DNA of 64,000 bases from Bryobacterales bacterium (lineage in GTDB: Bacteria > Acidobacteriota > Terriglobia > Bryobacterales > Bryobacteraceae): NCBI GenBank assembly GCA_003167495.1, contig PMSX01000265.1, forward strand, positions 1-64,000. The letters run 5' to 3'. This document shows positions 1 through 64,000 of the stretch, in pieces. A program made the translations under genes and the position numbers. Position 1 is the stretch's first letter. Every line of letters begins with the position of its first letter. The notes beneath the pieces were generated by a model, which was given only the letters and a program-made list of their open reading frames with translations, was not told the DNA's origin and made no database searches.

Positions 1-2
1 AG

Positions 3-1331
3 ACATCATTGCGCGGCGGTTACGGCATCTCCTATGACCGCCTTTTCGATAACATCTGGTCAAACGGCGCATGGAATCCGCCTTTCTACGGCCTGTTGGA
101 TGAAAGCGCAAATGCCGGCGATCCCGTCTATTACTCCCTTCCGGCCAGCCTGGGTCCAACGTACGTGCAGGGCCAGCCGCTCGGACGTGTTTCTGTCCGC
201 ACCATGGATGTCAATATGAAGGATTCTTCAGTAGAGAACTTTTACATGGGCGTCGAACACCAGTTCTGGAAGGATTGGCTCTTGCGCGTCAATTACCAGG
301 GCTCCTTCGGGCGTCATTTGTCGCAATTGATGAACCTGAACCGCTATGACGGTATGTATTACAATGCCGATTTGAGTGGCGCCAGGCCGAATGCGCTTTA
401 TTCAGGTTTCAACTACCGCGCTAACAATGTGAACTCCGAGTACAATTCCATGGTGAACGAAGTACAGAAGCGTTTCTCCAAGGGCTTGCAGATGGATTTC
501 AGCTTTACCTGGTCGAAACTGATGGATGAAGGCTCGGATCTGTTTTCGGCTTCCACCACTTCAGGGCAATACAGCCAGCCATTCTACTTCATCAGCAACA
601 ACGCGCCCCAACTGGAGCGCGCGCCTGGAGCGTTTGACCACCAGAAGAACGTCAAACTGATCCTCACTTATGAACTGCCATTCCTCAAGGCACAGAAGGG
701 CTTCTTCGGACGGGTTTTGGGTGGCTGGCAGGTTTCTTCTTTCTACCAGGGATATTCCGGCCATCCTCTTGACATCTACAATGGCCGAGCGCGATTTGCG
801 GGAGATGCGCTAGACGCGAACGGCATCGTCGAGAACATAGGCGGAGACTACAATCTCGACAACGTGCTGAACGACCGGCCCGACTTTGTCGGCTCCAGCG
901 TCAACGCAGCTTACTCCGGCAACAACCCTGCTGACGGCATATTCAAAGACAACAACCCGATTGGTTGCGGCTATGCAGGCGCCAAGTCCTCTGCCACTGC
1001 CATCGCGGCTTGCAATGCCAACTTCGGTGTGGCTACGCCGAGTACTCTATTCGTCAATCCGCCGGGGGTTGGTCCCCGCTTCGGCGAACTCGGGCGGAAC
1101 GTGTTCCGCGGGCCTTGGTTTAACGGTTGGGACGGTGCGTTGTTTAAAAACTTCAGATTCACGGATACTGTGAAGATGCAGCTCCGCTTTGAAGCAATCA
1201 ACTTGGACAACCACCCTAACTTCGATGGGATCGTTACGGATGTGAACAGCGCTAATTTTGGTAAGGCGCAAATTCTGATTGGCAACGCGATTTCGCGGAA
1301 CCTGCAATTAGGAGCGCGCATCACGTTCTAA
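3..1331 (+). CDS. TonB-dependent receptor, Oar-like (C-terminal part)
   Basis: The 5' end lies outside the window; about 440 residues of the C-terminal outer-membrane beta-barrel remain. The visible part is rich in aromatic beta-strands (for example RGGYGISYDRLFDN near its start) and ends with QLRFEAINLDNHPNFDG and a terminal ITF, the pattern of Acidobacteriota Oar/TonB receptors that carry an N-terminal carboxypeptidase-regulatory-like domain. Proteins of this type sit in the outer membrane and import large substrates using TonB energy; the substrate cannot be told from sequence. A hairpin with a T-run follows the stop. It is a paralogue of the full-length receptor at 3818-7252. The family call is firm, the substrate unknown. 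Confidence 0.9.
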   Translation, partial: TSLRGGYGISYDRLFDNIWSNGAWNPPFYGLLDESANAGDPVYYSLPASLGPTYVQGQPLGRVSVRTMDVNMKDSSVENFYMGVEHQFWKDWLLRVNYQGSFGRHLSQLMNLNRYDGMYYNADLSGARPNALYSGFNYRANNVNSEYNSMVNEVQKRFSKGLQMDFSFTWSKLMDEGSDLFSASTTSGQYSQPFYFISNNAPQLERAPGAFDHQKNVKLILTYELPFLKAQKGFFGRVLGGWQVSSFYQGYSGHPLDIYNGRARFAGDALDANGIVENIGGDYNLDNVLNDRPDFVGSSVNAAYSGNNPADGIFKDNNPIGCGYAGAKSSATAIAACNANFGVATPSTLFVNPPGVGPRFGELGRNVFRGPWFNGWDGALFKNFRFTDTVKMQLRFEAINLDNHPNFDGIVTDVNSANFGKAQILIGNAISRNLQLGARITF

Positions 1332-1350
1332 GCGCAGAAAAGATGTCCAG

Positions 1351-1384
1351 AAAAGGGGGCAGAAAAGGTGTCTGACCCCTTTTT
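1351..1384 (+). terminator. Terminator-like / REP-like hairpin after the receptor gene
   Basis: AAAAGGGG (1351-1358) pairs with CCCCTTTT (1376-1383), and CAGA (1360-1363) pairs with TCTG (1371-1374), with one G/A mismatch, a 7-nt loop and a trailing T-run. It begins 20 bp after the receptor stop and ends 16 bp before the next gene, so a Rho-independent terminator is likely. The GTGTCTGACCCC part also resembles short REP palindromes that are dispersed in some genomes. Confidence 0.55.
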
Positions 1385-1399
1385 GATGTTTCTGATGTA

Positions 1400-3391
1400 A
1401 TGCGTTCAACCCTCAGCATTCCGTTCCGTTTTGCATGTCTGGCGCTGGCAGCCCTCACCTGCTCCGCAGCCACGCCAGTCATTCTGATTTCCGTAGATAC
1501 CCTCAGGGCGGACCACGTTGGGAAACGCACTCCTCACATAGACATGCTGGCGAGAAACGGAACGCTGTTCTCGCAAGTCAACACTCCTTTCCCGCTAACC
1601 TTGCCGGCGCACACGGCGTTATTGACTTCTTCCTATCCGTTCATGAACGGCGTGGAGGACAACGGCATTCCGCTCAAATCTTCTGCGGCCACACTGGCCA
1701 CGGTCTTGAAAAATGCAGGATACCGGACATCCGCCTTCGTCGGGAGCTTCGTTTTGGACCGGCGTTTTGGATTGAGCCGCGGTTTCGATGTGTACGACGG
1801 CCCTTTGGACATCCACAATAAAGTTACCAGTGGCCCGATTGAACGTAAACGGCCGGGAGATCAGGTCGAGGAAGCAGCCAAGCACTGGCTGGAGGACAAT
1901 GCCAGCGCGCCGGTTTTTCTTTTTTTGCATTTGTACGACCTGCACGCTCCCTATAACCTGCCGCTGGATCCAAACCTGCGTCACGGCGAGACCGGCTATC
2001 AAGCCGAGTTGGCCTACGTGGATCAGGTGCTGGGAGATTTTCTAGCGTTCCTGCAGCGCCGAGGGCTCTTTGAAAAGGCGCTGATTGTCTTCACCTCCGA
2101 TCACGGCGAGGGACTGGGGGAGCATGGCGAGAGCAGCCATGGATATTTCATCTACCAGAGCACACTTCACGTGCCACTCATTATTCACTGGCCGTCGGGG
2201 TTGAAACGCATTTCGCAAGAACGTGTCGATGACCCGGCCAGCCTGCTGGACGTCGCGCCGACGATCTTGGATGCGATCGGGGTGGCGCGTCCAAGTGAGA
2301 TGCGCGGCCGGAGCCTTCTGTCAGGTGGCAGCAATGAAGAAGTTTACTCCGAGAGCGTGTACGCCCGAAATCATTTTGACTGTGCCGGGTTGCGGAGCCT
2401 TCGTCTGGGAGGTTTCAAGTACATCGACGCTCCGAAGCCTGAGCTATATGACCTTTCGAGTGATCCAAACGAACAGCAAAATCTTTACGACCAGCAGCGC
2501 ACGAAGGCGGCGGCGCTGCGTGAGCGGATGATTGCGGTGCGCGGAACCAGGCAAGCCTCCGCCGCCAAGCCTCCCTCGCCCGCGCCCGAGACGGTCGACG
2601 CTTTGCGCTCACTCGGCTACCTGAGTGGATCGAGCGCTTCGAAACGGCTCGAATCGAAGGTGGATCCGAAAGATCGGATCGCGGACTTTGAACGTTACAC
2701 TCAGGCATTAGCGCTGGCGGCGGCCCGGCCAGCGGAATCGGACGGCGTCTTTGAGAAACTGCGAGACAAATTGCCCGATGTGGCGGACATCCGGATGAGC
2801 TTGGGCTTGAACTTGCGACGCCTTGGAGAGGACGCGCAAGCTATGCGCGAATACAAACGGGTGATTGAGCTTGATCCTTCGAACGCGCCCGCGCATTTCG
2901 AACTGGGGCTTTGTTCGTTCCGGCTCCGCCAACCTGATGTCGCGATCGCCGAGTTTAAGGCGGCGCTCGCCCTCGAGCAATGGTATACGCGAGCCGATGA
3001 GGCGCTCGCCCAAATTTATATTCAGCAGAAGGATTTTGAGCAAGCTCGCGACCATCTGAATCATCTTTTGGCGATTGATCCGGATAGTTACACGGCGCAT
3101 TTCAACCTGGCCATTCTTGCCGCGCAAGAGAACAACTGGAGCGAGGCGGAGCGCCAAATGCTCGCGGCGCTTCATACCGACCCCACCTCGGCTGAGGCGC
3201 ACAACACATTGGGCGGCATCTATTTTCAACGCGACGAACTCGAGCAGGCCCGCCGACAATTCGAAGAAGCCATCCGCCTGCAGTCGAAATTTGCCGAGGC
3301 GCATTACCGGCTTGGGTTGGTTTATCAGAAACAGGGAAAGGGCGCGGAGGCGGCGCAGGAGTTCCATGCGGCCGAGGAGACTGGGCATTGA
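1400..3391 (+). CDS. Sulfatase-like (alkaline phosphatase superfamily) protein with TPR C-terminus
   Basis: 663 aa. A signal peptide occupies about residues 1-24. A sulfatase-like domain covers about 25-400: ISVDTLRADHVG gives the metal-binding Asp, and TSDHGEGLGEHGE gives the second metal site (DHG). The TPR part covers about 430-663 and includes YKRVIELDPSNAPAHFELG and repeats of that form. At the usual Cys/Ser-x-Pro-x-Arg nucleophile position the sequence reads PLTLPAHTALL, so the formylglycine Cys is replaced by Thr. This favours a phosphodiesterase or phosphotransferase-like hydrolase over a true sulfatase. The protein is probably exported, with TPRs for protein contacts. The start at 1400 is supported by the signal peptide. 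It follows a terminator-like hairpin, so it probably has its own promoter. Confidence 0.85.
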   Translation: MRSTLSIPFRFACLALAALTCSAATPVILISVDTLRADHVGKRTPHIDMLARNGTLFSQVNTPFPLTLPAHTALLTSSYPFMNGVEDNGIPLKSSAATLATVLKNAGYRTSAFVGSFVLDRRFGLSRGFDVYDGPLDIHNKVTSGPIERKRPGDQVEEAAKHWLEDNASAPVFLFLHLYDLHAPYNLPLDPNLRHGETGYQAELAYVDQVLGDFLAFLQRRGLFEKALIVFTSDHGEGLGEHGESSHGYFIYQSTLHVPLIIHWPSGLKRISQERVDDPASLLDVAPTILDAIGVARPSEMRGRSLLSGGSNEEVYSESVYARNHFDCAGLRSLRLGGFKYIDAPKPELYDLSSDPNEQQNLYDQQRTKAAALRERMIAVRGTRQASAAKPPSPAPETVDALRSLGYLSGSSASKRLESKVDPKDRIADFERYTQALALAAARPAESDGVFEKLRDKLPDVADIRMSLGLNLRRLGEDAQAMREYKRVIELDPSNAPAHFELGLCSFRLRQPDVAIAEFKAALALEQWYTRADEALAQIYIQQKDFEQARDHLNHLLAIDPDSYTAHFNLAILAAQENNWSEAERQMLAALHTDPTSAEAHNTLGGIYFQRDELEQARRQFEEAIRLQSKFAEAHYRLGLVYQKQGKGAEAAQEFHAAEETGH

Positions 3392-3817
3392 CTCATGGTA
3401 TTCCGTATATTTACTGTCTCACCTCCGTTCGGAGCGCGCTAAAGAACAAGCTTCTCTTAGTTGCTAAAGACTAGTTCGTAAACTGCCAATTCTGATAATC
3501 GGAATTAAATTACGGTAAAAAGTCTAGAAGCGTGTAGAGTTGAAGCTGGCTTTCGTCTTTTTTCAATGGCTTAGCCGTGGCTCTTAAATTGCTTGTCCAA
3601 CTACAATATTTTTGCCAACGGGAAGAGCGGGTTGAGAATCCTTTGAGGACTGGCCAAGCCGTCGTCTACTGGTTTCCGATTAGCCAACTCTGTTGTGGAA
3701 ACTCTACGGAGCGAAACAAGTGATATGAGCCTCTGCTTTTCTTTCAATACTTAGCTTGTGGTCTTTTCAATTGCTACACTGAAAAATTCCCAACCGGGGA
3801 TGAAGGTCTTTCTCAAA
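3392..3817. other. Intergenic region with no recognised feature
   Basis: About 425 bp between the sulfatase-like gene and the next receptor. The sequence is AT-richer than its flanks and presumably carries the promoter and leader of the receptor. I see no convincing ORF, RNA gene or long repeat in it. Confidence 0.5.
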
Positions 3818-6800
3818 ATGAACTCACGAAACTTCTTACCAATTGCAGTCTTCTTCTTCGGCCTCATCGGCCTTATTTGGGGTCAGGCGGAAACTGGCCA
3901 AGTTACGGGTACAGTGACCGATCCTAGTGGCGCAGTCGTAGCTGCCGCGGCAGTGAATGTTAAGAATGTCGCCACCGGAGCCGAGCGCGTGGATCAGACC
4001 AATTCGAGCGGCATCTACGCGGTGACGAATCTTGCGCCGGGCGACTATGAAATTACTGTTGTGTCCCCCGGTTTCAACACCTACAAAACAAAGCTCTCCA
4101 TCACGGTTGGCGCGAAAGTCGGAGTGGACATAAAGTTAGCCGTTGGTCAAGCGGTGACGGTCCTTGAGGTTACAGAGACGGCAGCTGCCGTCGCAGTCAA
4201 CACCCAAACCCAGACTGTTGGTTCAGTACTCAGCACGCAACAGCTTCTCGAACTTCCGACCATTACGCGAAATCCTTACTCGTTGGTCGTGACCTCGGGG
4301 AACGTGAGTGAGGACGACCCCAGCGGCCGTGGCGCCGGCGTGGCGATCAATGGGTTGCGCTCGGCCTCGACAAACATTCTTTTGGACGGCGTCGCGAATA
4401 ACGACGAGTTTAACGCTACGTTCGGCCAAACCACGCCCCTGGATTCGGTCCAGGAACTCGGTATTATCACCAACAACTTCACCGCGGAATACGGTCGCGC
4501 ATCGGCCGGCATCATCAACGTCACCACCAAGTCCGGAACAAACGATTATCACGGTACCGCGTATGAATTCAACCGCGTTTCCGCCTTGGCTTCCAACAAC
4601 TTCAACAACAACGCTCTCGGCTTGGACAAACCCGAATTCGTGCGCAATCAGTTCGGCTATTCCCTCGGCGGCCCAGTCAAGAAGAACAAACTGTTCTTCT
4701 TCAGCAGCACCGAGTGGACTCGTGTCCGCAGCGTCGCCGACGACACCGCAATCATACCGGACCCGGCGCTGATCGATGCCGCCGCGCCAAATACCCAAGC
4801 CATATTTAGTGCGTTCGGTAAGCTCTCTCCAACCACATCCGTCATCAACACCTTCAGCCGGAACCAGTTGACGGCTCTGGCTTCGGACCCATGCTCGACC
4901 GCGTCCGCAACCGGCGGATGTGTGGCGTACAATCCCAACGCACCCATGTTTGATTTGGTTAGCTACACTGTGCCCAGCAACTCCGGCGCGGGAAATCCCC
5001 AAAATGCGTGGTCGAACGTAAATCGCGTCGACTATAATCTGAGCGATAGAACATCCATTTACACGCGTTACGCGGTGCAAAGCGAGGTCGATCAAGCGGG
5101 CAGCGTCACCAACAGTCCGTACAGTGGCTACAACATCGGCCAGACGCTCTTCAACAACAGTCTGATCGTATCCGGAACGCATACCTTCTCGCCCAGCTTC
5201 GTTTCGCAAACCAAACTCGATTTCAACCGCTTTAACACCTTGCAACCCGTATCGCCAAACGGCGTGACACCGGTTTATTATCTTGGCAGCGCCGAGTTCG
5301 GCACGGCCCTCGGGACCTATAACGTGGCGCTGCCCGGAGACGAACCCTTTTCACCAGGCAACGGTGGATATCCCTACGGCGGACCCCAAAACTTTGGCGA
5401 GATTTATCAGGACTTAAGCTATAGCAAGGGCAAGCACGAGTTCCGTTTCGGAGGCACCCTCGAATACTTGCGCGACAATCGCACCTATGGCGCTTACAAT
5501 GAAGCGAGCGAGGTTTTCGGCAACACAGTGGGTGGGGGCTTGGACAATTTCCTGGCCGGCAACCTCTACGAATACGAAGCCTCCATTTACCCTCAGGGTA
5601 AGTACCCGTGCGTAAACGGAGTCCAGACTGCGGCCTGCACCGTCACTCTTCCGGTCGGTCCTCCGGACTTTGAGCGTAGCAATCGTTATAAAGAGGGCGC
5701 GCTTTACTTCCAGGATTCCTGGAAGGTCAGTAAGCGTGTAACCCTGAACCTCGGCCTCCGCTGGGAGTACTTCGGAGTGCAGCACAACGTCGATGCCAGC
5801 CTCGATTCCAACTTCTATCCAGCTAGCAATGCTGCGAATCAATTCTTAGCCATCGCCGATGGCTCGGTCGAGACCACTCCCAACAGTCCGATCGGTGAGC
5901 TTTGGAAGCCGTCCAAGAAAAACTTCGCTCCCCGTGTTGGTTTCGCGTGGGATATTTTCGGCGACGGCAAGACCTCTTTTCGGGGTGGTTACGGCATCGG
6001 TTACGAACGTAATTTCGGAAACGTGACCTACAACGTGCTCTTCAATCCACCCAACTTCGAAGTCGTGGACTGCATTCAGACATGCGGAGTAGGCAACATT
6101 GCCGCCACAGTCGCGAATGCCGGACCGCTGGCCGGAGCGAACGGATCCATAGCGCTTCCCCCAGCCGAACTCCGCTACATCCAAAACAAAATTCCGCAAG
6201 CCTACGCGCACTTGATTAGCGCCTCGCTCGAGCACCAGTTCGGCAACAGCGAGCATCTTGAAGTTGATTACTCAGCTTCGATCGGCGAAAACGAGTACGA
6301 CATCGCTGCCTTGAATGCTCCAGGATATGGCAACTATTATCTAGGAATTCCGTGCAACCCTGCCGATACGTTGGTGTCCGGGGCAACGGATGGCTGCCAG
6401 GCTACCCTGAATAACCAGTATGGCGGCATTAATCGCCGGGGCGCGGGCGGCTACTCTAACTACAATGCGATGAATGTCCGCTACGACATTCAGAACATCA
6501 GGAACAGCGGGCTTACCTTACGCCTCAACTACACTTGGAGCCATTCCATGGATGAGTTGAGCGATACCTTTAGTTCTTCCTACAATCAGTTCAACCTCGG
6601 GTACACCGATTTCACCCATCCAATGGTGGATTATGGCAACTCCGAGTTCGATAACAGGCACCGCATTGCGGTAAGCGCCATCTGGGCGGTTCCCTTCGCG
6701 CACCGGCTGCACGGCCCCGCCAAGGCGGTCTTGGACGGCTGGGAGTTGGCGCCTGTCTTCACCGCCCGCACTGGTGCTCCGTACTCTATTTACGACGTTA

Positions 6801-7252
6801 CCAATACCAACGCCATATACACGCGCGTCGCAGCAAATCAAGTCATACCGGTCAATGGTACCGAATTTCAGAACGCCGGTGCCAACACGTTTAACATTTA
6901 CAACTTCAGCAACATCGCCGTCTCGGAATACATCAACCCGAAGACGGGAGACTCCGACTTCGGCCCCTTCCCGGCCAATATGACGGGCCGCGACTATTTC
7001 CATACTCCTGGCACGTTCAACCTCGATATGGGCATGTACAAAAGCGTCAGGTTTTCAGAGCGCATGTCCTTACAGCTTCGCCTGGAAGCATACAACGCTC
7101 TCAACCACTCCAACCTGTACGTGAATATCGGTTCCGCTTATGTAAGTGGAGGCGCTGGCAATATTACCGCCAGCTACGGTCTCCTGCCCAACACAACTCC
7201 GCAGCAGTACGAGAACCGAAATATCCAGTTAGGCGCCAAGTTTATATTCTGA
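3818..7252 (+). CDS. TonB-dependent receptor with carboxypeptidase-regulatory-like N-terminal domain
   Basis: About 1144 aa from the chosen ATG. A signal peptide (MNSRNFLPIAVFFFGLIGL...) is followed by a CarboxypepD_reg-like domain at about 25-110 (GQVTGTVTDPSGAVVAAAAV). A plug domain follows at about 120-250 (GLRSASTNILLDGVANND; AEYGRASAGIINVTTKSGTN), then a long beta-barrel ending in LGAKFIF with the typical terminal Phe. It is an Oar-type outer-membrane receptor, abundant in Acidobacteriota and thought to import polysaccharide- or peptide-derived substrates. In-frame starts exist at 3758 and 3800; 3818 gives the best signal peptide and has AAGG about 11 bp upstream. It stands alone, with no partner gene nearby to suggest a ligand. 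Confidence 0.92.
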   Translation: MNSRNFLPIAVFFFGLIGLIWGQAETGQVTGTVTDPSGAVVAAAAVNVKNVATGAERVDQTNSSGIYAVTNLAPGDYEITVVSPGFNTYKTKLSITVGAKVGVDIKLAVGQAVTVLEVTETAAAVAVNTQTQTVGSVLSTQQLLELPTITRNPYSLVVTSGNVSEDDPSGRGAGVAINGLRSASTNILLDGVANNDEFNATFGQTTPLDSVQELGIITNNFTAEYGRASAGIINVTTKSGTNDYHGTAYEFNRVSALASNNFNNNALGLDKPEFVRNQFGYSLGGPVKKNKLFFFSSTEWTRVRSVADDTAIIPDPALIDAAAPNTQAIFSAFGKLSPTTSVINTFSRNQLTALASDPCSTASATGGCVAYNPNAPMFDLVSYTVPSNSGAGNPQNAWSNVNRVDYNLSDRTSIYTRYAVQSEVDQAGSVTNSPYSGYNIGQTLFNNSLIVSGTHTFSPSFVSQTKLDFNRFNTLQPVSPNGVTPVYYLGSAEFGTALGTYNVALPGDEPFSPGNGGYPYGGPQNFGEIYQDLSYSKGKHEFRFGGTLEYLRDNRTYGAYNEASEVFGNTVGGGLDNFLAGNLYEYEASIYPQGKYPCVNGVQTAACTVTLPVGPPDFERSNRYKEGALYFQDSWKVSKRVTLNLGLRWEYFGVQHNVDASLDSNFYPASNAANQFLAIADGSVETTPNSPIGELWKPSKKNFAPRVGFAWDIFGDGKTSFRGGYGIGYERNFGNVTYNVLFNPPNFEVVDCIQTCGVGNIAATVANAGPLAGANGSIALPPAELRYIQNKIPQAYAHLISASLEHQFGNSEHLEVDYSASIGENEYDIAALNAPGYGNYYLGIPCNPADTLVSGATDGCQATLNNQYGGINRRGAGGYSNYNAMNVRYDIQNIRNSGLTLRLNYTWSHSMDELSDTFSSSYNQFNLGYTDFTHPMVDYGNSEFDNRHRIAVSAIWAVPFAHRLHGPAKAVLDGWELAPVFTARTGAPYSIYDVTNTNAIYTRVAANQVIPVNGTEFQNAGANTFNIYNFSNIAVSEYINPKTGDSDFGPFPANMTGRDYFHTPGTFNLDMGMYKSVRFSERMSLQLRLEAYNALNHSNLYVNIGSAYVSGGAGNITASYGLLPNTTPQQYENRNIQLGAKFIF

Positions 7253-7418
7253 TTCAATGCCTCGGTTATTTGAATCATTACGATCTGGAGCGGCCATTTA
7301 AGCCGCCCAGATCGGCCAAGGGCAAGTTTTCTCTCCACGCTGGTAAACCTGTTTCTGCATGACCACTAAAGGAGCCGGTTGGGATCGTTTGGCTCAATTG
7401 AGCTAAGTTATTGTTTTC

Positions 7419-7508
7419 TGGCGGTGAGGGTGAGATTCGAACTCACGGAACCCGTAAAGGTTCAACGGTTTTCGAGACCGCCGCATTCGACCACTCTGCC
7501 ACCTCACC
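7419..7508 (-). tRNA. tRNA-Ser (anticodon CGA)
   Basis: On the minus strand the acceptor arms GGTGAGG and CCTCACC pair over 7 bp, followed by discriminator G and an encoded CCA (7419-7421). The anticodon loop reads CTCGAAA, giving anticodon CGA (reads UCG). A long variable arm of serine type lies between the anticodon stem and the T arm (GGTTCCGTGAGTTCGAATC region). Total length is 90 nt with CCA. It may have served as an integration target, because an integrase remnant lies just upstream. Confidence 0.95.
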
Positions 7509-7517
7509 GTTTTATAA

Positions 7518-7703
7518 CTATTTTAGATTCATCCGTTTGCAAGCCATGCAGTCGTCGTCCTGCTCGGCGTTGGATGACTCTGTCACTACTTTTACGCTAA
7601 GCTTCGAAACCGCCGTCTTCTTTGCCGTCTCGCTTGTATCAGCATAACGCATCGCTGTCTCAATTTCCGCATGGCCTAGTAGTCGCAGCGCTGCTAGTTG
7701 ACG
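7518..7703 (-). pseudogene. Tyrosine recombinase (integrase) C-terminal remnant
   Basis: A minus-strand reading frame contains RLLGHAEIETAMRYADTS followed by ETAKKTAVSKL. This matches the end of phage-type integrases, where the LGH motif holds the catalytic His and the Y of MRYA aligns with the nucleophile region (usual form LGHxxxxxTxxYxH). Nothing resembling the catalytic Arg region or N-terminal domains is present; the frame runs into the end of the DUF4185 gene. It is a decayed trace of a mobile element about 10 bp upstream of tRNA-Ser. Confidence 0.6.
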
Positions 7704-8962
7704 ACCTGCAATCGCGATTTCATCAGCACGACTACGTAGGGATTCCAAGTTGACAAAAGATAGTAAAGATTCAGCTCAGATCCGCGCAGCTTGGTCCAAC
7801 GCTCGACTACATACGGGGCGTAGGCACCGCCGTGCACGGCCGCGGGATTGGCTTGGCCTTTGCCAATTACCGGGCCAGCGAGCCCATCATCTGGACTTAG
7901 CTTTGGATCGTGGATGAACTTGCCGGCTCCATCGCGCGCGGCTATGAAAAGGATCTGCGGTTCACTCCAAGGACCCCAAGGCGTGCGAGCGTATGAGAAG
8001 GCAACGCCGTGCGCGGGCCCTCGGCGGTCGTAGGTCATCAGCCACAAACCTAGATCCTTGCACCACGTGACGGATAAGTCTCCGAGGGTGCCGTTCCTAA
8101 CGATTGGAGTGGCCTCTGATTCTTTACTGCTCCAGACGGGTGCGCCCGTGGAATCGAGCCCGGCGAAATAACGGGTCCCTTCGCCTGTCTCGAAGTGCAT
8201 GATAGGGACGACCGACAAATATGCGTCGCTCTTGCGGTATGGGCCCGTTCCCCAGATTATGACGAATGGTCCACCGGGCGGAAGTCCCGCAATAGGTACC
8301 GGCTCTGCGTGCATCGACATTTTAATGAATCTTCCCGCGCGGAGCTGCGAGATTGTGCGAAGCGGCTGAAACTTCGCAGGTCGGGTGAACTTGGTGAGGA
8401 CGGCTCGATCTGTCTCGGCATCCTGCGAGTGCTCCGTTGAGACAACGACATACATCTGACCGTTGAGACTGATTCCCGAGACCGGAACCTCGAAGGCCCC
8501 CATCTTGATGCCGGGCGGCTGGATCGTGAGGTACAGTCCATCGCTTTCTGTCAAGAAATCCAGCCGGACGCCTTGCTCCGGGTCTGTCGCGTCCGTGCTA
8601 GCAATCGTATCCAGAGCCCGATCCAAACGGCCAACGGTATCGCCGAACAGGAAATACACTCGGCCATCGTGTTCGAAGGAATTGCCGAGATCGGTACCCT
8701 GCAGTTGGTAGCGTGTCACGGTCTGGCTGCGAGTCGGCTTGTGCTGCTCTTTGTCCTCGTCTCCAATGAGTTGCTCAATCTTGGTGGTAGAACCTGGCAA
8801 GAAATGAAGAATGTGTTGCGGAGCTTCCTGCGCGAGCGCCGAGGATGCCAAACAAGCACTTGTGATCGCATGTACGAACAGTTTGTTTAGTCGGCGGCTG
8901 CCTGCACAACCAAATCTATGCCCCAGCTTCATTTTGATAATCCCGCGAAACGGGTCATCCAT
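7694..8962 (-). CDS. DUF4185-family secreted protein
   Basis: 422 aa. An N-terminal stretch ending LASSALAQ looks like a signal peptide with cleavage near residue 45. The mature part holds the DUF4185 signature TDLGNSFEHDGRVYFLFGDT and later repeats (GDLSVTWCKDLGLWLMTYD; ARTPWGPWSEPQILF) that suggest a five-bladed propeller of glycoside-hydrolase type. The biochemical role of the family is poorly known; a carbohydrate-related function is plausible. The ATG at 8962 overlaps the stop of the upstream amidohydrolase by 8 bp, so translation is probably coupled, and it is the last gene of the minus-strand operon from 13757. The 3' end overlaps the integrase remnant. Confidence 0.75.
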   Translation of the reverse strand: MDDPFRGIIKMKLGHRFGCAGSRRLNKLFVHAITSACLASSALAQEAPQHILHFLPGSTTKIEQLIGDEDKEQHKPTRSQTVTRYQLQGTDLGNSFEHDGRVYFLFGDTVGRLDRALDTIASTDATDPEQGVRLDFLTESDGLYLTIQPPGIKMGAFEVPVSGISLNGQMYVVVSTEHSQDAETDRAVLTKFTRPAKFQPLRTISQLRAGRFIKMSMHAEPVPIAGLPPGGPFVIIWGTGPYRKSDAYLSVVPIMHFETGEGTRYFAGLDSTGAPVWSSKESEATPIVRNGTLGDLSVTWCKDLGLWLMTYDRRGPAHGVAFSYARTPWGPWSEPQILFIAARDGAGKFIHDPKLSPDDGLAGPVIGKGQANPAAVHGGAYAPYVVERWTKLRGSELNLYYLLSTWNPYVVVLMKSRLQVVN

Positions 8963-10193
8963 TCGTTTTGAATCTCTTCGCGTTGTGCGCCAGGTTTTCT
9001 ATTACAAGACCGCTCTTCATGACAAAAATAGCTCGCCTAGCCGCAGTCACATCCTCAAGAGGGTTGCCATCAAAGGCAACTATATCGGCCTCCATGCCGG
9101 GAACGATCGACCCGAGACGATCGGCAAGGTTTAGGGACTTCGCCGAGAGCGATGTAACTGAGATCAATGCAGCCATGGGATCCTGACCCCCATCGCGAAC
9201 ACGAACTATATACTCCTCATAGTTTCGTCCATGCGCACCCGCCACCGCATCGGTGCCGTAGATAATCTTCAGATCCGGGTGCTTCAATGCCTTCTTGAAA
9301 GTTGCCATAACGATTTGCACGCCCTTCTCCATAAAGGCGAAACCCTCCTCGTTGTAATTGCCAATGCCGATGTAACTGGGCTTGTTCGCCAAATAGTTTT
9401 GCAGCACCAGTCCGATGTTCGGATCATAGTAAGTGCCGTGCTTCGCCATAAGGTCAAACACGTCATCATTCAAGTAAGCTCCGTGTTCGATGGACGTGCA
9501 CCCAGCCAGCGTAGCCGCTTTGGCAGATGCGGCGGAATGAGCGTGCACAATCGTGCGCAAGCCGATTGCCTTAGCCTCGCCGCAAGCTGCGTCGAGTTGG
9601 GCATTTGACATCGTCTGCCCACCACCTTCACGGATACTCTTTGAGGCGAAGATCTTGATGAAATCCGCACCCTGCTCCTTTCTCTCTTTTACGACTTTGC
9701 GGATTTCATCCGGCGTGAGCTTGTTATCCGTAATCGGCTCGAATGACGTGAGAATCCGAGGACCGGGAAGAATTCCGCGAGCAATCACGTCCCTCAAGTA
9801 TTTGTCTTCAAGCGACCCTGGACTCTGGACGGTTGTAAAACCTGCCTCTAATGTCGCGACGGCGTTCTCCGCGGCAGCCAGAATTGCCTGCTCCACCGGT
9901 TCGTCTTTATCTGCCAGTCGCCCGTTCGTAAAGTGATAGGCCAGGTGAGCATGCGTATCGATCCACCCGGGCGTTACTGTTAATCCCCTGAGATCATAGA
10001 TCGTAGCACCGGCTGGCACAACTCCGCCGACCCGCATAATTTTCGAACCTTGAACAACGATGGTCGCGTTTTGAAGAATCCTCCCCTTCCCATCGAGGAT
10101 GATTGAAGCCTTAATCGCAATGGATGGTTCTTGCCGTAGGGTCCCAAATGCCATTAAGAGAAATAGACCCAGTGATAGTTGCGCAAGGTTCAA
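8955..10193 (-). CDS. Metal-dependent amidohydrolase (imidazolonepropionase/prolidase-like)
   Basis: 412 aa with a signal peptide at about 1-20 (LSLGLFLLMAFGTL), so it is probably exported. Metal ligands of the amidohydrolase superfamily are visible: THAH (residues ~80), a Lys in FIKIFAS that may be carbamylated, VHAHS, IEHGA and GTDAVAG. The closest subfamily by layout is the Xaa-Pro dipeptidase/imidazolonepropionase-like group that cleaves small amides or dipeptides; the substrate cannot be read from sequence. It lies 15 bp after the MFS gene and overlaps the DUF4185 gene, so it belongs to the same operon and may hydrolyse a compound handled by the transporter. Confidence 0.82.
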   Translation of the reverse strand: MNLAQLSLGLFLLMAFGTLRQEPSIAIKASIILDGKGRILQNATIVVQGSKIMRVGGVVPAGATIYDLRGLTVTPGWIDTHAHLAYHFTNGRLADKDEPVEQAILAAAENAVATLEAGFTTVQSPGSLEDKYLRDVIARGILPGPRILTSFEPITDNKLTPDEIRKVVKERKEQGADFIKIFASKSIREGGGQTMSNAQLDAACGEAKAIGLRTIVHAHSAASAKAATLAGCTSIEHGAYLNDDVFDLMAKHGTYYDPNIGLVLQNYLANKPSYIGIGNYNEEGFAFMEKGVQIVMATFKKALKHPDLKIIYGTDAVAGAHGRNYEEYIVRVRDGGQDPMAALISVTSLSAKSLNLADRLGSIVPGMEADIVAFDGNPLEDVTAARRAIFVMKSGLVIENLAHNAKRFKTNG

Positions 10194-10208
10194 AGTAGAG
10201 CCTCCTTC

Positions 10209-11492
10209 CTAAAACCCGCTAAGAACGTCAAATTCCTGCAATTGTAACGCCGATCGCTTTCGCATGGGGACGAGAACGAATTTGGCCAACAATCCAGCTG
10301 CCAAGCTGCAAAGTGAAGCGGTGACAAGAACGCTACTCCAGGTTCCGGTGATCCCGACTACCCAGCTCGCTAGTGGTACAGCCAGAGCTGCCGTGCCCTT
10401 GGCTGTGTAAAGCAGTCCGTTATTCGCGGCAGCATTTTCAACGCCGAAGCAATCACCGCAAATTGCTGGAAAAACCACGAAGATTTCGCCCCAGAACAGG
10501 AAGATCAGTGCCGCGAGCAAGACAAAGCCATAAGGACTTCGTCCAAACACAACCATTCCCCAGAGGGCGGCGGCTTCCATGGAGAACATCAGCAACATCA
10601 TATTCTCCCGGCCAAGAATGTCTGAAAGCAAGCCGGAGATCGGGCGCGTGATGCCATTGGCGAAGTTGTCAATTGAGATAGCCATTGCCAGCAGCGGCAT
10701 TGAAATGCCCATCACCGTTACGAATCGGGTTTCCAATCCAAAGTCGCGCGCGAGCGGGCCGAGTTGGGCAGTCATAACCATTCCGCCAAAAGCGATCAGA
10801 AGGTAAATCAGGTAGATCAGCCAGAAAACGCGGCTCCTGAAAACTGCTGAGACCGTGAGTTCTGCGCCTTGGTAAAGTCTTTTGGGCGGTAAAGTGGGCG
10901 CCGGCGTCTTCGCTGGTTTAATGAGCAGCGCTGCAAGAATCACAATCGTGATTCCTTGAACGAATGCGAAATAACGGAAGGCATAACGATAGCCGCTCAC
11001 GCGAATCATGATGGCGAGCGGAGCCGATGTCAGGGCGGCGCCCAATCCGTAGCCCGCCGCAATCAGTCCGGCAGCCAGCCCGCGCTTGTCGGGGAACCAT
11101 TTCAGCGCCGTTCCCATGCATGTTCCGAAAACACATCCGATGGCGAGGCCACCAATGACGGCCGAAACATATAGCGCGCTGAGTGATTTTGCCTCGGAGT
11201 TGGCCAGCCACGACACTCCTGCAAATAGCCCGCCTGCCATAACAACCGGACGCGGTCCATAACGGTCAACTAGCCATCCTTCCATCGGCGCGAGCCAAGT
11301 GTTTACGAAAATCATAATCGTGAACGCAACTTGGATACTTGCACGACTCCAATGGTTGGCATCATGCATTGGATTCACGAAAATCGTCCATCCATACTGT
11401 AGGTTCGCCAGCATAATTGTGCAGAGAACGGCAAAACTCAGTTGAGGCCAGCGGCTTCTCCAGGTTATGGACGGTCGGCCATGCAGGGTCAT
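10209..11492 (-). CDS. MFS transporter, oxalate/formate antiporter (OxlT-like) family
   Basis: About 427 aa with 12 predicted membrane helices. It shows OFA-type features: NLQYGWTIFVNPM in helix 1, the cytoplasmic loop DRYGPRPVVMAGG, and GLAAGLIAAGYGLGAAL in helix 5. OFA carriers exchange small organic anions such as oxalate and formate across the inner membrane. The next upstream gene, an aminotransferase, ends one base before a possible GTG start at 11507; I prefer the ATG at 11492 because AGGTGG precedes it. The neighbouring glycolate-oxidase-like and aminotransferase genes fit uptake of a two-carbon acid, which is inference from context. Confidence 0.8.
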   Translation of the reverse strand: MTLHGRPSITWRSRWPQLSFAVLCTIMLANLQYGWTIFVNPMHDANHWSRASIQVAFTIMIFVNTWLAPMEGWLVDRYGPRPVVMAGGLFAGVSWLANSEAKSLSALYVSAVIGGLAIGCVFGTCMGTALKWFPDKRGLAAGLIAAGYGLGAALTSAPLAIMIRVSGYRYAFRYFAFVQGITIVILAALLIKPAKTPAPTLPPKRLYQGAELTVSAVFRSRVFWLIYLIYLLIAFGGMVMTAQLGPLARDFGLETRFVTVMGISMPLLAMAISIDNFANGITRPISGLLSDILGRENMMLLMFSMEAAALWGMVVFGRSPYGFVLLAALIFLFWGEIFVVFPAICGDCFGVENAAANNGLLYTAKGTAALAVPLASWVVGITGTWSSVLVTASLCSLAAGLLAKFVLVPMRKRSALQLQEFDVLSGF

Positions 11493-11507
11493 GGTTGAGG
11501 CCGCCAC

Positions 11508-12683
11508 CTATTTGCCTTTTGCCGCGTGGGCGAGGTATTCTAGCGCGGCGCCCACGCCTTTGCCGTGTGGGATTCCGGCCAATTCCAGGCCCAGTTCGAC
11601 GCCCGCCAGTGTTCCCGCCAACATCAACTCATTAAAGTCACCCATGTGACCGATACGGAAGGCGCGACCGGCGAGTTTGCCCAGTCCCGCGCCGAGCGAC
11701 ATGTTGAATCTATCTAGTATCAGCGCTCGCAACGCCTGCTCCTGAAAGCCTTCAGGTAAGAACAGGGCCGTCACCACATTGCTGTATTCGGCTGGATTGA
11801 GGGCAACCATTTCCAACCCCCATTTCCGAACCGCGCAGCGGGTCGCCTCGGCCAAACGTGCATGCCGCGCGAAGACGGTTTCTAAGCCCTCCGCTTGCAA
11901 CATGCCAAGGGCTTCGCGCAGGCTGTAGAGCAAATTCGTAGCCGGAGTATAGGGGAAGAATCCGCGTGCGTTGTTTTCCAGCATCTCGCTCCACCGCCAG
12001 TAGCTCTTTGGCAGCGTGCTTTGTTTATGGGCGTCCAGCGCACGGTCACTAATGGCGTTGAAAGACAATCCAGGTGGCAACATCAAGCCTTTTTGCGATC
12101 CGGCGATGGCTACGTCAACACGCCATTCGTCGTGCCGGTAATCGATGGATGCAAGCGACGAAACAACGTCAACCATCAATAGCGCCGGATGCTTTGCTTG
12201 ATCGATCGCACGCCGGACGGCCGGGATGTCCGTGGTAACTCCCGTCGAAGTCTCGTTGTGAACAACCATGACTGCCTTGATGTCGTGTTCCCGATCGTGC
12301 GCCAACCGATCTTCGACTTGAGCGGCATCCACTCCGTGCCGCCAGTCCCCTCCACATATCTCCACGTGTAGCCCCAGTGCGCCGGCCATCTTGCTCCAAA
12401 GGCCGGCGAAGTGACCCGTTTCGAATCCAAGGATGTGATCGCCTGAATTCAGCGTGTTCACCAGGGCCGCCTCCCAAGCTCCCGTCGCGGAGGAGGGGAA
12501 GATGAGCACGGGGCTCTCAGTCCGAAAAACGGTCTTCAGACCGTTGATGCAATGGTGGCCGAGTTCGGCAAATTCGGCGCTCCGATGGTCAAGAACCGGG
12601 CGATCCATCGCTCGCAACACGCGCTGTGGAACATTTGTAGGACCCGGCAGCTGAAGGAAATGTATCCCCGGCCGATGTGGCAA
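11508..12683 (-). CDS. Class V aminotransferase, serine/alanine-glyoxylate type
   Basis: 391 aa, full length for the family. The start shows the typical PGPTNVPQRVLRAM. The PLP-binding Lys is in AGSQKGLMLPPGL, preceded by the Asp of MVDVVSSLASID that contacts the cofactor ring. These enzymes are cytoplasmic and transfer an amino group from serine or alanine to glyoxylate, making glycine. It lies 60 bp after the FMN-dependent oxidase gene, which may produce glyoxylate, and abuts the OxlT-like carrier, so a glycolate-to-glycine route is suggested. The exact amino donor is not resolved from sequence. Confidence 0.85.
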   Translation of the reverse strand: MPHRPGIHFLQLPGPTNVPQRVLRAMDRPVLDHRSAEFAELGHHCINGLKTVFRTESPVLIFPSSATGAWEAALVNTLNSGDHILGFETGHFAGLWSKMAGALGLHVEICGGDWRHGVDAAQVEDRLAHDREHDIKAVMVVHNETSTGVTTDIPAVRRAIDQAKHPALLMVDVVSSLASIDYRHDEWRVDVAIAGSQKGLMLPPGLSFNAISDRALDAHKQSTLPKSYWRWSEMLENNARGFFPYTPATNLLYSLREALGMLQAEGLETVFARHARLAEATRCAVRKWGLEMVALNPAEYSNVVTALFLPEGFQEQALRALILDRFNMSLGAGLGKLAGRAFRIGHMGDFNELMLAGTLAGVELGLELAGIPHGKGVGAALEYLAHAAKGK

Positions 12684-12743
12684 AATGGAACCTGCTTTCC
12701 CGAATATTATTTCAGAAGAGTGCGAAACACTCGATGAAGTCGT

Positions 12744-13757
12744 CTACCAAAGAACCGCGCGATTAATCGAAGCAATCGTCGCACGGCCAGTAAGCATCAT
12801 GGCCAACTCCAACTCCTTGCGGAGGAGGCTTACCACCAGAGCAACACCTTCTGCGCCTGCCACGCACAGGCCATAAAGGTAGGGGCGACCGATTTGGACA
12901 GCGGCAGCTCCCAAAGCCAGGGCTTTCAGGATGTCGGTGCCACGCCTGATCCCGCCGTCCACTATGATCGGCACGCGCCCCGCTACCCGGTCTGCGATTT
13001 GCGGCAGCGCGTCAGCTGTAGCGGGCGCGGTATCGAGATTACGGCCGCCATGATTGGAAACCATGATTCCGGCCACTCCTGCCTTTATGCTTTGATCCGC
13101 GTCATCAACGTCTAGAATTCCTTTCAGCAAAACAGGCGTGCGAGCAAACGAAAGAAGCCAGTCGATATCTTTCCAACTGAGCGTTGGGTCAAGATAGTCC
13201 TGGCCTGCGAAGTTCGGTAACTCCCTAACCGGCAGTCCACTCCTGGCTCGCTGCTCGCGATCTCGGGTGCCATGGCTAGGCGAATCAACTGTGACGCAAA
13301 GAGCGCGACAGCCAGAATCTTCGGCGCGCTGCACCAGATCCTTGGTGAACCCGCGATCGCGTTGGACGTATATTTGGAACCAGACTGGTGCATTGGTGTG
13401 GCGCGCGATCACCTCAACGCGAAGAGAGGCACTACTGCTAATGACAAGAGTTGCCTGCGCTGCCGCGGCGCCGGCAGCTACTTCCAGGTCACCGTTCGGA
13501 TAGAGTAAGCCTTGTGCCCCGGTAGGCGCCAGTAGAATCGGAAAGGGCATTTCCTGACCGAAGAGGTTAGTTCGTGTATCGAGTTTCGAAACATCGACCA
13601 GCACTCGCGGACGTAATCGAATCTGTTGCCAAGCTTCGCGGTTCCATCGAACAGTTAGCTCGTCTGCGGCGCCCCCTTGGATGCGCTCCCATGCACCTTG
13701 GACGACACTTTTTTCGGCCGCAGCCTCAAAGTCGGGGATTGAAAACAGTTGGCTCAT
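12744..13757 (-). CDS. FMN-dependent alpha-hydroxy-acid oxidase/dehydrogenase
   Basis: 337 aa, slightly short for the glycolate oxidase / L-lactate dehydrogenase family (350-400). Visible motifs are RPRVLVDVSKLD near the start, APTGAQGL and QIYVQRD for FMN contacts, LLKGIL with the FMN-binding Lys, VSNHGGRNLD with the catalytic His and Arg, and DGGIRRGTDILKALALGA for phosphate binding. It oxidises a 2-hydroxy acid (glycolate, lactate or similar) to the 2-oxo acid. It is the first gene of a five-gene minus-strand operon. The partner aminotransferase points to glycolate as one candidate substrate, by inference. Confidence 0.85.
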   Translation of the reverse strand: MSQLFSIPDFEAAAEKSVVQGAWERIQGGAADELTVRWNREAWQQIRLRPRVLVDVSKLDTRTNLFGQEMPFPILLAPTGAQGLLYPNGDLEVAAGAAAAQATLVISSSASLRVEVIARHTNAPVWFQIYVQRDRGFTKDLVQRAEDSGCRALCVTVDSPSHGTRDREQRARSGLPVRELPNFAGQDYLDPTLSWKDIDWLLSFARTPVLLKGILDVDDADQSIKAGVAGIMVSNHGGRNLDTAPATADALPQIADRVAGRVPIIVDGGIRRGTDILKALALGAAAVQIGRPYLYGLCVAGAEGVALVVSLLRKELELAMMLTGRATIASINRAVLW

Positions 13758-13899
13758 AGTAGAGTTTCGTTTCGTCCCCGCTGAAACGGTGGCCTTCCGA
13801 TTTTACTAAGTGAGCCACAACGCCTAGGGCGACGGCCCGAACGAATCAAATCTGAACGGTCTTTGCATATACTAGCTATGCTGAATAACCGGTGTCGCA

Positions 13900-16125
13900 A
13901 TGAAATGGCTGCTGCTCTTCTGGCTGCTTTCCAATTCTGCTGAAGCCGCCCGCGCGCCCACATACGACCCGACAGAACTTCTACTCAATGTCCGCAAGAA
14001 GGTAGTGGCGACGGTCGACCGGCTGCCAAATTATCTGTGCAGGGAAACGGTCGATCGGTCGAAGTCTGTGCCAACCGTGGGCTTGACCAATATGCCCAGG
14101 TTTCCAAAGCTGCATGTTCCGTTGCAGGAAGACGCACCTCCGGCGTCCTGTGATTATCTGGCGAACCTGCGGAAAAAACCAAGCTGGAGGACGCAGCAAA
14201 GCCAATCTGATCGGTTAGCGTTTGACGTGGCGGTGTCCAAAGAAGGCGAGATGTATTCCCTAGTGGGCGAAAATCGCTTCCGCACCGACAGCCCAGCCGT
14301 CCTCTTTGGAACGGGACTCAGCTCCACTGGCGCTTTTGGCATCTTCCTGAAAACAATTTTTGCGAGCGACGCGGCCAGTTTCACCTACCACGGCGACACC
14401 AGCTTCCAAGGCCGCATGCTCGCTGAATTCGGCTATAGCGTGCCGCAGGAAAAAGGTGGTTATTCTATTGAAACCAATGTGCAAGACGAAAATCATCAGA
14501 CCAAGACATACAGCACTGTTTTACCGTATGACGGCAGGTTTCTCGTCGACCCTCAGACCTTTGACCTTGTCCGTTTAACAGTTCACGCCGGTCAGTTGCC
14601 GACGCAACAAAAGGTTTGCGAGACCACCACAACTATCGACTACACGAACGTGCGAATGAACGATTCTGAGTTCCTTCTTCCCGTAAACGCCCGTTTGCAC
14701 GTCGATAACTTCGACGGAAGTGAGTCCGAGAACGACATGACCTTTTCGAGCTGTCATGAATTCGGCAGCGAGTCGGCCTTACACTTTGGTCCGCCGGCCA
14801 CCAGCCAACCAGCTATTACTGCGAAGCGTGCCGCGGAACCAGCAAGCTTGCCCGCCGCGCAGCAGGGGCAGCTTCTCGCCATCCGGAAGAATGTAATGGC
14901 AACTGTAAACCGGTTGCCGAAGTATCTGTGTACTGAAACGATTGATCGATCGACATTTCTACCAAGAGCAGTCGTCCCTAACCGTTCTTGCGACGACCTG
15001 GCAAGCCGCGGGAAGGAGACAAATTGGAAGATTCGCGAGAGTCAGTCTGACAGGTTACGGCTCGATGTGGCCGTTTCCAGGGACGAAGGCGAAATGTATT
15101 CCTGGTTAGGCGAGAACAGGTTCCATGACCGCAGCTTGGCCCATCTGGTGGGGAGCGGAGTTACTGCAACAGGCGCATTCAGCGCTTTACTCGGTGCAAT
15201 TTTCGGGGACAACGTGGCTGGTTTTACCTATAACGGCGAAAAAATTCTCAACAATCGCGCGCTGATCGAGTTTGGCTTTCGCGTGCCGCGTGACAAAAGT
15301 TCCTTTACGGTTGGAAACGGGAAATACAGCATGATCGTCCCGTACGACGGCGTAGTTCTCGCAGATCCGAAGACCTTTGATCTAGTACGCTTGGTCGTCC
15401 ACGCCGATGAGCTATCGGAACAGCTCCACATTTGTGAGGACAGCACCACTCTCGACTATGCCAGCGTCCGCTTAAACAATGCCCAGTTCCTTCTCCCGCG
15501 GAACGCCCTGCTGAGGGTCGACTACGACGATGGAAGCGAGTCTGAGAATCGTACCGTGTTTTCAGCCTGTCATGAGTTCCTCGGTGAGTCGAAATTGAGC
15601 TTCGACATGCCAGCAGCCAGCCAGTCAGAAGCCAGCGAGCGGTCCGCACCCCAGCCACTCACCTTACCGGCTGGGCTGCACTTTACACTCGCTCTCACGA
15701 GTCCTATAGATACGGCAACCGCCGCTGCCGGCGACACGATTACAGCGACGTTGACCAGTCCTATCGGCCGAAAACATGACAACGTGTTGGTTCCAAAAGG
15801 TGCGACGGTGACCGGACGAATTGTCCAGATTGTGCGGCTGTACGTCGCTCGCTCGTGGGCCGTGGCCGTTCGCCTGGAAGCAATAGAAAACGGTGGCGCC
15901 TTCCAGCCATTCCCGGCGCGGTTAGTGACAGTAGTCAAACGATTAAGCGACGGGCTCACTCGCCGTGAAGGCTTGACCGTGATGCAGAATCTCGGATCGT
16001 TCAACCAAATGCCACAGCTCGGTGATCCTGCCGTCGGCATCCTACGCCTCGAAGACGTGAGCAAAGATTACGTCATCCAGCGGGGCATAGAGCTGGAGGG
16101 AATCACGATTGCTCAACAACCATAA
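13900..16125 (+). CDS. Exported protein with two tandem copies of an unknown domain
   Basis: 741 aa, signal peptide MKWLLLFWLLSNSAEA. Two homologous blocks cover about 27-300 and 325-570: VRKKVVATVDRLPNYLC pairs with IRKNVMATVNRLPKYLC, and VLPYDGRFLVDPQTFDLVRL pairs with VPYDGVVLADPKTFDLVRL. Each block has conserved Cys (YLCRET/YLCTET; SCHEF/ACHEF) that could form disulfides. The C-terminal part (about 585-741) has GDTITATLTSPI and VPKGATVTGRIVQI, a small beta-domain seen in other exported Acidobacteriota proteins. I do not recognise a function; an envelope role is likely. The duplication is internal and the copies have diverged, so it is not recent. Confidence 0.75.
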   Translation: MKWLLLFWLLSNSAEAARAPTYDPTELLLNVRKKVVATVDRLPNYLCRETVDRSKSVPTVGLTNMPRFPKLHVPLQEDAPPASCDYLANLRKKPSWRTQQSQSDRLAFDVAVSKEGEMYSLVGENRFRTDSPAVLFGTGLSSTGAFGIFLKTIFASDAASFTYHGDTSFQGRMLAEFGYSVPQEKGGYSIETNVQDENHQTKTYSTVLPYDGRFLVDPQTFDLVRLTVHAGQLPTQQKVCETTTTIDYTNVRMNDSEFLLPVNARLHVDNFDGSESENDMTFSSCHEFGSESALHFGPPATSQPAITAKRAAEPASLPAAQQGQLLAIRKNVMATVNRLPKYLCTETIDRSTFLPRAVVPNRSCDDLASRGKETNWKIRESQSDRLRLDVAVSRDEGEMYSWLGENRFHDRSLAHLVGSGVTATGAFSALLGAIFGDNVAGFTYNGEKILNNRALIEFGFRVPRDKSSFTVGNGKYSMIVPYDGVVLADPKTFDLVRLVVHADELSEQLHICEDSTTLDYASVRLNNAQFLLPRNALLRVDYDDGSESENRTVFSACHEFLGESKLSFDMPAASQSEASERSAPQPLTLPAGLHFTLALTSPIDTATAAAGDTITATLTSPIGRKHDNVLVPKGATVTGRIVQIVRLYVARSWAVAVRLEAIENGGAFQPFPARLVTVVKRLSDGLTRREGLTVMQNLGSFNQMPQLGDPAVGILRLEDVSKDYVIQRGIELEGITIAQQP

Positions 16126-16176
16126 CCAACTCTGCAATATCCCAGTCACACGGCGGGATAGCTTAAGCTGATCAAC

Positions 16177-16611
16177 ATGAAGGTCGCGGTCACAGAAGAA
16201 GAACTCACAGACTTGCTCGCCAACGTCCCTTTCATCAAAAGTTACGGATTCACTTTGGCCGGTATTAGTGAGGGTGTGTGCACTATCTTTGTTCCGTTCC
16301 AGAGTGTTTTTGAACGGCCCGGCGGAATCGTCAGCGGCGTGGTTTTCATGGCGGCCGCCGATGTTGCCATGTGGCTCGCCATCAAGACAAAACTCGGATT
16401 GACTGACGGCTCTCTTACCGCCGAAATGAAGACCAGTTTCCTGAGCGGCGCCAAAAACGAAGACTTTCATTGCACCGCCCGAGTCCTCAAATTCGGTCAA
16501 CGCCTGATCTACGGTCTCGCCGAGTGCGTCAATGACCATGGCACTCTGCTAACCCATCACACCCTCACCTATATTCGTCATCACAGTGCCCCTCCTACTC
16601 CGAAAGCGTAA
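16177..16611 (+). CDS. PaaI-like hotdog-fold thioesterase
   Basis: 144 aa, the usual length of a single hotdog domain. RPGGIVSGVVFMAAADVAMW corresponds to the conserved HGG-x-xxxL-x-D helix region, though the His of the HGG motif is replaced (PGGIVSG). LTAEMKTSFLSGAKNEDFHC follows as the central strand. Such proteins hydrolyse acyl-CoA or similar thioesters in the cytoplasm. It stands alone between a secreted protein gene and an esterase pseudogene. Substrate unknown. Confidence 0.8.
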   Translation: MKVAVTEEELTDLLANVPFIKSYGFTLAGISEGVCTIFVPFQSVFERPGGIVSGVVFMAAADVAMWLAIKTKLGLTDGSLTAEMKTSFLSGAKNEDFHCTARVLKFGQRLIYGLAECVNDHGTLLTHHTLTYIRHHSAPPTPKA

Positions 16612-16646
16612 CCGTCATCGAGCCGTGCTCGGATATACTTGACCAG

Positions 16647-18341
16647 ATGAAGGCGCCCATTACCGTTGCGTTCCTGATGGGTTTTGCGCTCGTTGTGCCG
16701 TCGTATACGGCGACACGTTTTGAAATCAGTTTTCCGGCCTCGCTGCGCGCCACTCCCCTTACGGGCCGCCTATTTCTGATTCTCTCCCGCGACGGTGCCA
16801 AGGAGCCGCGCTTGCAACAGCCCCTGGAGCTGTTGGGAGTCGATGTACGAACGGCCAGCCCGGACGTACCCTCTGTCATCGATGGCGACACTCCTGGTTT
16901 CCCTGCTCGAACCCTCGGGGAAGTGCCGCCGGGCAATTATTTCGTACATGCGGTCCTCAATGTCTACACTAAGTCTACACTGAGTTCCACCGGTCCGATG
17001 GTCATACGATTTGGGCCCATATGGATCAGTGGGAGGGCCAGGAATTTGAGTCATCACCGGGGAATCTCGTCAGTCAACCGCAACGGTTTCATCTCGATTC
17101 GGGTGGCGGCAATTTCAAGGTCAATTTGACGAAGGTTATTCCCCCGATCCAGTTGCCTCCCGATTTGGAGTGGGTTCGGCGCATCAAGTTCGAGAGCAAG
17201 CTCCTGACACAGTTCTGGAGGCACCCCATTTATATAGGCGCGACAGTTTTGCTTCCTAAGGGCTACGACTCGCATCCCGGCGTTCGCTATCCCGTCGTCT
17301 ACCTCCAAGGCCACTTCAGCATGGACGCGCCATTCGGATTTACCACCGAGTCCGATCCCGGGCTTCAAGAGTTGGGCGCGCCAGCGGGAGGAATGGGCCG
17401 CTCGGCATTTGAACAATATGCCGGAACCGCCACCGGGCAGCCACTATAACGGAGCATTGATGAACGTGGAAAGCGGCTACGAATTCTTCCAGGCCTGGAA
17501 CTCAGACAGTCTTCCACGCGTGATCGCCGTTACCTTCCAGCACCCGACTCCTTACTTCGATGATTCCTACGGCGTCAACTCGCCAAACGCAGGACCTTAC
17601 GGCGATGCCATCATGAACGACCTGATACCTGCGGTCGAAGAGCATTTTCGGACGATCCGCGAGTCGTACGCGCGTGTGCTCACCGGAGGCTCGACCGGCG
17701 GTTGGGGAGCACTCGCGATGCAGCTTTTTCATCCAGACTTCTTCGGCGGCACATGGAGCTTCTATCCCGACCCGGTTGATTTTCGCCGCTACTATGGCGG
17801 CGTCGATTTATTATAAAGACGACAACGCCTATGCCGGGAAACCTGGCCGGTATTTCGCCGGCGGAGCGCAAGCGAATCGGCTAAACAGCCAGAGAATTGC
17901 GGTACTGGGTACGCAGGACGGCGCATTCGAATGGGACAAGCTCACATCGGTGGGTGCAGACGGTTACCCAAAGCCAGTGTGGGATCTCGCTACGGGGAAG
18001 ATCGATCGCGAGGTTGTCCTGTCGATGAAAGAGCACAATTACGATCTCAGAGAATTTCTAGAACGAAACTGGTCTGACATTGGCCCAAAGTGGTTGGCAA
18101 ACTCCACGTGATTTGCGGGGACGAAGACGGCGGGTTTGCCAACCTCGCGGTCTATCTGTTGGAAGACTTTTTGGAGGGCACGACAAACCCTTATTATGCT
18201 GGATCGTTCCAGTACGGGCGTCCGCTCAAGGGTCATGGCTGGCAGCCCACTACCAATGCCGAGTTGGTTAAGACGACGGCGGCTTACATCACCAGTCACA
18301 CTCCCGCGTCCCAGAGGCCTGATGAATGGCACTACAAATGA
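16647..18341 (+). pseudogene. Alpha/beta-hydrolase esterase with four frameshifts
   Basis: One continuous homologous protein is spread over shifting frames. Piece 1 is 16647 to ~17025, with signal peptide MKAPITVAFLMGFALVV. Piece 2 runs ~17021-17410 (MDQWEGQEFESSPGNL; IYIGATVLLPKGYDSHPGVRY). Piece 3 runs ~17409-17810 (VTFQHPTPYFDDSYG; nucleophile motif TGGSTGGWGA). Piece 4 runs ~17810-18100 (KDDNAYAGK) and piece 5 ~18090-18341 (GKLHVICGDEDGGFANLAV; NPYYAGSFQYGRP). Together they match an exported esterase-D/enterochelin-esterase-like hydrolase. Either the gene is decayed or the region carries clustered indel errors. Confidence 0.8.
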
Positions 18342-18525
18342 CGAAGGGGACTCGGCTCGAAACAACATCAACTCGTCGCGCCGCAGATGTTAGCACGTTA
18401 AGGGGTGATTTCCGTCGGATTGTCTCGAAACAAATTGACTGACGCATCGTCTTTATTAACGAGCGGGGAGTTTCGGGATCTTGTCGTATTCTTGGCCGGC
18501 GCTTGCTAGAGGATGAGTACAGATT

Positions 18526-20433
18526 ATGTCGAGCGGATCGGAGACTAAGCCGCCCTCCCGAAGTTTTCCCGTGGGTGCCGAGATGATCGCGTCCCGCGGC
18601 GCAGATTTTCGCGTTTGGGCGCCGGCGGCAAAAAAGGTCCGCGTTCTATTTGAGGGAGAAACCGAGCAGGCTTCTTTCGATTTATGTCGAGAAGAATCCG
18701 GTTACCACTCTGGCTACACTGCTGCAGCAGGCCCCGGGAGCCGCTACCGTTTCGAACTGGATGACACAGGGGCTTTTCCTGATCCAGCCTCGCGTTTTCA
18801 ACCGGACGGCCCACACGGCGCGTCAGAAATTATCGATGCGAACGCATTTTCTTGGACTGACTCAGAGTGGCGCGGCGTAAAAATCGAGGGCCAGATCTTC
18901 TACGAGATGCATGTGGGCACCTTCACCCGGCAGGGGACGTGGCAAGCCGCAATCCATGAGCTAAAGGAATTGGCCGAAGTTGGTATTACAGTCATCGAGA
19001 TCATGCCGGTCGCTGATTTTCCTGGACGGTTCGGGTGGGGATATGACGGAGTCGACTTATTCGCACCCACTTGGCTCTACGGGCGGCCGGAGGATTTTAA
19101 AGCTTTTGTAAATGAAGCGCATGCGACGGGTTTGGGGGTGATCCTCGATGTTGTCTATAACCACCTTGGGCCAGACGGAAACTTCCTGCCGAAGTTTTCT
19201 CCCGATTACTTTAACCCGAAAATCACGACAGACTGGGGGGATGCCATCAATCTGGACGGTCCGAATTCCGGGCCGGTGCGTGAGTTTTACATCACGAACG
19301 CCGCGTACTGGATAAAGGAGTTTCATCTTGATGGGTTGCGGCTGGACGCCACTCAGGATCTACACGACGATTCACCCACCCATCTGTTGGTGGAAATCTC
19401 CACGAATGCCCGGAAATCCGCGAAAGGACGCGACATCGTTCTTATCGCGGAGAACGAGCCGCAAGAGACTCGTTTGGTGCGCCCGCTCGAAGCGAAGGGC
19501 TACGGGCTCGACGGACTTTGGAACGACGATTTTCACCACAGTGCCATGGTTGCTCTCACCGGCCGTAACGAAGCGTATTACTCGGACTACAATGGCACCC
19601 CACAAGAGTTTGTCTCCGCCATTAAGTACGGATACCTTTATCAAGGGCAGTGGTATTCATGGCAGAAAGGCCGTCGCGGTACTTACGGTTTGGATATCTC
19701 TCCGGCTTCTTTTGTCATTTTTATTCAGAATCACGATCAGGTGGCCAACACTGCCAGGGGTGAGCGGCCCAATGTTTTGGCTCCTCGTGGAAAATACAAG
19801 GCGCTAACCGCCTTGCTGTTACTCGGTCCCAATACGCCGATGCTTTTTCAAGGACAGGAATTTGGAGCTACAACTCCCTTTCTGTATTTTGGTGATCACC
19901 GAAGTGAGCTTTCAAAGATGGTGCGCGAAGGTCGCTCGAAGTTTCTGGCGCAATTTCGGAGTCTCGCTTTGCCTGAAATGCAAAGTGTATTCGGAGATCC
20001 GGGCAACCCTTCTACCTTCGAGGCATCGAAGCTCGATTTTTCGCAGCGTGAAACGAATTCTGCCGTCTATGCACTGCATAAAGACTTGCTGGCCCTCAGA
20101 CGCAAAGACCCGGTTTTTCGAATGCAACGCAAGGGAGGAGTGGACGGAGCCGTGATTGGTAACGATGCCTTTGTCTTGCGCTTCTTTGGCGGCGAACATG
20201 GCGATAGGCTTCTTCTTGTTAATCTAGGACGAGACCTGCATTTCAACCCTGCCCCGGAGCCGTTGCTCGCTCCTTTGCCCAATCATCGTTGGACTGTGAT
20301 TTGGTCCAGCGAACATCCCGACTACGGAGGTTACGGTACTTATCCTCCCGATAGTTGCGAAAATTGGCGAGTTGCCGGCAACTCTGCGGTTGTCTTGTGG
20401 TCGGAGGAAGTCACTGACAGCGATCATGTTTAA
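18526..20433 (+). CDS. treZ: Malto-oligosyltrehalose trehalohydrolase
   Basis: 635 aa. An N-terminal CBM48-like domain (about 15-105, RVWAPAAKKVRVLFEG) precedes a GH13 barrel. Visible GH13 regions are DVVYNHLGPDG (region I), DGLRLDATQDL with the nucleophile Asp (region II), IAENEPQETRLV with the acid Glu (region III) and FIQNHDQVANTARGER (region IV). YEMHVGTFTRQGTWQAAI and the WGYDGVDLFAP segment are typical of TreZ. The enzyme releases trehalose from maltooligosyl-trehalose in the cytoplasm. Its stop overlaps the start of the debranching-enzyme gene, so the two are co-translated. The partner TreY is not in the window. Confidence 0.92.
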   Translation: MSSGSETKPPSRSFPVGAEMIASRGADFRVWAPAAKKVRVLFEGETEQASFDLCREESGYHSGYTAAAGPGSRYRFELDDTGAFPDPASRFQPDGPHGASEIIDANAFSWTDSEWRGVKIEGQIFYEMHVGTFTRQGTWQAAIHELKELAEVGITVIEIMPVADFPGRFGWGYDGVDLFAPTWLYGRPEDFKAFVNEAHATGLGVILDVVYNHLGPDGNFLPKFSPDYFNPKITTDWGDAINLDGPNSGPVREFYITNAAYWIKEFHLDGLRLDATQDLHDDSPTHLLVEISTNARKSAKGRDIVLIAENEPQETRLVRPLEAKGYGLDGLWNDDFHHSAMVALTGRNEAYYSDYNGTPQEFVSAIKYGYLYQGQWYSWQKGRRGTYGLDISPASFVIFIQNHDQVANTARGERPNVLAPRGKYKALTALLLLGPNTPMLFQGQEFGATTPFLYFGDHRSELSKMVREGRSKFLAQFRSLALPEMQSVFGDPGNPSTFEASKLDFSQRETNSAVYALHKDLLALRRKDPVFRMQRKGGVDGAVIGNDAFVLRFFGGEHGDRLLLVNLGRDLHFNPAPEPLLAPLPNHRWTVIWSSEHPDYGGYGTYPPDSCENWRVAGNSAVVLWSEEVTDSDHV

Positions 20434-22498
20434 ATCGACTCGAGTCATCAACGGCTTTGGATACGATCCCGATCGTGATCCGCATCTCCATCAGGAGTGG
20501 CTCGTTACGAATGGTTTAGGCGGTTACGCTTCGGGCACGATTGCCGGAGATCTTACAAGACGGTATCACGGTCTCTTGGTCGCGGCTTTGCCCAATCCCT
20601 GGGGCCGCTATCTGATGTTGACCGCTCTTTCGGAGCGCTGCTGCTTATCCGGACAGGAGCCTATTTTTTTAGGATCCTGCGAGCTTTGGGGTACGGTCGA
20701 GCATGGAAGTGCGCTGATGCCTAGCGAATTCTCGTTGGATCTGGGCTTCCCAGTTTGGAAGTATCATGTGGTGGGTAGCGTGATAGAAAAACGTTTGCTC
20801 ATGCTGAATGGTCAAAACACTACCCATGTGAGCTACCGCCTTGTACCTGGCTCGTCGTCAGTCGAGTCACTTGACATTGATGTGCTCGTAGGAATCAATT
20901 TTCGACCACATGAGTCTGACGTTACTTGGCCGCTTGTTCAGCATTTTGAAATTAAAACAGACGAAAAGGGTTTGGATATCTGTGGCGATGCCGAGGGCCC
21001 CGTGCTGCGCCTCGCATGTTCTCCATCCGGGGTGCCCTTTGCAGAGCAAAGAAAAGTTAGTTGCATCGAATACCAGATCGAACAAAACCGGGGCTATCCC
21101 TCCCGCGGTCCGGTCTTCACACCAGGTTATTTTAGGCTTACCCTGAAAGCGGGCGAAGACGTCACTTTCCTCGCTTCCACTGAATCTTGGGACGTTATTC
21201 ATGCACTGTCGGTTGAAGAATCTCACGGCTTGTCTATTCAGCGCCGTCGGTCTCTGCTGCAGCGCGTTCGGCCTCCGTTGCGTGACGGCCCAAGTGCCGA
21301 ACTAGTAATCGCTGCCGATCAGTTTGTGATTCAACCCCGAGGTCGTGGGCATGATGAGATACGCGCCCAAGTGTCTGGAAACGAATTGCGAACCGTAATT
21401 GCCGGCTATCACTGGTTCACCGATTGGGGACGTGACACCATGATCAGCCTTGAGGGGCTAACACTCATTACTGGCCGCGCCTATGAAGCCAGGTGGATTC
21501 TTCGGACATTCGCTCATTACATAAAGGACGGCCTCATTCCAAACATGTTCCCTGAAGGAACGAATGAGGGGCTCTATCACACGGCGGACGCGACCCTATG
21601 GTTCTTCCATGCGCTTTCGCGCTACTGGTTGACCACCGGAGACGATCTAACCGTGTACCAACTATTACCGGCCCTTGAAAACATTGTCCGGAAACATACA
21701 AATGGAACACGTTTCGGCATACACGTTGATGAGTCAGACGGTCTTCTATCTCAGGGAGCAGACGGCTATCAACTCACATGGATGGACGCCAAGGTTGATG
21801 GTTGGGTAGTAACACCCCGGCGCGGCAAAGCCGTCGAGATCAATGCACTCTGGTACAACGCTCTATGCCTGCTTGCATCCTGGAAAGACTTCATTCAGGG
21901 CGAGGGCGAAGGTCGAGAGATTGCCGCTCAGGCTGACAAAGTTCGACGCTCCTTCAATCAGCGGTTTTGGTGCGAAGAAAAAGGACATCTTTTCGACGTG
22001 GTGGATGGTGAGGACGGGGATGATGCTTCTTGCCGGCCAAATCAAGTGTTTGCCATTTCGCTCCCGCACGAGGTTCTCGATCGCCGTTATTGGCAACCGG
22101 TCATGGATACGGTCGAGCACAAACTGCTGACGCCCGTGGGATTGAGATCACTTTCACCGGATGATCCGCACTACAAAGCTCATTACGACGGAGACTTGCG
22201 TTCTAGAGATGCCGCTTATCATCAAGGGTCGGTTTGGGCATGGTTGATTGGTCCGTATATAGACGCGTGGTTAAAATTGCATCCCGGTAAGAATGCAGAA
22301 GCGAGGGAATTGCTTTCTGCATTTGCAAGTCATCTCAACGAAGCCTGCATCTCGTCCATTAGCGAAATTTTCGATGCCGAAGAGCCACATACGCCCCGTG
22401 GCTGTATCGCTCAAGCATGGAGCGTGGCGGAGGTCCTACGATGTTGGGCTAAAACGATTGTGGAGGATGAGAAGAATAGCTCGCCCTCAAGAGGTTGA
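20426..22498 (+). CDS. Amylo-alpha-1,6-glucosidase / glycogen-debranching enzyme
   Basis: 690 aa from the ATG at 20426, which overlaps the treZ stop by 8 bp. The N-terminal domain shows EWLVTNGLGGYASGTIAGD and TRRYHGLL, the signature of bacterial GDE_N domains. The C-terminal (alpha/alpha)6 barrel holds WFTDWGRDTMISLEGL with the catalytic-region Asp and NMFPEGTNEGLYHTADATLW; AAYHQGSVWAWLIGPY lies near the end. The enzyme removes alpha-1,6 branches of glycogen, giving linear chains that TreY/TreZ can turn into trehalose. The gene pair therefore links glycogen use to trehalose synthesis, an osmotic or desiccation response. Confidence 0.9.
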   Translation: MFKSTRVINGFGYDPDRDPHLHQEWLVTNGLGGYASGTIAGDLTRRYHGLLVAALPNPWGRYLMLTALSERCCLSGQEPIFLGSCELWGTVEHGSALMPSEFSLDLGFPVWKYHVVGSVIEKRLLMLNGQNTTHVSYRLVPGSSSVESLDIDVLVGINFRPHESDVTWPLVQHFEIKTDEKGLDICGDAEGPVLRLACSPSGVPFAEQRKVSCIEYQIEQNRGYPSRGPVFTPGYFRLTLKAGEDVTFLASTESWDVIHALSVEESHGLSIQRRRSLLQRVRPPLRDGPSAELVIAADQFVIQPRGRGHDEIRAQVSGNELRTVIAGYHWFTDWGRDTMISLEGLTLITGRAYEARWILRTFAHYIKDGLIPNMFPEGTNEGLYHTADATLWFFHALSRYWLTTGDDLTVYQLLPALENIVRKHTNGTRFGIHVDESDGLLSQGADGYQLTWMDAKVDGWVVTPRRGKAVEINALWYNALCLLASWKDFIQGEGEGREIAAQADKVRRSFNQRFWCEEKGHLFDVVDGEDGDDASCRPNQVFAISLPHEVLDRRYWQPVMDTVEHKLLTPVGLRSLSPDDPHYKAHYDGDLRSRDAAYHQGSVWAWLIGPYIDAWLKLHPGKNAEARELLSAFASHLNEACISSISEIFDAEEPHTPRGCIAQAWSVAEVLRCWAKTIVEDEKNSSPSRG

Positions 22499-22572
22499 GC
22501 GTCGCCTGCTGTAGGCCTGCGGCATCGAGATTGGCGGCGATCCTTTCATTTCGTGCGGCGTGACAGCAACCG

Positions 22573-22983
22573 TTAGGACCGAAACATCGCTTGGAAGCCT
22601 TCCTGCTCGAAATGCCGGTCGTTTGTGAGAGCCTGGGTCATCCCTTCCCTACTCATAGTCTGCATCGAAACGCAATCAGTCAGGCTATAGCCCTTGTCGG
22701 GTCGCGCGCGGTAAAGCTCCAGGCCGGACAGAAAGGTTTGCCGGCTTTCCGGAATGACGTGGACATCGGGATCTTTCAGGAGCGCTTCAACGGTACGGCC
22801 CGCGCGATCACGCAGGCGTTTGTCCGCAGCGAAGAATGTCAGAAATTCAGACAGTACCGCGTCCGTGGCGAAGATAGATGCATCCGCAATCTCATCCTGA
22901 CGGGCCATGACATTGGCATAGTAAGGATCTGCGGGATTGGTTAGAGCAACCCAATAGAAGGTATCAGCGAAAGCCGCTCTCAC
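22573..22983 (-). CDS. PIN-domain toxin
   Basis: 136 aa from a GTG at 22983 with a strong ribosome site (GGAGA, 4-5 bases upstream). PIN features are FADTFYWVALTN (first acidic residue), TDAVLSEFLTFF (Glu), SLTDCVSM (Asp) and ALTNDRHFEQEGF (last Asp), making the four-acid metal site of VapC-type RNases. The reading frame continues upstream without a stop into a remnant of the likely antitoxin. If expressed without a working antitoxin it would be harmful, so either the antitoxin remnant suffices or expression is off. Confidence 0.82.
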   Translation of the reverse strand: MRAAFADTFYWVALTNPADPYYANVMARQDEIADASIFATDAVLSEFLTFFAADKRLRDRAGRTVEALLKDPDVHVIPESRQTFLSGLELYRARPDKGYSLTDCVSMQTMSREGMTQALTNDRHFEQEGFQAMFRS

Positions 22984-23121
22984 TGATCTCTCCTGGGGGA
23001 CGCCATAAACGTAATGGTCAACCTGACTCGCGCCGTCCGCAGGCAGGGCGGCGGTGAATTGATCGAGATACACATAGCCGCGCCGGTCGGCTAAGGCGAT
23101 GAGTTGATTGCGGCGGCTTGT
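22984..23121 (-). pseudogene. Truncated antitoxin, possibly sigma region 1.1-like
   Basis: The frame in phase with the PIN gene reads RNQLIALADRRGYVYLDQF then TAALPADGASQVDHYVYG and has no stop before the toxin. Its N-terminus is cut: a TGA at 23122-23124 ends the frame and no ATG lies between. LIxLAxxRGYVxxDQxxxALPxD resembles sigma-70 region 1.1, a fold I believe is used in some PIN-associated antitoxins; this is a pattern judgement only. The truncation lies about 60 bp from the tRNA-His-like att fragment. Confidence 0.45.
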
Positions 23122-23181
23122 TCACTCCAGCCTCCGACAAAAACCGAATCTGCAAATGACTGATAAAAAAGAGCGAAACCC

Positions 23182-23206
23182 TGGGGCGGCTGGTGGGATT
23201 TGAACC
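23182..23206 (-). other. tRNA-His 3'-end fragment, likely attachment site
   Basis: Read on the minus strand, this segment gives the T-loop and 3' T stem, then CAGCCGC, discriminator C and CCA. A C discriminator is the hallmark of tRNA-His, and E. coli tRNA-His ends in the same pattern. The 5' half of the T stem no longer pairs (ACTGG against CCCAC), and there is no D arm or anticodon, so only the 3' end is present. This is what remains at the far end of an element integrated into a tRNA gene. Replication and conjugation genes begin 170 bp to the right. Confidence 0.65.
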
Positions 23207-23239
23207 AGTCCGCATTCCGATTTCTCGTTTTTCCTCAAT

Positions 23240-23370
23240 GTTTTGCAAAACTCGAATCCCTCCAGAAATCGCAGAACCCCTCAAAATGCACAAATTGGCA
23301 CATTTTTGGCACAGTATGTTCGCGTCGGCAACACGGTAGCGTTAACGCCGTTTTAATTGGCACCGAAAGG
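23240..23370 (+). promoter_or_regulatory. repA leader: palindrome and TTGGCAC repeats
   Basis: A perfect 12-bp palindrome GTTTTGCAAAAC lies at 23240-23251. Three direct TTGGCAC boxes follow at 23295, 23306 (11 bp apart) and 23357. GAAAGG at 23365-23370 is the likely ribosome site for repA. Such repeats upstream of an initiator gene could be RepA binding sites (iteron-like or autoregulatory); the function is inferred from position. Confidence 0.45.
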
Positions 23371-23378
23371 ATGATGGT

Positions 23379-24344
23379 ATGTCCTCATCGTGCGAATTAG
23401 AGCGGGCTGGAAGCATCCTCAAGTCGACGCATGCCGATCTGTTTTTGTCGAAACGGAGACTACGGCAAGCAGAAATGATCGAGATGGTCAGGCTGAAACG
23501 CGAAAGCGTCAGCCAGAATCTTGGATTTGCTTCCCGGCCATTTGTACTTTGCGGCTTGCCTGTAAAACGGCCCGAAAAAGGCGTGTTGCTGCACGAACGG
23601 CGCAACGGGCAGTTTCATCTTCAAGTCACCGGCCATCCGGCACATGGACTGCCTTGGGGTCAGGATCGACTTGTTCCCATTTTCCTAGCTACCTTGGCCA
23701 TCCGCCAACAGAGACAGACCATCAGCTTCCGAAGCGCGACCGAAATGCTCGATACCTTCGGAATGCAACAAGGTGGTTCGCAGTACAGGCGTCTGGTCGG
23801 GGCTTTCCAGCGGATCTTTGGGGCCACTATCTTTTTCGGTACGGACACACAACGCCAGAAAGCGCTTGTCGTTCATCAGGCTCGATTCAACTTCATGAGT
23901 GAAGCGCGGATCTGGTACTCGCGAGACCCGAATCAACAGACTCTCCCTGGCGAATGTCAAAACGCCGTTGTCCTGAGCAACGAGTTTTACCAGGAAATCA
24001 TGAGCCATCCGATCCCAACGGATCTGGAAGCTGCGAAGGCTCTCTCCTCGGCGCCGGCGGCGCTGGATCTGTTTACTTGGCTGTCTTATCGCTGTTTCAA
24101 CGCAAAGGGTGAAGATCGAATTCCCATCTTCGGGGATTTTGGCCTGGTTCACCAGATCGGTAGCGCGGACTATGCGAGACCGCGAAAGTTCCGTGAGCGT
24201 TTAGAGCGCTGGCTGGATTTGGTGAAGGCTTTGTGGCCAGACTGTCCGGCCCACATAAGCAACGACGGAGATTATCTGCTCGTAAACCGCGCTCATGCAG
24301 TGCTTGACGCAAGACCACTGGCTGAAAGGTGCCTGGCCGGATGA
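23379..24344 (+). CDS. repA: Plasmid replication initiator, RepA family
   Basis: 321 aa. The middle shows LVPIFLATLAIRQQ and TEMLDTFGMQQGGSQYRRLV, and the C-terminal half has APAALDLFTWLSYRCF, the conserved block of the RepA_C family of plasmid initiators (pVS1-like). LERWLDLVKALWPDC follows as the last helix. The protein should bind an origin, probably near its own leader, and start replication. The ATG at 23379 is chosen because GAAAGG sits 8 bp upstream. The stop overlaps the ATG of the next small ORF. A replication gene at the head of a conjugation cluster suggests the element can replicate as a plasmid. Confidence 0.8.
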   Translation: MSSSCELERAGSILKSTHADLFLSKRRLRQAEMIEMVRLKRESVSQNLGFASRPFVLCGLPVKRPEKGVLLHERRNGQFHLQVTGHPAHGLPWGQDRLVPIFLATLAIRQQRQTISFRSATEMLDTFGMQQGGSQYRRLVGAFQRIFGATIFFGTDTQRQKALVVHQARFNFMSEARIWYSRDPNQQTLPGECQNAVVLSNEFYQEIMSHPIPTDLEAAKALSSAPAALDLFTWLSYRCFNAKGEDRIPIFGDFGLVHQIGSADYARPRKFRERLERWLDLVKALWPDCPAHISNDGDYLLVNRAHAVLDARPLAERCLAG

Positions 24345-24490
24345 GTGCAGGGGGTTCGTTGGAAATCATCGCTGAATATGCGGGGCGAATTCCTGTGTTG
24401 CTTGCCGAAAAATACGCCTCGGATGTTTGCATAAATCGCGCTCTTGCCACATTACGTGCGCGGCGGTGGATTGAGCAGTCTGAGCGGTAA
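24341..24490 (+). CDS. 49-aa ORF matching the VirB11/TrbB N-terminus
   Basis: ATG overlaps the repA stop (ATGA). The peptide starts SLEIIAEYAGRIPVLLAEKY and continues ASDVCIN; the true trbB product 310 bp downstream reads SLDIIAHYAGPVPMLLGQSD then VLDVCVN. The match ends after about 31 residues and the ORF then stops, so it lacks all ATPase motifs. It is either a relic of a duplicated trbB start or a small protein that mimics the VirB11 N-terminal domain. The frame is open and tightly coupled to repA. Confidence 0.55.
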   Translation: MSAGGSLEIIAEYAGRIPVLLAEKYASDVCINRALATLRARRWIEQSER

Positions 24491-24494
24491 ACAA

Positions 24495-24656
24495 ATGAAG
24501 CAACAAACGCTGGTCAGCCTCTGGTGCTTCGGTCTGGGTGCATTCATCCAGATCAATTGCTACCTGAGCTTTCATCGATTGCTCATGGTTCCGATTTGCA
24601 TCTCCGTGGGGCTGTTTATCTGCGGTTTGTTGCTCTTCGAGAGAAGGAACCAATGA
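24495..24656 (+). CDS. Small membrane protein (53 aa)
   Basis: Begins MKQQTLVSLWCFGLGAFI and has two hydrophobic segments (about 5-25 and 30-47), ending with the charged FERRNQ. Its TGA overlaps the trbB ATG, which supports translation as part of the trb operon. I do not recognise a family; it occupies the place of small accessory membrane proteins often found at the start of mating-pair operons. An in-frame start at 24444 is also possible. Confidence 0.5.
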   Translation: MKQQTLVSLWCFGLGAFIQINCYLSFHRLLMVPICISVGLFICGLLLFERRNQ

Positions 24657-25660
24657 CATCTACTTCGCTCGACATTATTGCGCATTACGCCGGGCCGGTG
24701 CCCATGTTGTTGGGGCAATCGGACGTTCTAGACGTGTGCGTGAATCCCGATGGCGCGATGTGGGTGAACCGCTTGGGCCGAGGCTTCGAACAGGAAGGCG
24801 TGGTGGCGACCTCCGACGTCACACTGTTGCTGTCGGGCATTGCCACAGAGCAAGGGTGCGAGTTGAATGCGACTCACCCGGTTCTTGAAACTACATTTCC
24901 ACTGACGGGCGATCGCATTGAGGGTTTGATTCGGCCAGTGGTGACGGATGCGGCGTTTGCCATTCGAACACGCGCAAAGCAGATTTACAGGTTGCGCGAT
25001 TACGCGGAGCAAGGCGTTTTGACAAATTGCGACGACCCGCTGAACGCACAGAGCCGGCGGAATTCGTTTTTTGATGGCGTGCGCGCGGGAGGGCTTCATG
25101 TCGACATCATCAGCTTGGCGAACTGGTATCGCCTCAATGTTTTGCTGGTCGGCGCCACAGGCAGCGGCAAAACCACAATGGCGAATGCGCTGATGGATGA
25201 CTGGTGCGCGCAAACCCCTGGTGATCGCGTGGTCGTGATTGAGGACACCGTGGAACTGCAGTGCTCGCTCGCGAATCACATAGCGATGCGGACGGTCGAC
25301 GGTGTGGTGGATGAGGCGAAGCTGCTCAAGACCTCATTGCGCCTGGTACCGAAGAGAGTTGTGGTGGGCGAAGTCCGCGGCCCTGAACCGGCGCGAGTGC
25401 TGCTCGAAGCCTGGAACACAGGACACAGCGGCGGGCTCGCGACGATCCACGCGGACGATGCAGTGTCTGGGCTTAGGAAGCTCGAAACGTTTTTAGGTAG
25501 TCACGATGGCGTGGTCCGCGAAAGAATCGCGGCCGCTATCGGGCTCGTGATCTTCATTGACGGGGACGAACGTGTCGCCGCGGGAAGAAAGGTTCGGCAA
25601 GTGGTGGCGATTCGTGGTTTCGATCACGCCCGCCAGGACTACGACCTTTTGCATTTGTAA
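24653..25660 (+). CDS. trbB: Conjugal transfer ATPase TrbB (VirB11 family)
   Basis: 335 aa. Walker A is LLVGATGSGKTTMANALMDD (~residues 160-180), followed by VVVIEDTVELQC (Walker B-like/Asp box), KRVVVGEVRGPEPARVL (Walker B) and GHSGGLATIHADDA (His box). These mark a VirB11-type hexameric ATPase that drives pilus assembly and DNA transfer at the inner membrane. The ATG at 24653 overlaps the preceding small ORF by 4 bp; a longer in-frame version from 24524 is unlikely because of this coupling. It opens the canonical trbB-C-D-E order. Confidence 0.92.
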   Translation: MTSTSLDIIAHYAGPVPMLLGQSDVLDVCVNPDGAMWVNRLGRGFEQEGVVATSDVTLLLSGIATEQGCELNATHPVLETTFPLTGDRIEGLIRPVVTDAAFAIRTRAKQIYRLRDYAEQGVLTNCDDPLNAQSRRNSFFDGVRAGGLHVDIISLANWYRLNVLLVGATGSGKTTMANALMDDWCAQTPGDRVVVIEDTVELQCSLANHIAMRTVDGVVDEAKLLKTSLRLVPKRVVVGEVRGPEPARVLLEAWNTGHSGGLATIHADDAVSGLRKLETFLGSHDGVVRERIAAAIGLVIFIDGDERVAAGRKVRQVVAIRGFDHARQDYDLLHL

Positions 25661-25691
25661 GTGAGTCAGTCAAAAAAGGAGAAAGCAATTT

Positions 25692-25994
25692 GTGAAAAAA
25701 CTAGGGAAATTAGTCTCGCTCACTCTGCTGAGTACAAGAGTGTGGGCGTTGGGCGGCGGCCGGATGGCAGCGACACAAGCGATTAACGGCATGTCGTCGG
25801 AAGTCTCAGGGCCACTCGCTTATGGATTGGCCTTGATTGCAACCGTAGGAGGGGCTATTGGCTGGTATCGGAATCATCACGACGCCAGCGCGTTGCAGAC
25901 CGGCGCGATGGGGATTCTCTTCGTGGGCGGTGTGGCCCTCGGAGCTTCTTCGCTGCTGGGCTTTATTCCGGGTGTGGCCGGCGCGTTGATCTAG
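25692..25994 (+). CDS. trbC: Conjugal pilin TrbC (VirB2 family)
   Basis: 100 aa with a GTG start preceded by AAAGGAGAAAG. The N-terminus is a basic signal sequence, followed by two long hydrophobic helices (PLAYGLALIATVGGAIGWY and GAMGILFVGGVALGASSLLG) separated by a short polar loop, as in VirB2/TrbC prepilins. In the IncP system TrbC is trimmed and cyclised by the TraF peptidase, and a TraF-like gene is present at 34164, so the same maturation is plausible here. It lies between trbB and trbD, as expected. Confidence 0.82.
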   Translation: MKKLGKLVSLTLLSTRVWALGGGRMAATQAINGMSSEVSGPLAYGLALIATVGGAIGWYRNHHDASALQTGAMGILFVGGVALGASSLLGFIPGVAGALI

Positions 25995-26001
25995 GGGAAA
26001 C

Positions 26002-26313
26002 ATGGAGATCCAAGTCCCCGCGCAATTCTGCGCACCAATCCGGCAATCGGCCAACCGTCCGCACTTATTGGTGGGATGCGAGCCGACGGCGCTGATGCTG
26101 GCCCTGGTGCTGTGCATTGTAGTGGGCTACTCGGTACCCACTGCGTACGGCATCGGCGGAGCCATTTTCTTGTTCTTTCTATTGCGCCATCTCTTACAGG
26201 AAATGGCGCAAAAAGACCCACATCTGATCGCGGTCCATCACGAAAGCCAACGTTACCGCCAAGGCTTTTGGACCGCGAAAAGACTCCGGGTGCAGCGCTG
26301 GCGCACCCGGTAA
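26002..26313 (+). CDS. trbD: Conjugal transfer protein TrbD (VirB3 family)
   Basis: 103 aa. One hydrophobic hairpin (about 30-63, LMLALVLCIVVGYSV and GGAIFLFFLLRHLL) is followed by a basic tail. The N-terminal pattern, a short polar stretch with RPHLLVGCEPTALML, is typical of VirB3/TrbD. The protein sits in the inner membrane and works with the VirB4-type ATPase encoded next. It starts 8 bp after trbC. Confidence 0.8.
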   Translation: MEIQVPAQFCAPIRQSANRPHLLVGCEPTALMLALVLCIVVGYSVPTAYGIGGAIFLFFLLRHLLQEMAQKDPHLIAVHHESQRYRQGFWTAKRLRVQRWRTR

Positions 26314-26346
26314 CCAATACCAAAAACCAGGGAGGTTTTAACGAAG

Positions 26347-28851
26347 ATGTTTATCGAGCGTGAAGCGCGGCGAGAAGTGAAAGGTCTTGCGGACCTAATC
26401 GATTATTTTGCCTTGGTGGCGGATGGCGTCGTGAAGACACTGCCGGGGGTTTTGCTCGCGGCGTGGGAGTTTGCGGGCCAGGACATGGACGCGCTTCAGC
26501 TCGAAGAATGCTTTGCGATAGCGGACCGATTAGCCAAAGTTTTTTCGCTGGGTCGGGGCTGGTCGCTGCAATGCGATCTGATCCGCGAAGAATACACAGA
26601 GTACACGACTCAGCCGGGCCGGTGGCTTGATCCGATGGCGGAACTGGTGGAGGAAGAGCGGCGCGCTTGGTTCACGCGAAAGGGGGTTGAGGGCGCGCCG
26701 CGGCTGAGCCGCTATTTCTTTTGCCTGTCGTACGAGACGAAAGAACAGGGATTGCGGAAACTGAGCCGTAGACTGCTGGGCGGCGATGGAAGCAGGCTCG
26801 AAAGCATTGATGAGGAGCTTCGCCGGTTCACTTCGAAGGTTCGCCAGATCGATGCGGCTTTGCGTTCTAATCTGCGGACGGTCCGAAGGCTGAAGGGCTA
26901 CACGCGAGTCGTGGGCGAGGTTCCGCAGCACTGCGATGGGTTGCTGGAGTACTTGCGTTTGTGTGTGACGGGCGAGCGTTTCCCGTTTGCCGTGCCAGCT
27001 ATTCCGGTGGATCTGAATCAGTGGATTGCAGGGGATGACTTCACGGGCGGCGCCGAGTTGCAGCTTGGCGATCCGATGAATGACCTTTTACCGGGGCGGT
27101 TCATCCGGGTGATTGCGGTCGACTCTTTTCCCGATTTGAGTTTTGCAGGAATTTTGCGGGCGATGGATGCCGTTCCGCTTTCGTTCCGTTTTTCGCATCA
27201 AGCGAAAATTCTGGACGATGTTGAAGCTACTAAGGTTTTCAAGGCCGCAAAGAGCAAGTGGAAATCGAAGGGAGAGGGCGGCATCAAAGCGAAGCTTCGC
27301 AAAACTGACATTCACGATTTGGACGATGAATCGCTGAGACTGGCTGCAGATGCGCGCGAGGGCGCTTCGAAAGCCGAGCACGGGCGCGAAATCAATTGCC
27401 GGTATTCGGGCAAGGTGATTCTGATGGCGTCGAGTCTGGGCGAAATAGCAGACCAGGCGGACACGATCACCACGGCTCTACGACGTTGCGGGTTCGGTTC
27501 ACGCATTGAGACGGTAAACGCGGTGGCGGCCTGGCTCGGGTCGTTTCCCGGCCATCAACATAAGGAGCGGCGTGAGCTGGTCATCAACACGGCGAATTTG
27601 AGCCACATGGTCCCGTTGTCGCAGCCATGGCGCGGACATGAGTTCAATCCCTGCGACAAATTTCCGCCGCAATCGCCACCGATGTTTTACGCGGCGACGG
27701 CTGGCGGCGCTCCGTATCGCTTTCATGGCCATGTGGCAGACGTCGGACACGCCCTCATCGTGGGGCCAACCGGGGCGGGTAAGACTTCGCTCATTGCGTT
27801 GGCGACCGCGCAAGCGCTCCGCTATGGTGGCCAGATTTTCAATTTCGACAAAAAGAGCGGTCTGTATACCGCGACTCGCTGTCTCGGTGGAACATTCATC
27901 GAACTAAGTCCTGAAAACGAGGAGGACCGTTTGTGTCCGCTGGCTTCGCTTGATACGGACGCAGAGCGCGCATGGGCGCTGAAATATGTATCGTTTCTGC
28001 TTGAGCTGAACGGTTTGGAAGTATTGCCAGAGATGCAAAAGGACATCCGGCAGGCGATTCATTTGCTGTCGCGTTCGCAGGGGTCGCGCAGTTTGACCGC
28101 GCTGTACATGGCGTGCGGTCTACCGGCAGTCAAGGGCGCGCTTCAGTTCTACTTGGACACGATTTTGAATGGCGATCATGACGGGTTGCGCTTGTCGCGC
28201 CTGGTGACGTTCGAGATGCACAGGCTTTATGCGCTCGATCAGAAGATCATGAACGGCACGCTGTTCTACATCTTTGAGCGTATCCGCCGGCGTCTGCGTT
28301 CGGATGTTCCGACCTTCATGTTCGTGGACGAGTTCAGAGAAGCGCTGAGCCATCCGATTGCGGCGAAAGCATTCAAGGATTACCTCTTTGAAGGCCGTGC
28401 CTTGAACATGGCGGTTTGGCTCGTGATTCAGGAGCTTTCCGAAACGCTGGCGTCTCCGCTGGCGGGCGCTGTGTTGGAGCAGCGGGCGACCACGATTTGT
28501 CTGCCGAACGTGCAAGCTCGTTTCGCCGGTCAGTCAAATTATCAAGCGCTCGGCTGTAGTGAGATGGATTGCCTTTCGATCGCGGACGCGACTCCCAAGC
28601 GTGATTACTACGTGATGAACGCGGACGGCAAGCGGATGATTTCGCTTGAACTGGGGCCGGTGATGTTGGCGCTGTTGCAGTCCGGAGATGCGGACCGGGC
28701 GGCGTTGGACTTACTCATTCAGCGTTATGGGCGGCCGCGCGCGGCTGTCGAGTGGTTGCGCAGAAAAGGGCTTTCGACACAAGCGCAACGTTTAGAGTTT
28801 CTCGCCTTTGGCGACGAATTAGCCGCTAAGGAGGCGGCTCAATATGCGTAA
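26347..28851 (+). CDS. trbE: Conjugal transfer ATPase TrbE (VirB4 family)
   Basis: 834 aa, usual length. The C-terminal half carries Walker A GPTGAGKTSLIALATAQAL (~residue 480), NFDKKSGLYTATRCLGG, Walker B PTFMFVDEFREAL and a late arm with TTICLPNVQARF. The N-terminal half is the CagE/TrbE/VirB domain, including the ADTITTALRRCG segment. It is the largest ATPase of the type IV secretion system and acts at the inner membrane to extract pilin and power export. GGAGG lies upstream of the ATG. The stop overlaps the trbJ start by 8 bp. Confidence 0.92.
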   Translation: MFIEREARREVKGLADLIDYFALVADGVVKTLPGVLLAAWEFAGQDMDALQLEECFAIADRLAKVFSLGRGWSLQCDLIREEYTEYTTQPGRWLDPMAELVEEERRAWFTRKGVEGAPRLSRYFFCLSYETKEQGLRKLSRRLLGGDGSRLESIDEELRRFTSKVRQIDAALRSNLRTVRRLKGYTRVVGEVPQHCDGLLEYLRLCVTGERFPFAVPAIPVDLNQWIAGDDFTGGAELQLGDPMNDLLPGRFIRVIAVDSFPDLSFAGILRAMDAVPLSFRFSHQAKILDDVEATKVFKAAKSKWKSKGEGGIKAKLRKTDIHDLDDESLRLAADAREGASKAEHGREINCRYSGKVILMASSLGEIADQADTITTALRRCGFGSRIETVNAVAAWLGSFPGHQHKERRELVINTANLSHMVPLSQPWRGHEFNPCDKFPPQSPPMFYAATAGGAPYRFHGHVADVGHALIVGPTGAGKTSLIALATAQALRYGGQIFNFDKKSGLYTATRCLGGTFIELSPENEEDRLCPLASLDTDAERAWALKYVSFLLELNGLEVLPEMQKDIRQAIHLLSRSQGSRSLTALYMACGLPAVKGALQFYLDTILNGDHDGLRLSRLVTFEMHRLYALDQKIMNGTLFYIFERIRRRLRSDVPTFMFVDEFREALSHPIAAKAFKDYLFEGRALNMAVWLVIQELSETLASPLAGAVLEQRATTICLPNVQARFAGQSNYQALGCSEMDCLSIADATPKRDYYVMNADGKRMISLELGPVMLALLQSGDADRAALDLLIQRYGRPRAAVEWLRRKGLSTQAQRLEFLAFGDELAAKEAAQYA

Positions 28852-29581
28852 AGCAATGTCTCGTATTTCTTATTGGGGAGCGCTGGCGGTGTTGCCGGCG
28901 GCGCTCCTCGTGATGCCTCTGCAAGAGGCAAAGGCTCAGTTTGTGTTTTCCGATCCGGTGACGGAGCTGAACACAATGCTGAGCCACGTAACCCAACTGC
29001 TGCAGTACATCAAAGATGTGCAGATGGCGCTGTCGGCGGTTCAGCAAGCCACTATGATGGCGCGCGAAGTACAGCAGTTGGCCACCCATCCGAGTACGAA
29101 CATCGCGGCGGATTTGGCGATGTTTTCGAATGTGCTGTCGCAGTCGCAAGGATTGGCTATGAATTTTGCGCAAATGGACGTCGCGTTTCGAAACCAGTTC
29201 GCTCCCTATTCACCGAGTCCGATGGTGAACTTCGCATCGCAGTATACCCAGTGGTCTAGCGGTGCGTTGAATGCGATGCGCGGAGCGGCGAACAGTGCTG
29301 GGTACCAAGGCAACATGATTCAGAACGAACAGCAGTGGATGGCTCAAGTAAACATGATGAACCAGATGCCGAACGGCCAGGACCAGAGTATTCAACTTGG
29401 CAATTCGATTGGTCTGGAGACAGTGGCTCAACTACAGAAGCTGCGAATGCTGATGATTCAAAACATTGGATCAAATGCGGCCTTCACAACGGGGCAGCTC
29501 AACATGCAGCAGTCGGCACAAACCGCGCAAGGAAGCGCGTTTACGTTCGTGCCGATTCAAGCGGACACGCGGGGCTGGTAG
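28844..29581 (+). CDS. trbJ: Conjugal transfer protein TrbJ (VirB5-like)
   Basis: 245 aa with a signal peptide ending MPLQEAKAQF, so it is periplasmic. The rest is helical and Gln/Met-rich (TMLSHVTQLLQYIKDVQMAL; NIGSNAAFTTGQLNMQQSAQ), as in TrbJ/VirB5 minor pilus proteins. It overlaps trbE by 8 bp, which fits the trbE-trbJ order. In the IncP system TrbJ is needed for pilus formation. A second in-frame ATG (MSRISYW) gives a shorter signal peptide. Confidence 0.82.
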   Translation: MRKAMSRISYWGALAVLPAALLVMPLQEAKAQFVFSDPVTELNTMLSHVTQLLQYIKDVQMALSAVQQATMMAREVQQLATHPSTNIAADLAMFSNVLSQSQGLAMNFAQMDVAFRNQFAPYSPSPMVNFASQYTQWSSGALNAMRGAANSAGYQGNMIQNEQQWMAQVNMMNQMPNGQDQSIQLGNSIGLETVAQLQKLRMLMIQNIGSNAAFTTGQLNMQQSAQTAQGSAFTFVPIQADTRGW

Positions 29582-29625
29582 GTAGAGGAAGCACAGCCAG
29601 GTAAGAGTCAAAAAGGAGAAAGCAA

Positions 29626-29796
29626 ATGACGAAATTAGACAGAACTCTCGCGGCGTTGTTAATCGCGGCGAGGGCTGGAAACGGGGGTGGGTTAGTCGTG
29701 CTTGTGGTCATCCTGCCCTTCGCGCTTGTGATCCGCCTGGCTGTGGTTTTGGTGAAGGCGCTGGTGGGATCTCAGAAGGTAAAGGCGGTGCGCTGA
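29626..29796 (+). CDS. Small single-pass membrane protein (56 aa)
   Basis: Preceded by AAAAGGAGAAAG, 5 bp before the ATG, one of the best ribosome sites in the operon. MTKLDRTLAALL is followed by one hydrophobic helix (GGLVVLVVILPFALVIRLAV) and a basic tail. The TGA overlaps the trbL ATG (TGATG). Position between trbJ and trbL matches trbK, the entry-exclusion lipoprotein of IncP, but no lipobox Cys is present, so I do not assign that name. Confidence 0.6.
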   Translation: MTKLDRTLAALLIAARAGNGGGLVVLVVILPFALVIRLAVVLVKALVGSQKVKAVR

Positions 29797-30950
29797 TGTT
29801 ACTTTTCCTGTTCTTTCAAGGCGCTCTACCACCTCAGACCTTTACCGCTTCCGGCGATTTAATTGATTGTTACAACAAGCTGTGGCCGAACTGGATCACG
29901 ACGGTGCAACCGTACGCGATGGATCTATTCGCTGCGCTGGCTTTTCTCGATCTAGCATTTTTCGGCTGGAGTTTGTGGAAAACATATCGCGGGGATGTGA
30001 CAGCCGCGATCATGAGCACCACGAATAGGCTTTTGCTCATCGCGCTGTTTTTGGATCTGTTGCTCAACGGTCCTATCTGGATGCAAAACATCGTTGACAT
30101 GTTCACGACGGTGGGGCAGGCAGTAAACGGAGGACAGCAGATACAGCCGGGTTCGGTGTTTGTGCAGGGTCTCACGATAGCGGGTAAGCTGCTGGGGACC
30201 GCTTTCATGGCGAGTCTTCTATCGGATCCATTGACAGGGTTGGCGATGGTCATTGCTGCGGCGGTGATTGTGATTTCGTTCTTGGTCATCACGGCTGAAT
30301 TTGTCATCACAAAAGTCCAAACATTTCTGGCGATGGGGATGGGTTTTTTCTTTCTCGCGTTTGGAGGCTCGACGTGGACGCGCACTTACGTGGAGCGGTA
30401 TTTCAGCTACGGCGTAGCGAGCGGCGTTCGGCTGATGACTCTCTATTTCCTGGTGAACGCTGCGCAGAATGTGGCCGCGGGCTGGCAGGGATTAGCCGCT
30501 GCAGCGCCGCTTTCCTCGGACGGTGTTTTGTCTTGCTGGGGGATTGCGGCGGGCGCGGTTATCTATGGCGTGATCTGTTGGCGCGGTCCGTCGATCGCGG
30601 CGGGCATCTTAGGCGGCGGTCCGAATCTCAGCCACAACGAGATTTGGGGCGCGATGAGCGCGGCGGTGAGCGCGGGGGTGACTGCGGCGTTAATTGCCTC
30701 CGGTGTTGGCTCTGCGGTAGGAGCAGCCGGGGCGGCTGCTGGTGTTGCATCTGCGAGCGGCGGCGGGGTGGCGATGACCGCGGGCGGGGCGGCGCCTACG
30801 GCTGCAGGCGCGTCTAGCGCTTCTGTGGGAGTGGGTCAAACGGCAGCGGCCGCTAGCTCACATGCGTCGTCTTTGCTGGCGACGGCCAGTTCAAGCGGCG
30901 GTCACAGCAACGGCTCAAGTCCGCGCGGAGACTTTGGCGGTTTGGATTAG
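29796..30950 (+). CDS. trbL: Conjugal transfer protein TrbL (VirB6 family)
   Basis: 384 aa, polytopic inner-membrane protein with about six to seven hydrophobic segments (for example LAMVIAAAVIVISFLVITAE and ALFLDLLLNGPIWM), then a long Ala/Gly/Ser-rich C-terminal tail ending in GDFGGLD. This layout is typical of TrbL/VirB6, which forms the inner-membrane channel. The start is coupled to the small membrane ORF upstream. GC-rich repeats in the tail are low-complexity rather than a separate domain. Confidence 0.85.
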   Translation: MLLFLFFQGALPPQTFTASGDLIDCYNKLWPNWITTVQPYAMDLFAALAFLDLAFFGWSLWKTYRGDVTAAIMSTTNRLLLIALFLDLLLNGPIWMQNIVDMFTTVGQAVNGGQQIQPGSVFVQGLTIAGKLLGTAFMASLLSDPLTGLAMVIAAAVIVISFLVITAEFVITKVQTFLAMGMGFFFLAFGGSTWTRTYVERYFSYGVASGVRLMTLYFLVNAAQNVAAGWQGLAAAAPLSSDGVLSCWGIAAGAVIYGVICWRGPSIAAGILGGGPNLSHNEIWGAMSAAVSAGVTAALIASGVGSAVGAAGAAAGVASASGGGVAMTAGGAAPTAAGASSASVGVGQTAAAASSHASSLLATASSSGGHSNGSSPRGDFGGLD

Positions 30951-30970
30951 AAGGGAAGGAAAGGAAAAAC

Positions 30971-31693
30971 ATGCAGAATTTATTAGAAGCCGGGCCGATT
31001 CGACAAGAGGACGCCTGGATTGAAACCGAAGTGCGAGAAAAACAAAAGCGCTATCAACGCAACTGGGAGGAACGGTATTCCTCGTTACTTGCCGGAAAGC
31101 GCAACTGGCAGTTGATGGCCTTCGCCTTGGTCTTACTTTGCGGGGGCTTGGGTTACAGCGTTTTGCACTTAGCGAATACCTCACGCACTGAGTTTTACAT
31201 GATTGATCGCTCGGGCTCGCAGGTGAACTATGCAGGGACGATCAAGCCGGCCAATATGGACGATGCGACGTGGGACATCGTTCGTGTGGAAGAGCTGAAG
31301 AAGTTCATCACGTCATGGCGTACGGTGACCTCGGACGCGGTAGCGCAAAAGGCGGATTGGGATCGCGCGTTTGCGTTTGTGGGAGACGGCTCGCAAGCAC
31401 GCGAAACACTGGCAAAGTGGTACGACACTGAGGCGAATGATCCGATCGCGCGGGCGAACAAGGGCGAGGTCGTCACAGTGCAATATCGCACCTTTGACCG
31501 TGAAGGCGCTAACACGTACGGGCTCTGGTGGGCGGAGACAAGTACATCAGCGACCGGGCAAAACACAGTAACAAAGATGTGGCATGCACGCATTACATAC
31601 GCCACGAAAATTCCAACCAACGAACAAGCGCGCGCGGAAAACCCGATGGGAATTCTGGCGACGGAACTAACTTTTAACGAGGTGCAGCAATGA
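30971..31693 (+). CDS. trbF: Conjugal transfer protein TrbF (VirB8 family)
   Basis: 240 aa. A cytoplasmic stretch rich in charged residues (about 1-45, WEERYSSLLAGKRNWQLMA) leads to one membrane helix (about 46-65, FALVLLCGGLGYSVLHLA). A periplasmic NTF2-like domain follows, with VTVQYRTFDREGAN and KMWHARITYATKIP. This is the VirB8/TrbF fold that links the inner-membrane and outer-membrane parts of the channel. Its stop overlaps the trbG ATG (ATGA). Confidence 0.88.
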   Translation: MQNLLEAGPIRQEDAWIETEVREKQKRYQRNWEERYSSLLAGKRNWQLMAFALVLLCGGLGYSVLHLANTSRTEFYMIDRSGSQVNYAGTIKPANMDDATWDIVRVEELKKFITSWRTVTSDAVAQKADWDRAFAFVGDGSQARETLAKWYDTEANDPIARANKGEVVTVQYRTFDREGANTYGLWWAETSTSATGQNTVTKMWHARITYATKIPTNEQARAENPMGILATELTFNEVQQ

Positions 31694-32769
31694 GCTTTCT
31701 AAGGACGTTGTCTTTTCTCTTTTTGGGTGTGGCGCTCTGGAGTCAACAGCAAACTACCGCTACGCCAGCGAAAGCCACAGGGCCGGCGATGACACGCGAG
31801 CAGGCTCTGCAAAGGGCGGCGGCGTATAACACGGCGCTGCAGATGTTGGGCGCGCAAGGCGGCGTGGTGGGACCAGGCGGCCAACTGCCAGGCGCGGGGA
31901 ATCCTCCTCCTCCGCCGGCGAAGGGCAAAAACGGTAAAGCCGTGGCGGCCGCTGAGCCGCTGCCGTTGATGCGAACCGCTCCATTACCGCTGAACGTGAA
32001 GCCCGCTCTAACCTTTACCGATTCGGCTTTCAACGCCGATCCACAAGCGCAGGCAGGGCCGGATGGGCGGGTGACTTACACGTTTGGGAAAGGTATCCCG
32101 CCGATTGTTTGCGCTTTGCTGCAGGTGACGGAAATCGACCTTGAGCCAGGTGAGCACTCGACTGAAAAAGATGTGGACGTGGGTGATGACGAGTTTCACA
32201 TCAGCGTTCACAAAGGCAGCGATCGAGCGGGTGAGTTTGATTACCTCATCATCAAGCCCACTGTGGCGAACGTCGAAACGACGCTCACAGTTGGGACGAA
32301 CAAACGGGTGTATTACTTCCGGCTGATCGCGACACAGCGCGAGCACATAGCCCGAATCTCTTTCACCTATCCCGAAGAAGAACAACGGCGAAAGAGAGAA
32401 GCCGAATTGGTAGAGAAGGCGAAGGCTGAAGAGGTTGTACGGCTGGCCGCGCTCGCACCGGATAAACAGATCAAGAACTGGAAGTACTCGGTGGAGCTAC
32501 GCGGCAAGGACGCTCATTACATGATGCCTGTGAGTGTGGGCGACAACGGTTCACACACTGAGATCCAGCTATCTCAGCAAGTCCGGAAACTCGGCCTGCC
32601 GGCGTTTGAGATTACCGGAGCATCTGGGCCGATTCCAGCTAATTCGCACTGGGAAGAAAACAAGCTGATCGTGGATGCGTTGTTTGACCGGGGCTGTCTG
32701 CTGTCTGGAGTTGGGAAGAGCCAGCAACGAGTTTGCATCCACAACGACGGAACAAAGGAGAGCAAATAG
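31690..32769 (+). CDS. trbG: Conjugal transfer protein TrbG (VirB9 family)
   Basis: 359 aa. A signal peptide (LSFLFLGVALWSQ) is followed by a Pro/Gly-rich spacer (about 50-90). The VirB9 domain begins about 110 (VTYTFGKGIPPIVCALLQVT; GEHSTEKDVDVGDDEFHI; KRVYYFRLIATQREH) and ends with a C-terminal lobe. It forms the periplasmic/outer-membrane ring with TrbI. The protein is about 50 aa longer than IncP TrbG, mostly in the Pro-rich spacer. The gene is coupled to trbF by a 4-bp overlap and abuts trbI. Confidence 0.88.
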   Translation: MSFLRTLSFLFLGVALWSQQQTTATPAKATGPAMTREQALQRAAAYNTALQMLGAQGGVVGPGGQLPGAGNPPPPPAKGKNGKAVAAAEPLPLMRTAPLPLNVKPALTFTDSAFNADPQAQAGPDGRVTYTFGKGIPPIVCALLQVTEIDLEPGEHSTEKDVDVGDDEFHISVHKGSDRAGEFDYLIIKPTVANVETTLTVGTNKRVYYFRLIATQREHIARISFTYPEEEQRRKREAELVEKAKAEEVVRLAALAPDKQIKNWKYSVELRGKDAHYMMPVSVGDNGSHTEIQLSQQVRKLGLPAFEITGASGPIPANSHWEENKLIVDALFDRGCLLSGVGKSQQRVCIHNDGTKESK

Positions 32770-34167
32770 ATGGCAACGGCCAACACAATCGATATGGCGG
32801 GGCGCAAGCCGCAGGTAGTGAGTGCGATGAGCAACGGGATCGTGTGGGTGGGCTGTGCGCTGTGCGTACTGCTGCTGGGTGTAGTGATCGTGGGTTTTCG
32901 CACTCGCATTCTAAAAAAGCAGCATCAGGCGGAAGTCACGGTCACCCAAACGGCCGCTCACGACGCCGCGCAAAGCAATCGCACGCAAGTTCGCGGGCGC
33001 GCTGACGCTACGCCTTTAAGTGCTGTGACTGGCGGACAGACGCCTCCCAACACACCGGTCACCACTTCAAATCCCGGGCCGGTGGACGCGTTTGGGCACG
33101 CGATCGGCGGGGCTGTAAGCACTGTTGCCCATCCCTTTCCTGGCACCGCGAATCCGCCAGCCGCACCCGTCTACTATTACGCTCCACCGGTTCCGAATTA
33201 CGGCCAGTCTGCTGAAACTGAAGACCCATCAAAGAAAGAGCGCCGTAGAGCGGAGGAACGGCGCCTGGCTGCGATTCAGGCGCCTACTTCGATTGTGTCC
33301 AACGGAGCGACTCAAAGCGGTCCCAGTTCAAGGGCTATCGATCCAATTCAGGCGGATTTAGATCGAATCGCCCAACTCAGTAACGCGGCGAACGGTATCG
33401 CGCGGCCAGTCATCGGCGGCGGCGGCTATCCGCCGTTTGGGGCAGCATCTTCAGGGATGGCTGTCAGTGAGGACGATCTCAATCAGCAGAACGGCAAACG
33501 TAAGTTTCAGCAGGAAGAGGAAGGCGATTATCTCAAGACAACGCGCGTGGCGCCGCTCTCCCGCTGGGTGGTGGAGCGTGGCGATAAGATCGTTGCCATT
33601 TTGCCTACGAAAGTCGTGACTGACTTACCGGGGGATCTCGTCGCGCAAGTGAAAGACGACGTGTACGACTCGCCCACACACAAATTCATCATGATTCCCG
33701 CGGGTTCGCTGCTTGCCGGCGACTTCAATTCGTCGGTGAGTTATGGCCAGGGGCGCGTTCAAGTGGTTTGGACTTACTTGCGGTTTCCCGATGGGAGTTA
33801 CATCAACCTGGACAAATTTGTGAGTCACGCGGCTGATGGCGCGGTGGGGTTGAAGGATCAGACGGACAACCATATCAAGCGCTTAGTGGGCGGGGTTTTG
33901 CTGAGTTCGATCTTTGCGGCTGGCATTCAGATCAGCCAGAATCACAGCGGCACAAACAGTACGCTTGCCTATCCCTCGACCGCGCAGATTGCATCTTCCG
34001 CCGTTGGCCAACAAGCCGGGCAGCTCGGAGAGCAAATCACGAGCCGCAATCTGAACGTACAGCCGACTTTGAAGATTCGACCGGGCGAACCGTTCTATGT
34101 GTCGGTTCAAAAGTCCATGCTCTTTTCTGGTCCCTACCAAGCGATTAACCTCGGAGGGCAAAAGTGA
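32770..34167 (+). CDS. trbI: Conjugal transfer protein TrbI (VirB10 family)
   Basis: 465 aa. A short cytoplasmic part and one membrane helix (about 22-45, VGCALCVLLLGVVIVGF) precede a long Pro-rich periplasmic linker. The C-terminal VirB10 barrel shows KTTRVAPLSRWVVERGDKI, SPTHKFIMIPAGSLLAGDF, RVQVVWTYLRFPDGSYINL and LKIRPGEPFYVSV. The protein spans both membranes and gates the channel. Directly follows trbG and shares a GTGA overlap with the next gene. Confidence 0.92.
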   Translation: MATANTIDMAGRKPQVVSAMSNGIVWVGCALCVLLLGVVIVGFRTRILKKQHQAEVTVTQTAAHDAAQSNRTQVRGRADATPLSAVTGGQTPPNTPVTTSNPGPVDAFGHAIGGAVSTVAHPFPGTANPPAAPVYYYAPPVPNYGQSAETEDPSKKERRRAEERRLAAIQAPTSIVSNGATQSGPSSRAIDPIQADLDRIAQLSNAANGIARPVIGGGGYPPFGAASSGMAVSEDDLNQQNGKRKFQQEEEGDYLKTTRVAPLSRWVVERGDKIVAILPTKVVTDLPGDLVAQVKDDVYDSPTHKFIMIPAGSLLAGDFNSSVSYGQGRVQVVWTYLRFPDGSYINLDKFVSHAADGAVGLKDQTDNHIKRLVGGVLLSSIFAAGIQISQNHSGTNSTLAYPSTAQIASSAVGQQAGQLGEQITSRNLNVQPTLKIRPGEPFYVSVQKSMLFSGPYQAINLGGQK

Positions 34168-34673
34168 AAGAGACAAGGCTGGGTCTGTTTGCGGGTGTCT
34201 TCGTAGTGCTGGCGCTCAGTGTGCCAGAGGCGTTGAAACACTCTAATCTGCGGTTTAACGGTAGCGATAGCGTGCCAGTCGGACTGTACCAGGCGAGAGC
34301 GGAGCGCGCGCCGTATGCGGGCTTCTGTTTGAGTGAAGCGACGTTGCGGACTGCGTTAACGGCGGGGTTGGAGCTGGGCCGCGGCGAGTGTGCGGATGGA
34401 TATCAGCCAGTTTTGAAAACCGTCTATGAGGCGACACCGCAGGCGCCAATCACGTTAGATGCGGAGGGCTTCGCGGTTGGGAATCGTCGCATTCCGAACA
34501 CGCAGCCTAAAGCGTTTTCGAAAAAGGGTAAGCCGTTGACGCATTATCCGTTTGGGAGTTACACAGCCGGATTGTGGGCTATTTCCAGTTATAACCGGGA
34601 TTCGTTTGACTCACGTTATTTCGGACCGGTCTCGCAGTTGCGCTTTTACGCGAAGCCGCTCCTGGTGTTTTAG
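34164..34673 (+). CDS. traF: TraF-like conjugative transfer signal peptidase (S26)
   Basis: 169 aa. One N-terminal membrane segment leads to FNGSDSVPVGLYQ, the S26 nucleophile Ser region; the general-base Lys is probably that of VLKTV about 45 residues later. The C-terminus has RDSFDSRYFGPVS, a conserved block of TraF/LepB-type peptidases. In the RP4 system TraF cyclises the TrbC pilin, and a TrbC-type pilin is encoded in the same operon. GTG start overlapping the trbI stop. Confidence 0.85.
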   Translation: MKETRLGLFAGVFVVLALSVPEALKHSNLRFNGSDSVPVGLYQARAERAPYAGFCLSEATLRTALTAGLELGRGECADGYQPVLKTVYEATPQAPITLDAEGFAVGNRRIPNTQPKAFSKKGKPLTHYPFGSYTAGLWAISSYNRDSFDSRYFGPVSQLRFYAKPLLVF

Positions 34674-34700
34674 GCAGTTCGAGCAAAAAGGGGTTCACCG

Positions 34701-35648
34701 ATGGCAACAGAGAAAGCAGCGGACAATTTAGGGGCAAACCAGGTAAGCGGAGTTACTTCCGAGCAGATCGAACAGGCGGCGCAATTCGAACAGCGCTTTG
34801 GACCAACGGCGCCAGTCACGGCAAAGCAGGCGCTAGGGGCTGAGGCGTTGGGCGGGGAGTTGCAGGACGTCGCCAAACGACTTGAGCGCATCGCCGATTT
34901 TGTAGAGAGCGAAGGTTACGCACTTCGTCATGGGATCGACGGCATTCCCGAGCGTCCCGTTCGGGAAGACATCGAGATCAGCCTTGAAGAAGCGATGCAC
35001 CGATACCGCGATTCGGTCACCGATCAATCGCAAGCGACACCAAAGAACGTTGCCGAATACGAACAAGCCAAGAGCATTTCCAACGGTCTGCGGATGCAAT
35101 TCAACGCCGATACAGATGCGATCCGCAAGGTGACGGCTCAGAAGTTGCCGAAGCCAATCTCCGAGAGCGAGGTGCAAATTACGCAGCCGAATAAGGCACC
35201 AGAGCAAAAGCAGACCTACTCACGCGAGGACTTGATACGCCAGTTGCGCGCCTTTACCCAGAAGAAGGCCGAAGAACAAAAAAAGCGCGGCTATAACTAC
35301 ATCTCCGCTGAGGCGGCGATCGCGGCGAATCTCGCGAACCAACTGGAAGCGGGGGCAAAGAGAATTGATCTGTCTCAGGACTACGCGACGGATAACCCGG
35401 CTGCGGCGCAAGAGCGTCACGACAATGCACTTCGAAACCTCGCGCCCGTTTTGCGCGAAGCCGAAAAGCAAACTGAAAGCTTGAGCTACGGCCAGGCACT
35501 CGCGCACGGCAAAGGGGAAGTCTTGGCGGTTCAACAGTTGAATCGGGGTTTGGTCAATGCAAAGGGGTTACTTCAAAAAGCGTCGCACCATAACAACCAT
35601 CAAGCGCAAGCGCCGCGGCTTTCGATGTCGTCTGATGGGGGGATCTAA
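34701..35648 (+). CDS. Hypothetical protein of the transfer operon
   Basis: 315 aa, soluble, charged and mostly helical, with no signal peptide. Segments such as DVAKRLERIADFVESEGYAL and EDLIRQLRAFTQKKAEEQKK suggest coiled-coil character. It lies between traF and the coupling protein and ends 2 bp before the latter, so it is likely part of the DNA-processing or coupling set. I do not recognise a family; a relaxosome or KfrA-type accessory role is possible but not shown. Confidence 0.7.
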   Translation: MATEKAADNLGANQVSGVTSEQIEQAAQFEQRFGPTAPVTAKQALGAEALGGELQDVAKRLERIADFVESEGYALRHGIDGIPERPVREDIEISLEEAMHRYRDSVTDQSQATPKNVAEYEQAKSISNGLRMQFNADTDAIRKVTAQKLPKPISESEVQITQPNKAPEQKQTYSREDLIRQLRAFTQKKAEEQKKRGYNYISAEAAIAANLANQLEAGAKRIDLSQDYATDNPAAAQERHDNALRNLAPVLREAEKQTESLSYGQALAHGKGEVLAVQQLNRGLVNAKGLLQKASHHNNHQAQAPRLSMSSDGGI

Positions 35649-35650
35649 GG

Positions 35651-37801
35651 ATGCCAGGGGAGAATATTGAGCGTCAATCCACCGGGCCGCTCGGGGCTTT
35701 TCCCCTGCGCATTCCGCTTGGCAAGGTGTTGGCGGTTTTGGCGGCGTTGGCACTTACGCCTGCCTGGTGGGCCTTGAACGAGGCGCGGAGTCCGTTTCTA
35801 GAAAAGTTTTACGAGCGCACGTACTGGCTTAGTTTGCGGGATAGCTTCGCTGTGGCGCCAGGCGGGCAGCCGTTGGCGGCTGAATACGAAGTAGCACTCG
35901 AAAACACGCCAAACGGCTTAGCGCTCGCCGGCGTCGAGGATGCCGAGGAGTTTCGGGGGACGCTCATCATTCAAAAGCAAAGCTTGAATCCCAAACTGTT
36001 TCACGACTGGCTCAAAGATCACGTTTACCACGGCTCCGCGCTCAATAGGTACGGTTTGCTTGGCGCAGTCGAGACGGCTTCATTTTTCGTTTTACTGATG
36101 TTCGGTGCGAACTTTGATCGACGCCGGCGACTCTCCGCGATGGACGGAACACACCGGCGTGGTACGCGCTTCATTTGCTGGCAGCGGTTCAACGGCGAGC
36201 AACTCGGGCCGCTGTGGCGGCTCTGGATGTTCTTTTCCTACCGGCGGTTGGCTTCTACCAAAGTGCAAGCGGCGATCCGGCGAAGTAGGCGGTGGGCGGC
36301 CACCCCCGCGTGTTATCGGGCTGCGGCTGGACGAGTGGCGCGATTTTTGCGCTTTGTCGGGTTGCGTTGGCCTGGTGCTGAGGGGCCGGGCCTGGCGCTG
36401 GAGATCGGACTCCTGGCGAGGGCGGTGATCAGTGAGGAGTTGATTCCCTATCACTTAAATTTGTTCGGTGGAACGGGGCGCGGCAAAAGCACCCTGATCC
36501 GGAACATCATTCTATTGATTCGCGCACGGAACGAAACGTTTGTGGTGCATGATCCGAAACGCGAGTTTTACCGGGAGTTCTATCGGCCTGGCATTGATTG
36601 GGCCATCGATCCGCGTTTAGAAGAGTGTCCGTATTGGGCGATGGAAGACGAAGCCGCGGACGAGCCCGAAGCCACACCGTGGGCCTCGAGCTTCTTTCCC
36701 GAACATCCCAGAAGTCAACCGTTTTTTGTCAGGAAGCCGAGGGCGATTTTCGCTTATCTGATGTCTCGCTACTCAGCTCACAATGAGCCGGGTGAGCCGG
36801 CGACGTGCGCGCGGCTTGGTTCATGGCTGAGCGGTGGTGAGAGCGAGATTCTGAAGCGCGTGAAAGGCACGGAACACTATCGGAGTCTGAATCGCGGCGG
36901 TTCTACAACAGTCGAAATTAGCGATATGTCTCAAAGCCTCTTTACGACTTTGGGAGAAATCGCCAAAGTTCTGCGCATGATGCCGGCAAGTCCGGAAGGG
37001 CGGCGGCGCTTCTCATTGCGCGAGTGGAAAAAGAATCGCCAGGGCTGCATTTTCTTGTGTTCCGAGCCGGAAACGCAAGAGGCAATTATGCCGCTTCATA
37101 CCGCTATTGCGGACATGGCGATTCTCCACACGCAAGCGGAAGTTCACGGCCGGGATGTCCCGCGCGTCTGGTTTGTGTTCGACGAAGCCGCGACCATGGG
37201 CCGGGTTGGCCAACTCGAAAGCGGCATGACAAAACAAAGGGCGTCAGGGAATCCGATTGTGTTGGGCTTTCATGATTTGCCGCAACTGGAACAACGCTAC
37301 GGCGAAAAGGGTGCGCAGACAATTACGGCGCAAGCCTACACAAACATAATCGTCGGCACTGGCTCAGACAAAGAAGCCGCTCACATCGAAAAGATGATCG
37401 GCCATGAAGAAATTGACCGGGTGACGGAGAATCGGCCCTGGCATTTACTGCTGTTCAACAAGGGCCACCGGGCGCGCTCGGTCACGAATCAGATCACGTC
37501 TACGGCGCCAGTGACGGCGGCGGAGATCCAAGCATTACCGCGCTTTCACGGCTACATGCTGCAGGAAGGCCGTGTCCTTCGGTTTAAGATCCGGCGCCCA
37601 CGAAAGAAGGGCGCTCTAATCGAGCCTGTTTTGCGGACCATTCCGCCGCTGATCTTCCGTGAAGATCCCGCCGAGAGCCTTCCGGCCGCCGATGGCGTGG
37701 TGGTTTGTCCGGTGGACGATCCAATTCCGGCGCCGTGGAACTTTGACGACTTCCGAACGGATGTTTTAGAGGGCGAGAAAGCGCTGGCAGGGAAGGCTTA
37801 G
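35651..37801 (+). CDS. Type IV coupling protein (VirD4/TraD/TrwB type)
   Basis: 716 aa. Two membrane segments near the N-terminus (about 22-42, and 135-155) precede the motor domain. Walker A is LFGGTGRGKSTLIRNI (~275) and Walker B is VWFVFDEAATM (~510), followed by GQLESGMTKQRASGNPIVLG. The TAQAYTNIIVGTGSDKEAAH region is typical of the TrwB/TraD C-lobe. It recruits the relaxase-DNA complex to the channel. The gene lies just before the MobF relaxase, as in R388-type systems where the coupling protein and relaxase are neighbours. Confidence 0.9.
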   Translation: MPGENIERQSTGPLGAFPLRIPLGKVLAVLAALALTPAWWALNEARSPFLEKFYERTYWLSLRDSFAVAPGGQPLAAEYEVALENTPNGLALAGVEDAEEFRGTLIIQKQSLNPKLFHDWLKDHVYHGSALNRYGLLGAVETASFFVLLMFGANFDRRRRLSAMDGTHRRGTRFICWQRFNGEQLGPLWRLWMFFSYRRLASTKVQAAIRRSRRWAATPACYRAAAGRVARFLRFVGLRWPGAEGPGLALEIGLLARAVISEELIPYHLNLFGGTGRGKSTLIRNIILLIRARNETFVVHDPKREFYREFYRPGIDWAIDPRLEECPYWAMEDEAADEPEATPWASSFFPEHPRSQPFFVRKPRAIFAYLMSRYSAHNEPGEPATCARLGSWLSGGESEILKRVKGTEHYRSLNRGGSTTVEISDMSQSLFTTLGEIAKVLRMMPASPEGRRRFSLREWKKNRQGCIFLCSEPETQEAIMPLHTAIADMAILHTQAEVHGRDVPRVWFVFDEAATMGRVGQLESGMTKQRASGNPIVLGFHDLPQLEQRYGEKGAQTITAQAYTNIIVGTGSDKEAAHIEKMIGHEEIDRVTENRPWHLLLFNKGHRARSVTNQITSTAPVTAAEIQALPRFHGYMLQEGRVLRFKIRRPRKKGALIEPVLRTIPPLIFREDPAESLPAADGVVVCPVDDPIPAPWNFDDFRTDVLEGEKALAGKA

Positions 37802-37810
37802 CAGAGCTAA

Positions 37811-40588
37811 ATGGTGACCGGCAAGCCAATGACGGGAGGTGAGACTTATCTGGCGAATCACCTCTCTAATAACGATTACTATTCCGAGGGTGAAAAAGTC
37901 ACCGGCCAATGGCTGGGCTATGGCGCGGAGAAACTCGGCTTGTCGGGGGAAGTCACAATTGAACAGTTTGAAGCCATCCGTCAGGGAAATGACCCATCAA
38001 CGGGTGAGTTCCTTCGCCAGCGTCAGAGTGCCGATCGCTATGGGGAAGTAACCCGCAATGGCAAGACAGAAATTGAAAAGACTGGCACGGCTCGCAACCT
38101 CTACGACTTCACCGTGAGCGCTCCGAAAGACCTTTCGGTACAAGCGGTGTTTGACTCGCGTTTAGTCGATGTCTGGAACAGAGCGGTAAGTGAAACGGCG
38201 GTAGAGATGGAGAAGCTCGCCGCTGTTCGCGTACGCAAGGGCGGCTTAGATGAAAACCGCATCACCGGGAACATGATCATTGCGCGTTATGACCATGACG
38301 CGAGCCGTGAATTAGACCCGATGCTTCATAGTCACTTGGTAGCAGCTAACCTTTCGTGGGATCACGTCGACGGCAAATGGTACGCGCTGCAGGCCTCCGA
38401 GATCTTCGACCAGCGTGCGTACCTCACCGAATTTTGCCGGAATGTGGCGGCGCGGGAAACCATGAAGCTCGGCTATGAGATCGAGGACCACTTCAAGGGC
38501 GGTGAGGATAACGGCTTCGGCATCAAAGGCATGACGGAAGAAACGCGAGAGAAGTTCAGCCAGCGCAGCAAGCAACGCGATGAAGCCATTGCGGACTTTA
38601 TGGAAGAACACGGGCGGCGGCCGTCTAACCGGGAAATCGCGTTACTCGTTCGGGACTCCCGGCCTGAAAAGCTGGCGGAAATCGCCACCGCTGATGTGAA
38701 AGCCAGGCAGTGGGCGCGCCTCACTTCCGAGGAAATCGAGCGAGGAAAAACGCTTCATAAAGAGGCGTTAGAGCGGGGATCGGTCTTAGAAGTTGCACCG
38801 GCCGGGGCTTCGCTGAGCTACTCAATAGAGCACACGTTTGAGCGGCTTTCTGTCGCTAAACACTACGAACTGAAAACAGAAGCTTTACGGCATGGCCGCG
38901 GGCGAATTGACGCGGAGGAGCTGGCCGGCGAACTGGCGGCGGCGGTGGCTAGGCGCGAGATGATTAGCGCGCGTGGTGAGGTTGCCACGCAAGCGACTCT
39001 GCAGCGTGAGCTTGACATGAAAGCTTACATCGATGAGGGCGTAAACCGATATGGACCGCTGGGCCGGGGCCTCGCCTTTGAACCGTCTACCACGTTGCGA
39101 AGTGAGCAAAGAGAAGCCGTATTAGGCGCACTGGCAAACAAAGATTTTGCGTTCAACATCAGTGGTAGCGCCGGCGTCGGGAAGACGTACCTGCTGAAGG
39201 ATATGAAGCGCGGACTCAAAGAAGCGCGCGTAAGTCTGACGGTTGTCGCGCCAAGCGCTAAAGCAGTGCAGGTTCTGCATGAAGATGGCTTTCCCGAGGC
39301 CATGACTATTGCGCGGCTGCTGGTCGATCCGGCTCAGCGAGCGCAGCTCAGCGGCGGCGTGCTCCTGGTTGATGAAGCGGGATTCGTTTCCAGCCAAGGC
39401 ATGTTTGATCTGGAGACTTTGGCGAAAGAGCAGGGAGCGCGCATCGTCTTCGCTGGCGATACCTACCAAATCAAAAGCGTAGAGCAGGGCGATGCTCTCC
39501 GGATCTTAGAGCGCGAGTCTCAACTTCAAACGGTTTCCGTCCGGGAGATTATCCGCCAGAAAAACGAAGAGTACAGAGTAGCGATGGAGACATTGCGAAA
39601 GAAGCCGGAAGAAGGCTTTGAACTGCTCGAAGAGATGGGCGCCATCCGTCAGGTGGACTGGCGGTTGATCGGCCGGGAAACGGCTCATGCCTGGCGCGAA
39701 GCTGCCGCTATTCCAAATGTGGACGGCAAAGAGCGTTCTGTCCTGGTGGTGACGCGTACCCATGACCAGATTGCCTCCATCACGCACGCCATTCGCGCAG
39801 ACCGCAAGGCTCACGGAGAAATCGGGGAAGGCCGAGAGTTTGAGAAACACCGATCTTTGGACTGGACCGAAGCGGAAAAAAAGCAGTTTAAGCGCTATCA
39901 GCCCGGCCAGATTATCACCTTCCACAAAAAAGTGGTGGGCATTGCAAAGAACGAATCTTTGGAGGTGGTTTCCCACACCAGAGACAGCGTGACGGCGTGC
40001 AAAGCGAACGGACAGGAAGTAACTCTCACCGCGAAGCAATCGAAGGCGTACAGCGTGTTTGAGCGCGAGCAAATGGAGATTTCGGCGGGTGACCGCTTAC
40101 TCTTACAGGTCAATTGGAAAGAAAAAGGGCGGGACGGCTTCAAAGCGACGAACGGCGAACTCGTCACAGTCAAGAGCATTGACGGCGGGGTCATGACGCT
40201 TGAAGACGGCCGCCGGTTGCCGGCGGGCTATAAGCAGTTCACAAGCGGGTATGCGGTCACGGCTCACGTTAGCCAGGGAGACGGTGCCGATGTCGTTATT
40301 GCGGTGCCGGATGGCATGCGGCGTGATTTGGCCTATGTGACCTTCACCCGCGGCAAAGAGGGAATTATCGTCATTACCTGCGATGCCGAAACCCTACGCG
40401 AAACGCTGGGCATCTCTGGCGATCGCCAGTCGGCCAGCGAACTCGCTCAGCGGGCCGACTGGGCCAAAAAGGTCAAGAGCGAAGATCAGCGGATTTATCA
40501 GAAGTTCCACGAACCGCCGGCAGAATCGGCGAAAAAACAAACGATCAAAGAGGAGATTACACACCATGCCCGTATCAGAGTTAGTTAG
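37811..40588 (+). CDS. MobF relaxase-helicase (TrwC/TraI type)
   Basis: 925 aa. The N-terminal relaxase domain (about 1-300) has catalytic Tyr candidates at NDYYSEG, the metal-binding His in ARYDHDASRELDPMLHSHLV (three His), and FTVSAPKDLSVQAVF. A UvrD/RecD-like helicase follows, with Walker A ISGSAGVGKTYLL (~455), VLLVDEAGFVSSQ (Walker B) and the C-terminal motifs GYAVTAHVSQGDGAD and YVTFTRGKEGI. The protein nicks oriT, becomes covalently bound to DNA and unwinds it. Length matches TrwC (about 966). The last 23 bp overlap the next gene. Confidence 0.93.
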   Translation: MVTGKPMTGGETYLANHLSNNDYYSEGEKVTGQWLGYGAEKLGLSGEVTIEQFEAIRQGNDPSTGEFLRQRQSADRYGEVTRNGKTEIEKTGTARNLYDFTVSAPKDLSVQAVFDSRLVDVWNRAVSETAVEMEKLAAVRVRKGGLDENRITGNMIIARYDHDASRELDPMLHSHLVAANLSWDHVDGKWYALQASEIFDQRAYLTEFCRNVAARETMKLGYEIEDHFKGGEDNGFGIKGMTEETREKFSQRSKQRDEAIADFMEEHGRRPSNREIALLVRDSRPEKLAEIATADVKARQWARLTSEEIERGKTLHKEALERGSVLEVAPAGASLSYSIEHTFERLSVAKHYELKTEALRHGRGRIDAEELAGELAAAVARREMISARGEVATQATLQRELDMKAYIDEGVNRYGPLGRGLAFEPSTTLRSEQREAVLGALANKDFAFNISGSAGVGKTYLLKDMKRGLKEARVSLTVVAPSAKAVQVLHEDGFPEAMTIARLLVDPAQRAQLSGGVLLVDEAGFVSSQGMFDLETLAKEQGARIVFAGDTYQIKSVEQGDALRILERESQLQTVSVREIIRQKNEEYRVAMETLRKKPEEGFELLEEMGAIRQVDWRLIGRETAHAWREAAAIPNVDGKERSVLVVTRTHDQIASITHAIRADRKAHGEIGEGREFEKHRSLDWTEAEKKQFKRYQPGQIITFHKKVVGIAKNESLEVVSHTRDSVTACKANGQEVTLTAKQSKAYSVFEREQMEISAGDRLLLQVNWKEKGRDGFKATNGELVTVKSIDGGVMTLEDGRRLPAGYKQFTSGYAVTAHVSQGDGADVVIAVPDGMRRDLAYVTFTRGKEGIIVITCDAETLRETLGISGDRQSASELAQRADWAKKVKSEDQRIYQKFHEPPAESAKKQTIKEEITHHARIRVS

Positions 40589-40928
40589 CACTTCACCGGA
40601 CTGGCAAACCGCCAAAGGCGACGAGCAGAAGCCCGAATCTCTATTCGTGCAGCTTCGCCGCAGCGCCTTCGTTTTCCCCTGGTTTCGGTTTGTTTATGCG
40701 GAGGGCGAGAGCGCAAAGATTGTCATAGTTTTTGCGACACACCAGCTCACGGTCACTGGCCGAGGCCTGGGCGCGTTGCTGACAGCTATCGCGAGCCAGC
40801 GCGTAGTAAGACTGCTGGAACCCAGCCAGAGCGAAGCCACGCTTGGCGTACGCATGCCGGGCGCGGTCAAGCATGACGGGCCGGCCATCGAGTCCATTTC
40901 AGTCAAGAATCTCAGCGAAGAGAATTAG
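40566..40928 (+). CDS. Hypothetical 120-aa protein after the relaxase
   Basis: Starts with MPVSELVSTSPDWQ inside the end of the relaxase gene. The core FVFPWFRFVYAEGESAKIVI then FATHQLTVTGRGL looks like a small beta-rich domain; there is no signal peptide or membrane helix. A longer in-frame version beginning at 40383 would overlap the relaxase further and is less likely. The translational overlap with the relaxase suggests a relaxosome role, but no function is known to me. Confidence 0.65.
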   Translation: MPVSELVSTSPDWQTAKGDEQKPESLFVQLRRSAFVFPWFRFVYAEGESAKIVIVFATHQLTVTGRGLGALLTAIASQRVVRLLEPSQSEATLGVRMPGAVKHDGPAIESISVKNLSEEN

Positions 40929-40983
40929 GAAAGACCCTCTCGAAATGTATCGGAACGTAGTCAAAACTCGCGCAAAAATACGA

Positions 40984-41043
40984 GGTGCAAATGAGGTGCG
41001 GAATGGGTGCTCGAAGGGTGCAAAGAGGGTGCGCGAAGGGTGC
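40984..41043 (+). repeat. Six-copy 11-bp iteron array (GGTGC boxes)
   Basis: GGTGC occurs at 40984, 40995, 41006, 41017, 41028 and 41039, each exactly 11 bp after the last, with the unit approximating GGGTGCnnGAA. One unit per helical turn places all boxes on one DNA face. The array lies in a noncoding stretch between the relaxase region and a small DNA-binding gene followed by a ParA-like ATPase. It is a strong candidate for a centromere, operator or relaxosome binding site. Confidence 0.8.
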
Positions 41044-41073
41044 GCCAAAGCATGGTTTTTCGATGAAGGTTTT

Positions 41074-41094
41074 CCTAACGCCGAAGGCGTTAGG
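41074..41094 (+). promoter_or_regulatory. Perfect 9-bp hairpin with GAA loop
   Basis: CCTAACGCC (41074-41082) and GGCGTTAGG (41086-41094) are exact inverted repeats around GAA. No T-run follows on either strand, so it does not look like a simple terminator. Position 30 bp after the iteron array suggests part of an oriT or partition site, or an extruded structure recognised by the relaxase. Confidence 0.6.
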
Positions 41095-41237
41095 GATAGT
41101 GTCTCTTTCTTCAGTAGTTGCTGTGACCCACACTGCCTCTTTGTGCATATGCCTACGTGGGTCCGAGATGCCCATGTCTTGGTTGTTTTTGCTGGTGTGG
41201 AAATTGCTGGATCGTACGACACAAAGGAGGGCCAATC

Positions 41238-41690
41238 ATGCCCGGTTCTCTGAGTCCGAAAGATCTTCACACTTTGGTAAACCTGCCACTGGACGAGTCT
41301 CACTCCCGCCTCGGACCTTACAAAGAATTGATCCTACGCTGGCGAAGGCAGGGCAGGGGCTACACCAGAATTCGGGAACTGTTGGCGGAAAAGTGCTCGG
41401 TCACTATATCGCGGCAAGTCCTCACACGGTTCATTAAGCGGCACTCGAAAGCGCGTAAGGCTGAACGGGATTTACAGGACCAACTGGATTTAGACCTGGA
41501 ACCGGCAACACCACTCGGCCAGGCGTCGAGTTCCGGGAGCAAGAGGCTAACGCCCGAGGAACGGGCCGCTGCAGTCGCACATATTCGCTCTCTCAATAGC
41601 AAGCCCGTCGTCAAAGAACAGCAACCGCCAAGCGGTTGGGACCTCTTAGAGCCGGACAACGTAAGTTTTAGACGCAAAGGAGATAAATAG
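41238..41690 (+). CDS. Small DNA-binding protein upstream of ParA
   Basis: 150 aa. AAAGGAGG precedes the ATG by 9 bp. ELILRWRRQGRGYTRIRELL and SVTISRQVLTRFIKRHSK form a likely helix-turn-helix of about 50 residues near the N-terminus; the C-terminal half is polar and Pro/Glu-rich. It ends 1 bp before the ParA-like gene and the 11-bp repeats lie about 200 bp upstream, so it is the most likely protein to bind them. It may be a partition adaptor, operon repressor or relaxosome factor; this is inference. Confidence 0.7.
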   Translation: MPGSLSPKDLHTLVNLPLDESHSRLGPYKELILRWRRQGRGYTRIRELLAEKCSVTISRQVLTRFIKRHSKARKAERDLQDQLDLDLEPATPLGQASSSGSKRLTPEERAAAVAHIRSLNSKPVVKEQQPPSGWDLLEPDNVSFRRKGDK

Positions 41691-41691
41691 G

Positions 41692-42450
41692 ATGGCAGCA
41701 GCATCAGTAGTAGAGATTTCGGCTCAGAAGGCGAAGCCCACGAGCCGGATTGTATTCACGGAAGGCGGCAAGGGCGGCGTAGGAAAGTCCGCATTCTCAA
41801 CCATGCTCGTTGAGTGGTACCGAAAGCAGGGCGCGCCGGTCGCCTTGATCGACATGGATAGTGAGAACAAGAGCCGGGGATCGCTCGCCCATTTCTTCCC
41901 CGAGGCGAGGAAAACGAACATCCAAACTGAGCGCGGGCTGGATGGATTACTGTTCGCGCTGGCGGAGGGTACGCCGATTGTGGTAGCAGACATGGGCGCG
42001 AGTGCCGGCGACGTTGCTCACGAGTGGTTTGACTCGATGTATGAGTCGGCGGCTGACAGCGGAGTCGCTTTCACAGCGATCGGCATTGTTACGCCAGATC
42101 CGGCCAGTGTTTCAAGTGTTGTTTCTTGGGGCAAATTTCTGCGGGATCGGGTTGATTACGTAGTTGTGAAAAACTCGATCACTAACCCGGCAGACTTTAG
42201 CGTCTGGGAAACCGATCCGGAGGCTGAGAAGTTTCGGCGCCTGGCTCAGCCAAAGGTCATCACAATGCAATACCGAGTGCAGGATATCGAGCAGGTGGCG
42301 CGGCAGCATGGCGTGACCATGCAGGCTGTGGCAAACGGAGGCGTTGACATTCCGGGGCTCAAGGAAATGCCGAACGTGATGCGCGCCGGCGGCTACCGTA
42401 AAAACATCTTTGCGCAGTTAGACACAGTAAAGGGGCTGCTACTTCTGTGA
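41692..42450 (+). CDS. ParA-like P-loop ATPase
   Basis: 252 aa. The deviant Walker A is KGGVGKSAFSTML, with signature Lys, followed by VALIDMDSENKSRGSLAHFF and VVADMGASAGDVAHEWF for the A'/B motifs. Length fits ParA/MinD-type ATPases of plasmids and ICEs, and also the TraL-type ATPases of IncP. It could move the DNA during partition or place the transfer machinery. Its stop overlaps the start of the next gene (GTGA), giving a coupled trio with 41238 and 42447. Confidence 0.82.
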   Translation: MAAASVVEISAQKAKPTSRIVFTEGGKGGVGKSAFSTMLVEWYRKQGAPVALIDMDSENKSRGSLAHFFPEARKTNIQTERGLDGLLFALAEGTPIVVADMGASAGDVAHEWFDSMYESAADSGVAFTAIGIVTPDPASVSSVVSWGKFLRDRVDYVVVKNSITNPADFSVWETDPEAEKFRRLAQPKVITMQYRVQDIEQVARQHGVTMQAVANGGVDIPGLKEMPNVMRAGGYRKNIFAQLDTVKGLLLL

Positions 42451-43085
42451 GCGTCACAACTCTGAGAAAATGCGTTGACGAACCGGACGCGTGGAGTGAC
42501 ATAGTGCAGCGGCTGACGGCTGACAAAGACCGTCAGGAGTTTGCAGAGCTGTTGCACTGGTTTCGGTCACAGCCGGCGGATGACGAGTTTTCGAAAGTCG
42601 CGAAGCTCCTGGGATTTCTCACCCTCGTTGGAAACAATTTACCGGAGGCCCTAGCAGAGGAAGCTAGGGCTATCCGGTCTTTGAGTGAGCGAATAGAAAA
42701 GGCCAACGCGGCGACGGATGAACGGCTCTCAAAGCTTCCTTCCGAAATCGCGGCGGGCCTTGATCCATCCGCGATCGCTAAAGAAATGAGCCACAGTTTC
42801 CGGCAGCAGTTGAGCCAAACCGCTTTACACGAGACCGCTTCGCTCATGAAGGCGGCGGTGATCACGCTCAAGTCTTTGTCTACCGAACTGGTGACCACAC
42901 TGCAGCCGATCAGTGTCACGTTGGGGGAGCAGACGACAACCCTGCTAGCAACGCTGAAACAGGTGAACGAATTCGAGCAGCGTCCGCCAGCGCCGGCAAG
43001 TTCTGGGGCGGTTGCGCTCCAGTCGTTTCTCTTCTTCGCGGTTTTCGTGGCCGGCGGCGTGGCGGGTTACTTGCTCCACCACTGA
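42447..43085 (+). CDS. Membrane-anchored hypothetical protein
   Basis: 212 aa, GTG start overlapping the ParA-like stop. The body is helical and charged (AEEARAIRSLSERIEKANAA; TLGEQTTTLLATLKQVNEFE), with coiled-coil character, and the C-terminus is one membrane helix (SFLFFAVFVAGGVAGYLLHH). This arrangement resembles TraM/MobB-like conjugation proteins that tether a partner to the membrane. The ATPase-then-tail-anchored order is suggestive of a positioning module. Function is not recognised. Confidence 0.7.
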   Translation: MSVTTLRKCVDEPDAWSDIVQRLTADKDRQEFAELLHWFRSQPADDEFSKVAKLLGFLTLVGNNLPEALAEEARAIRSLSERIEKANAATDERLSKLPSEIAAGLDPSAIAKEMSHSFRQQLSQTALHETASLMKAAVITLKSLSTELVTTLQPISVTLGEQTTTLLATLKQVNEFEQRPPAPASSGAVALQSFLFFAVFVAGGVAGYLLHH

Positions 43086-43092
43086 GGTATCT

Positions 43093-43269
43093 ATGCTCAC
43101 GCATTCGTTGTTTTCTCTTAGATGTGTATGTGGCGCGCAGCTCCGCGGCGAGGGCAAAACGGGGACGTGTCCGACTTGCAAACGTGAGTTTCGGATTGAA
43201 TGGCCGGCTGAGTACGAAGCTGACGAAGACAAAGAGCCCGGCGCCGGAACGAAGACGGCGGCGGCCTGA
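43093..43269 (+). CDS. Zinc-ribbon small protein, copy 1
   Basis: 58 aa. CVCGAQLRGEG and CPTCKREF give a CxC-x(n)-CxxC zinc knuckle. It ends in a polar tail with TKTAAA. A closely related gene lies at 44402-44566 (54 aa) with the same KGKTGTCPTCKREF-like core and the same end, and the two DNA segments match closely over about 95 bp. The gene begins 8 bp after the membrane-anchored protein stop. Function unknown; it may bind DNA or a protein partner of SSB. Confidence 0.7.
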   Translation: MLTHSLFSLRCVCGAQLRGEGKTGTCPTCKREFRIEWPAEYEADEDKEPGAGTKTAAA

Positions 43270-43443
43270 AGGAAAACATATGAGCATTGAAGATCGGCGG
43301 GATTGAACGGCGGCAGTGACGATTCCGGGGAAAAAGAAGACTGGGTCATTGAGAGGGCTGTGGTCGCCGGCAGTTGAAGACGAGGACAAATCGGTTGAAA
43401 AAAGTGTAACGAAGACGTTAGAGAAGAAAAGGACAAACAAATT

Positions 43444-43899
43444 ATGGCTTCCCGTAGTGTGAATAAAGTGATTTTGATTGGGAATTTGGGCCGCGATGCC
43501 GAGACGAAGTTTACTCCGTCAGGCGTGGCCGCGACGCGGTTTTCCGTTGCTACATCGCGACGTTGGAAAGACAAGGAGTCGGAAGAATGGAAAGAAGAAA
43601 CGAATTGGACGAATGTGATTCTTTGGCGCTCCGAAAACTTGACGAACTACCTTCTGAAAGGCAAACAAGTTTACGTTGAAGGGCGGCTTCAGACTCGCAG
43701 CTACGACGACAAAGATGGCAAAAAGGTATATGCCACGGAAGTGGTCGCCGAGGAAGTGCTTCTACTCGGTGGTCAGGTCGAAGGCCAGAATGCCCAACCA
43801 CAGGCCGCGCGCGCAGCCGCTGGCGGTGGCGGCAGAAGCAAGGCCTCCGGGGCCGGCGATGACGAAATGCATGTCACGGACGATGACATCCCGTTTTGA
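43444..43899 (+). CDS. ssb: Single-stranded DNA-binding protein
   Basis: 151 aa. OB-fold residues include VNKVILIGNLGRDAETKFTP, ATRFSVATSRRWKDKE, TNWTNVILWRSENLTNYL and KGKQVYVEGRLQTRSY. It ends in the acidic DDEMHVTDDDIPF tail that binds partner proteins. Plasmid-type SSBs protect the transferred strand and recruit replication proteins. The neighbours on both sides are the paired zinc-ribbon genes. Confidence 0.95.
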   Translation: MASRSVNKVILIGNLGRDAETKFTPSGVAATRFSVATSRRWKDKESEEWKEETNWTNVILWRSENLTNYLLKGKQVYVEGRLQTRSYDDKDGKKVYATEVVAEEVLLLGGQVEGQNAQPQAARAAAGGGGRSKASGAGDDEMHVTDDDIPF

Positions 43900-44012
43900 C
43901 TGGGTGGTATCGATAAACGCGAAAGGCCACGCTTTACAAAAGAGTGCTCACTGGGCAGCAGCAAATGCAATGCACAGAGTCACTTTCGTGACCCTGTGGC
44001 CAGTCTCGTTTG

Positions 44013-44246
44013 TTACTGGAGAACAATCAAATTCATGAGCAGCAATTCCTCAAAGCCGTACACCTTGGGTTTGCTGCAAGTCTCGCAGACATAGCGGCGC
44101 GCATCCGGCTCGACGTTGTAGGCGGTCTCCCCGCAGGCGAGGCAGAAACCGGCATATTCGTTCTGGAAACTCCGATATTCCTCTTCGGTGAGAACAGGCT
44201 TGAGGAGCGTTTCGCCATTGCGCGATTGAAAAGGTTGCGTGGTCAT
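44013..44246 (-). CDS. Small zinc-binding hypothetical protein
   Basis: 77 aa. CLACGETAYNVEPDARRYVC followed by ETC gives a CxxC...CxxC zinc site, then SKPKVYGFEELLLMNLIVL. I have the impression that similar CxxC/YGFEELL proteins are common on plasmids and prophages, without a known function. Its leader contains a hairpin copy (44304-44343) shared with the DUF6876-like gene. The minus orientation is opposite to SSB; the 3' end lies about 110 bp from the ssb stop. Confidence 0.65.
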   Translation of the reverse strand: MTTQPFQSRNGETLLKPVLTEEEYRSFQNEYAGFCLACGETAYNVEPDARRYVCETCSKPKVYGFEELLLMNLIVLQ

Positions 44247-44303
44247 AGTGTGGAATGAAATCCTTTCTGTCCTGCTGGACAGCGAACTGGCCGAGCGGAG
44301 GGA

Positions 44304-44343
44304 GTCAAGGGCGCAGCGAAGCGGAGTGCCATTTACCCTTGAC
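44304..44343 (-). promoter_or_regulatory. Leader hairpin, copy 1
   Basis: GTCAAGGG (44304-44311) and CCCTTGAC (44336-44343) form an 8-bp stem around AGCGAAGCGGAGTGC. The same stem and inner sequence recur at 47440-47479. In both cases it lies 50-60 bp upstream of a minus-strand accessory gene. CTGGCC and CTAG flanks are also shared. It is probably a regulatory site or structured leader. Confidence 0.65.
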
Positions 44344-44401
44344 CCCGGAGCTAGAATCGCAAGAGCAGGCAGGGCATGGGAAATTGGTTAGACGCCGAAG
44401 A

Positions 44402-44566
44402 ATGCTTTTTTCTGTTAGATGTATTTGTGGCGAACAGTTACGCAGCGAGGGCAAAACGGGAACGTGTCCGACTTGCAAACGCGAGTTTCGTATCGAGTCG
44501 CCGGCCGACTACCAACCGCAAGAGCAAGAGAAAGAGCCCGTGGCCACGAAGACTGCGGCGGCGTAA
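44402..44566 (+). CDS. Zinc-ribbon small protein, copy 2
   Basis: 54 aa: MLFSVRCICGEQLRSEG followed by KTGTCPTCKREFRIESPADY. CxC and CxxC pairs are kept, as in copy 1 at 43093, and the terminal TKTAAA is identical. The DNA outside the conserved 95 bp differs, so the duplication is not very recent. A longer frame from 44255 exists, but it would run through the leader hairpin and is unlikely. Confidence 0.65.
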   Translation: MLFSVRCICGEQLRSEGKTGTCPTCKREFRIESPADYQPQEQEKEPVATKTAAA

Positions 44567-44579
44567 TTGTTTCCGCGCT

Positions 44580-45266
44580 TCAAAAGGGGGTCACTTTCTT
44601 CGAGCGTTGAGAATTATAGATTTTCTCCATACGGGTGCGGATACCGGGATTGGAGAGTTTCAAACGCGGATTACCTGCGGGTGTGAGCCGTAGGACCGGA
44701 ACGTTTGCTGAATCAAAAGCGAGTTCTGATCCATAATCTTTATCTGCCCAGATGTACTCAGAATTGAATACGTTTGCGGTAGGTTTCCCGAACTTATCGA
44801 TGACGCTTTGTACAAAATCCTTCTTACTTGCCTCACTGTCGAGTCGCGGTTCGTATTCAATGTTCCAAAGGGTTTCCGGGCCTTTCCCTTCACCTGGATA
44901 GACTTCCGCGAAGTTTAAGCCCAAGTTCAACTCGGGAGCTTTCCAGCCACCACTGTTCGGTCCGAGGGGCTCGAACGAGATCGCAGTGGTATAGGGACGG
45001 TTTGGAACATACTGGGGGTTGCCGGCGAAAATGCGATAGCCGTCCTGTTTTGGTTTAGCGTGAAGGCGCTGCGCAAGAATTTGTTGCGCTTCTGCGGCCG
45101 TCATATTTAGTTGAAGTCCTAAGATGTCGTATGCTTGGGCTTCTGCCGCCAAGGCTTTGGGACCGAGCAAAATAGAGCTCAAAGCCAGCATCTCTCTTCG
45201 GGAGAGCTGTAACGATGTTTTAGCGGCGTTATTCCAGAGGTGAGGTATGCCGGAATGGTGTCCCAT
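44580..45266 (-). CDS. Exported hypothetical protein, Tat-like signal
   Basis: 228 aa. SRREMLALSSILLGPKALAAE near residues 22-42 is a twin-arginine-like signal with cleavage after the Ala-rich stretch. The mature part contains YDILGLQLNMTAAEAQQIL, a pattern of exported proteins with a small SmpA/OmlA-like repeat. No enzyme motif is seen. The gene converges on the zinc-ribbon copy 2. It may be cargo of the mobile element. Confidence 0.6.
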   Translation of the reverse strand: MGHHSGIPHLWNNAAKTSLQLSRREMLALSSILLGPKALAAEAQAYDILGLQLNMTAAEAQQILAQRLHAKPKQDGYRIFAGNPQYVPNRPYTTAISFEPLGPNSGGWKAPELNLGLNFAEVYPGEGKGPETLWNIEYEPRLDSEASKKDFVQSVIDKFGKPTANVFNSEYIWADKDYGSELAFDSANVPVLRLTPAGNPRLKLSNPGIRTRMEKIYNSQRSKKVTPF

Positions 45267-45442
45267 CACCTCTGTTTATAACACTAAATAGCGGCGTTCA
45301 CTGGGCCACGGGATATGAGAATGTTAGTCGAGTGTGGTCCATATTCGGCTCACTTGCGGTGTCCCGTAATGGTTAAGTTTCCTGACGCTATTCTTTAAAA
45401 CTGGTTCTTCCCCGCTTCGGTCATGAGGTATAAAGTTTTCAA

Positions 45443-46198
45443 ATGAACCTTTCCCCTTTGTGGAGTTGGCTTCTGAGCACGGCTGGCGTACTCGCTATCG
45501 TATGGGCGTGCGCGAAATTCTTAGGTCAAAAGTGGGCTGAAAAATGGATCGATCAACATTTCAATCAGAAACTGGAAGCATTCAAAGCCGTGCAACAGGA
45601 GAGACTGGAGGCTTACAAAGCCGACCAGCAACGGGAATTAGAACGTCTTCGCCATCTTCTTTCCGGCCGCATCAGCAAAATTCATGAGAAGGAATTCGAA
45701 GTACTGCCAAAAGCATGGCTTATGCTCATTGAACTGCGCGGGGCGGCACAACATGCCCTCGACCTCACTATGAAACCCTATCCCGGTTTTCGAAATTTTT
45801 CATCTGCCCAGCTGGAAGACTTTTTGAAGTCCGAGCCAGTGAATTGGCTGGCCGACTATCAAAAAGAAGAGTTGCGAAATGCTGGTAGTGCCGACAAGCA
45901 AGAGAAATACTACATGGACGCACTTCAAAGCCACAGCCTCAACGAGGCAAACGAGAAGCACAGAAAGTTCCTCAATTACCTGATCGAAAATCAAATTTTT
46001 ATGACGGATGAACTGCGCGAGAAATTCTTTGGAGCGCAAAAAGCTTTATTTTTGGCCATAACAAGCTACGGCATCGGCAAAGGCACAAATCATGAGCTGG
46101 TGAGACAAGGCCAAGAGGAGATGTTAAATAAAATGCAAGGGCGTGTTGACGAAGCAGAAAAGGCCGTTCAAAAGCGCCTGCGTTACGAAGAAGCCTAA
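45443..46198 (+). CDS. Membrane-anchored coiled-coil hypothetical protein
   Basis: 251 aa. One N-terminal membrane helix (WSWLLSTAGVLAIVWACAKF) is followed by a long coiled coil (about 35-80, KLEAFKAVQQERLEAYKADQ) and a helical C-terminal part. I do not recognise a family. Similar membrane-plus-coiled-coil proteins occur in mobile-element cargo. It has its own intergenic space on both sides. Confidence 0.65.
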   Translation: MNLSPLWSWLLSTAGVLAIVWACAKFLGQKWAEKWIDQHFNQKLEAFKAVQQERLEAYKADQQRELERLRHLLSGRISKIHEKEFEVLPKAWLMLIELRGAAQHALDLTMKPYPGFRNFSSAQLEDFLKSEPVNWLADYQKEELRNAGSADKQEKYYMDALQSHSLNEANEKHRKFLNYLIENQIFMTDELREKFFGAQKALFLAITSYGIGKGTNHELVRQGQEEMLNKMQGRVDEAEKAVQKRLRYEEA

Positions 46199-46308
46199 GC
46201 GGGTTCTCTTCCTTGCTCTGTTTCACAAAGGGTAGCTTTTGACACAAAAATGCCCAGCCGCGCGGCTGTCCTTCATGATACGTTGGAACAAAGCCGCTAG
46301 GGAATGTT

Positions 46309-46896
46309 TTAGGTCCCCCCCCCGGACGAGTTCAACTCTAACAATTTGCTGGCGATTTCCGCAGGCGACAATATGAAATCGACATGGCCGGTTTCCACGG
46401 CATGTCTCGGCATGTCTTTAAACTCCGCATTGGACTGAGCGAACGTCATACCACCAGCCGCTTTGATGGCCTTCAGCGCCGCACTGCCGTCGTGACCCAT
46501 CCCGGAGAGAATGACCGCTATGGCGCGTTGTCCGCATGCCTCGGCGAGAGACAGCAGGAAAATGCTGATCGTCATGGGCCAGCCTCTCGGCTTTCGCGGT
46601 GGCTGGAGATCGAACTCATTATTTTTCACCGTCATTTCGACGCTGGGAGGCATAAGGTAAACGCGATTTCGTTCAAGGGACATGCCTTCCTCTACTTCGA
46701 CAACAGGCATCGTTGTGACACGGGCGAGAATTGGCAAAAGCAAACTCGCGTTCTCGAAATTCCGATGTGACGCAATGACAAACGCCATCCCCGTATCGGC
46801 GGGCATATGGCGCAAAATGCCGTTATAGGCTTCCAGGCCGCCAGCTGAGCCGCCCAGACACACTACGCGGAAATCCTTCTCAGCCGGAGCGCACAT
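46309..46896 (-). CDS. CheB methylesterase domain protein (stand-alone)
   Basis: 195 aa from the ATG at 46896; the frame is open further upstream but that part is not coding-like. Catalytic residues are visible: Ser in CLGGSAGGLEAYNGIL, His in VIASHRNFEN and Asp in ILSGMGHDGSAAL. The receiver domain of chemotaxis CheB is missing, so it is a receiver-less enzyme as found in CheB/CheR-histidine-kinase clusters. Fragments of a CHASE3/PAS sensor kinase lie on the same strand nearby, so it may have belonged to the same signalling locus. Confidence 0.8.
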   Translation of the reverse strand: MCAPAEKDFRVVCLGGSAGGLEAYNGILRHMPADTGMAFVIASHRNFENASLLLPILARVTTMPVVEVEEGMSLERNRVYLMPPSVEMTVKNNEFDLQPPRKPRGWPMTISIFLLSLAEACGQRAIAVILSGMGHDGSAALKAIKAAGGMTFAQSNAEFKDMPRHAVETGHVDFILSPAEIASKLLELNSSGGGT

Positions 46897-47002
46897 TAGG
46901 TTTCCACTATAAGCCTTTTCGAGTCTCTCGGAGCGTGGCGGTCCATCCGGGCAGAGAGACCACGCCGGGGAAATACCCGGACGTGGCCTTGTTTCTGCGT
47001 CG

Positions 47003-47383
47003 TCAATACTCACTGGGCAAGTGGATGACGTTGTTGGCGAAATAGAGCTTGATGGTGTCGAGCGGGAAATCGGTGTACGGGATCTCTTTGCTAAAGACCA
47101 CGTTTCCGTTGCCGTCGTCACAGGCGAGGGTGGCGGTTTTATCGGGCCGGACAGTGAGTGTCCAAACCTGGAACTCTTCGGCGGCGACATTCTGGTCGTA
47201 TGGCTGAATCAGAGCGATCTCGTCGAGAAGCCAATACGCCCCCCCGTGTTCGGCGACATATTGTGCGCCCTCGGTGTAGAGAATGCTTCGATTGATCGAA
47301 TGCCGGTACCACCGTTCTGTTCCGGTGAATTGCGCGAGGTCGGCCGCAGTGAGCGTCTTTTTGCTTTGTGTATCGGATTGCAT
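47003..47383 (-). CDS. DUF6876-like protein
   Basis: 126 aa. DLAQFTGTERWYRHSINRSI, YVAEHGGAYWLLDEIALIQP and PYTDFPLDTIKLYFANNV match, from memory, the DUF6876 family found mostly on plasmids and ICEs. Function unknown. The leader carries the hairpin copy 2 at 47430-47486. Naming is from memory and should be checked. Confidence 0.65.
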   Translation of the reverse strand: MQSDTQSKKTLTAADLAQFTGTERWYRHSINRSILYTEGAQYVAEHGGAYWLLDEIALIQPYDQNVAAEEFQVWTLTVRPDKTATLACDDGNGNVVFSKEIPYTDFPLDTIKLYFANNVIHLPSEY

Positions 47384-47429
47384 GGTGATCTCGTTTTTGT
47401 CGTGTGCTTTGCTGCACAGGACCGGAGGA

Positions 47430-47486
47430 GCTGGCCAGAGTCAAGGCCGGAGCGAAGCGGAGTGCACCTTGGCCTTGACGGCCAGC
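47430..47486 (-). promoter_or_regulatory. Leader hairpin, copy 2
   Basis: GCTGGCC and GGCCAGC, then GTCAAGGCC and GGCCTTGAC, form two stem segments around the same inner AGCGAAGCGGAGTGC as copy 1. It lies about 50 bp upstream of the DUF6876-like start. Compensatory differences between copies (GGG/CCC versus GGCC/GGCC next to the common arm) support conservation of the structure. Confidence 0.65.
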
Positions 47487-47725
47487 TAGGATGGGACGAA
47501 GCAGGAAAGCACAGGTCCACTTTCTTGCGACCGCCTGGGTGTTGGTTGGTCTGTGGGGTTGGCGTTTTCCCGTCGCGCTCAATCGACGATGCCGAGCAAT
47601 TCCCGGAGTTTGTTTTTCCTGATAATTCCTTTGGGTTCGATCTGGTGAACAATCCTCTATCCGAAGTGGCCTCCGCGTCCTGAACGTGCATGGCTGACGC
47701 GCAAGGTGAGGGAGGGAGAAAGCGG

Positions 47726-48151
47726 CTAGTTTCTCGTTGAATCCCCTGCGGCGGCGTATGCTTTGCGCAAGGGGATCGTAAAAAAGAACGTGGAGCCCTT
47801 TCCCGGCGTCGAATCCACCCAAATCCTGCCGCCGTATCCGGCGATGATTTTCTGGCAGGTCGCGAGACCGATGCCGCTGCCGGGGCGATCGTCGCCATGA
47901 AGCCGCTTGAATGGTTTGAAAATCAGTTCCCTATATTGCAGTTCAATCCCGATGCCGTTGTCGTTGACTTTAACAATCCAACCTTCATCGGTTTTATTGC
48001 AATTCACATGAATGCGGGGCTCTTCCGCGCTGCGGTACTTCAAGGCATTGCCGATTAGGTTTTGAAAAAGCTGCACGAGGTGGGCATCATGGACGGGAAG
48101 GACGGGAAGCGTATCCGCAAACGTCACGACCGCCTTAGACGCTTCAATGTC
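47726..48151 (-). pseudogene. Sensor kinase fragment: ATP-binding (HATPase) domain
   Basis: The minus frame reads EASKAVVTFADTLPVLPVHD and LVQLFQNLIGNALKYRS (N box), VNDNGIGIELQY (G1), RPGSGIGLATCQKI (G2) and STFFFTIPL. It is a complete HATPase domain of a histidine kinase but has no dimerisation domain in front. Upstream the minus strand carries a PAS fragment joined at GGCCCG (48152-48157), not the expected dimerisation domain, which lies on the opposite strand at 48436-48820. Confidence 0.8.
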
Positions 48152-48435
48152 GGGCCGTCTTTGGCGATGAGAATAGTGTGATTGGTCAGACCCACGACGT
48201 CACCCGTAGCAATGGCCTTAACGAGCGGGTTCTCGACGGCGATACGCGTCTCTTCGTGAACGATCCGAAATACTTCAGAAATGCTCTGGCCGATTGCTTC
48301 CTCTTCCGTCCAGGCGGTCAGTTTTGCAGCGACCGGATTGATGAATGTGATTTTTTTATCCGCTGTGGTCGCAATCAGACCATCTCCGATACTGTTGAGG
48401 GTGACGCGGAAGTATTCCGCATTCGTTGCGGGCCG
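48152..48435 (-). pseudogene. Sensor kinase fragment: PAS domain
   Basis: The minus frame reads ATNAEYFRVTLNSIGDGLIA, INPVAAKLTAWTEEEAIGQS and VGLTNHTILIAKDG, the first two thirds of a PAS domain, then runs into the ATP-binding fragment out of context. The missing PAS end (GREVHIDDSGSPIRD) lies on the plus strand immediately to the right. Both edges carry the hexamer GGGCCG (48152 and 48430). Confidence 0.8.
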
Positions 48436-48820
48436 GGAAGTGCACATCGATGATAGCGGCTCGCCGATCCGCGACTCAACGGGGATGATCGAAGGGGCGA
48501 TTTTGATTTTTCGCGACATTTCCGCGCGGCGCGAGGATGAACGACAGCTCAAGGCTTTGAACGAGCAGCTCAGGGAATTCGTGGATGCAGCGGCTCATGA
48601 TTTGCGCACGCCACTTCGTTCAGTGGCCATATTTTCGGAGTTGCTTCAAAAGCGTTACGAGTCCCTGCTTGTCGGCGATGGCCAAGATGTTCTTGCCCGC
48701 ATCAAAAAAGCCACTCAACGCATGGGGCAACTACTGGAAGACCTCCTCAACTACGCGCAGGCCGGCCATTTCGAGCTTGGCGACGGGCCGCTTGTGCCGC
48801 TGGTGTTAGCGCCAACATAA
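48436..48820 (+). pseudogene. Sensor kinase fragment: PAS end and dimerisation domain
   Basis: The plus frame reads HIDDSGSPIRDSTGMIEGAI, ILIFRDISARREDERQLKAL, then FVDAAAHDLRTPLRSVAIFS with the phospho-accepting His of HisKA. After LLNYAQAGHFELGDG it leaves the kinase, at the hexamer GGGCCG (48785), and stops at 48820. Its orientation is opposite to the PAS and ATP-binding fragments. With them it would form one PAS-HisKA-HATPase kinase. Confidence 0.8.
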
Positions 48821-48952
48821 AGTGACCGCAGTTTTGGGAGCTTTGTCGTCAGAAAGGGCGGTAATTGTGTAGTCGGCGCGCACGCCCGCAGCGGCGCCGC
48901 AGGCGGCGCGAAGGGCGTGAGTGCCCGGTGTCGAGTTAGCCGCACATTGGAA

Positions 48953-49240
48953 TTAAGACTTAGCCGACCCTCCCGCGCCGTCAGCAGGAGAAGGAGCAAT
49001 GGAACATCGAGCGTGCTTGGTGTCGAGACGGACCGATTCGATCACGAGATAGAGTTTGTCGGCACTATTGACTTTGCCCGCGATGCAATAAGCCACATCG
49101 GGCCGCATTCGCTGAGCCTTGCTGAAGTCATAGAGCCGGTAAACCCGCTGCGTGTCGCGATCCCGCAACAGGAACACGGCATAAGAAGGATGTTCCGTCC
49201 GCGAGAGTAGGAACAGATGATTGGCGCTGAAGTTGAACAT
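48953..49240 (-). CDS. Hypothetical protein or fragment (95 aa)
   Basis: The minus frame from ATG 49240 reads MFNFSANHLFLLSRTEHPSY and RVYRLYDFSKAQRMRPDVAY, a coding-like composition without known motifs. It may be a gene remnant between the broken kinase and the IS21 element. No ribosome site is obvious. Treat as tentative. Confidence 0.35.
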   Translation of the reverse strand: MFNFSANHLFLLSRTEHPSYAVFLLRDRDTQRVYRLYDFSKAQRMRPDVAYCIAGKVNSADKLYLVIESVRLDTKHARCSIAPSPADGAGGSAKS

Positions 49241-49374
49241 TGAAGGACTGAGACAAGGAACGGAGATCACGAGGATCTCCGCCCATTGGCAGCGCCGTTG
49301 AGGGGTTACCCGGCGGACTCCTCCGTTACGGGATATCACCACAGCGCGGCGCTTGCACGCTGCCGGAATGGCCG

Positions 49375-49802
49375 TTAGTCTTCCGGCGAACCTGACTTGC
49401 TGGCTTTGCGTAAACTGTCGCCGCCCAGCAAGAAGATCTCGGAGTTCTCGACCAGGCGGTCCGCAATCGCAGTCGCGATGGTGGTGTTGAACAGGATGTT
49501 GCCCCAGTCTGAGAACGCGGTGTTGGTGGTAATGATGGTGGAACGCTTGTGACTGTGACGCGTGGAGATGACTTGATAGAAGAGATTGGAAGTCTGCTGA
49601 TCGAGAGAAAGATATCCTAATTCGTCACAAATTAACAAAGTTGGCTCTGTGTAGGTCTTGAGCTTACGAACCAGCGAATGATCCACCTGCGAAGCAGACA
49701 GTTGATTCAACATGTCCATGGCGGTGGTGAACAACACGCGCTGGTTCGCCTGACAAGCTTTCCAAGCGATTACCTTAGCGAGAAACGTTTTGCCCACACC
49801 GG
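49375..49802 (-). pseudogene. istB: IstB-like ATPase, C-terminal part
   Basis: The minus frame starts at the insertion junction with GVGKTFLAKVIAWKACQANQ (Walker A end), followed by LLICDELGYLSLDQQTSNLF (Walker B), STIITTNTAFSDWG and TAIADRLVENSEIFLLGGDS. These are the conserved blocks of IS21 helper ATPases. The N-terminal 100 residues are encoded 2.6 kb away at 52411-52735. The two parts join at the P-loop. Confidence 0.88.
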
Positions 49803-49838
49803 GCGAATAGGCGACATAATGCACATCATTTCGAGACG

Positions 49839-50294
49839 GTGACCGTCCACTATCGGTGGCACCCTTTGTTTGGCCAAGTATTGCCTGTTCACAAACGGAT
49901 GAAGGATCGCCACGGCGAGCACATTTTCGTCGAACTGGCGGATGAAACAATCTGTTCACTGCCTGCGTGGATGTTCAGTCCAGAATGTGCAATTTTCTCG
50001 GTGAGCTCACCTTTAGTCGCGGTCGACGCCTTGACTTCTCTTCGCGAGTTCTTATCCAGTTTGCAATGCCCTAACGATTGCGCTAAGTCTTCAGTGAATC
50101 CAACTCCGAAGGAGAGGGCAAGTGAAGCCATCGATTCCCAAAAGAAACGCGCAACTGAACCTGCCGCTGCTCGACGTTCCGGCAACGGTTCTCCCAGACA
50201 ACAAACAGCAAGAACTGGTAAGGGCACTCGTGGAGCTGCTCATGAGCGCGGCAAACGAAAAGCTCGATCAACCAATAAGCCGAGGCAGCGATGA
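49839..50294 (+). CDS. DUF5372-like protein of the serine recombinase element
   Basis: 151 aa, GTG start. TVHYRWHPLFGQVLPVHKRM and FVELADETICSLPAWM match, as I recall, the DUF5372 family that is usually encoded with this type of serine recombinase. The C-terminal third is basic and low-complexity. It overlaps the next small ORF in another frame. Function is not known; it may aid recombination. Confidence 0.65.
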   Translation: MTVHYRWHPLFGQVLPVHKRMKDRHGEHIFVELADETICSLPAWMFSPECAIFSVSSPLVAVDALTSLREFLSSLQCPNDCAKSSVNPTPKERASEAIDSQKKRATEPAAARRSGNGSPRQQTARTGKGTRGAAHERGKRKARSTNKPRQR

Positions 50295-50310
50295 ATCTCA
50301 AGCTGACTAA
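50122..50310 (+). CDS. Small accessory protein of the serine recombinase element
   Basis: 62 aa, GTG start with GGAGAGGG about 8 bp upstream. LLDVPATVLPDNKQQELVRA and LVELLMSAANEK form a helical body. It overlaps the end of the preceding gene and the start of the recombinase by 20 bp, so all three are co-translated. Short proteins in this position are typical of the element family. Function unknown. Confidence 0.6.
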   Translation: MKPSIPKRNAQLNLPLLDVPATVLPDNKQQELVRALVELLMSAANEKLDQPISRGSDESQAD

Positions 50311-52381
50311 TGATCGCCTTCAACGGCGAGCCATTATTTACGTTCGGCAGTCCTCTATGGGACAGGTAACGAACAACCACGAAAGCCGCCGTCGTCAATA
50401 CGGCCTCGCAGATCGAGCACGCGAATTAGGGTTCCACAATGTCACCGTGATCGACGACGATCTTGGGCGCTCGGGATCCGGCTTGGTGGAGCGCCCCGGA
50501 TTTCAACGGTTAGTTGCCGAGGTCTGCACCGGGGAAGTCGGCGCCGTGTTTTGCATTGAGGCCTCTCGGCTCGCCCGCAACGGTCGTGACTGGCATCATC
50601 TCATCGAGCTTTGTGGAATGGTAGGAGCGGTTGTCGTAGATCCAGACGGCGTCTATGATCCGGGCATCATCAACGATAGGCTGCTGTTGGGTTTAAAAGG
50701 CACCATGAGTGAGTTTGAATTGAACCTACTCCGGCAGCGATCGTTGGAAGCGATTCGGCAGAAAGCCGGCCGAGGAGAACTACAGTTTCTTCTGCCAGTG
50801 GGATTGTGCTGGACCGCCGCCGGTAAGATCGAGAAGGATCCGGACCAACGTGTACAACAAGCGATTCAGTTGGTATTCGCCAAGATGATGGAGCTTGGAA
50901 GCGTTCGGCAGGTTCTGCTATGGTTCCGACAAGAGAGCATCAGCTTGCCAGCGTTGCCACGCGATCCTGGCGAACCGAGAATGATTTGGAAGATTCCCGT
51001 CTACAACGTCGTGCTGAAGATTTTGACGAATCCGATCTATGCCGGAGCGTACGCATTCGGAAAGACACAAAGTCGAATCGCCGTTGTCGATGGTCGCGCG
51101 AGGAAAACCGCGGGACACCGCAAGCCGCGGCCAGACTGGACCGTCTTGATTCGCGACCACCATCCCGGTTACATTTCTTGGGAGCAGTATGAACGTAATC
51201 AGGCGCTGATTGCGGCCAACACGAATATGAAGTCACGCATGGAGCCGAAGGCAGGTCGCGGAGGGCGCGCATTGCTCGCGGGGATTCTGCGGTGTCGGCG
51301 TTGCGGCCGAATGTTGCACGTCACCTATTCCGGTCTTGGAGCGGCCGCGTTGCGTTACCACTGTAGAGGTGCGCACATCAATCATGGCGCCAGTTGGTGT
51401 ATCTCGTTCGGCGGTCTTCGAAGCGATCAGGCAGTAGCCAATGAAGTCCTTCACGCCATCAGTGGAAACGCCATTGAGGCGGCACTGGACGCGGCCGCGC
51501 AGATGCATCAACAGCGTCAGGATCAGCGGCGATCACTCGAACTGGAAGTCGAGCAAGCTCGATATGAAGCGCGCTTGGCCTCGCGAAGATATGAATCCGT
51601 GGACCCGGACAATCGTCTAGTCGCCGCGGAGTTAGAAGCTCGCTGGAACGATGCCCTGCGAAAGTTCGAAGGGCTGGAGATCAAGCTGCACGAGTTCGAC
51701 AGTTTCATAACTTCCGCTGCGATGCCTGACAAGGAGATCCTTCTGAGTCTCGTGCAAGATCTTCCGGCGGTCTGGCACGCGCCGTCTTCCGACATGCGAT
51801 TGAAGCAGCGGATTGTTCGAATTCTCATTCGCGAGATTGTTGCCGACGTGGATGAGAACAGTAACGAGATCGTGCTTGTCATTCACTGGGCCGGAGGGCG
51901 TCATTCGGAACTCCGCGTGAAGAAGAATGCAACTGGAAGACACAGCCACTGCACCAGCATGGAAGCGATCGAAGTGATTCGACAGATGGCCGGCAAGTTT
52001 CCTGACGAACAGATCGCCGCAACGCTGAACCGGCTTGGGTTCTCAACCGGTGCCGGCAAAACGTGGAATGAGCAGCGCGTGTACTCCGCGCGCCACTACA
52101 ATGAACTGCCCGCCTACAATCCAAACCAAACCAATCAGGACATCCTTACGATGGAGGAGGCCGCACAGCGTCTGGGCGTGAGCACGACAACCGTACGACG
52201 ATTGATCGAACAGAAGAAACTGGCCGCCACTCAAGTGGTCCCATGTGCTCCGTGGCAGATTGCCATCGCCGCCTTGGACGCAGCAGCAGTAAGAACTGCG
52301 GTAAACAAAATCAAGAACGGAGTGCGCGTCCCGCGAACTCTCCTTGACGACAAGCAGCAACGAATGTTTCCAAAAGGTTAG
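50291..52381 (+). CDS. Large serine recombinase
   Basis: 696 aa. The resolvase domain (about 10-150) has the nucleophile Ser in IYVRQSSMGQ, the Arg of CIEASRLARNGRDW and KGTMSEFELNLLRQR. The Recombinase domain follows, then a zinc ribbon (LRCRRCGRMLHVTY ... CRGAHINHGASWC) and a coiled coil (about 400-480). A C-terminal MerR/excisionase-type helix-turn-helix (MEEAAQRLGVSTTTVRRLIE) completes it. The protein probably excises and inserts its own element, which sits in istB. No sign of damage. Confidence 0.92.
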   Translation: MNLKLTNDRLQRRAIIYVRQSSMGQVTNNHESRRRQYGLADRARELGFHNVTVIDDDLGRSGSGLVERPGFQRLVAEVCTGEVGAVFCIEASRLARNGRDWHHLIELCGMVGAVVVDPDGVYDPGIINDRLLLGLKGTMSEFELNLLRQRSLEAIRQKAGRGELQFLLPVGLCWTAAGKIEKDPDQRVQQAIQLVFAKMMELGSVRQVLLWFRQESISLPALPRDPGEPRMIWKIPVYNVVLKILTNPIYAGAYAFGKTQSRIAVVDGRARKTAGHRKPRPDWTVLIRDHHPGYISWEQYERNQALIAANTNMKSRMEPKAGRGGRALLAGILRCRRCGRMLHVTYSGLGAAALRYHCRGAHINHGASWCISFGGLRSDQAVANEVLHAISGNAIEAALDAAAQMHQQRQDQRRSLELEVEQARYEARLASRRYESVDPDNRLVAAELEARWNDALRKFEGLEIKLHEFDSFITSAAMPDKEILLSLVQDLPAVWHAPSSDMRLKQRIVRILIREIVADVDENSNEIVLVIHWAGGRHSELRVKKNATGRHSHCTSMEAIEVIRQMAGKFPDEQIAATLNRLGFSTGAGKTWNEQRVYSARHYNELPAYNPNQTNQDILTMEEAAQRLGVSTTTVRRLIEQKKLAATQVVPCAPWQIAIAALDAAAVRTAVNKIKNGVRVPRTLLDDKQQRMFPKG

Positions 52382-52410
52382 CGAGGTAACTTAGAATGTC
52401 ACAGGATCGG

Positions 52411-52735
52411 TATTGCCGATGAGAACCAGATTCGTACCTTGGCGCAAGAAGGTCAGATCGAGCAAGCGCAGAATGCGGTTCTTCGCTTGCACCCGGCTTT
52501 TGTGATGGTGGAAGTGAAAGGCGTCGATACTGGGCTGCGATTGTAACCGCGAACTCTTGAAGCGGCGATCAATGGCACGGCTGTGGCGGGCTTCGAGTTC
52601 CATATCGGCCAGCCACTCGATAGTAGCTGCCACACTCATGTTTTTGACGGCGGCCTCAGCGATCGTCTGTTCCAGTTGACGGCTCATCGCCGCCAGATTC
52701 AGTTCTTGTAGTTTCTGTTCGAGGGGAGTCATCAT
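52411..52735 (-). pseudogene. istB: IstB-like ATPase, N-terminal part
   Basis: The frame from ATG 52735 reads PLEQKLQELNLAAMSRQLEQ, VAATIEWLADMELEARHSRA and LDLTFLRQGTNLVLIGN, where the P-loop should follow. After IGN the sequence enters the serine-recombinase element and stops within 10 codons. Together with 49375-49802 it gives a whole IstB. Confidence 0.88.
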
Positions 52736-52792
52736 GTTCCTTTCCAGGGCTAAGAATGAAAGCGTCGTAAGCCAGCAGTGAGATGGGATCGG

Positions 52793-54067
52793 TCACCAGG
52801 TCGCGCAACTGCGGATCGCGGCTTCCACCAACGAGCGCGAACAGAGTCCGTCGAGTGAGTCAAGCAATCGCTGCTGCGCTTGCGAACGTCGTGCGGCGGG
52901 GCGTTCCTCCGCGAGCAGCTTTTCAAAACGCTCTGCGCCGAAGGTTTGTCCGCGACGCCAGGAGCGTGGATAACTCACCACCTCTTCAACACGTTGGTAG
53001 ATCGCGACTGCGCTGGAGTCCGCCTTCACAGTGAGCCGCTGACCCACGTAACGATGGGGCACGCAGTATTTATTGCCGTCGAACTGCAGCCGCAAGTCTT
53101 TATGCACGAGCGCTTCGACTGTGTCGCGATGATCGTAGGGGATGATCGGCAAAGCCCTAAGAGCTTCTGGCTGGAAACGTTCTATTGGCCGTTCGCGTGT
53201 CTCCCGATGCAAGCGTTGATTGGCTATCTCGATGAGCCACTGGCGCACTTGCCGATTGACATCGTGCAGATCGTTAAACTCACGCAGCGGCCAGAAGCTT
53301 TGGCGCAGATAACTGATAGCCCGTTCTACTTTGCCTTTCTCCCAGCCGCTGGCTGGATTGCAGGCACGCGGGTAGAAGTTGTAGTCACGCGCGAAGCCGA
53401 GAAAGCGCGGGAGAAAACGGATCAGCCGTCCGTCATGTTCGGCCACGGCGGTCGCCAGGTTGTCATAGACGATTTCACGTGCCACGCCGCCCAGCGCATG
53501 AAAGGCATGCGCATGGCAGCGCACGAACGTTTCGAAGTTCTGACTGTGAGTGAACTCGACATAGAGCATGCGGCTATGGGCATCCACCAAGGCGAACGCG
53601 TATAACTTGCGAATGTCACCTGAGTAATTCAGCACGTCAAAGTGTGCCCAGTCCACCTCGAAGCGTTCGCCGGCCAGCGGCTCCATGCGGACAAAGGCTC
53701 GTTTAGCCGGGAGTTGCGGGCGAACGTTTCGGACGTATCGGCGCGTCAAACTATCGCCGCCGCTGTACCCAAGCGGGATCAGTCGCTGATGGATAACAGC
53801 GGCAGTCACTTGAGGATCTTTCTCCAGCCAGTCCGCGATGATGGCTTTGAAGGAATCGAGCTTGCTATTTCGTTGGCGTTTGGTCACTCCCTGCGCGGGC
53901 GCATCGAGATACTTCCTGATCGTCCGCCAACCCATGTTGAGATGGCGCTCGATCTTGCGGATCGGCCAGCGTTCCGACCAATACAGCCGGTGCAAGTCAT
54001 TGATCTGTTCACTCGTCAGCATAGCCTGGATTCTGTTATCCGGCAGATGCTGTAGAAACGCCAGCAC
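52793..54067 (-). pseudogene. istA: IS21 transposase IstA with C-terminal frameshift
   Basis: 424 aa in frame. The N-terminal HTH is MGWRTIRKYLDAP, and DDE residues are seen in RFEVDWAHFDVL (Asp), EIVYDNLATAVAEH (Asp) and NPASGWEKGKVERAI (Glu). At the end AAIRSCATW* breaks; in another frame the sequence continues as QLRDLVTDPISLLAYDAF, which is the expected IstA end overlapping istB. A single indel near 52810 explains this. The core domain is intact. Confidence 0.85.
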
Positions 54068-54530
54068 GGTGTTGTTTGCAAGGCTCCCGCCCTGGCCCCT
54101 TGCGGGGCGGAAGTGGTTCTATTACCCACACTCGCGCGGAAACTGAGTTGTTGTTTGCAAGGTCCTCAGCTCCGGCGTTCAAAAGCCAAATGCTTGCAGC
54201 TGAATGCTTTAGGTCCAGAGCTGAGTTGTTGTTTGCAAGATCGAGCAGGCGCTGTTTTCGATCCCTGCTCTGTTGTTGTTCCCGGTTGCGCACTACTGAA
54301 TCAGGGTTCTTCTCGCGATATCGCTTCCAATACCCAGGGTGTTCGGCGCGCCATTTGCGTGAACTGTCCCGACAGACTTGGCGATAAACTTCGTCCGTTA
54401 CCAGCCGTTTCTGGCGAGACTCACTGCGCCGCTTCTTCTGACACTCAGTCTCACTGCAAACGCTCTGCTGCGGCTGATACTTCGATGGCTGGAAGGACTT
54501 CTCACAGTAGCGGCAGCGCCGTTCGCTCAT
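54036..54530 (-). CDS. IS21 passenger zinc-binding protein
   Basis: 164 aa. RRCRYCEKSFQPSKYQPQQS and CSETECQKKRR give a Cys-based zinc motif (CxxC ... CxxxxC). RQVCRDSSRKWRAEHPGYWK and RYREKNPDSV follow. The C-terminal part carries two copies of LANNNS, produced by the DNA repeats at 54145 and 54223. It overlaps the istA start by 32 bp. I recall similar proteins beside IS21-type transposases, but the role is unknown. Confidence 0.65.
   Translation of the reverse strand: MSERRCRYCEKSFQPSKYQPQQSVCSETECQKKRRSESRQKRLVTDEVYRQVCRDSSRKWRAEHPGYWKRYREKNPDSVVRNREQQQSRDRKQRLLDLANNNSALDLKHSAASIWLLNAGAEDLANNNSVSARVWVIEPLPPRKGPGREPCKQHRAGVSTASAG
54069..54239. repeat. Three direct repeats at the istA-proximal end
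   Basis: TTGTTTGCAAG occurs at 54072, 54151 and 54229, spaced 79 and 78 bp; two copies share the longer GAGTTGTTGTTTGCAAG. Multiple terminal repeats that bind transposase are a known feature of IS21. They lie within the accessory gene, where the repeats encode LANNNS. The opposite end was not found. Confidence 0.65.
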
Positions 54531-54652
54531 ACCTGGCGTTATCGCATTGCTCTGTTCACCAAAGATTTAGAAACTGCTGTAGAGTTCTTACCGCGTCCCC
54601 GCCAATGGGCTCGTTCAACTTTGCCTACATGATTCCCGAAATTGCGGGCGTT

Positions 54653-54979
54653 TTATTTTCCCAATGACACGCTGGAGGGGGCGTTGAACATGGCCCTCGA
54701 TAACCTTGCGGCCGCCATGGCCTTGTTGTAGGGTTCTAGATACGATTCCCGGCCAGTAATAATGAAGCCGCGCTGCCCTGTTTCGGCATCTTTGACGAGC
54801 GAGAGAAGTTCGTTTGTGATGTCTTGAATCTGGCGGGATGTTTTAGATTGAACTGTCGCGAGGTCATGGGAGCGGCCACTGGCATAGAAGAGATAAGCAA
54901 TCGTCGCGACCATCAGAAACGCCACGGCCAGCATGGCTGCTATCGGTAAGAGTGACAGCTTTTCTCTCGGCTGTTTCAT
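54653..54979 (-). pseudogene. Sensor kinase fragment: CHASE3 domain
   Basis: The frame from ATG 54979 reads MKQPREKLSLLPIAAMLAVA (membrane helix), TSRQIQDITNELLSLVKDAE and TGQRGFIITGRESYLEPYNK, a CHASE3 sensor domain. After about NKAMAA the match ends and the frame stops at 54653, next to the IS21 end. The second membrane helix and kinase are missing. It may be the N-terminus of the kinase whose other parts lie at 47726-48820. Confidence 0.7.
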
Positions 54980-55279
54980 GGATGAACACTCGAGATAATC
55001 TGACGGTTGGATCGCGGGGGCTGAACTTGCTCCCGCGCCGCGCTGGTTCCGATTCTTATGTTCATTATTTTGCATTCTAGCCAAGTAGGTTCAATTTGGG
55101 TCACTGGCGCGGTGGCACCAATTCGTACAGAACACCGCTTCACTTGGGTCTTTGTCTGGAAGCCGCAGCTCGCCGGCTGTTGTGAACCCCGGACATTCAG
55201 CACACCCGCCGAAGTACTCGCATAAATCACTCGTAAGGATGATGGCTGGTCGTCTTCGGGGAATTCGAAACGCTCCACG

Positions 55280-55486
55280 CTACGCCCTCGAAAGCAAACT
55301 CTTCTGTCTGCATTGCGAGCAAACGGCGTGATCTGGATTCAGCGCCGGCGCAACCATCTCTTCATGTCCGCATTTCAGCCGTTTCGTAACTCTGTCATCA
55401 ACTGGCGGTTGCTCTTTGCGATCAGCCTTCGCCCACACTTCGGCACTGATGTCATCCCGGCGCTTTCGTGAGAGTGGCTTGGGCAC
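55280..55486 (-). CDS. Small hypothetical protein with Cys motif
   Basis: 68 aa, GTG start. RLKCGHEEMVAPALNPDHAV and CSQCRQKSLLSRA give C-x(n)-CxxC, a possible zinc site. A basic N-terminus (MPKPLSRKRRDDISAEVWAK) may bind nucleic acid. The next gene diverges from it, with the starts 9 bp apart. Function unknown. Confidence 0.5.
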   Translation of the reverse strand: MPKPLSRKRRDDISAEVWAKADRKEQPPVDDRVTKRLKCGHEEMVAPALNPDHAVCSQCRQKSLLSRA

Positions 55487-55495
55487 AATGACATT

Positions 55496-55669
55496 ATGGA
55501 CCTACAAGATTACGTTCGGTTCTTCCACTCCAATTGCGGTGGGATTGTCGTTGGGCCTTTGGAAACTGGCAAGTTTCGATGTGCGGAATGCAGCCAGGAA
55601 ATGACAGCGTTCGTAAGTTCTGAACAGGAAAGCCAACTCGAAACTGATGAGGCAGACGCCGCGCGTTAG
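55496..55669 (+). CDS. Small zinc-binding hypothetical protein
   Basis: 57 aa: MDLQDYVRFFHSNCGGIVVG followed by PLETGKFRCAECSQEM. CxxC at the second site, with the first Cys (NCGG) offset, resembles a short zinc ribbon. The two small divergent genes share a 9-bp gap. Not large enough to assign further. Confidence 0.5.
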   Translation: MDLQDYVRFFHSNCGGIVVGPLETGKFRCAECSQEMTAFVSSEQESQLETDEADAAR

Positions 55670-55711
55670 CGCGGCGGTGTTGGCGCATCCACTTCGAAGC
55701 GAATAGGGATA

Positions 55712-55801
55712 TGGAGCCGAGAATTACCGCGACAGAGCTGGCCGAGTATGTGTTCTGCAGACATGCGTGGGCGCTGCTGCGGCGAAAGGGCGCGCGGGTT
55801 T
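55712..55801 (+). pseudogene. Cas4-like nuclease, N-terminal fragment
   Basis: MEPRITATELAEYVFCRHAW is the start of a Cas4/PD-(D/E)XK-type protein; the Cys in YVFCRHAW is the first iron-sulfur ligand. The frame leaves the homology after RRKGAR and enters the repeat GAAGCATAAAATGG. The rest of the gene is at 61520-62203, after a 5.7-kb insertion. Confidence 0.65.
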
Positions 55802-55807
55802 GCGACT

Positions 55808-55848
55808 TGAAGCATAAAATGGCACTGGCTAACACTTTATGCTTCCGA
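55808..55848. repeat. Left end repeats (inverted pair)
   Basis: GAAGCATAAAATGGC (55810-55824) and ACACTTTATGCTTCC (55832-55846) are inverted copies of the consensus GCCACTTTATGCTTCC. The same motif recurs at 59438, 59516 and 59539. Confidence 0.65.
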
Positions 55849-56248
55849 TCTCCCCGCAGCCGCTCCTTCTAGGGTCAGTGAGGTCAAGCCATGCGCTCTC
55901 GTCGTCGATATATTCCGAGGCCGTTTCGACGGGGCCCGCAGCGCTACAGATCTCCAGAGAATCGGATACAGATGGGTAACTCCCAGAGGAACGAGCACAT
56001 TCCGAGAGTCGTTCTCCCGGCTGGAAGGTAAACCCTTCGCGACTAGGGAGGAGTAATTTACCAGAGCGACGTTTTTTATCAATGTACGAGTGGCGGACAA
56101 ATCACCCGGAGCCGACGCTTCCAGAACGCCTTTCGGGCCAGAATCCGGATAGCGGACCAACCGACCGGGAGGTGGCGGTTAGCGAAGGCTGCACACCGGA
56201 GCCGGCGTCAAGGCTCATCGTTCAAATGACGATAAAAACCGTCGACCG

Positions 56249-56860
56249 TCAGCCTTTGGGTTTGACGAGAATTGATGGGACGTTGCCCCCGACGTATTGG
56301 TTGTCGCGCACGACGGGGTCTTCGGACTGCTCTTCGAGCCGATGGTACTGCGTAAGTTGAGTGACGGTACGTTCGCGATGTTGTGCCCGGTATTTGAGCA
56401 AACGCGAAGAGTCGAGCGCGCCCTGTTTGAACAGCCGGTCGAACGTTTGGAATACGTTCATGACGGCGCTGTATTGTTTTGCCCAGGATGCGGTTCCCTC
56501 GGCGACTGCATCTGCAACGCTGGCATACACTTCTGTAATTGCTTGGTATTCCGGGATGCCATAGAACACGGCTCGTTCAGCGGCAGAGTAAAAGGCGAAA
56601 ACGTCCGGCTTCGAGGATGCGATCCATTCTGCAGCTCGCTTCTGGTCGGTCGCAGAAGTGCTTTCGAAGCCATTGGGGCCTTGCGCAACATCGTAACAAC
56701 GACTGAGGATGTGATAGATCCGGCCCATATCCGAGTACAGCGCCGCTCGCGCGGCTCTAACTTTGGCACGAGTCCCCAACCATATCTTGACTGGTTCCGC
56801 GAAAAGGCCTGCGGCAAACCCAAGACCAGTGCTCACAACCGCTTTCGTCCAGTCGTCCAT
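56249..56860 (-). CDS. Membrane-associated hypothetical protein
   Basis: 203 aa from ATG 56860. A hydrophobic N-terminal helix (AVVSTGLGFAAGLFAEPVKI) is followed by a soluble helical part, including RAARAALYSDMGRIYHILSR and DVFAFYSAAERAVFYGI. Proteins with a single N-terminal anchor and this helical region occur in mobile regions; function not recognised. It is cargo of the repeat-flanked insertion. Confidence 0.6.
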   Translation of the reverse strand: MDDWTKAVVSTGLGFAAGLFAEPVKIWLGTRAKVRAARAALYSDMGRIYHILSRCYDVAQGPNGFESTSATDQKRAAEWIASSKPDVFAFYSAAERAVFYGIPEYQAITEVYASVADAVAEGTASWAKQYSAVMNVFQTFDRLFKQGALDSSRLLKYRAQHRERTVTQLTQYHRLEEQSEDPVVRDNQYVGGNVPSILVKPKG

Positions 56861-56935
56861 AAACAACTGCGATTATACGCTCGTAGCAGAAGGCCGCTTG
56901 ATACCTTCTGGGCACACTTCCTGGTGTTTAAGTAA

Positions 56936-57521
56936 CGAGTGCTTCGGTCACGGTGGTGGCCGAGAGCGTAAGGGGAAAACTTGATCGACACGAAGCAGTC
57001 TTTACAAAGCGCTGCCGCCTGCTTGAGCGGGGTAGAAGGCGACCAGTTCGGCGAGCTTGGTGGCGACGGTCGTCATCGGATCTTCTTTCGTATTCGTACA
57101 AAACTTACCGCCGAACCCGCTGGACGGCGACGAAAACCTAACAGCATCCATTCTCCGAGTTCCGGACAATTCGACCGGAGCTGGCAACCACCACTTCTTC
57201 TTACGGTTGGTGACGACAAACCCAGGTGGATATGTTCTCCTGGTTAGCGACCACGCACGAGGTAGTCCCGGCGCGATTTGGTCGGGTGATTCTGCGCGTC
57301 GGGATAGAGTCGCCGCCATAGTCCCCAAACGCAAACAAGCGAAGTTAGTTACCGCAAACTTTCCCTTTTGTCCCTTCTTGCCATCTGACGGAGGGATCAG
57401 TTTTCACCGGCTGTATACTAGCAACTGGTCCGGGAGCCCATTAAGTTTGGCGTCGAGCGCATTTTTCGAGTGAACGGTGTTTCCGCTCACGCGACGACCG
57501 ACAGGCGGGTGATCTTTTGCG
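56936..57521. other. Unresolved intergenic stretch
   Basis: Two overlapping open frames (57057-57473 plus, 57002-57334 minus) cover much of it, but neither has clear coding features or a ribosome site. It may hold the promoter for the GTPase pair. I assign no gene. Confidence 0.4.
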
Positions 57522-58292
57522 ATGGGAAACGACAACACCGCCGGTTATAGAGAGGACGAGTCGATGGTGTCAGGAGCAGAGGGAAAGATTGCGGAAGTCA
57601 TTATCAAGCAGGCCGTCCCTAAGGTTACCGACTATGTCAGAATGCTCTGGTCCGGGAAGAAATTCCTCATTCTTGGGCCGGCGCGCGCTGGCAAGACTAG
57701 TTTCCTGACTTATCTTGAACATCTGATTCTTCCCCTGGAAAAGCAAACCGGCAGCACAGTGGGAGTACACACCGGACACGATCGGACGCTGAAACTAGGA
57801 CCGAACGGGACGTTAGAGTTGCGCGTGCGAAAACCCCGCGACGTGGCCGGCCAGATGCCAATTCATCACATAGAGTACATAAAGGATTATAAGCCGCATT
57901 GCATCATCGTGGTCCTCGACGCGACGACCTTTTGGGGATTTCCGGCGTCGGCATCCTCGCTGGAATGGTTTCGACAGTTTTGTCCCCTTTTAAACACCCT
58001 ACTCATCAGCAACCCGAAAGTGGTCGCAAGACTAAAGGCGATGACGGTGATCATTAACAAGTGGGACCGGGTGGAAGCTAAGGACGATAAAGAGGATGAG
58101 GATAATCGCAAACTATTTGAATCCTACATACGAGACATTTTGGATGAATCACTACAGAATAGATTCTACGAGCCTGGGGGGAAGAGGGCAATTGACGTTC
58201 TGCCATGCGCTTTAGCGAAGACTCGCCTCGGTGACAGGCTGGCTAAGGAACTCGTGCAGAGTATCGCGCAGACTCTGGACTCGGCGGAGTGA
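57522..58292 (+). CDS. GTPase-domain protein
   Basis: 256 aa. KFLILGPARAGKTSFLTYLE is the P-loop (G1), PRDVAGQMP corresponds to G3 (DxxGQ), and TVIINKWDRVEAKDD is G4 (NKxD), the set of a small GTPase of the Arf/Rab-like or bacterial MglA-like type. It is encoded together with a two-helix membrane protein (58292), suggesting a membrane-linked switch. The residues around G4 are acidic. Substrate and function unknown. Confidence 0.75.
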   Translation: MGNDNTAGYREDESMVSGAEGKIAEVIIKQAVPKVTDYVRMLWSGKKFLILGPARAGKTSFLTYLEHLILPLEKQTGSTVGVHTGHDRTLKLGPNGTLELRVRKPRDVAGQMPIHHIEYIKDYKPHCIIVVLDATTFWGFPASASSLEWFRQFCPLLNTLLISNPKVVARLKAMTVIINKWDRVEAKDDKEDEDNRKLFESYIRDILDESLQNRFYEPGGKRAIDVLPCALAKTRLGDRLAKELVQSIAQTLDSAE

Positions 58293-58879
58293 TGAAAATG
58301 CCATCTACTAGAACGGATTACGATTCACCTCCCTCATCGGGGCGGGAGCAGCAATTCGCCGATGCATCGAAGTCCATTTTGCTCAGCGAGTACACCGCGC
58401 TGCTGAGATCCATCGAACCGGTGCGCATTCTGAACCGCGCCATATTGATCGGCCTTGCGCTACTTCAGTTCAACCATCCGACGGCTCACCTGATCCAGCA
58501 GCTGTTTTACCTTCTCGGCAGCGGCTTGGCATCTGGCTTTTGGTCGATCCAGCAGTTCCAGTCTTCCCGAAAGTTGTCGCGTCTTGGAGAGATGATTGCG
58601 GCCACCAACGGTGAACTCGCAGCTGGAACAAAAGAGCAGCCTGCGCGACCGGTCGTTTTGCCTCCGCTGAAATCGGCTGAGGGCAGCGCTTCGAACCAGG
58701 AGCCCAGTACGGTTCAGCCGAGTCCGGACCCACAGCAGGATTGGACCATCACCTACGTAAATTGGCGGCATGAAGCCTGGACTACAAGACATTTTCGCGC
58801 TCTGGAGCAGGCCGAGCCCGCTTTCTGGTTTGCCCTGATGCTCGCCTTCACAGTCCTTCGGCTGTTCGCGGCTGTCTGA
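58292..58879 (+). CDS. Membrane protein paired with the GTPase
   Basis: 195 aa, ATG overlapping the GTPase stop (TGATG). Hydrophobic segments at about 50-90 (AILIGLALLQFNHPTAHLIQ and QLFYLLGSGLASGFWSIQQF) and at the C-terminus (FWFALMLAFTVLRLFAAV) suggest two to three membrane passes, with a Pro-rich loop between. Co-translation with the GTPase indicates a joint function, probably membrane recruitment. No known family. Confidence 0.65.
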   Translation: MKMPSTRTDYDSPPSSGREQQFADASKSILLSEYTALLRSIEPVRILNRAILIGLALLQFNHPTAHLIQQLFYLLGSGLASGFWSIQQFQSSRKLSRLGEMIAATNGELAAGTKEQPARPVVLPPLKSAEGSASNQEPSTVQPSPDPQQDWTITYVNWRHEAWTTRHFRALEQAEPAFWFALMLAFTVLRLFAAV

Positions 58880-59408
58880 TCTCTTTGGCAGCATTGTTTC
58901 AGGGGTCTCAGACGGATCTCCAGATTGCACCGCGATAGTCAACAGACGTGCTTCGATGGTGCAAACAGAACCCGGGGGGAGGGCGCACAGCGCTCGCGGC
59001 ATCGCCGCCGGGGAATTGTCCGGAATCAAGCTACTCGAAGATACTATGAGGGTAAAAGCCTTACTGAGGTCAAGAATAGCTCCTATGTTACGCGTCAGCC
59101 TGAACTCGATTTAGATCACCACGACGCATAACGACCTAACGGTCGAAATAAGCGGCCCGAGGGCGTCCCATTTGATACTCCTGGGAATCCTGTACGGAAA
59201 CAAACGAGCTCTTAGTCGGCACGTCGTCGAAGTGCCGGACACCTCTCTTGCGGTTCCGGACGAATTACGCGCCACTCGTACAAGGCTCCGATCCGGTGGC
59301 GCGGGCAAGCCTCATTTTAGGAGATCCCCCGTGTGTAACGGCGTAGCGTTTACATTTACCCCAGTCGCCAAACCACCGAACGTGCGGTTCCCGGAATCCT
59401 TGCACTCA
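58880..59408. other. Intergenic region, no gene recognised
   Basis: About 530 bp between the membrane protein and the middle repeat array. Short frames here lack coding signs. It may be decayed sequence of an element end. Confidence 0.4.
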
Positions 59409-59616
59409 CTGCCACGTTTTGCTGCCGTTTTGAACCTGCTGCCACTTTATACTTCCTAACGAGACACTTGGCCAGGAAGTCCAATGACGAGAAGCAAGGA
59501 CTTACGCGATCCGGGACTGCCACTTTATGCTTCCCGGCGCTGCCAGCTTATCCTTCAAGGCACAGGGTTTGTGACTATACCCATATCATTGCCGTTGCGG
59601 CAACTTTATGGGGTCC
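59409..59616. repeat. Middle repeat array (six copies)
   Basis: Copies start near 59409, 59423, 59438, 59516, 59539 and 59597. Clear ones: GCTGCCACTTTATACTTCC, ACTGCCACTTTATGCTTCC, GCTGCCAGCTTATCCTTCA, and GCGGCAACTTTATGGGGTCC. The last copy resembles the right-end type GGCAAnnTTATGGGTCCAA, so the array may hold the ends of two adjoining elements. Confidence 0.65.
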
Positions 59617-59858
59617 AATCGCCAGAAAGATGCACGATTTCCCAGCTTCCGATAACGTCACTACACGGCCACTGAGGCGATTGTTTCCGAGTACCCCGTA
59701 AACCGGGAATCGAGCGGAATGACTAAATCGGTCATTTCGACGATATGCCGACAAACCGTCCGGATAGATTTCATATATGTGCGTCCTTCGGGATTTATCT
59801 TTCTCATGGCGCGTAAGCTATATGCTTATGGACATAATGCAGGTCGTCTACACCAGTG

Positions 59859-61013
59859 TCAGTCGAAAACGTGTCTCAAAAACGATTCCATCTGTGCCAG
59901 ACATCTCCGCTCAGAAGCAGACAAAGGATCAGGACCGAAATGCATAACGTCATTCCGAATTTCTGTAATTACGCTTAACCGCTTCGTAAACTCCGCCTTA
60001 TCAACCGACACTTTTAGACGGGTCCAGATTTCTGGGCGCTCTAGGAGTCGCACATTCTCGCCGAAGGTGAGGCGGGCGAAGTCCTTGTCCGCCAAGGCTC
60101 GCGAATGTGGTTCAAGATGACCAAGATCAGCCTCGACCAAGCACGGATGGAGCCTACTTCGAATCAGACGCTCGATAGTCCCTATGATTATGAAGGCTTG
60201 AGACATGGATGCCAGTTCTGTGGCGAAGTCGGTCGCAGTTACAATTCCGGTGATCTTGCCCTTATCTCTCACTAGAACATAGCCATACTGCTCGACCTCG
60301 CGCAGAGTATCAAACAGCGCATCGGTCGCATTAACAATCCTTGCTTCAATCATGCAATCCTGCACAGTCGAAGGCGGAGGCGACTGCATTGATCGCCTTG
60401 CAATTGACTCCCAGCTGATCATGCCCTTCACGTCGCGGGCACCTTGCATTACCGCCACTTGAGAATAGTTCTCAAACAGCATCAATGTGGTAGCTTTGTC
60501 GAGTTTGTCACTGATAGAGACGCTGACAACCCCTCTGTTGGCTGCGGCGAGACTCGCAACTCGCACGATAGGATCCATGGAGGAGTTCGCGCTCGCATCT
60601 GTCGCTTCTGAAGTAGCTGCCTCTACAGGAGCATTCAGCGGCTCGGCAACCGCTTCTGTTGCCAAAGGTGACTGGTTCTGATCACTGATCGCGGGATCAA
60701 CCATCGGTTCTTCGGATGATTCCAACTCTCCAACCACTCGATCCAAAGTGGGCTCAAGTGAGTCCTGAGCATCGCCATCTGAGGCACGGCGGATTCGTAC
60801 GAGGCTATCAATCCAAGCCGGCTCAAAATCGGGAATCGTCACCAGTCCGTGAGAGTCAAGAACCTTCCGAATCTTCTGAACTATAACGTAGCCACGCCTT
60901 TCAGAACCTGCCAATTCAAGAAGACGCCGCACCCTGACGCGATAGATGGGTTTGCCTTCTTTGAGCCTTTCCTCCCAGTATGCAGCTGCCTGATCGATGT
61001 CCACCTCATACAT
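59859..61013 (-). CDS. Protein with helical N-terminus, CBS pair and HEPN-like C-terminus
   Basis: 384 aa from ATG 61013. The N-terminal part (about 1-70) looks like a winged helix (RRLLELAGSERRGYVIVQKI), then a polar linker. A CBS pair covers about 150-270 (LMLFENYSQVAVMQGARDVK; YVLVRDKGKITGIVTATDFA). The C-terminus contains ITEIRNDVMHFGPDPLS, whose RNDVMH matches the Rx4-6H HEPN RNase motif. CBS pairs bind adenine nucleotides; a nucleotide-sensing HEPN effector is plausible, as in abortive-infection proteins. It is cargo of the repeat-flanked insertion. An upstream start at 61070 is possible. Confidence 0.65.
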   Translation of the reverse strand: MYEVDIDQAAAYWEERLKEGKPIYRVRVRRLLELAGSERRGYVIVQKIRKVLDSHGLVTIPDFEPAWIDSLVRIRRASDGDAQDSLEPTLDRVVGELESSEEPMVDPAISDQNQSPLATEAVAEPLNAPVEAATSEATDASANSSMDPIVRVASLAAANRGVVSVSISDKLDKATTLMLFENYSQVAVMQGARDVKGMISWESIARRSMQSPPPSTVQDCMIEARIVNATDALFDTLREVEQYGYVLVRDKGKITGIVTATDFATELASMSQAFIIIGTIERLIRSRLHPCLVEADLGHLEPHSRALADKDFARLTFGENVRLLERPEIWTRLKVSVDKAEFTKRLSVITEIRNDVMHFGPDPLSASERRCLAQMESFLRHVFD

Positions 61014-61347
61014 TCTTTCACACGGGCGCGCATCCAGAGCGACCACAGCGGACTGCGTTGCGAACAGCAAACCAAGGCCGTGATCAGGGAAGGCAAGAAC
61101 GGGAACTTGACTTGTCGGACCACCTCAAAGGAAAAAATGGCCGAACACGATATTGTCGACTGAAATCAAAGCCAAAATCGGAGGCATGGTTGTCACCTTG
61201 CCGTAGAACGCGCTAGTCGTTGAAGTGAACCCGCAGATTGTTTCCGGATGGTAGGCTGTCCGGAAACAAACGGAATCTCGTCGTTGTCGAGACACGGGTT
61301 CCTCGTACAGTGAAGCCCTGCGCGGTGGGCCGAGGTATTTGTGCTCC
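61014..61347. other. Intergenic region before the right repeats
   Basis: About 330 bp between the CBS-HEPN gene start and the right-end array. It should contain the promoter of the minus-strand gene. No other feature is seen. Confidence 0.4.
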
Positions 61348-61497
61348 CGGCAAGATTATGGGTCCAATTCGCACTCCTTGCAAACTTATGGGTCCAATCC
61401 TTGCTTCATGCAGATTTTCGATGGACCAAGAATCAAAAGCTTAGAAAGCTATCTGCGGCAAGGTTACGGGTCCACTTCGGCAGAGTTATGGGTTTTG
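61348..61497. repeat. Right end repeats (four clear copies)
   Basis: CCGGCAAGATTATGGGTCC (61348), CTTGCAAACTTATGGGTCC (61377), TGCGGCAAGGTTACGGGTCC (61454) and TCGGCAGAGTTATGGG (61477) share GGCAAnnTTATGGGTCC. A weaker copy lies near 61408. All have the same orientation. Confidence 0.7.
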
Positions 61498-61504
61498 TCA
61501 CAGG

Positions 61505-62203
61505 GGTTTGTTTTCGGACCTGGCGGCGGAGCAAATGGCCGCGGGCGATGCGTATCAAGCGCAGAGCGATGAGCGGGTGGAGCGCGCTGTCATGCGCCAG
61601 AAAGAAGCACAGCGGGCGGTCCGCCTGGCTTGGCTTGTTGTGCTCGCGATTGTGGCGCTGGTGGCATGGTTTTATTTGCAGCGGTAACGCTCCTCTGTGC
61701 GGTGGTCGCTTGGGCGTTCTGGACGCGACGGCAAGCGCGGCAAGCTTTGCGAGACGCGCAGCTGCCGGCCGGCGAGCTGGTGTCGATCGACACGCAACGG
61801 GCGAACCTGGAAACGCTCAAACAGCAGAATTTGTATTCGGCGCGGTGGGCTCTCTGGGCGGCCGGATCGGATTGTGCGGACACCGCGGGGCATTGTGCCG
61901 GTGGAATTGAAGAGTAGCGCGGCACCGCGGACGGGTCCGCACGAGGCGCAATTGGAGCAATTGTTTGCATACTGTCTGCTACTCGAAGAGAATTATCAAA
62001 GCACGGTGCGCGAGGGGATCATTGAATATTCGAATCGAGCGTTTACGATTCCGTTTAACGATCAGCGGCGCAAGTGGGTCCTCGATCTGATCGGCGAAGT
62101 GAAAGAGGCGAAGCGGGTGCAGGCGGAGCCTGGGCGCAGTCATCAGCATGCGGGGCGGTGCCGGGCGTGTGGCTTCCGTGATGGTTGTTCGGAGGCGCTG
62201 TAA
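61505..62203 (+). pseudogene. Cas4-like nuclease, C-terminal part with two frameshifts
   Basis: In frame from 61520 the sequence reads LAAEQMAAGDAYQAQSDERV and two membrane helices (LAWLVVLAIVALVAWFYLQR, then VTLLCAVVAWAFWTRRQ in another frame). The nuclease core GRPDRIVRTPRGIVPVELKSS has the catalytic Asp, Glu and Lys, and CRACGFRDGC is the last pair of iron-sulfur Cys. Frame changes occur near 61680 and 61840. The first 30 residues are at 55712-55801. It resembles Cas4 family proteins with a membrane insert; no other cas gene or CRISPR array is in the window. Confidence 0.7.
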
Positions 62204-62399
62204 AGGCGGGGTTAGCGGCGATCTTGGTCAACAGCTTCGACGGAATTGGTAGTCGGTGCCGTTGGTCTGGGGTTCGGCGCCGTTGCGAGACAAATCGGTC
62301 AACGGGCTGACTGGCTACCGGCTATGAGCTTTCGATCCATAGTTCATGCCATGGGAGCGAGCTCGCCCACTCCCACGGCTGGGGATTCCAATCCGGGTA

Positions 62400-63998
62400 C
62401 TACTCTTGTGTGTGGTTCACCTCCTGGTCTTCGTCGTCGAAGCTGGCGAAGGTGGTGTCTTCGGGGCGCTCGGGCGCGATGCGGATTGGCTCGGGCAACC
62501 ATCCGGTGCCTTTGAGCGTGGTTTCAGCGAATTCGGCTAACGGGCCTTTTTTGAAGTTGGCGGCGCTTCGCGCGTCATCGGCTTTGCCAGCTTCGCTCAG
62601 GGCGTCGAAGATGCGGGTTTTGGACACTTTGGAAAAGAAGTTGGCGGCGGTGGGCGTAAACCATTGCCGCATGTCGATCTGAAGGGCGGTGGCGAGCGCA
62701 TCGGCGTGGTGGATCCGCTCGGCGTCGGCGTCGTTTTTGTGTTGGACGGCATTGAGGCTGAGGGCAGAGCAAAACGCCAGCAGAGACAGAAGAGTATCTG
62801 TTGAAGCGGACAAACACCACTGCCACAGGGCCTTGGGAGTCTTCGGCAAGCGCTTGAGCCAGGCGGTCTGCTGCTGGCTCAGGGATTGCACAGCTTTGGA
62901 GTCCGCAGCTTCGGCCAAATGCGGTCGGGTGGTTTGAATTTGGAGGCAACCGCGCGAACGATAGAGGCGCAGGTCGAGGGCGAATTGGCTGAGAACGAGG
63001 GCATGGACGACCGCAGCCAGGGCGACGTTCGGTTGCTGGCTGAGTTCGGCGGCGATGGAAGCGGTTTTGACGGCGGTCAACGACTCGACTAAGACAGCGG
63101 AATAAGCGGCCTGCGGTTGGCCGGTGGTGGATTCGTCCCGAATCGCTTCTTCGTCTGCGGGCGTTTCGGTCTTGGCAAGTTGGGCGGCGTCTTCTTTGCT
63201 CATCAAGCCACAGACGATTGTCGGTTCCCCATTATCGCCGATGGTGACGATGGCGCCGCAATGGGCTTTGGTGTCGGGGTGAAAGGTTCCGGTTTGCTTG
63301 CTTTCGATGGTTTCGATTTGTTCCTGGACGGCTTCGATTTGGTCATAGAGGGCGTCCTGGTCGGCGCTCTCGTCGGATTCGGCTTGCTCCTGGAGCTTCG
63401 CCATTTTCTGTTGCAGTTTGTCAAGTTTGGCGGCATCCTTTTTGGGTAAGGGTTCCGGTGTCGGTTGAATGCGGCGGAACTTGCCGAGGGCTTGATGATC
63501 GACTTGGGGTTGGACGTCGATCCATTTCCAACCATCGGCTTTGGCGTCGGTGGCCAGGGCTTGGAGCTTCTCGTTCACGAGGCGGTTGAGTAATTCGGGA
63601 TCGGCGACGGAAGCGCCGTCTTCGCCTTCGGAAAACAGATCGCGGGTGACGAGGCCTCCCGCTGCTTCGTAGGTGTCGAGGCCGATGAAGCGGACGCGTT
63701 TGTCGGTGGCGGGGATTTCTTCTTTGAGGAGGATGCGGCGGACGATGATGGCGTTGTCGCGGTCCCATTCGCGCAACTCGCTCCAGACGCGTTCTTGCGT
63801 GGCATGATCGGCGGTGAGGGTGAAGGCCTGCAGGACTTCCAGGGTCATCTGATCGGCTTCGTAGGCGGTCCAGAGAGCGGGACTGAGACGGGCGAGAGCC
63901 AGGCGGCGATGGACGATGGTTTCGCTGACGCCGAAACGAGCGGCGATGTCGCCGATGCATTTGCCTTCGTCCACCATTCGACGCCAGGCGATCACTTC
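62400..63998 (-). CDS. Large ParB-like partition protein (N-terminus cut)
   Basis: About 533 residues are visible; the start is beyond the window. The visible N-terminal part IGDIAARFGVSETIVHRRLA, LARLSPALWTAYEADQMTLE is the helix-turn-helix of ParB/Noc-type proteins. The middle (KLDKLQQKMAKLQEQAESDE) is coiled-coil, and the C-terminal half is a helical region specific to plasmid ParB-like proteins. It would bind a centromere or regulate plasmid genes. The gene lies on the minus strand, opposite to the transfer operon, and probably belongs to a further module of the mobile region. Confidence 0.78.
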   Translation of the reverse strand, partial: EVIAWRRMVDEGKCIGDIAARFGVSETIVHRRLALARLSPALWTAYEADQMTLEVLQAFTLTADHATQERVWSELREWDRDNAIIVRRILLKEEIPATDKRVRFIGLDTYEAAGGLVTRDLFSEGEDGASVADPELLNRLVNEKLQALATDAKADGWKWIDVQPQVDHQALGKFRRIQPTPEPLPKKDAAKLDKLQQKMAKLQEQAESDESADQDALYDQIEAVQEQIETIESKQTGTFHPDTKAHCGAIVTIGDNGEPTIVCGLMSKEDAAQLAKTETPADEEAIRDESTTGQPQAAYSAVLVESLTAVKTASIAAELSQQPNVALAAVVHALVLSQFALDLRLYRSRGCLQIQTTRPHLAEAADSKAVQSLSQQQTAWLKRLPKTPKALWQWCLSASTDTLLSLLAFCSALSLNAVQHKNDADAERIHHADALATALQIDMRQWFTPTAANFFSKVSKTRIFDALSEAGKADDARSAANFKKGPLAEFAETTLKGTGWLPEPIRIAPERPEDTTFASFDDEDQEVNHTQE

Positions 63999-64000
63999 TT

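Follow-up and report, generated by a model that had tools for sequence, protein, structure and literature searches.

The closest described counterparts of the locus analysed here are the stbABC operon and stbDR repeats of plasmid R388 (IncW) and the stb region of plasmid R46 (IncN). In both, a three-gene operon lies beside the origin of transfer (oriT), its first gene encoding a small helix-turn-helix (HTH) protein and its second a ParA-like ATPase, in the company of a MOBF relaxase, of direct repeats every 11 bp, and of a hairpin followed by TGTCT on the strand of the stb genes. Studies of R388 are reported to have demonstrated that StbA is required for plasmid stability, restrains transfer and attaches to its own repeats in vitro, and that it acts through those repeats in both stability and transfer; StbB is described as necessary for transfer only when StbA is present, and as dispensable for stability (PMC3098194). 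How StbA can distribute plasmids with a ParA-like partner that is dispensable in this way is a question left unanswered in the same account, which counts TraK/TraL of RP4 and MobC/MobD of pTF-FC2 as StbA/StbB-like pairs with a Walker A motif of the KGGXXK type (PMC3098194). A further report describes NAH7 TraD, called a StbA homologue, as binding its own oriT region (PMC12421886). In the ParMRC systems of Clostridium perfringens, related conjugative plasmids are reported to carry ParR/parC adaptor-centromere pairs that differ in specificity (PMC9426499).

The window (the whole stretch of 64,000 nucleotides that was analysed, from an assembled genome of the Bryobacterales) contains a locus in which each of the features shared by R388 and R46 recurs. 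Its six-box repeat array is most likely a StbA-type array attached to an origin of transfer, within the following set of features:

35651-37801, + strand: type IV coupling protein, TrwB/TraD-like (Pfam TrwB_AAD_bind, 1.2e-58)
37811-40588, + strand: MOBF (TrwC-like) relaxase-helicase (Pfam TrwC, 2.8e-65; NCBIfam MobF above cut-off)
40566-40928, + strand: open reading frame of 120 aa, kept beside oriT in related elements (conserved position)
40984-41049, + strand: six 11-bp units, each starting GGTGC; predicted StbA-binding array, stbDR-like (repeat analysis; 11-bp arrays in the same place in related elements)
41074-41094, + strand: perfectly paired hairpin, CCTAACGCC-gaa-GGCGTTAGG, which the relaxase is predicted to recognise in oriT (arms covary among 30 loci)
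41095-41104, + strand: nic-like sequence GATAGTGTCT, directly 3' of the hairpin (likeness to the R388 sequence)
41238-41690, + strand: StbA-like protein of 150 aa, with predicted HTH helices at residues 26-37, 42-53 and 59-69 (AF2 model; profile comparison)
41412-41444, + strand: codons of the third HTH helix (residues 59-69), the predicted box reader (covariation peak at 53-70; AF2 helix)
41692-42450, + strand: StbB-like ParA-type ATPase, Walker A KGGVGKS (Pfam CbiA, 9.7e-8)
42447-43085, + strand: protein of 212 aa in the StbC position, with a C-terminus that is hydrophobic by eye (conserved position)
43444-43899, + strand: single-strand binding protein (SSB), 3' of the stb-like operon (Pfam SSB, 5.4e-35)

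Genes resembling TrbE, TrbL and TrbG lie farther upstream of the coupling protein gene, and may belong to a secretion system of the MPF_T type. The element as a whole, the borders of which were not found, may be an ICE or a plasmid that has integrated, about 30 kb in size; the genes upstream of 22498 (alpha-amylase, glycogen debranching enzyme) appear chromosomal, a RepA-like gene at 23379-24344 (Pfam RepA_C, RPA) adjoins a VirB11-like gene, and a large serine recombinase gene (50291-52381) is located at the other end of the element from the RepA-like gene. Two small open reading frames of the leading region share a 108-bp repeat that is 84% identical between its copies (43111-43218 and 44408-44515), and carry CxC and CPTC motifs (possible zinc ribbons).

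Comparison with known stb systems

A first-pass annotation of this DNA had placed the repeats between relaxase and partition genes, as is borne out by the MOBF relaxase gene upstream and the ParA-like ATPase gene downstream, and had suspected a helix-turn-helix in the product of the next gene, with which the three helices of the AF2 model agree. That model is confident only around residues 21-70 (mean pLDDT 68). Neither the StbA-like protein (at E<=1), nor the 120-aa reading frame, nor the protein in the StbC position matched any family in Pfam or NCBIfam. A ParABS (type I) or ParB-parS reading was set aside, the protein encoded beside the ParA-like gene being the StbA-like one, with no match to a ParB family in these databases at E<=1.

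Within the HTH region, comparison with StbA of the R388/R46 type by hhalign (P=6.7e-5, probability 64%) is suggestive of homology to R388 StbA, while profile comparison of the ATPase with R388-type StbB (probability 22%, P=9.3e-4) gives a weak indication of the same kind. The DNA-binding domain of R388 StbA is represented by PDB entry 7pc1; a PDB profile search with the StbA-like protein did not bring up that entry (the best match, E=0.18, was to other proteins), and a Foldseek search against the PDB gave no matches at E<=0.001, with 7pc1 absent among the 46 matches listed. The system was therefore filed as StbABC-like and probably related, because its layout, period and position at oriT match, while homology is suggestive for StbA and weak for StbB.

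Several differences mark it as a divergent variant of the StbABC kind. The repeats of R388 are located on the stbA side of nic, whereas the array in the window lies on the opposite side of both nic and hairpin; R388 carries two sets of five repeats and the window one set of six, with different box words; and the relaxase gene and stb-like operon of the window are codirectional, unlike those of R388 and R46. The KGGVGKS motif of its StbB, found here with a MOBF relaxase, is assigned to plasmids of the MOBP type in the published comparison (PMC3098194). RP4 and pTF-FC2 have MOBP relaxases where the window has MOBF, and are likened to it through description and protein family; the NCBIfam TraL model scores far below its cut-off against the window ATPase (E=0.003). 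The ParMRC system of C. perfringens differs in being an actin-type partition system in which specificity was measured (PMC9426499), whereas specificity in the window is predicted.

The 11-bp array

GGTGC begins on the + strand at 40984, 40995, 41006, 41017, 41028 and 41039, a spacing of exactly 11 bp, just as the first-pass annotation had described it. The span it had assigned, 40984-41043, begins correctly and stops at the last GGTGC, short of the full units that reach 41049, and it missed the adjoining hairpin and nic-like site (41074-41104). Since neighbouring units are thus offset by roughly one helical turn, all six would sit nearly on one face of the helix.

Such regularity is exceptional within the window. 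When runs of identical 5-mers were sought at every constant spacing from 8 to 30 bp, the longest comprised six copies in the window and three in Markov sequences (ten of order 1 and ten of order 3, each of 64 kb). All five occurrences of GGTGC-N6-GGTGC in the window fall within the array, whereas 100 shuffles contained 0.16 on average and never more than 2. Across the 342 bp around the array, the repeat score is 11.08 at period 11, against a maximum of 7.20 among 200 shuffles; when the window was divided into 364 overlapping tiles of 350 bp, both tiles that hold the array reached 11.08 (period 11), and the runner-up reached 7.61 (period 12).

The predicted origin of transfer

Beside the gene for a MOBF relaxase, the window has a conserved nic-like sequence that directly follows a hairpin. 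By analogy with its position in R388, nic itself would lie after position 41104. A hairpin with an RTRGTGT motif was found at 30 loci; with the stem numbered from the loop, these show two Watson-Crick types at pairs 2-4 and three at pairs 6-8. The arms of the hairpin thus change together, because several Watson-Crick pair types occur at these positions; since the hairpins were searched for as perfect ones, it is this variety of pair types, and not the percentage of paired positions, that constitutes evidence. One hairpin, at locus L100, has a single mismatch, the locus having been found by its motif.

In all 13 of the 13 group-1 elements, which include the window, the start of the last box precedes the nic-like motif by 54-58 nt. 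In the 11 elements of group 2, the stbA gene is reversed; on the nic strand the array still precedes the hairpin, and the polarity of the boxes relative to nic is kept with a phase shift of 2-3 nt. The distance from the best six units to the motif ranges from 22 to 88 nt in this group, in part since some arrays are longer. Because order and polarity relative to nic persist where stbA is reversed, the array belongs to oriT and not to the stbA promoter. In the window, the orientation of hairpin and predicted nic points towards the stb-like genes, and in group 2 stbA lies on the opposite side; if the nic assignment is right, that arrangement contradicts the statement that stb genes are always found on the first-entering side (PMC3098194).

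Conservation among related elements

The genome from which the window comes (9.4 Mb, contamination 7.6%) holds nine matches to the StbA-like protein, which is matched in 6 of the 100 genomes searched, that genome included; an alignment-based search found it in 13 of the 237 family genomes and in 3 of the 396 sampled across the phylum, the own genome being counted in both. The nearest named relatives are Bryobacterales MAGs. No tblastn match was found for the protein at E<=0.1 in 72,556 plasmid records, and a relative gave five records, the best at E=1.

The order relaxase, small reading frame, intergenic region and stbA is kept in 14 elements, the window included, and in the same elements stbB and stbC follow stbA and the coupling protein precedes the relaxase as far as the contigs extend (in L104 the stbB match is split over two frames). 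A three-gene stbA-stbB-stbC-like operon beside oriT, and direct repeats of 11-bp period upstream of stbA, are present in the window, with R388 and R46 as controls for the repeats. The first-pass annotation had proposed a search for the phased array in related elements, regarding its absence there as a refutation; strong 11-bp arrays were found upstream of StbA homologues in 28 of 42 rows (26 distinct arrays), again including the window, an outcome that does not refute the reading. These 42 rows (the window being L188) remained from 44 after removal of L116 (short) and L171 (masked stretch), with L105 and L111 each counted twice. The best period was 11 in 34 of the 42; 28 reached at least 8.5, a threshold chosen after the 44-row result was known, and no other period reached that score. 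The 14 rows in which a strong array was absent belong mainly to remote homologues, and also to L100, the array of which has a 1-bp slip. In L105 (2880-3617) and L111 (8279-9223), from two genomes, a tandem pair of StbA-like genes lies behind one 11-bp array.

No period-11 array scoring at least 8.5 was found within 1.5 kb upstream at any of 64 distant ParA-like loci, mostly cyanobacterial, of which three reached the threshold at period 9, as did four downstream control regions at periods 8-10. From an initial 71 loci, L027-L029 had been excluded as near relatives, and L046, L061, L065 and L086 by manual choice, because the contig was short or offered little sequence upstream. StbA-like genes are present at two of the 64, L030 and L090, the former (from Oligoflexia) with a weak array (7.56). 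Among ten proteobacterial stb regions, period 11 was the best in nine; in seven, R388 and R46 included, none of 200 shuffles reached the array score. The arrays of L193 (8 of 200 shuffles) and L190 (85 of 200) were weak, and L195 had none.

Plasmid pACPOL3 of Acidisarcina polymorpha, the StbB homologue of which is 36% identical, was considered and not counted as support, its repeats having a period of about 10 (score 8.15, reached by 0 of 200 shuffles). An unannotated reading frame in the stbA position before that homologue (L098:9426-9885), with GTGACA-like repeats of about 10 bp upstream, is perhaps a stbA counterpart on an element with a different relaxase type.

Box sequence and the predicted recognition region of StbA

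The layout is conserved across these elements and the box sequence is not. GGTGC in the window is replaced elsewhere by GGTTGYC (as in L099), CAGATCA, GGGCGACA, TCGAACA, GGTCAAA, TAACAAA, CCGATAA, CCGATCA, GGTTGACA and GGGCGAC (L102), among others. Within group 1 (n=13), the distance between box profiles correlates with divergence at StbA residues 54-68 (r=0.51, p=0.001), and shows no correlation with StbA residues 12-38 (0.03), the StbA tail at 75-150 (-0.07) or the relaxase (0.10). The choice of residues 54-68 followed inspection of boxes and alignment; a sliding scan of StbA, which is less biased, places the peak at residues 53-70. When L107, which shares helix and box with L099, was left out, residues 54-68 still gave r=0.40 (p=0.0035). 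The third HTH helix of the AF2 model (59-69) falls within this stretch, and is predicted to read the boxes.

The same residues, tested afterwards in group 2 (n=11), gave r=0.60 (p=0.0005), and other parts of StbA correlate there too (0.38 for 14-38 and 0.30 for 39-53). Pooling all 24 elements, which mixes in group ancestry, gave 0.58 for residues 54-68 as compared with 0.51 for 14-38. This sample left out L100 (its slipped array being matched by 10 of 200 shuffles), L105 and L111 (tandem StbA genes), L116, the masked L171, and, for want of a strong array, L030, L090, L157, L158, L159, L162, L163, L170 and L182-L185. Associations of single residues with single bases (341 tests over 24 elements, 60 shuffles each) were exploratory and confounded by ancestry; the top two pairs involve residues 41 and 43, outside the third helix, and no code table is claimed.

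L106 is 87% identical to the window in DNA over 41584-43275 (the end of stbA, stbB and stbC), and over 39970-41584 shares a single 48-bp match, its contig ending before the gene for the coupling protein is reached. In L107, identity to the window is 85-95% across most of 34601-38013 (the end of the preceding gene, the coupling protein and the start of the relaxase) and 78% over 41584-43258, with two short matches (115 and 73 bp) between 38013 and 41584. StbB of the window is 92% identical to that of L106 and 91% to that of L107, while in StbA residues 54-70 match at 6 and 4 of 17 positions and residues 26-53 at 19 and 17 of 28, respectively. The simplest account of these alignments would be the exchange of a block comprising relaxase, oriT, array and the head of StbA, with one border inside stbA; fast divergence is a possible alternative.

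Alternative explanations

That the array is the binding site of the protein encoded at 41238-41690, in a StbABC-type system on a MOBF element acting as laid out below, is the reading that we favour, at a probability of about 0.68. The most serious competitor, though one to which we assign considerably less weight, holds that StbA binds the array solely as a relaxosome accessory or to restrain transfer, and plays no role in segregation. The placement of the array against the hairpin, and its fixed polarity relative to nic even where stbA is reversed, would suit such a role, as would the binding of NAH7 TraD to its oriT region (PMC12421886), but the repeats of R388 serve StbA in stability as well as in transfer (PMC3098194). 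It is improbable that the array is instead an operator at which the HTH protein acts to control the stb-like operon or the genes for transfer. Although the repeats do lie upstream of the HTH gene, and in group 2 start about 87-148 bp before stbA, the array in the window ends 188 bp before stbA, with the hairpin and nic-like site in between, and a search of 40900-41260 for promoters of the sigma-70-like type found none. The simple-operator version was thus the weakest of the readings offered by the first-pass annotation; in group 2, where the array is close upstream of stbA, an operator role is possible.

Slightly less probable still is the binding of the boxes by another protein, such as the relaxase or the product of the small reading frame at 40566-40928, which is kept beside the array. 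In that reading frame, the best of 22 windows of 15 columns shows a weak correlation with box sequence (r=0.28, p=0.017), but over its whole length r is 0.12 (p=0.16), and StbB (r=-0.07; n=12, with partial pieces where a contig ended or a frame was broken) and the relaxase (0.10) likewise stand below the best 15-column window of StbA (r=0.49, the best of 37). Finally, the direct repeats are short and phased and the element has a RepA-like gene, so they could be replication-origin iterons bound by RepA, yet that gene is about 17 kb away and the arrays of related elements are found at oriT beside stbA, which makes this explanation very improbable indeed.

Proposed mechanism and implications

Returning to the StbABC-type reading, the array, hairpin and nic would form a composite site, in which the six StbA boxes, nearly aligned along one helical face, are followed by the relaxase hairpin and finally by nic. 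StbA would bind the 11-bp ladder, probably cooperatively, through its third HTH helix; StbA on the array would spread copies of the element evenly and restrain the oriT region from transfer; and the ParA-like StbB would free that region, or carry it to the transfer apparatus. Binding, cooperativity, segregation and transfer control are here inferred by analogy with R388. The centromere and relaxosome site that had initially been offered as separate readings are merged in this scheme, consistent with the invariant 54-58 nt spacing in 13 of 13 elements and with the covariation of group-1 boxes with StbA residues 54-68.

A broader proposal, given somewhat less than even odds, is that StbA and the six-box array constitute an exchangeable identity code, in which a fixed scaffold is linked to oriT, box word and recognition helix change together and move as a cassette, and separate addresses for segregation and transfer let related elements coexist in one host. 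The presence of different boxes within a single genome would be in keeping with a role in compatibility, as for ParR/parC (PMC9426499). Close box pairs in group 1 number 0 of 26 within genomes and 8 of 52 between them (p=0.028), in group 2 they number 3 of 7 and 10 of 48, and over all 24 elements there is no within-genome avoidance (3 of 33 as compared with 18 of 243), so that selection for compatibility is unproven. Because these counts are mixed, and MAGs may mix strains, the compatibility role is confined to this broader proposal.

As far as the literature searches show, the acidobacterial branch, the position of the array beyond nic, the combination of a MOBF relaxase with a KGGVGKS StbB, and the covariation of box and helix are new. 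The locus extends the oriT-Stb layout to the Bryobacterales (Acidobacteriota), and the 24 compared pairs of StbA and array form a natural series that shares its geometry while its sequence varies; in the window's group, the residues likely to do the reading are conspicuous. The specificity of StbA, what the 11-bp ladder is for, and how inheritance, transfer and compatibility are connected thereby become directly testable, and if the identity code is true, the code that relates helix to box could be readable from sequence.
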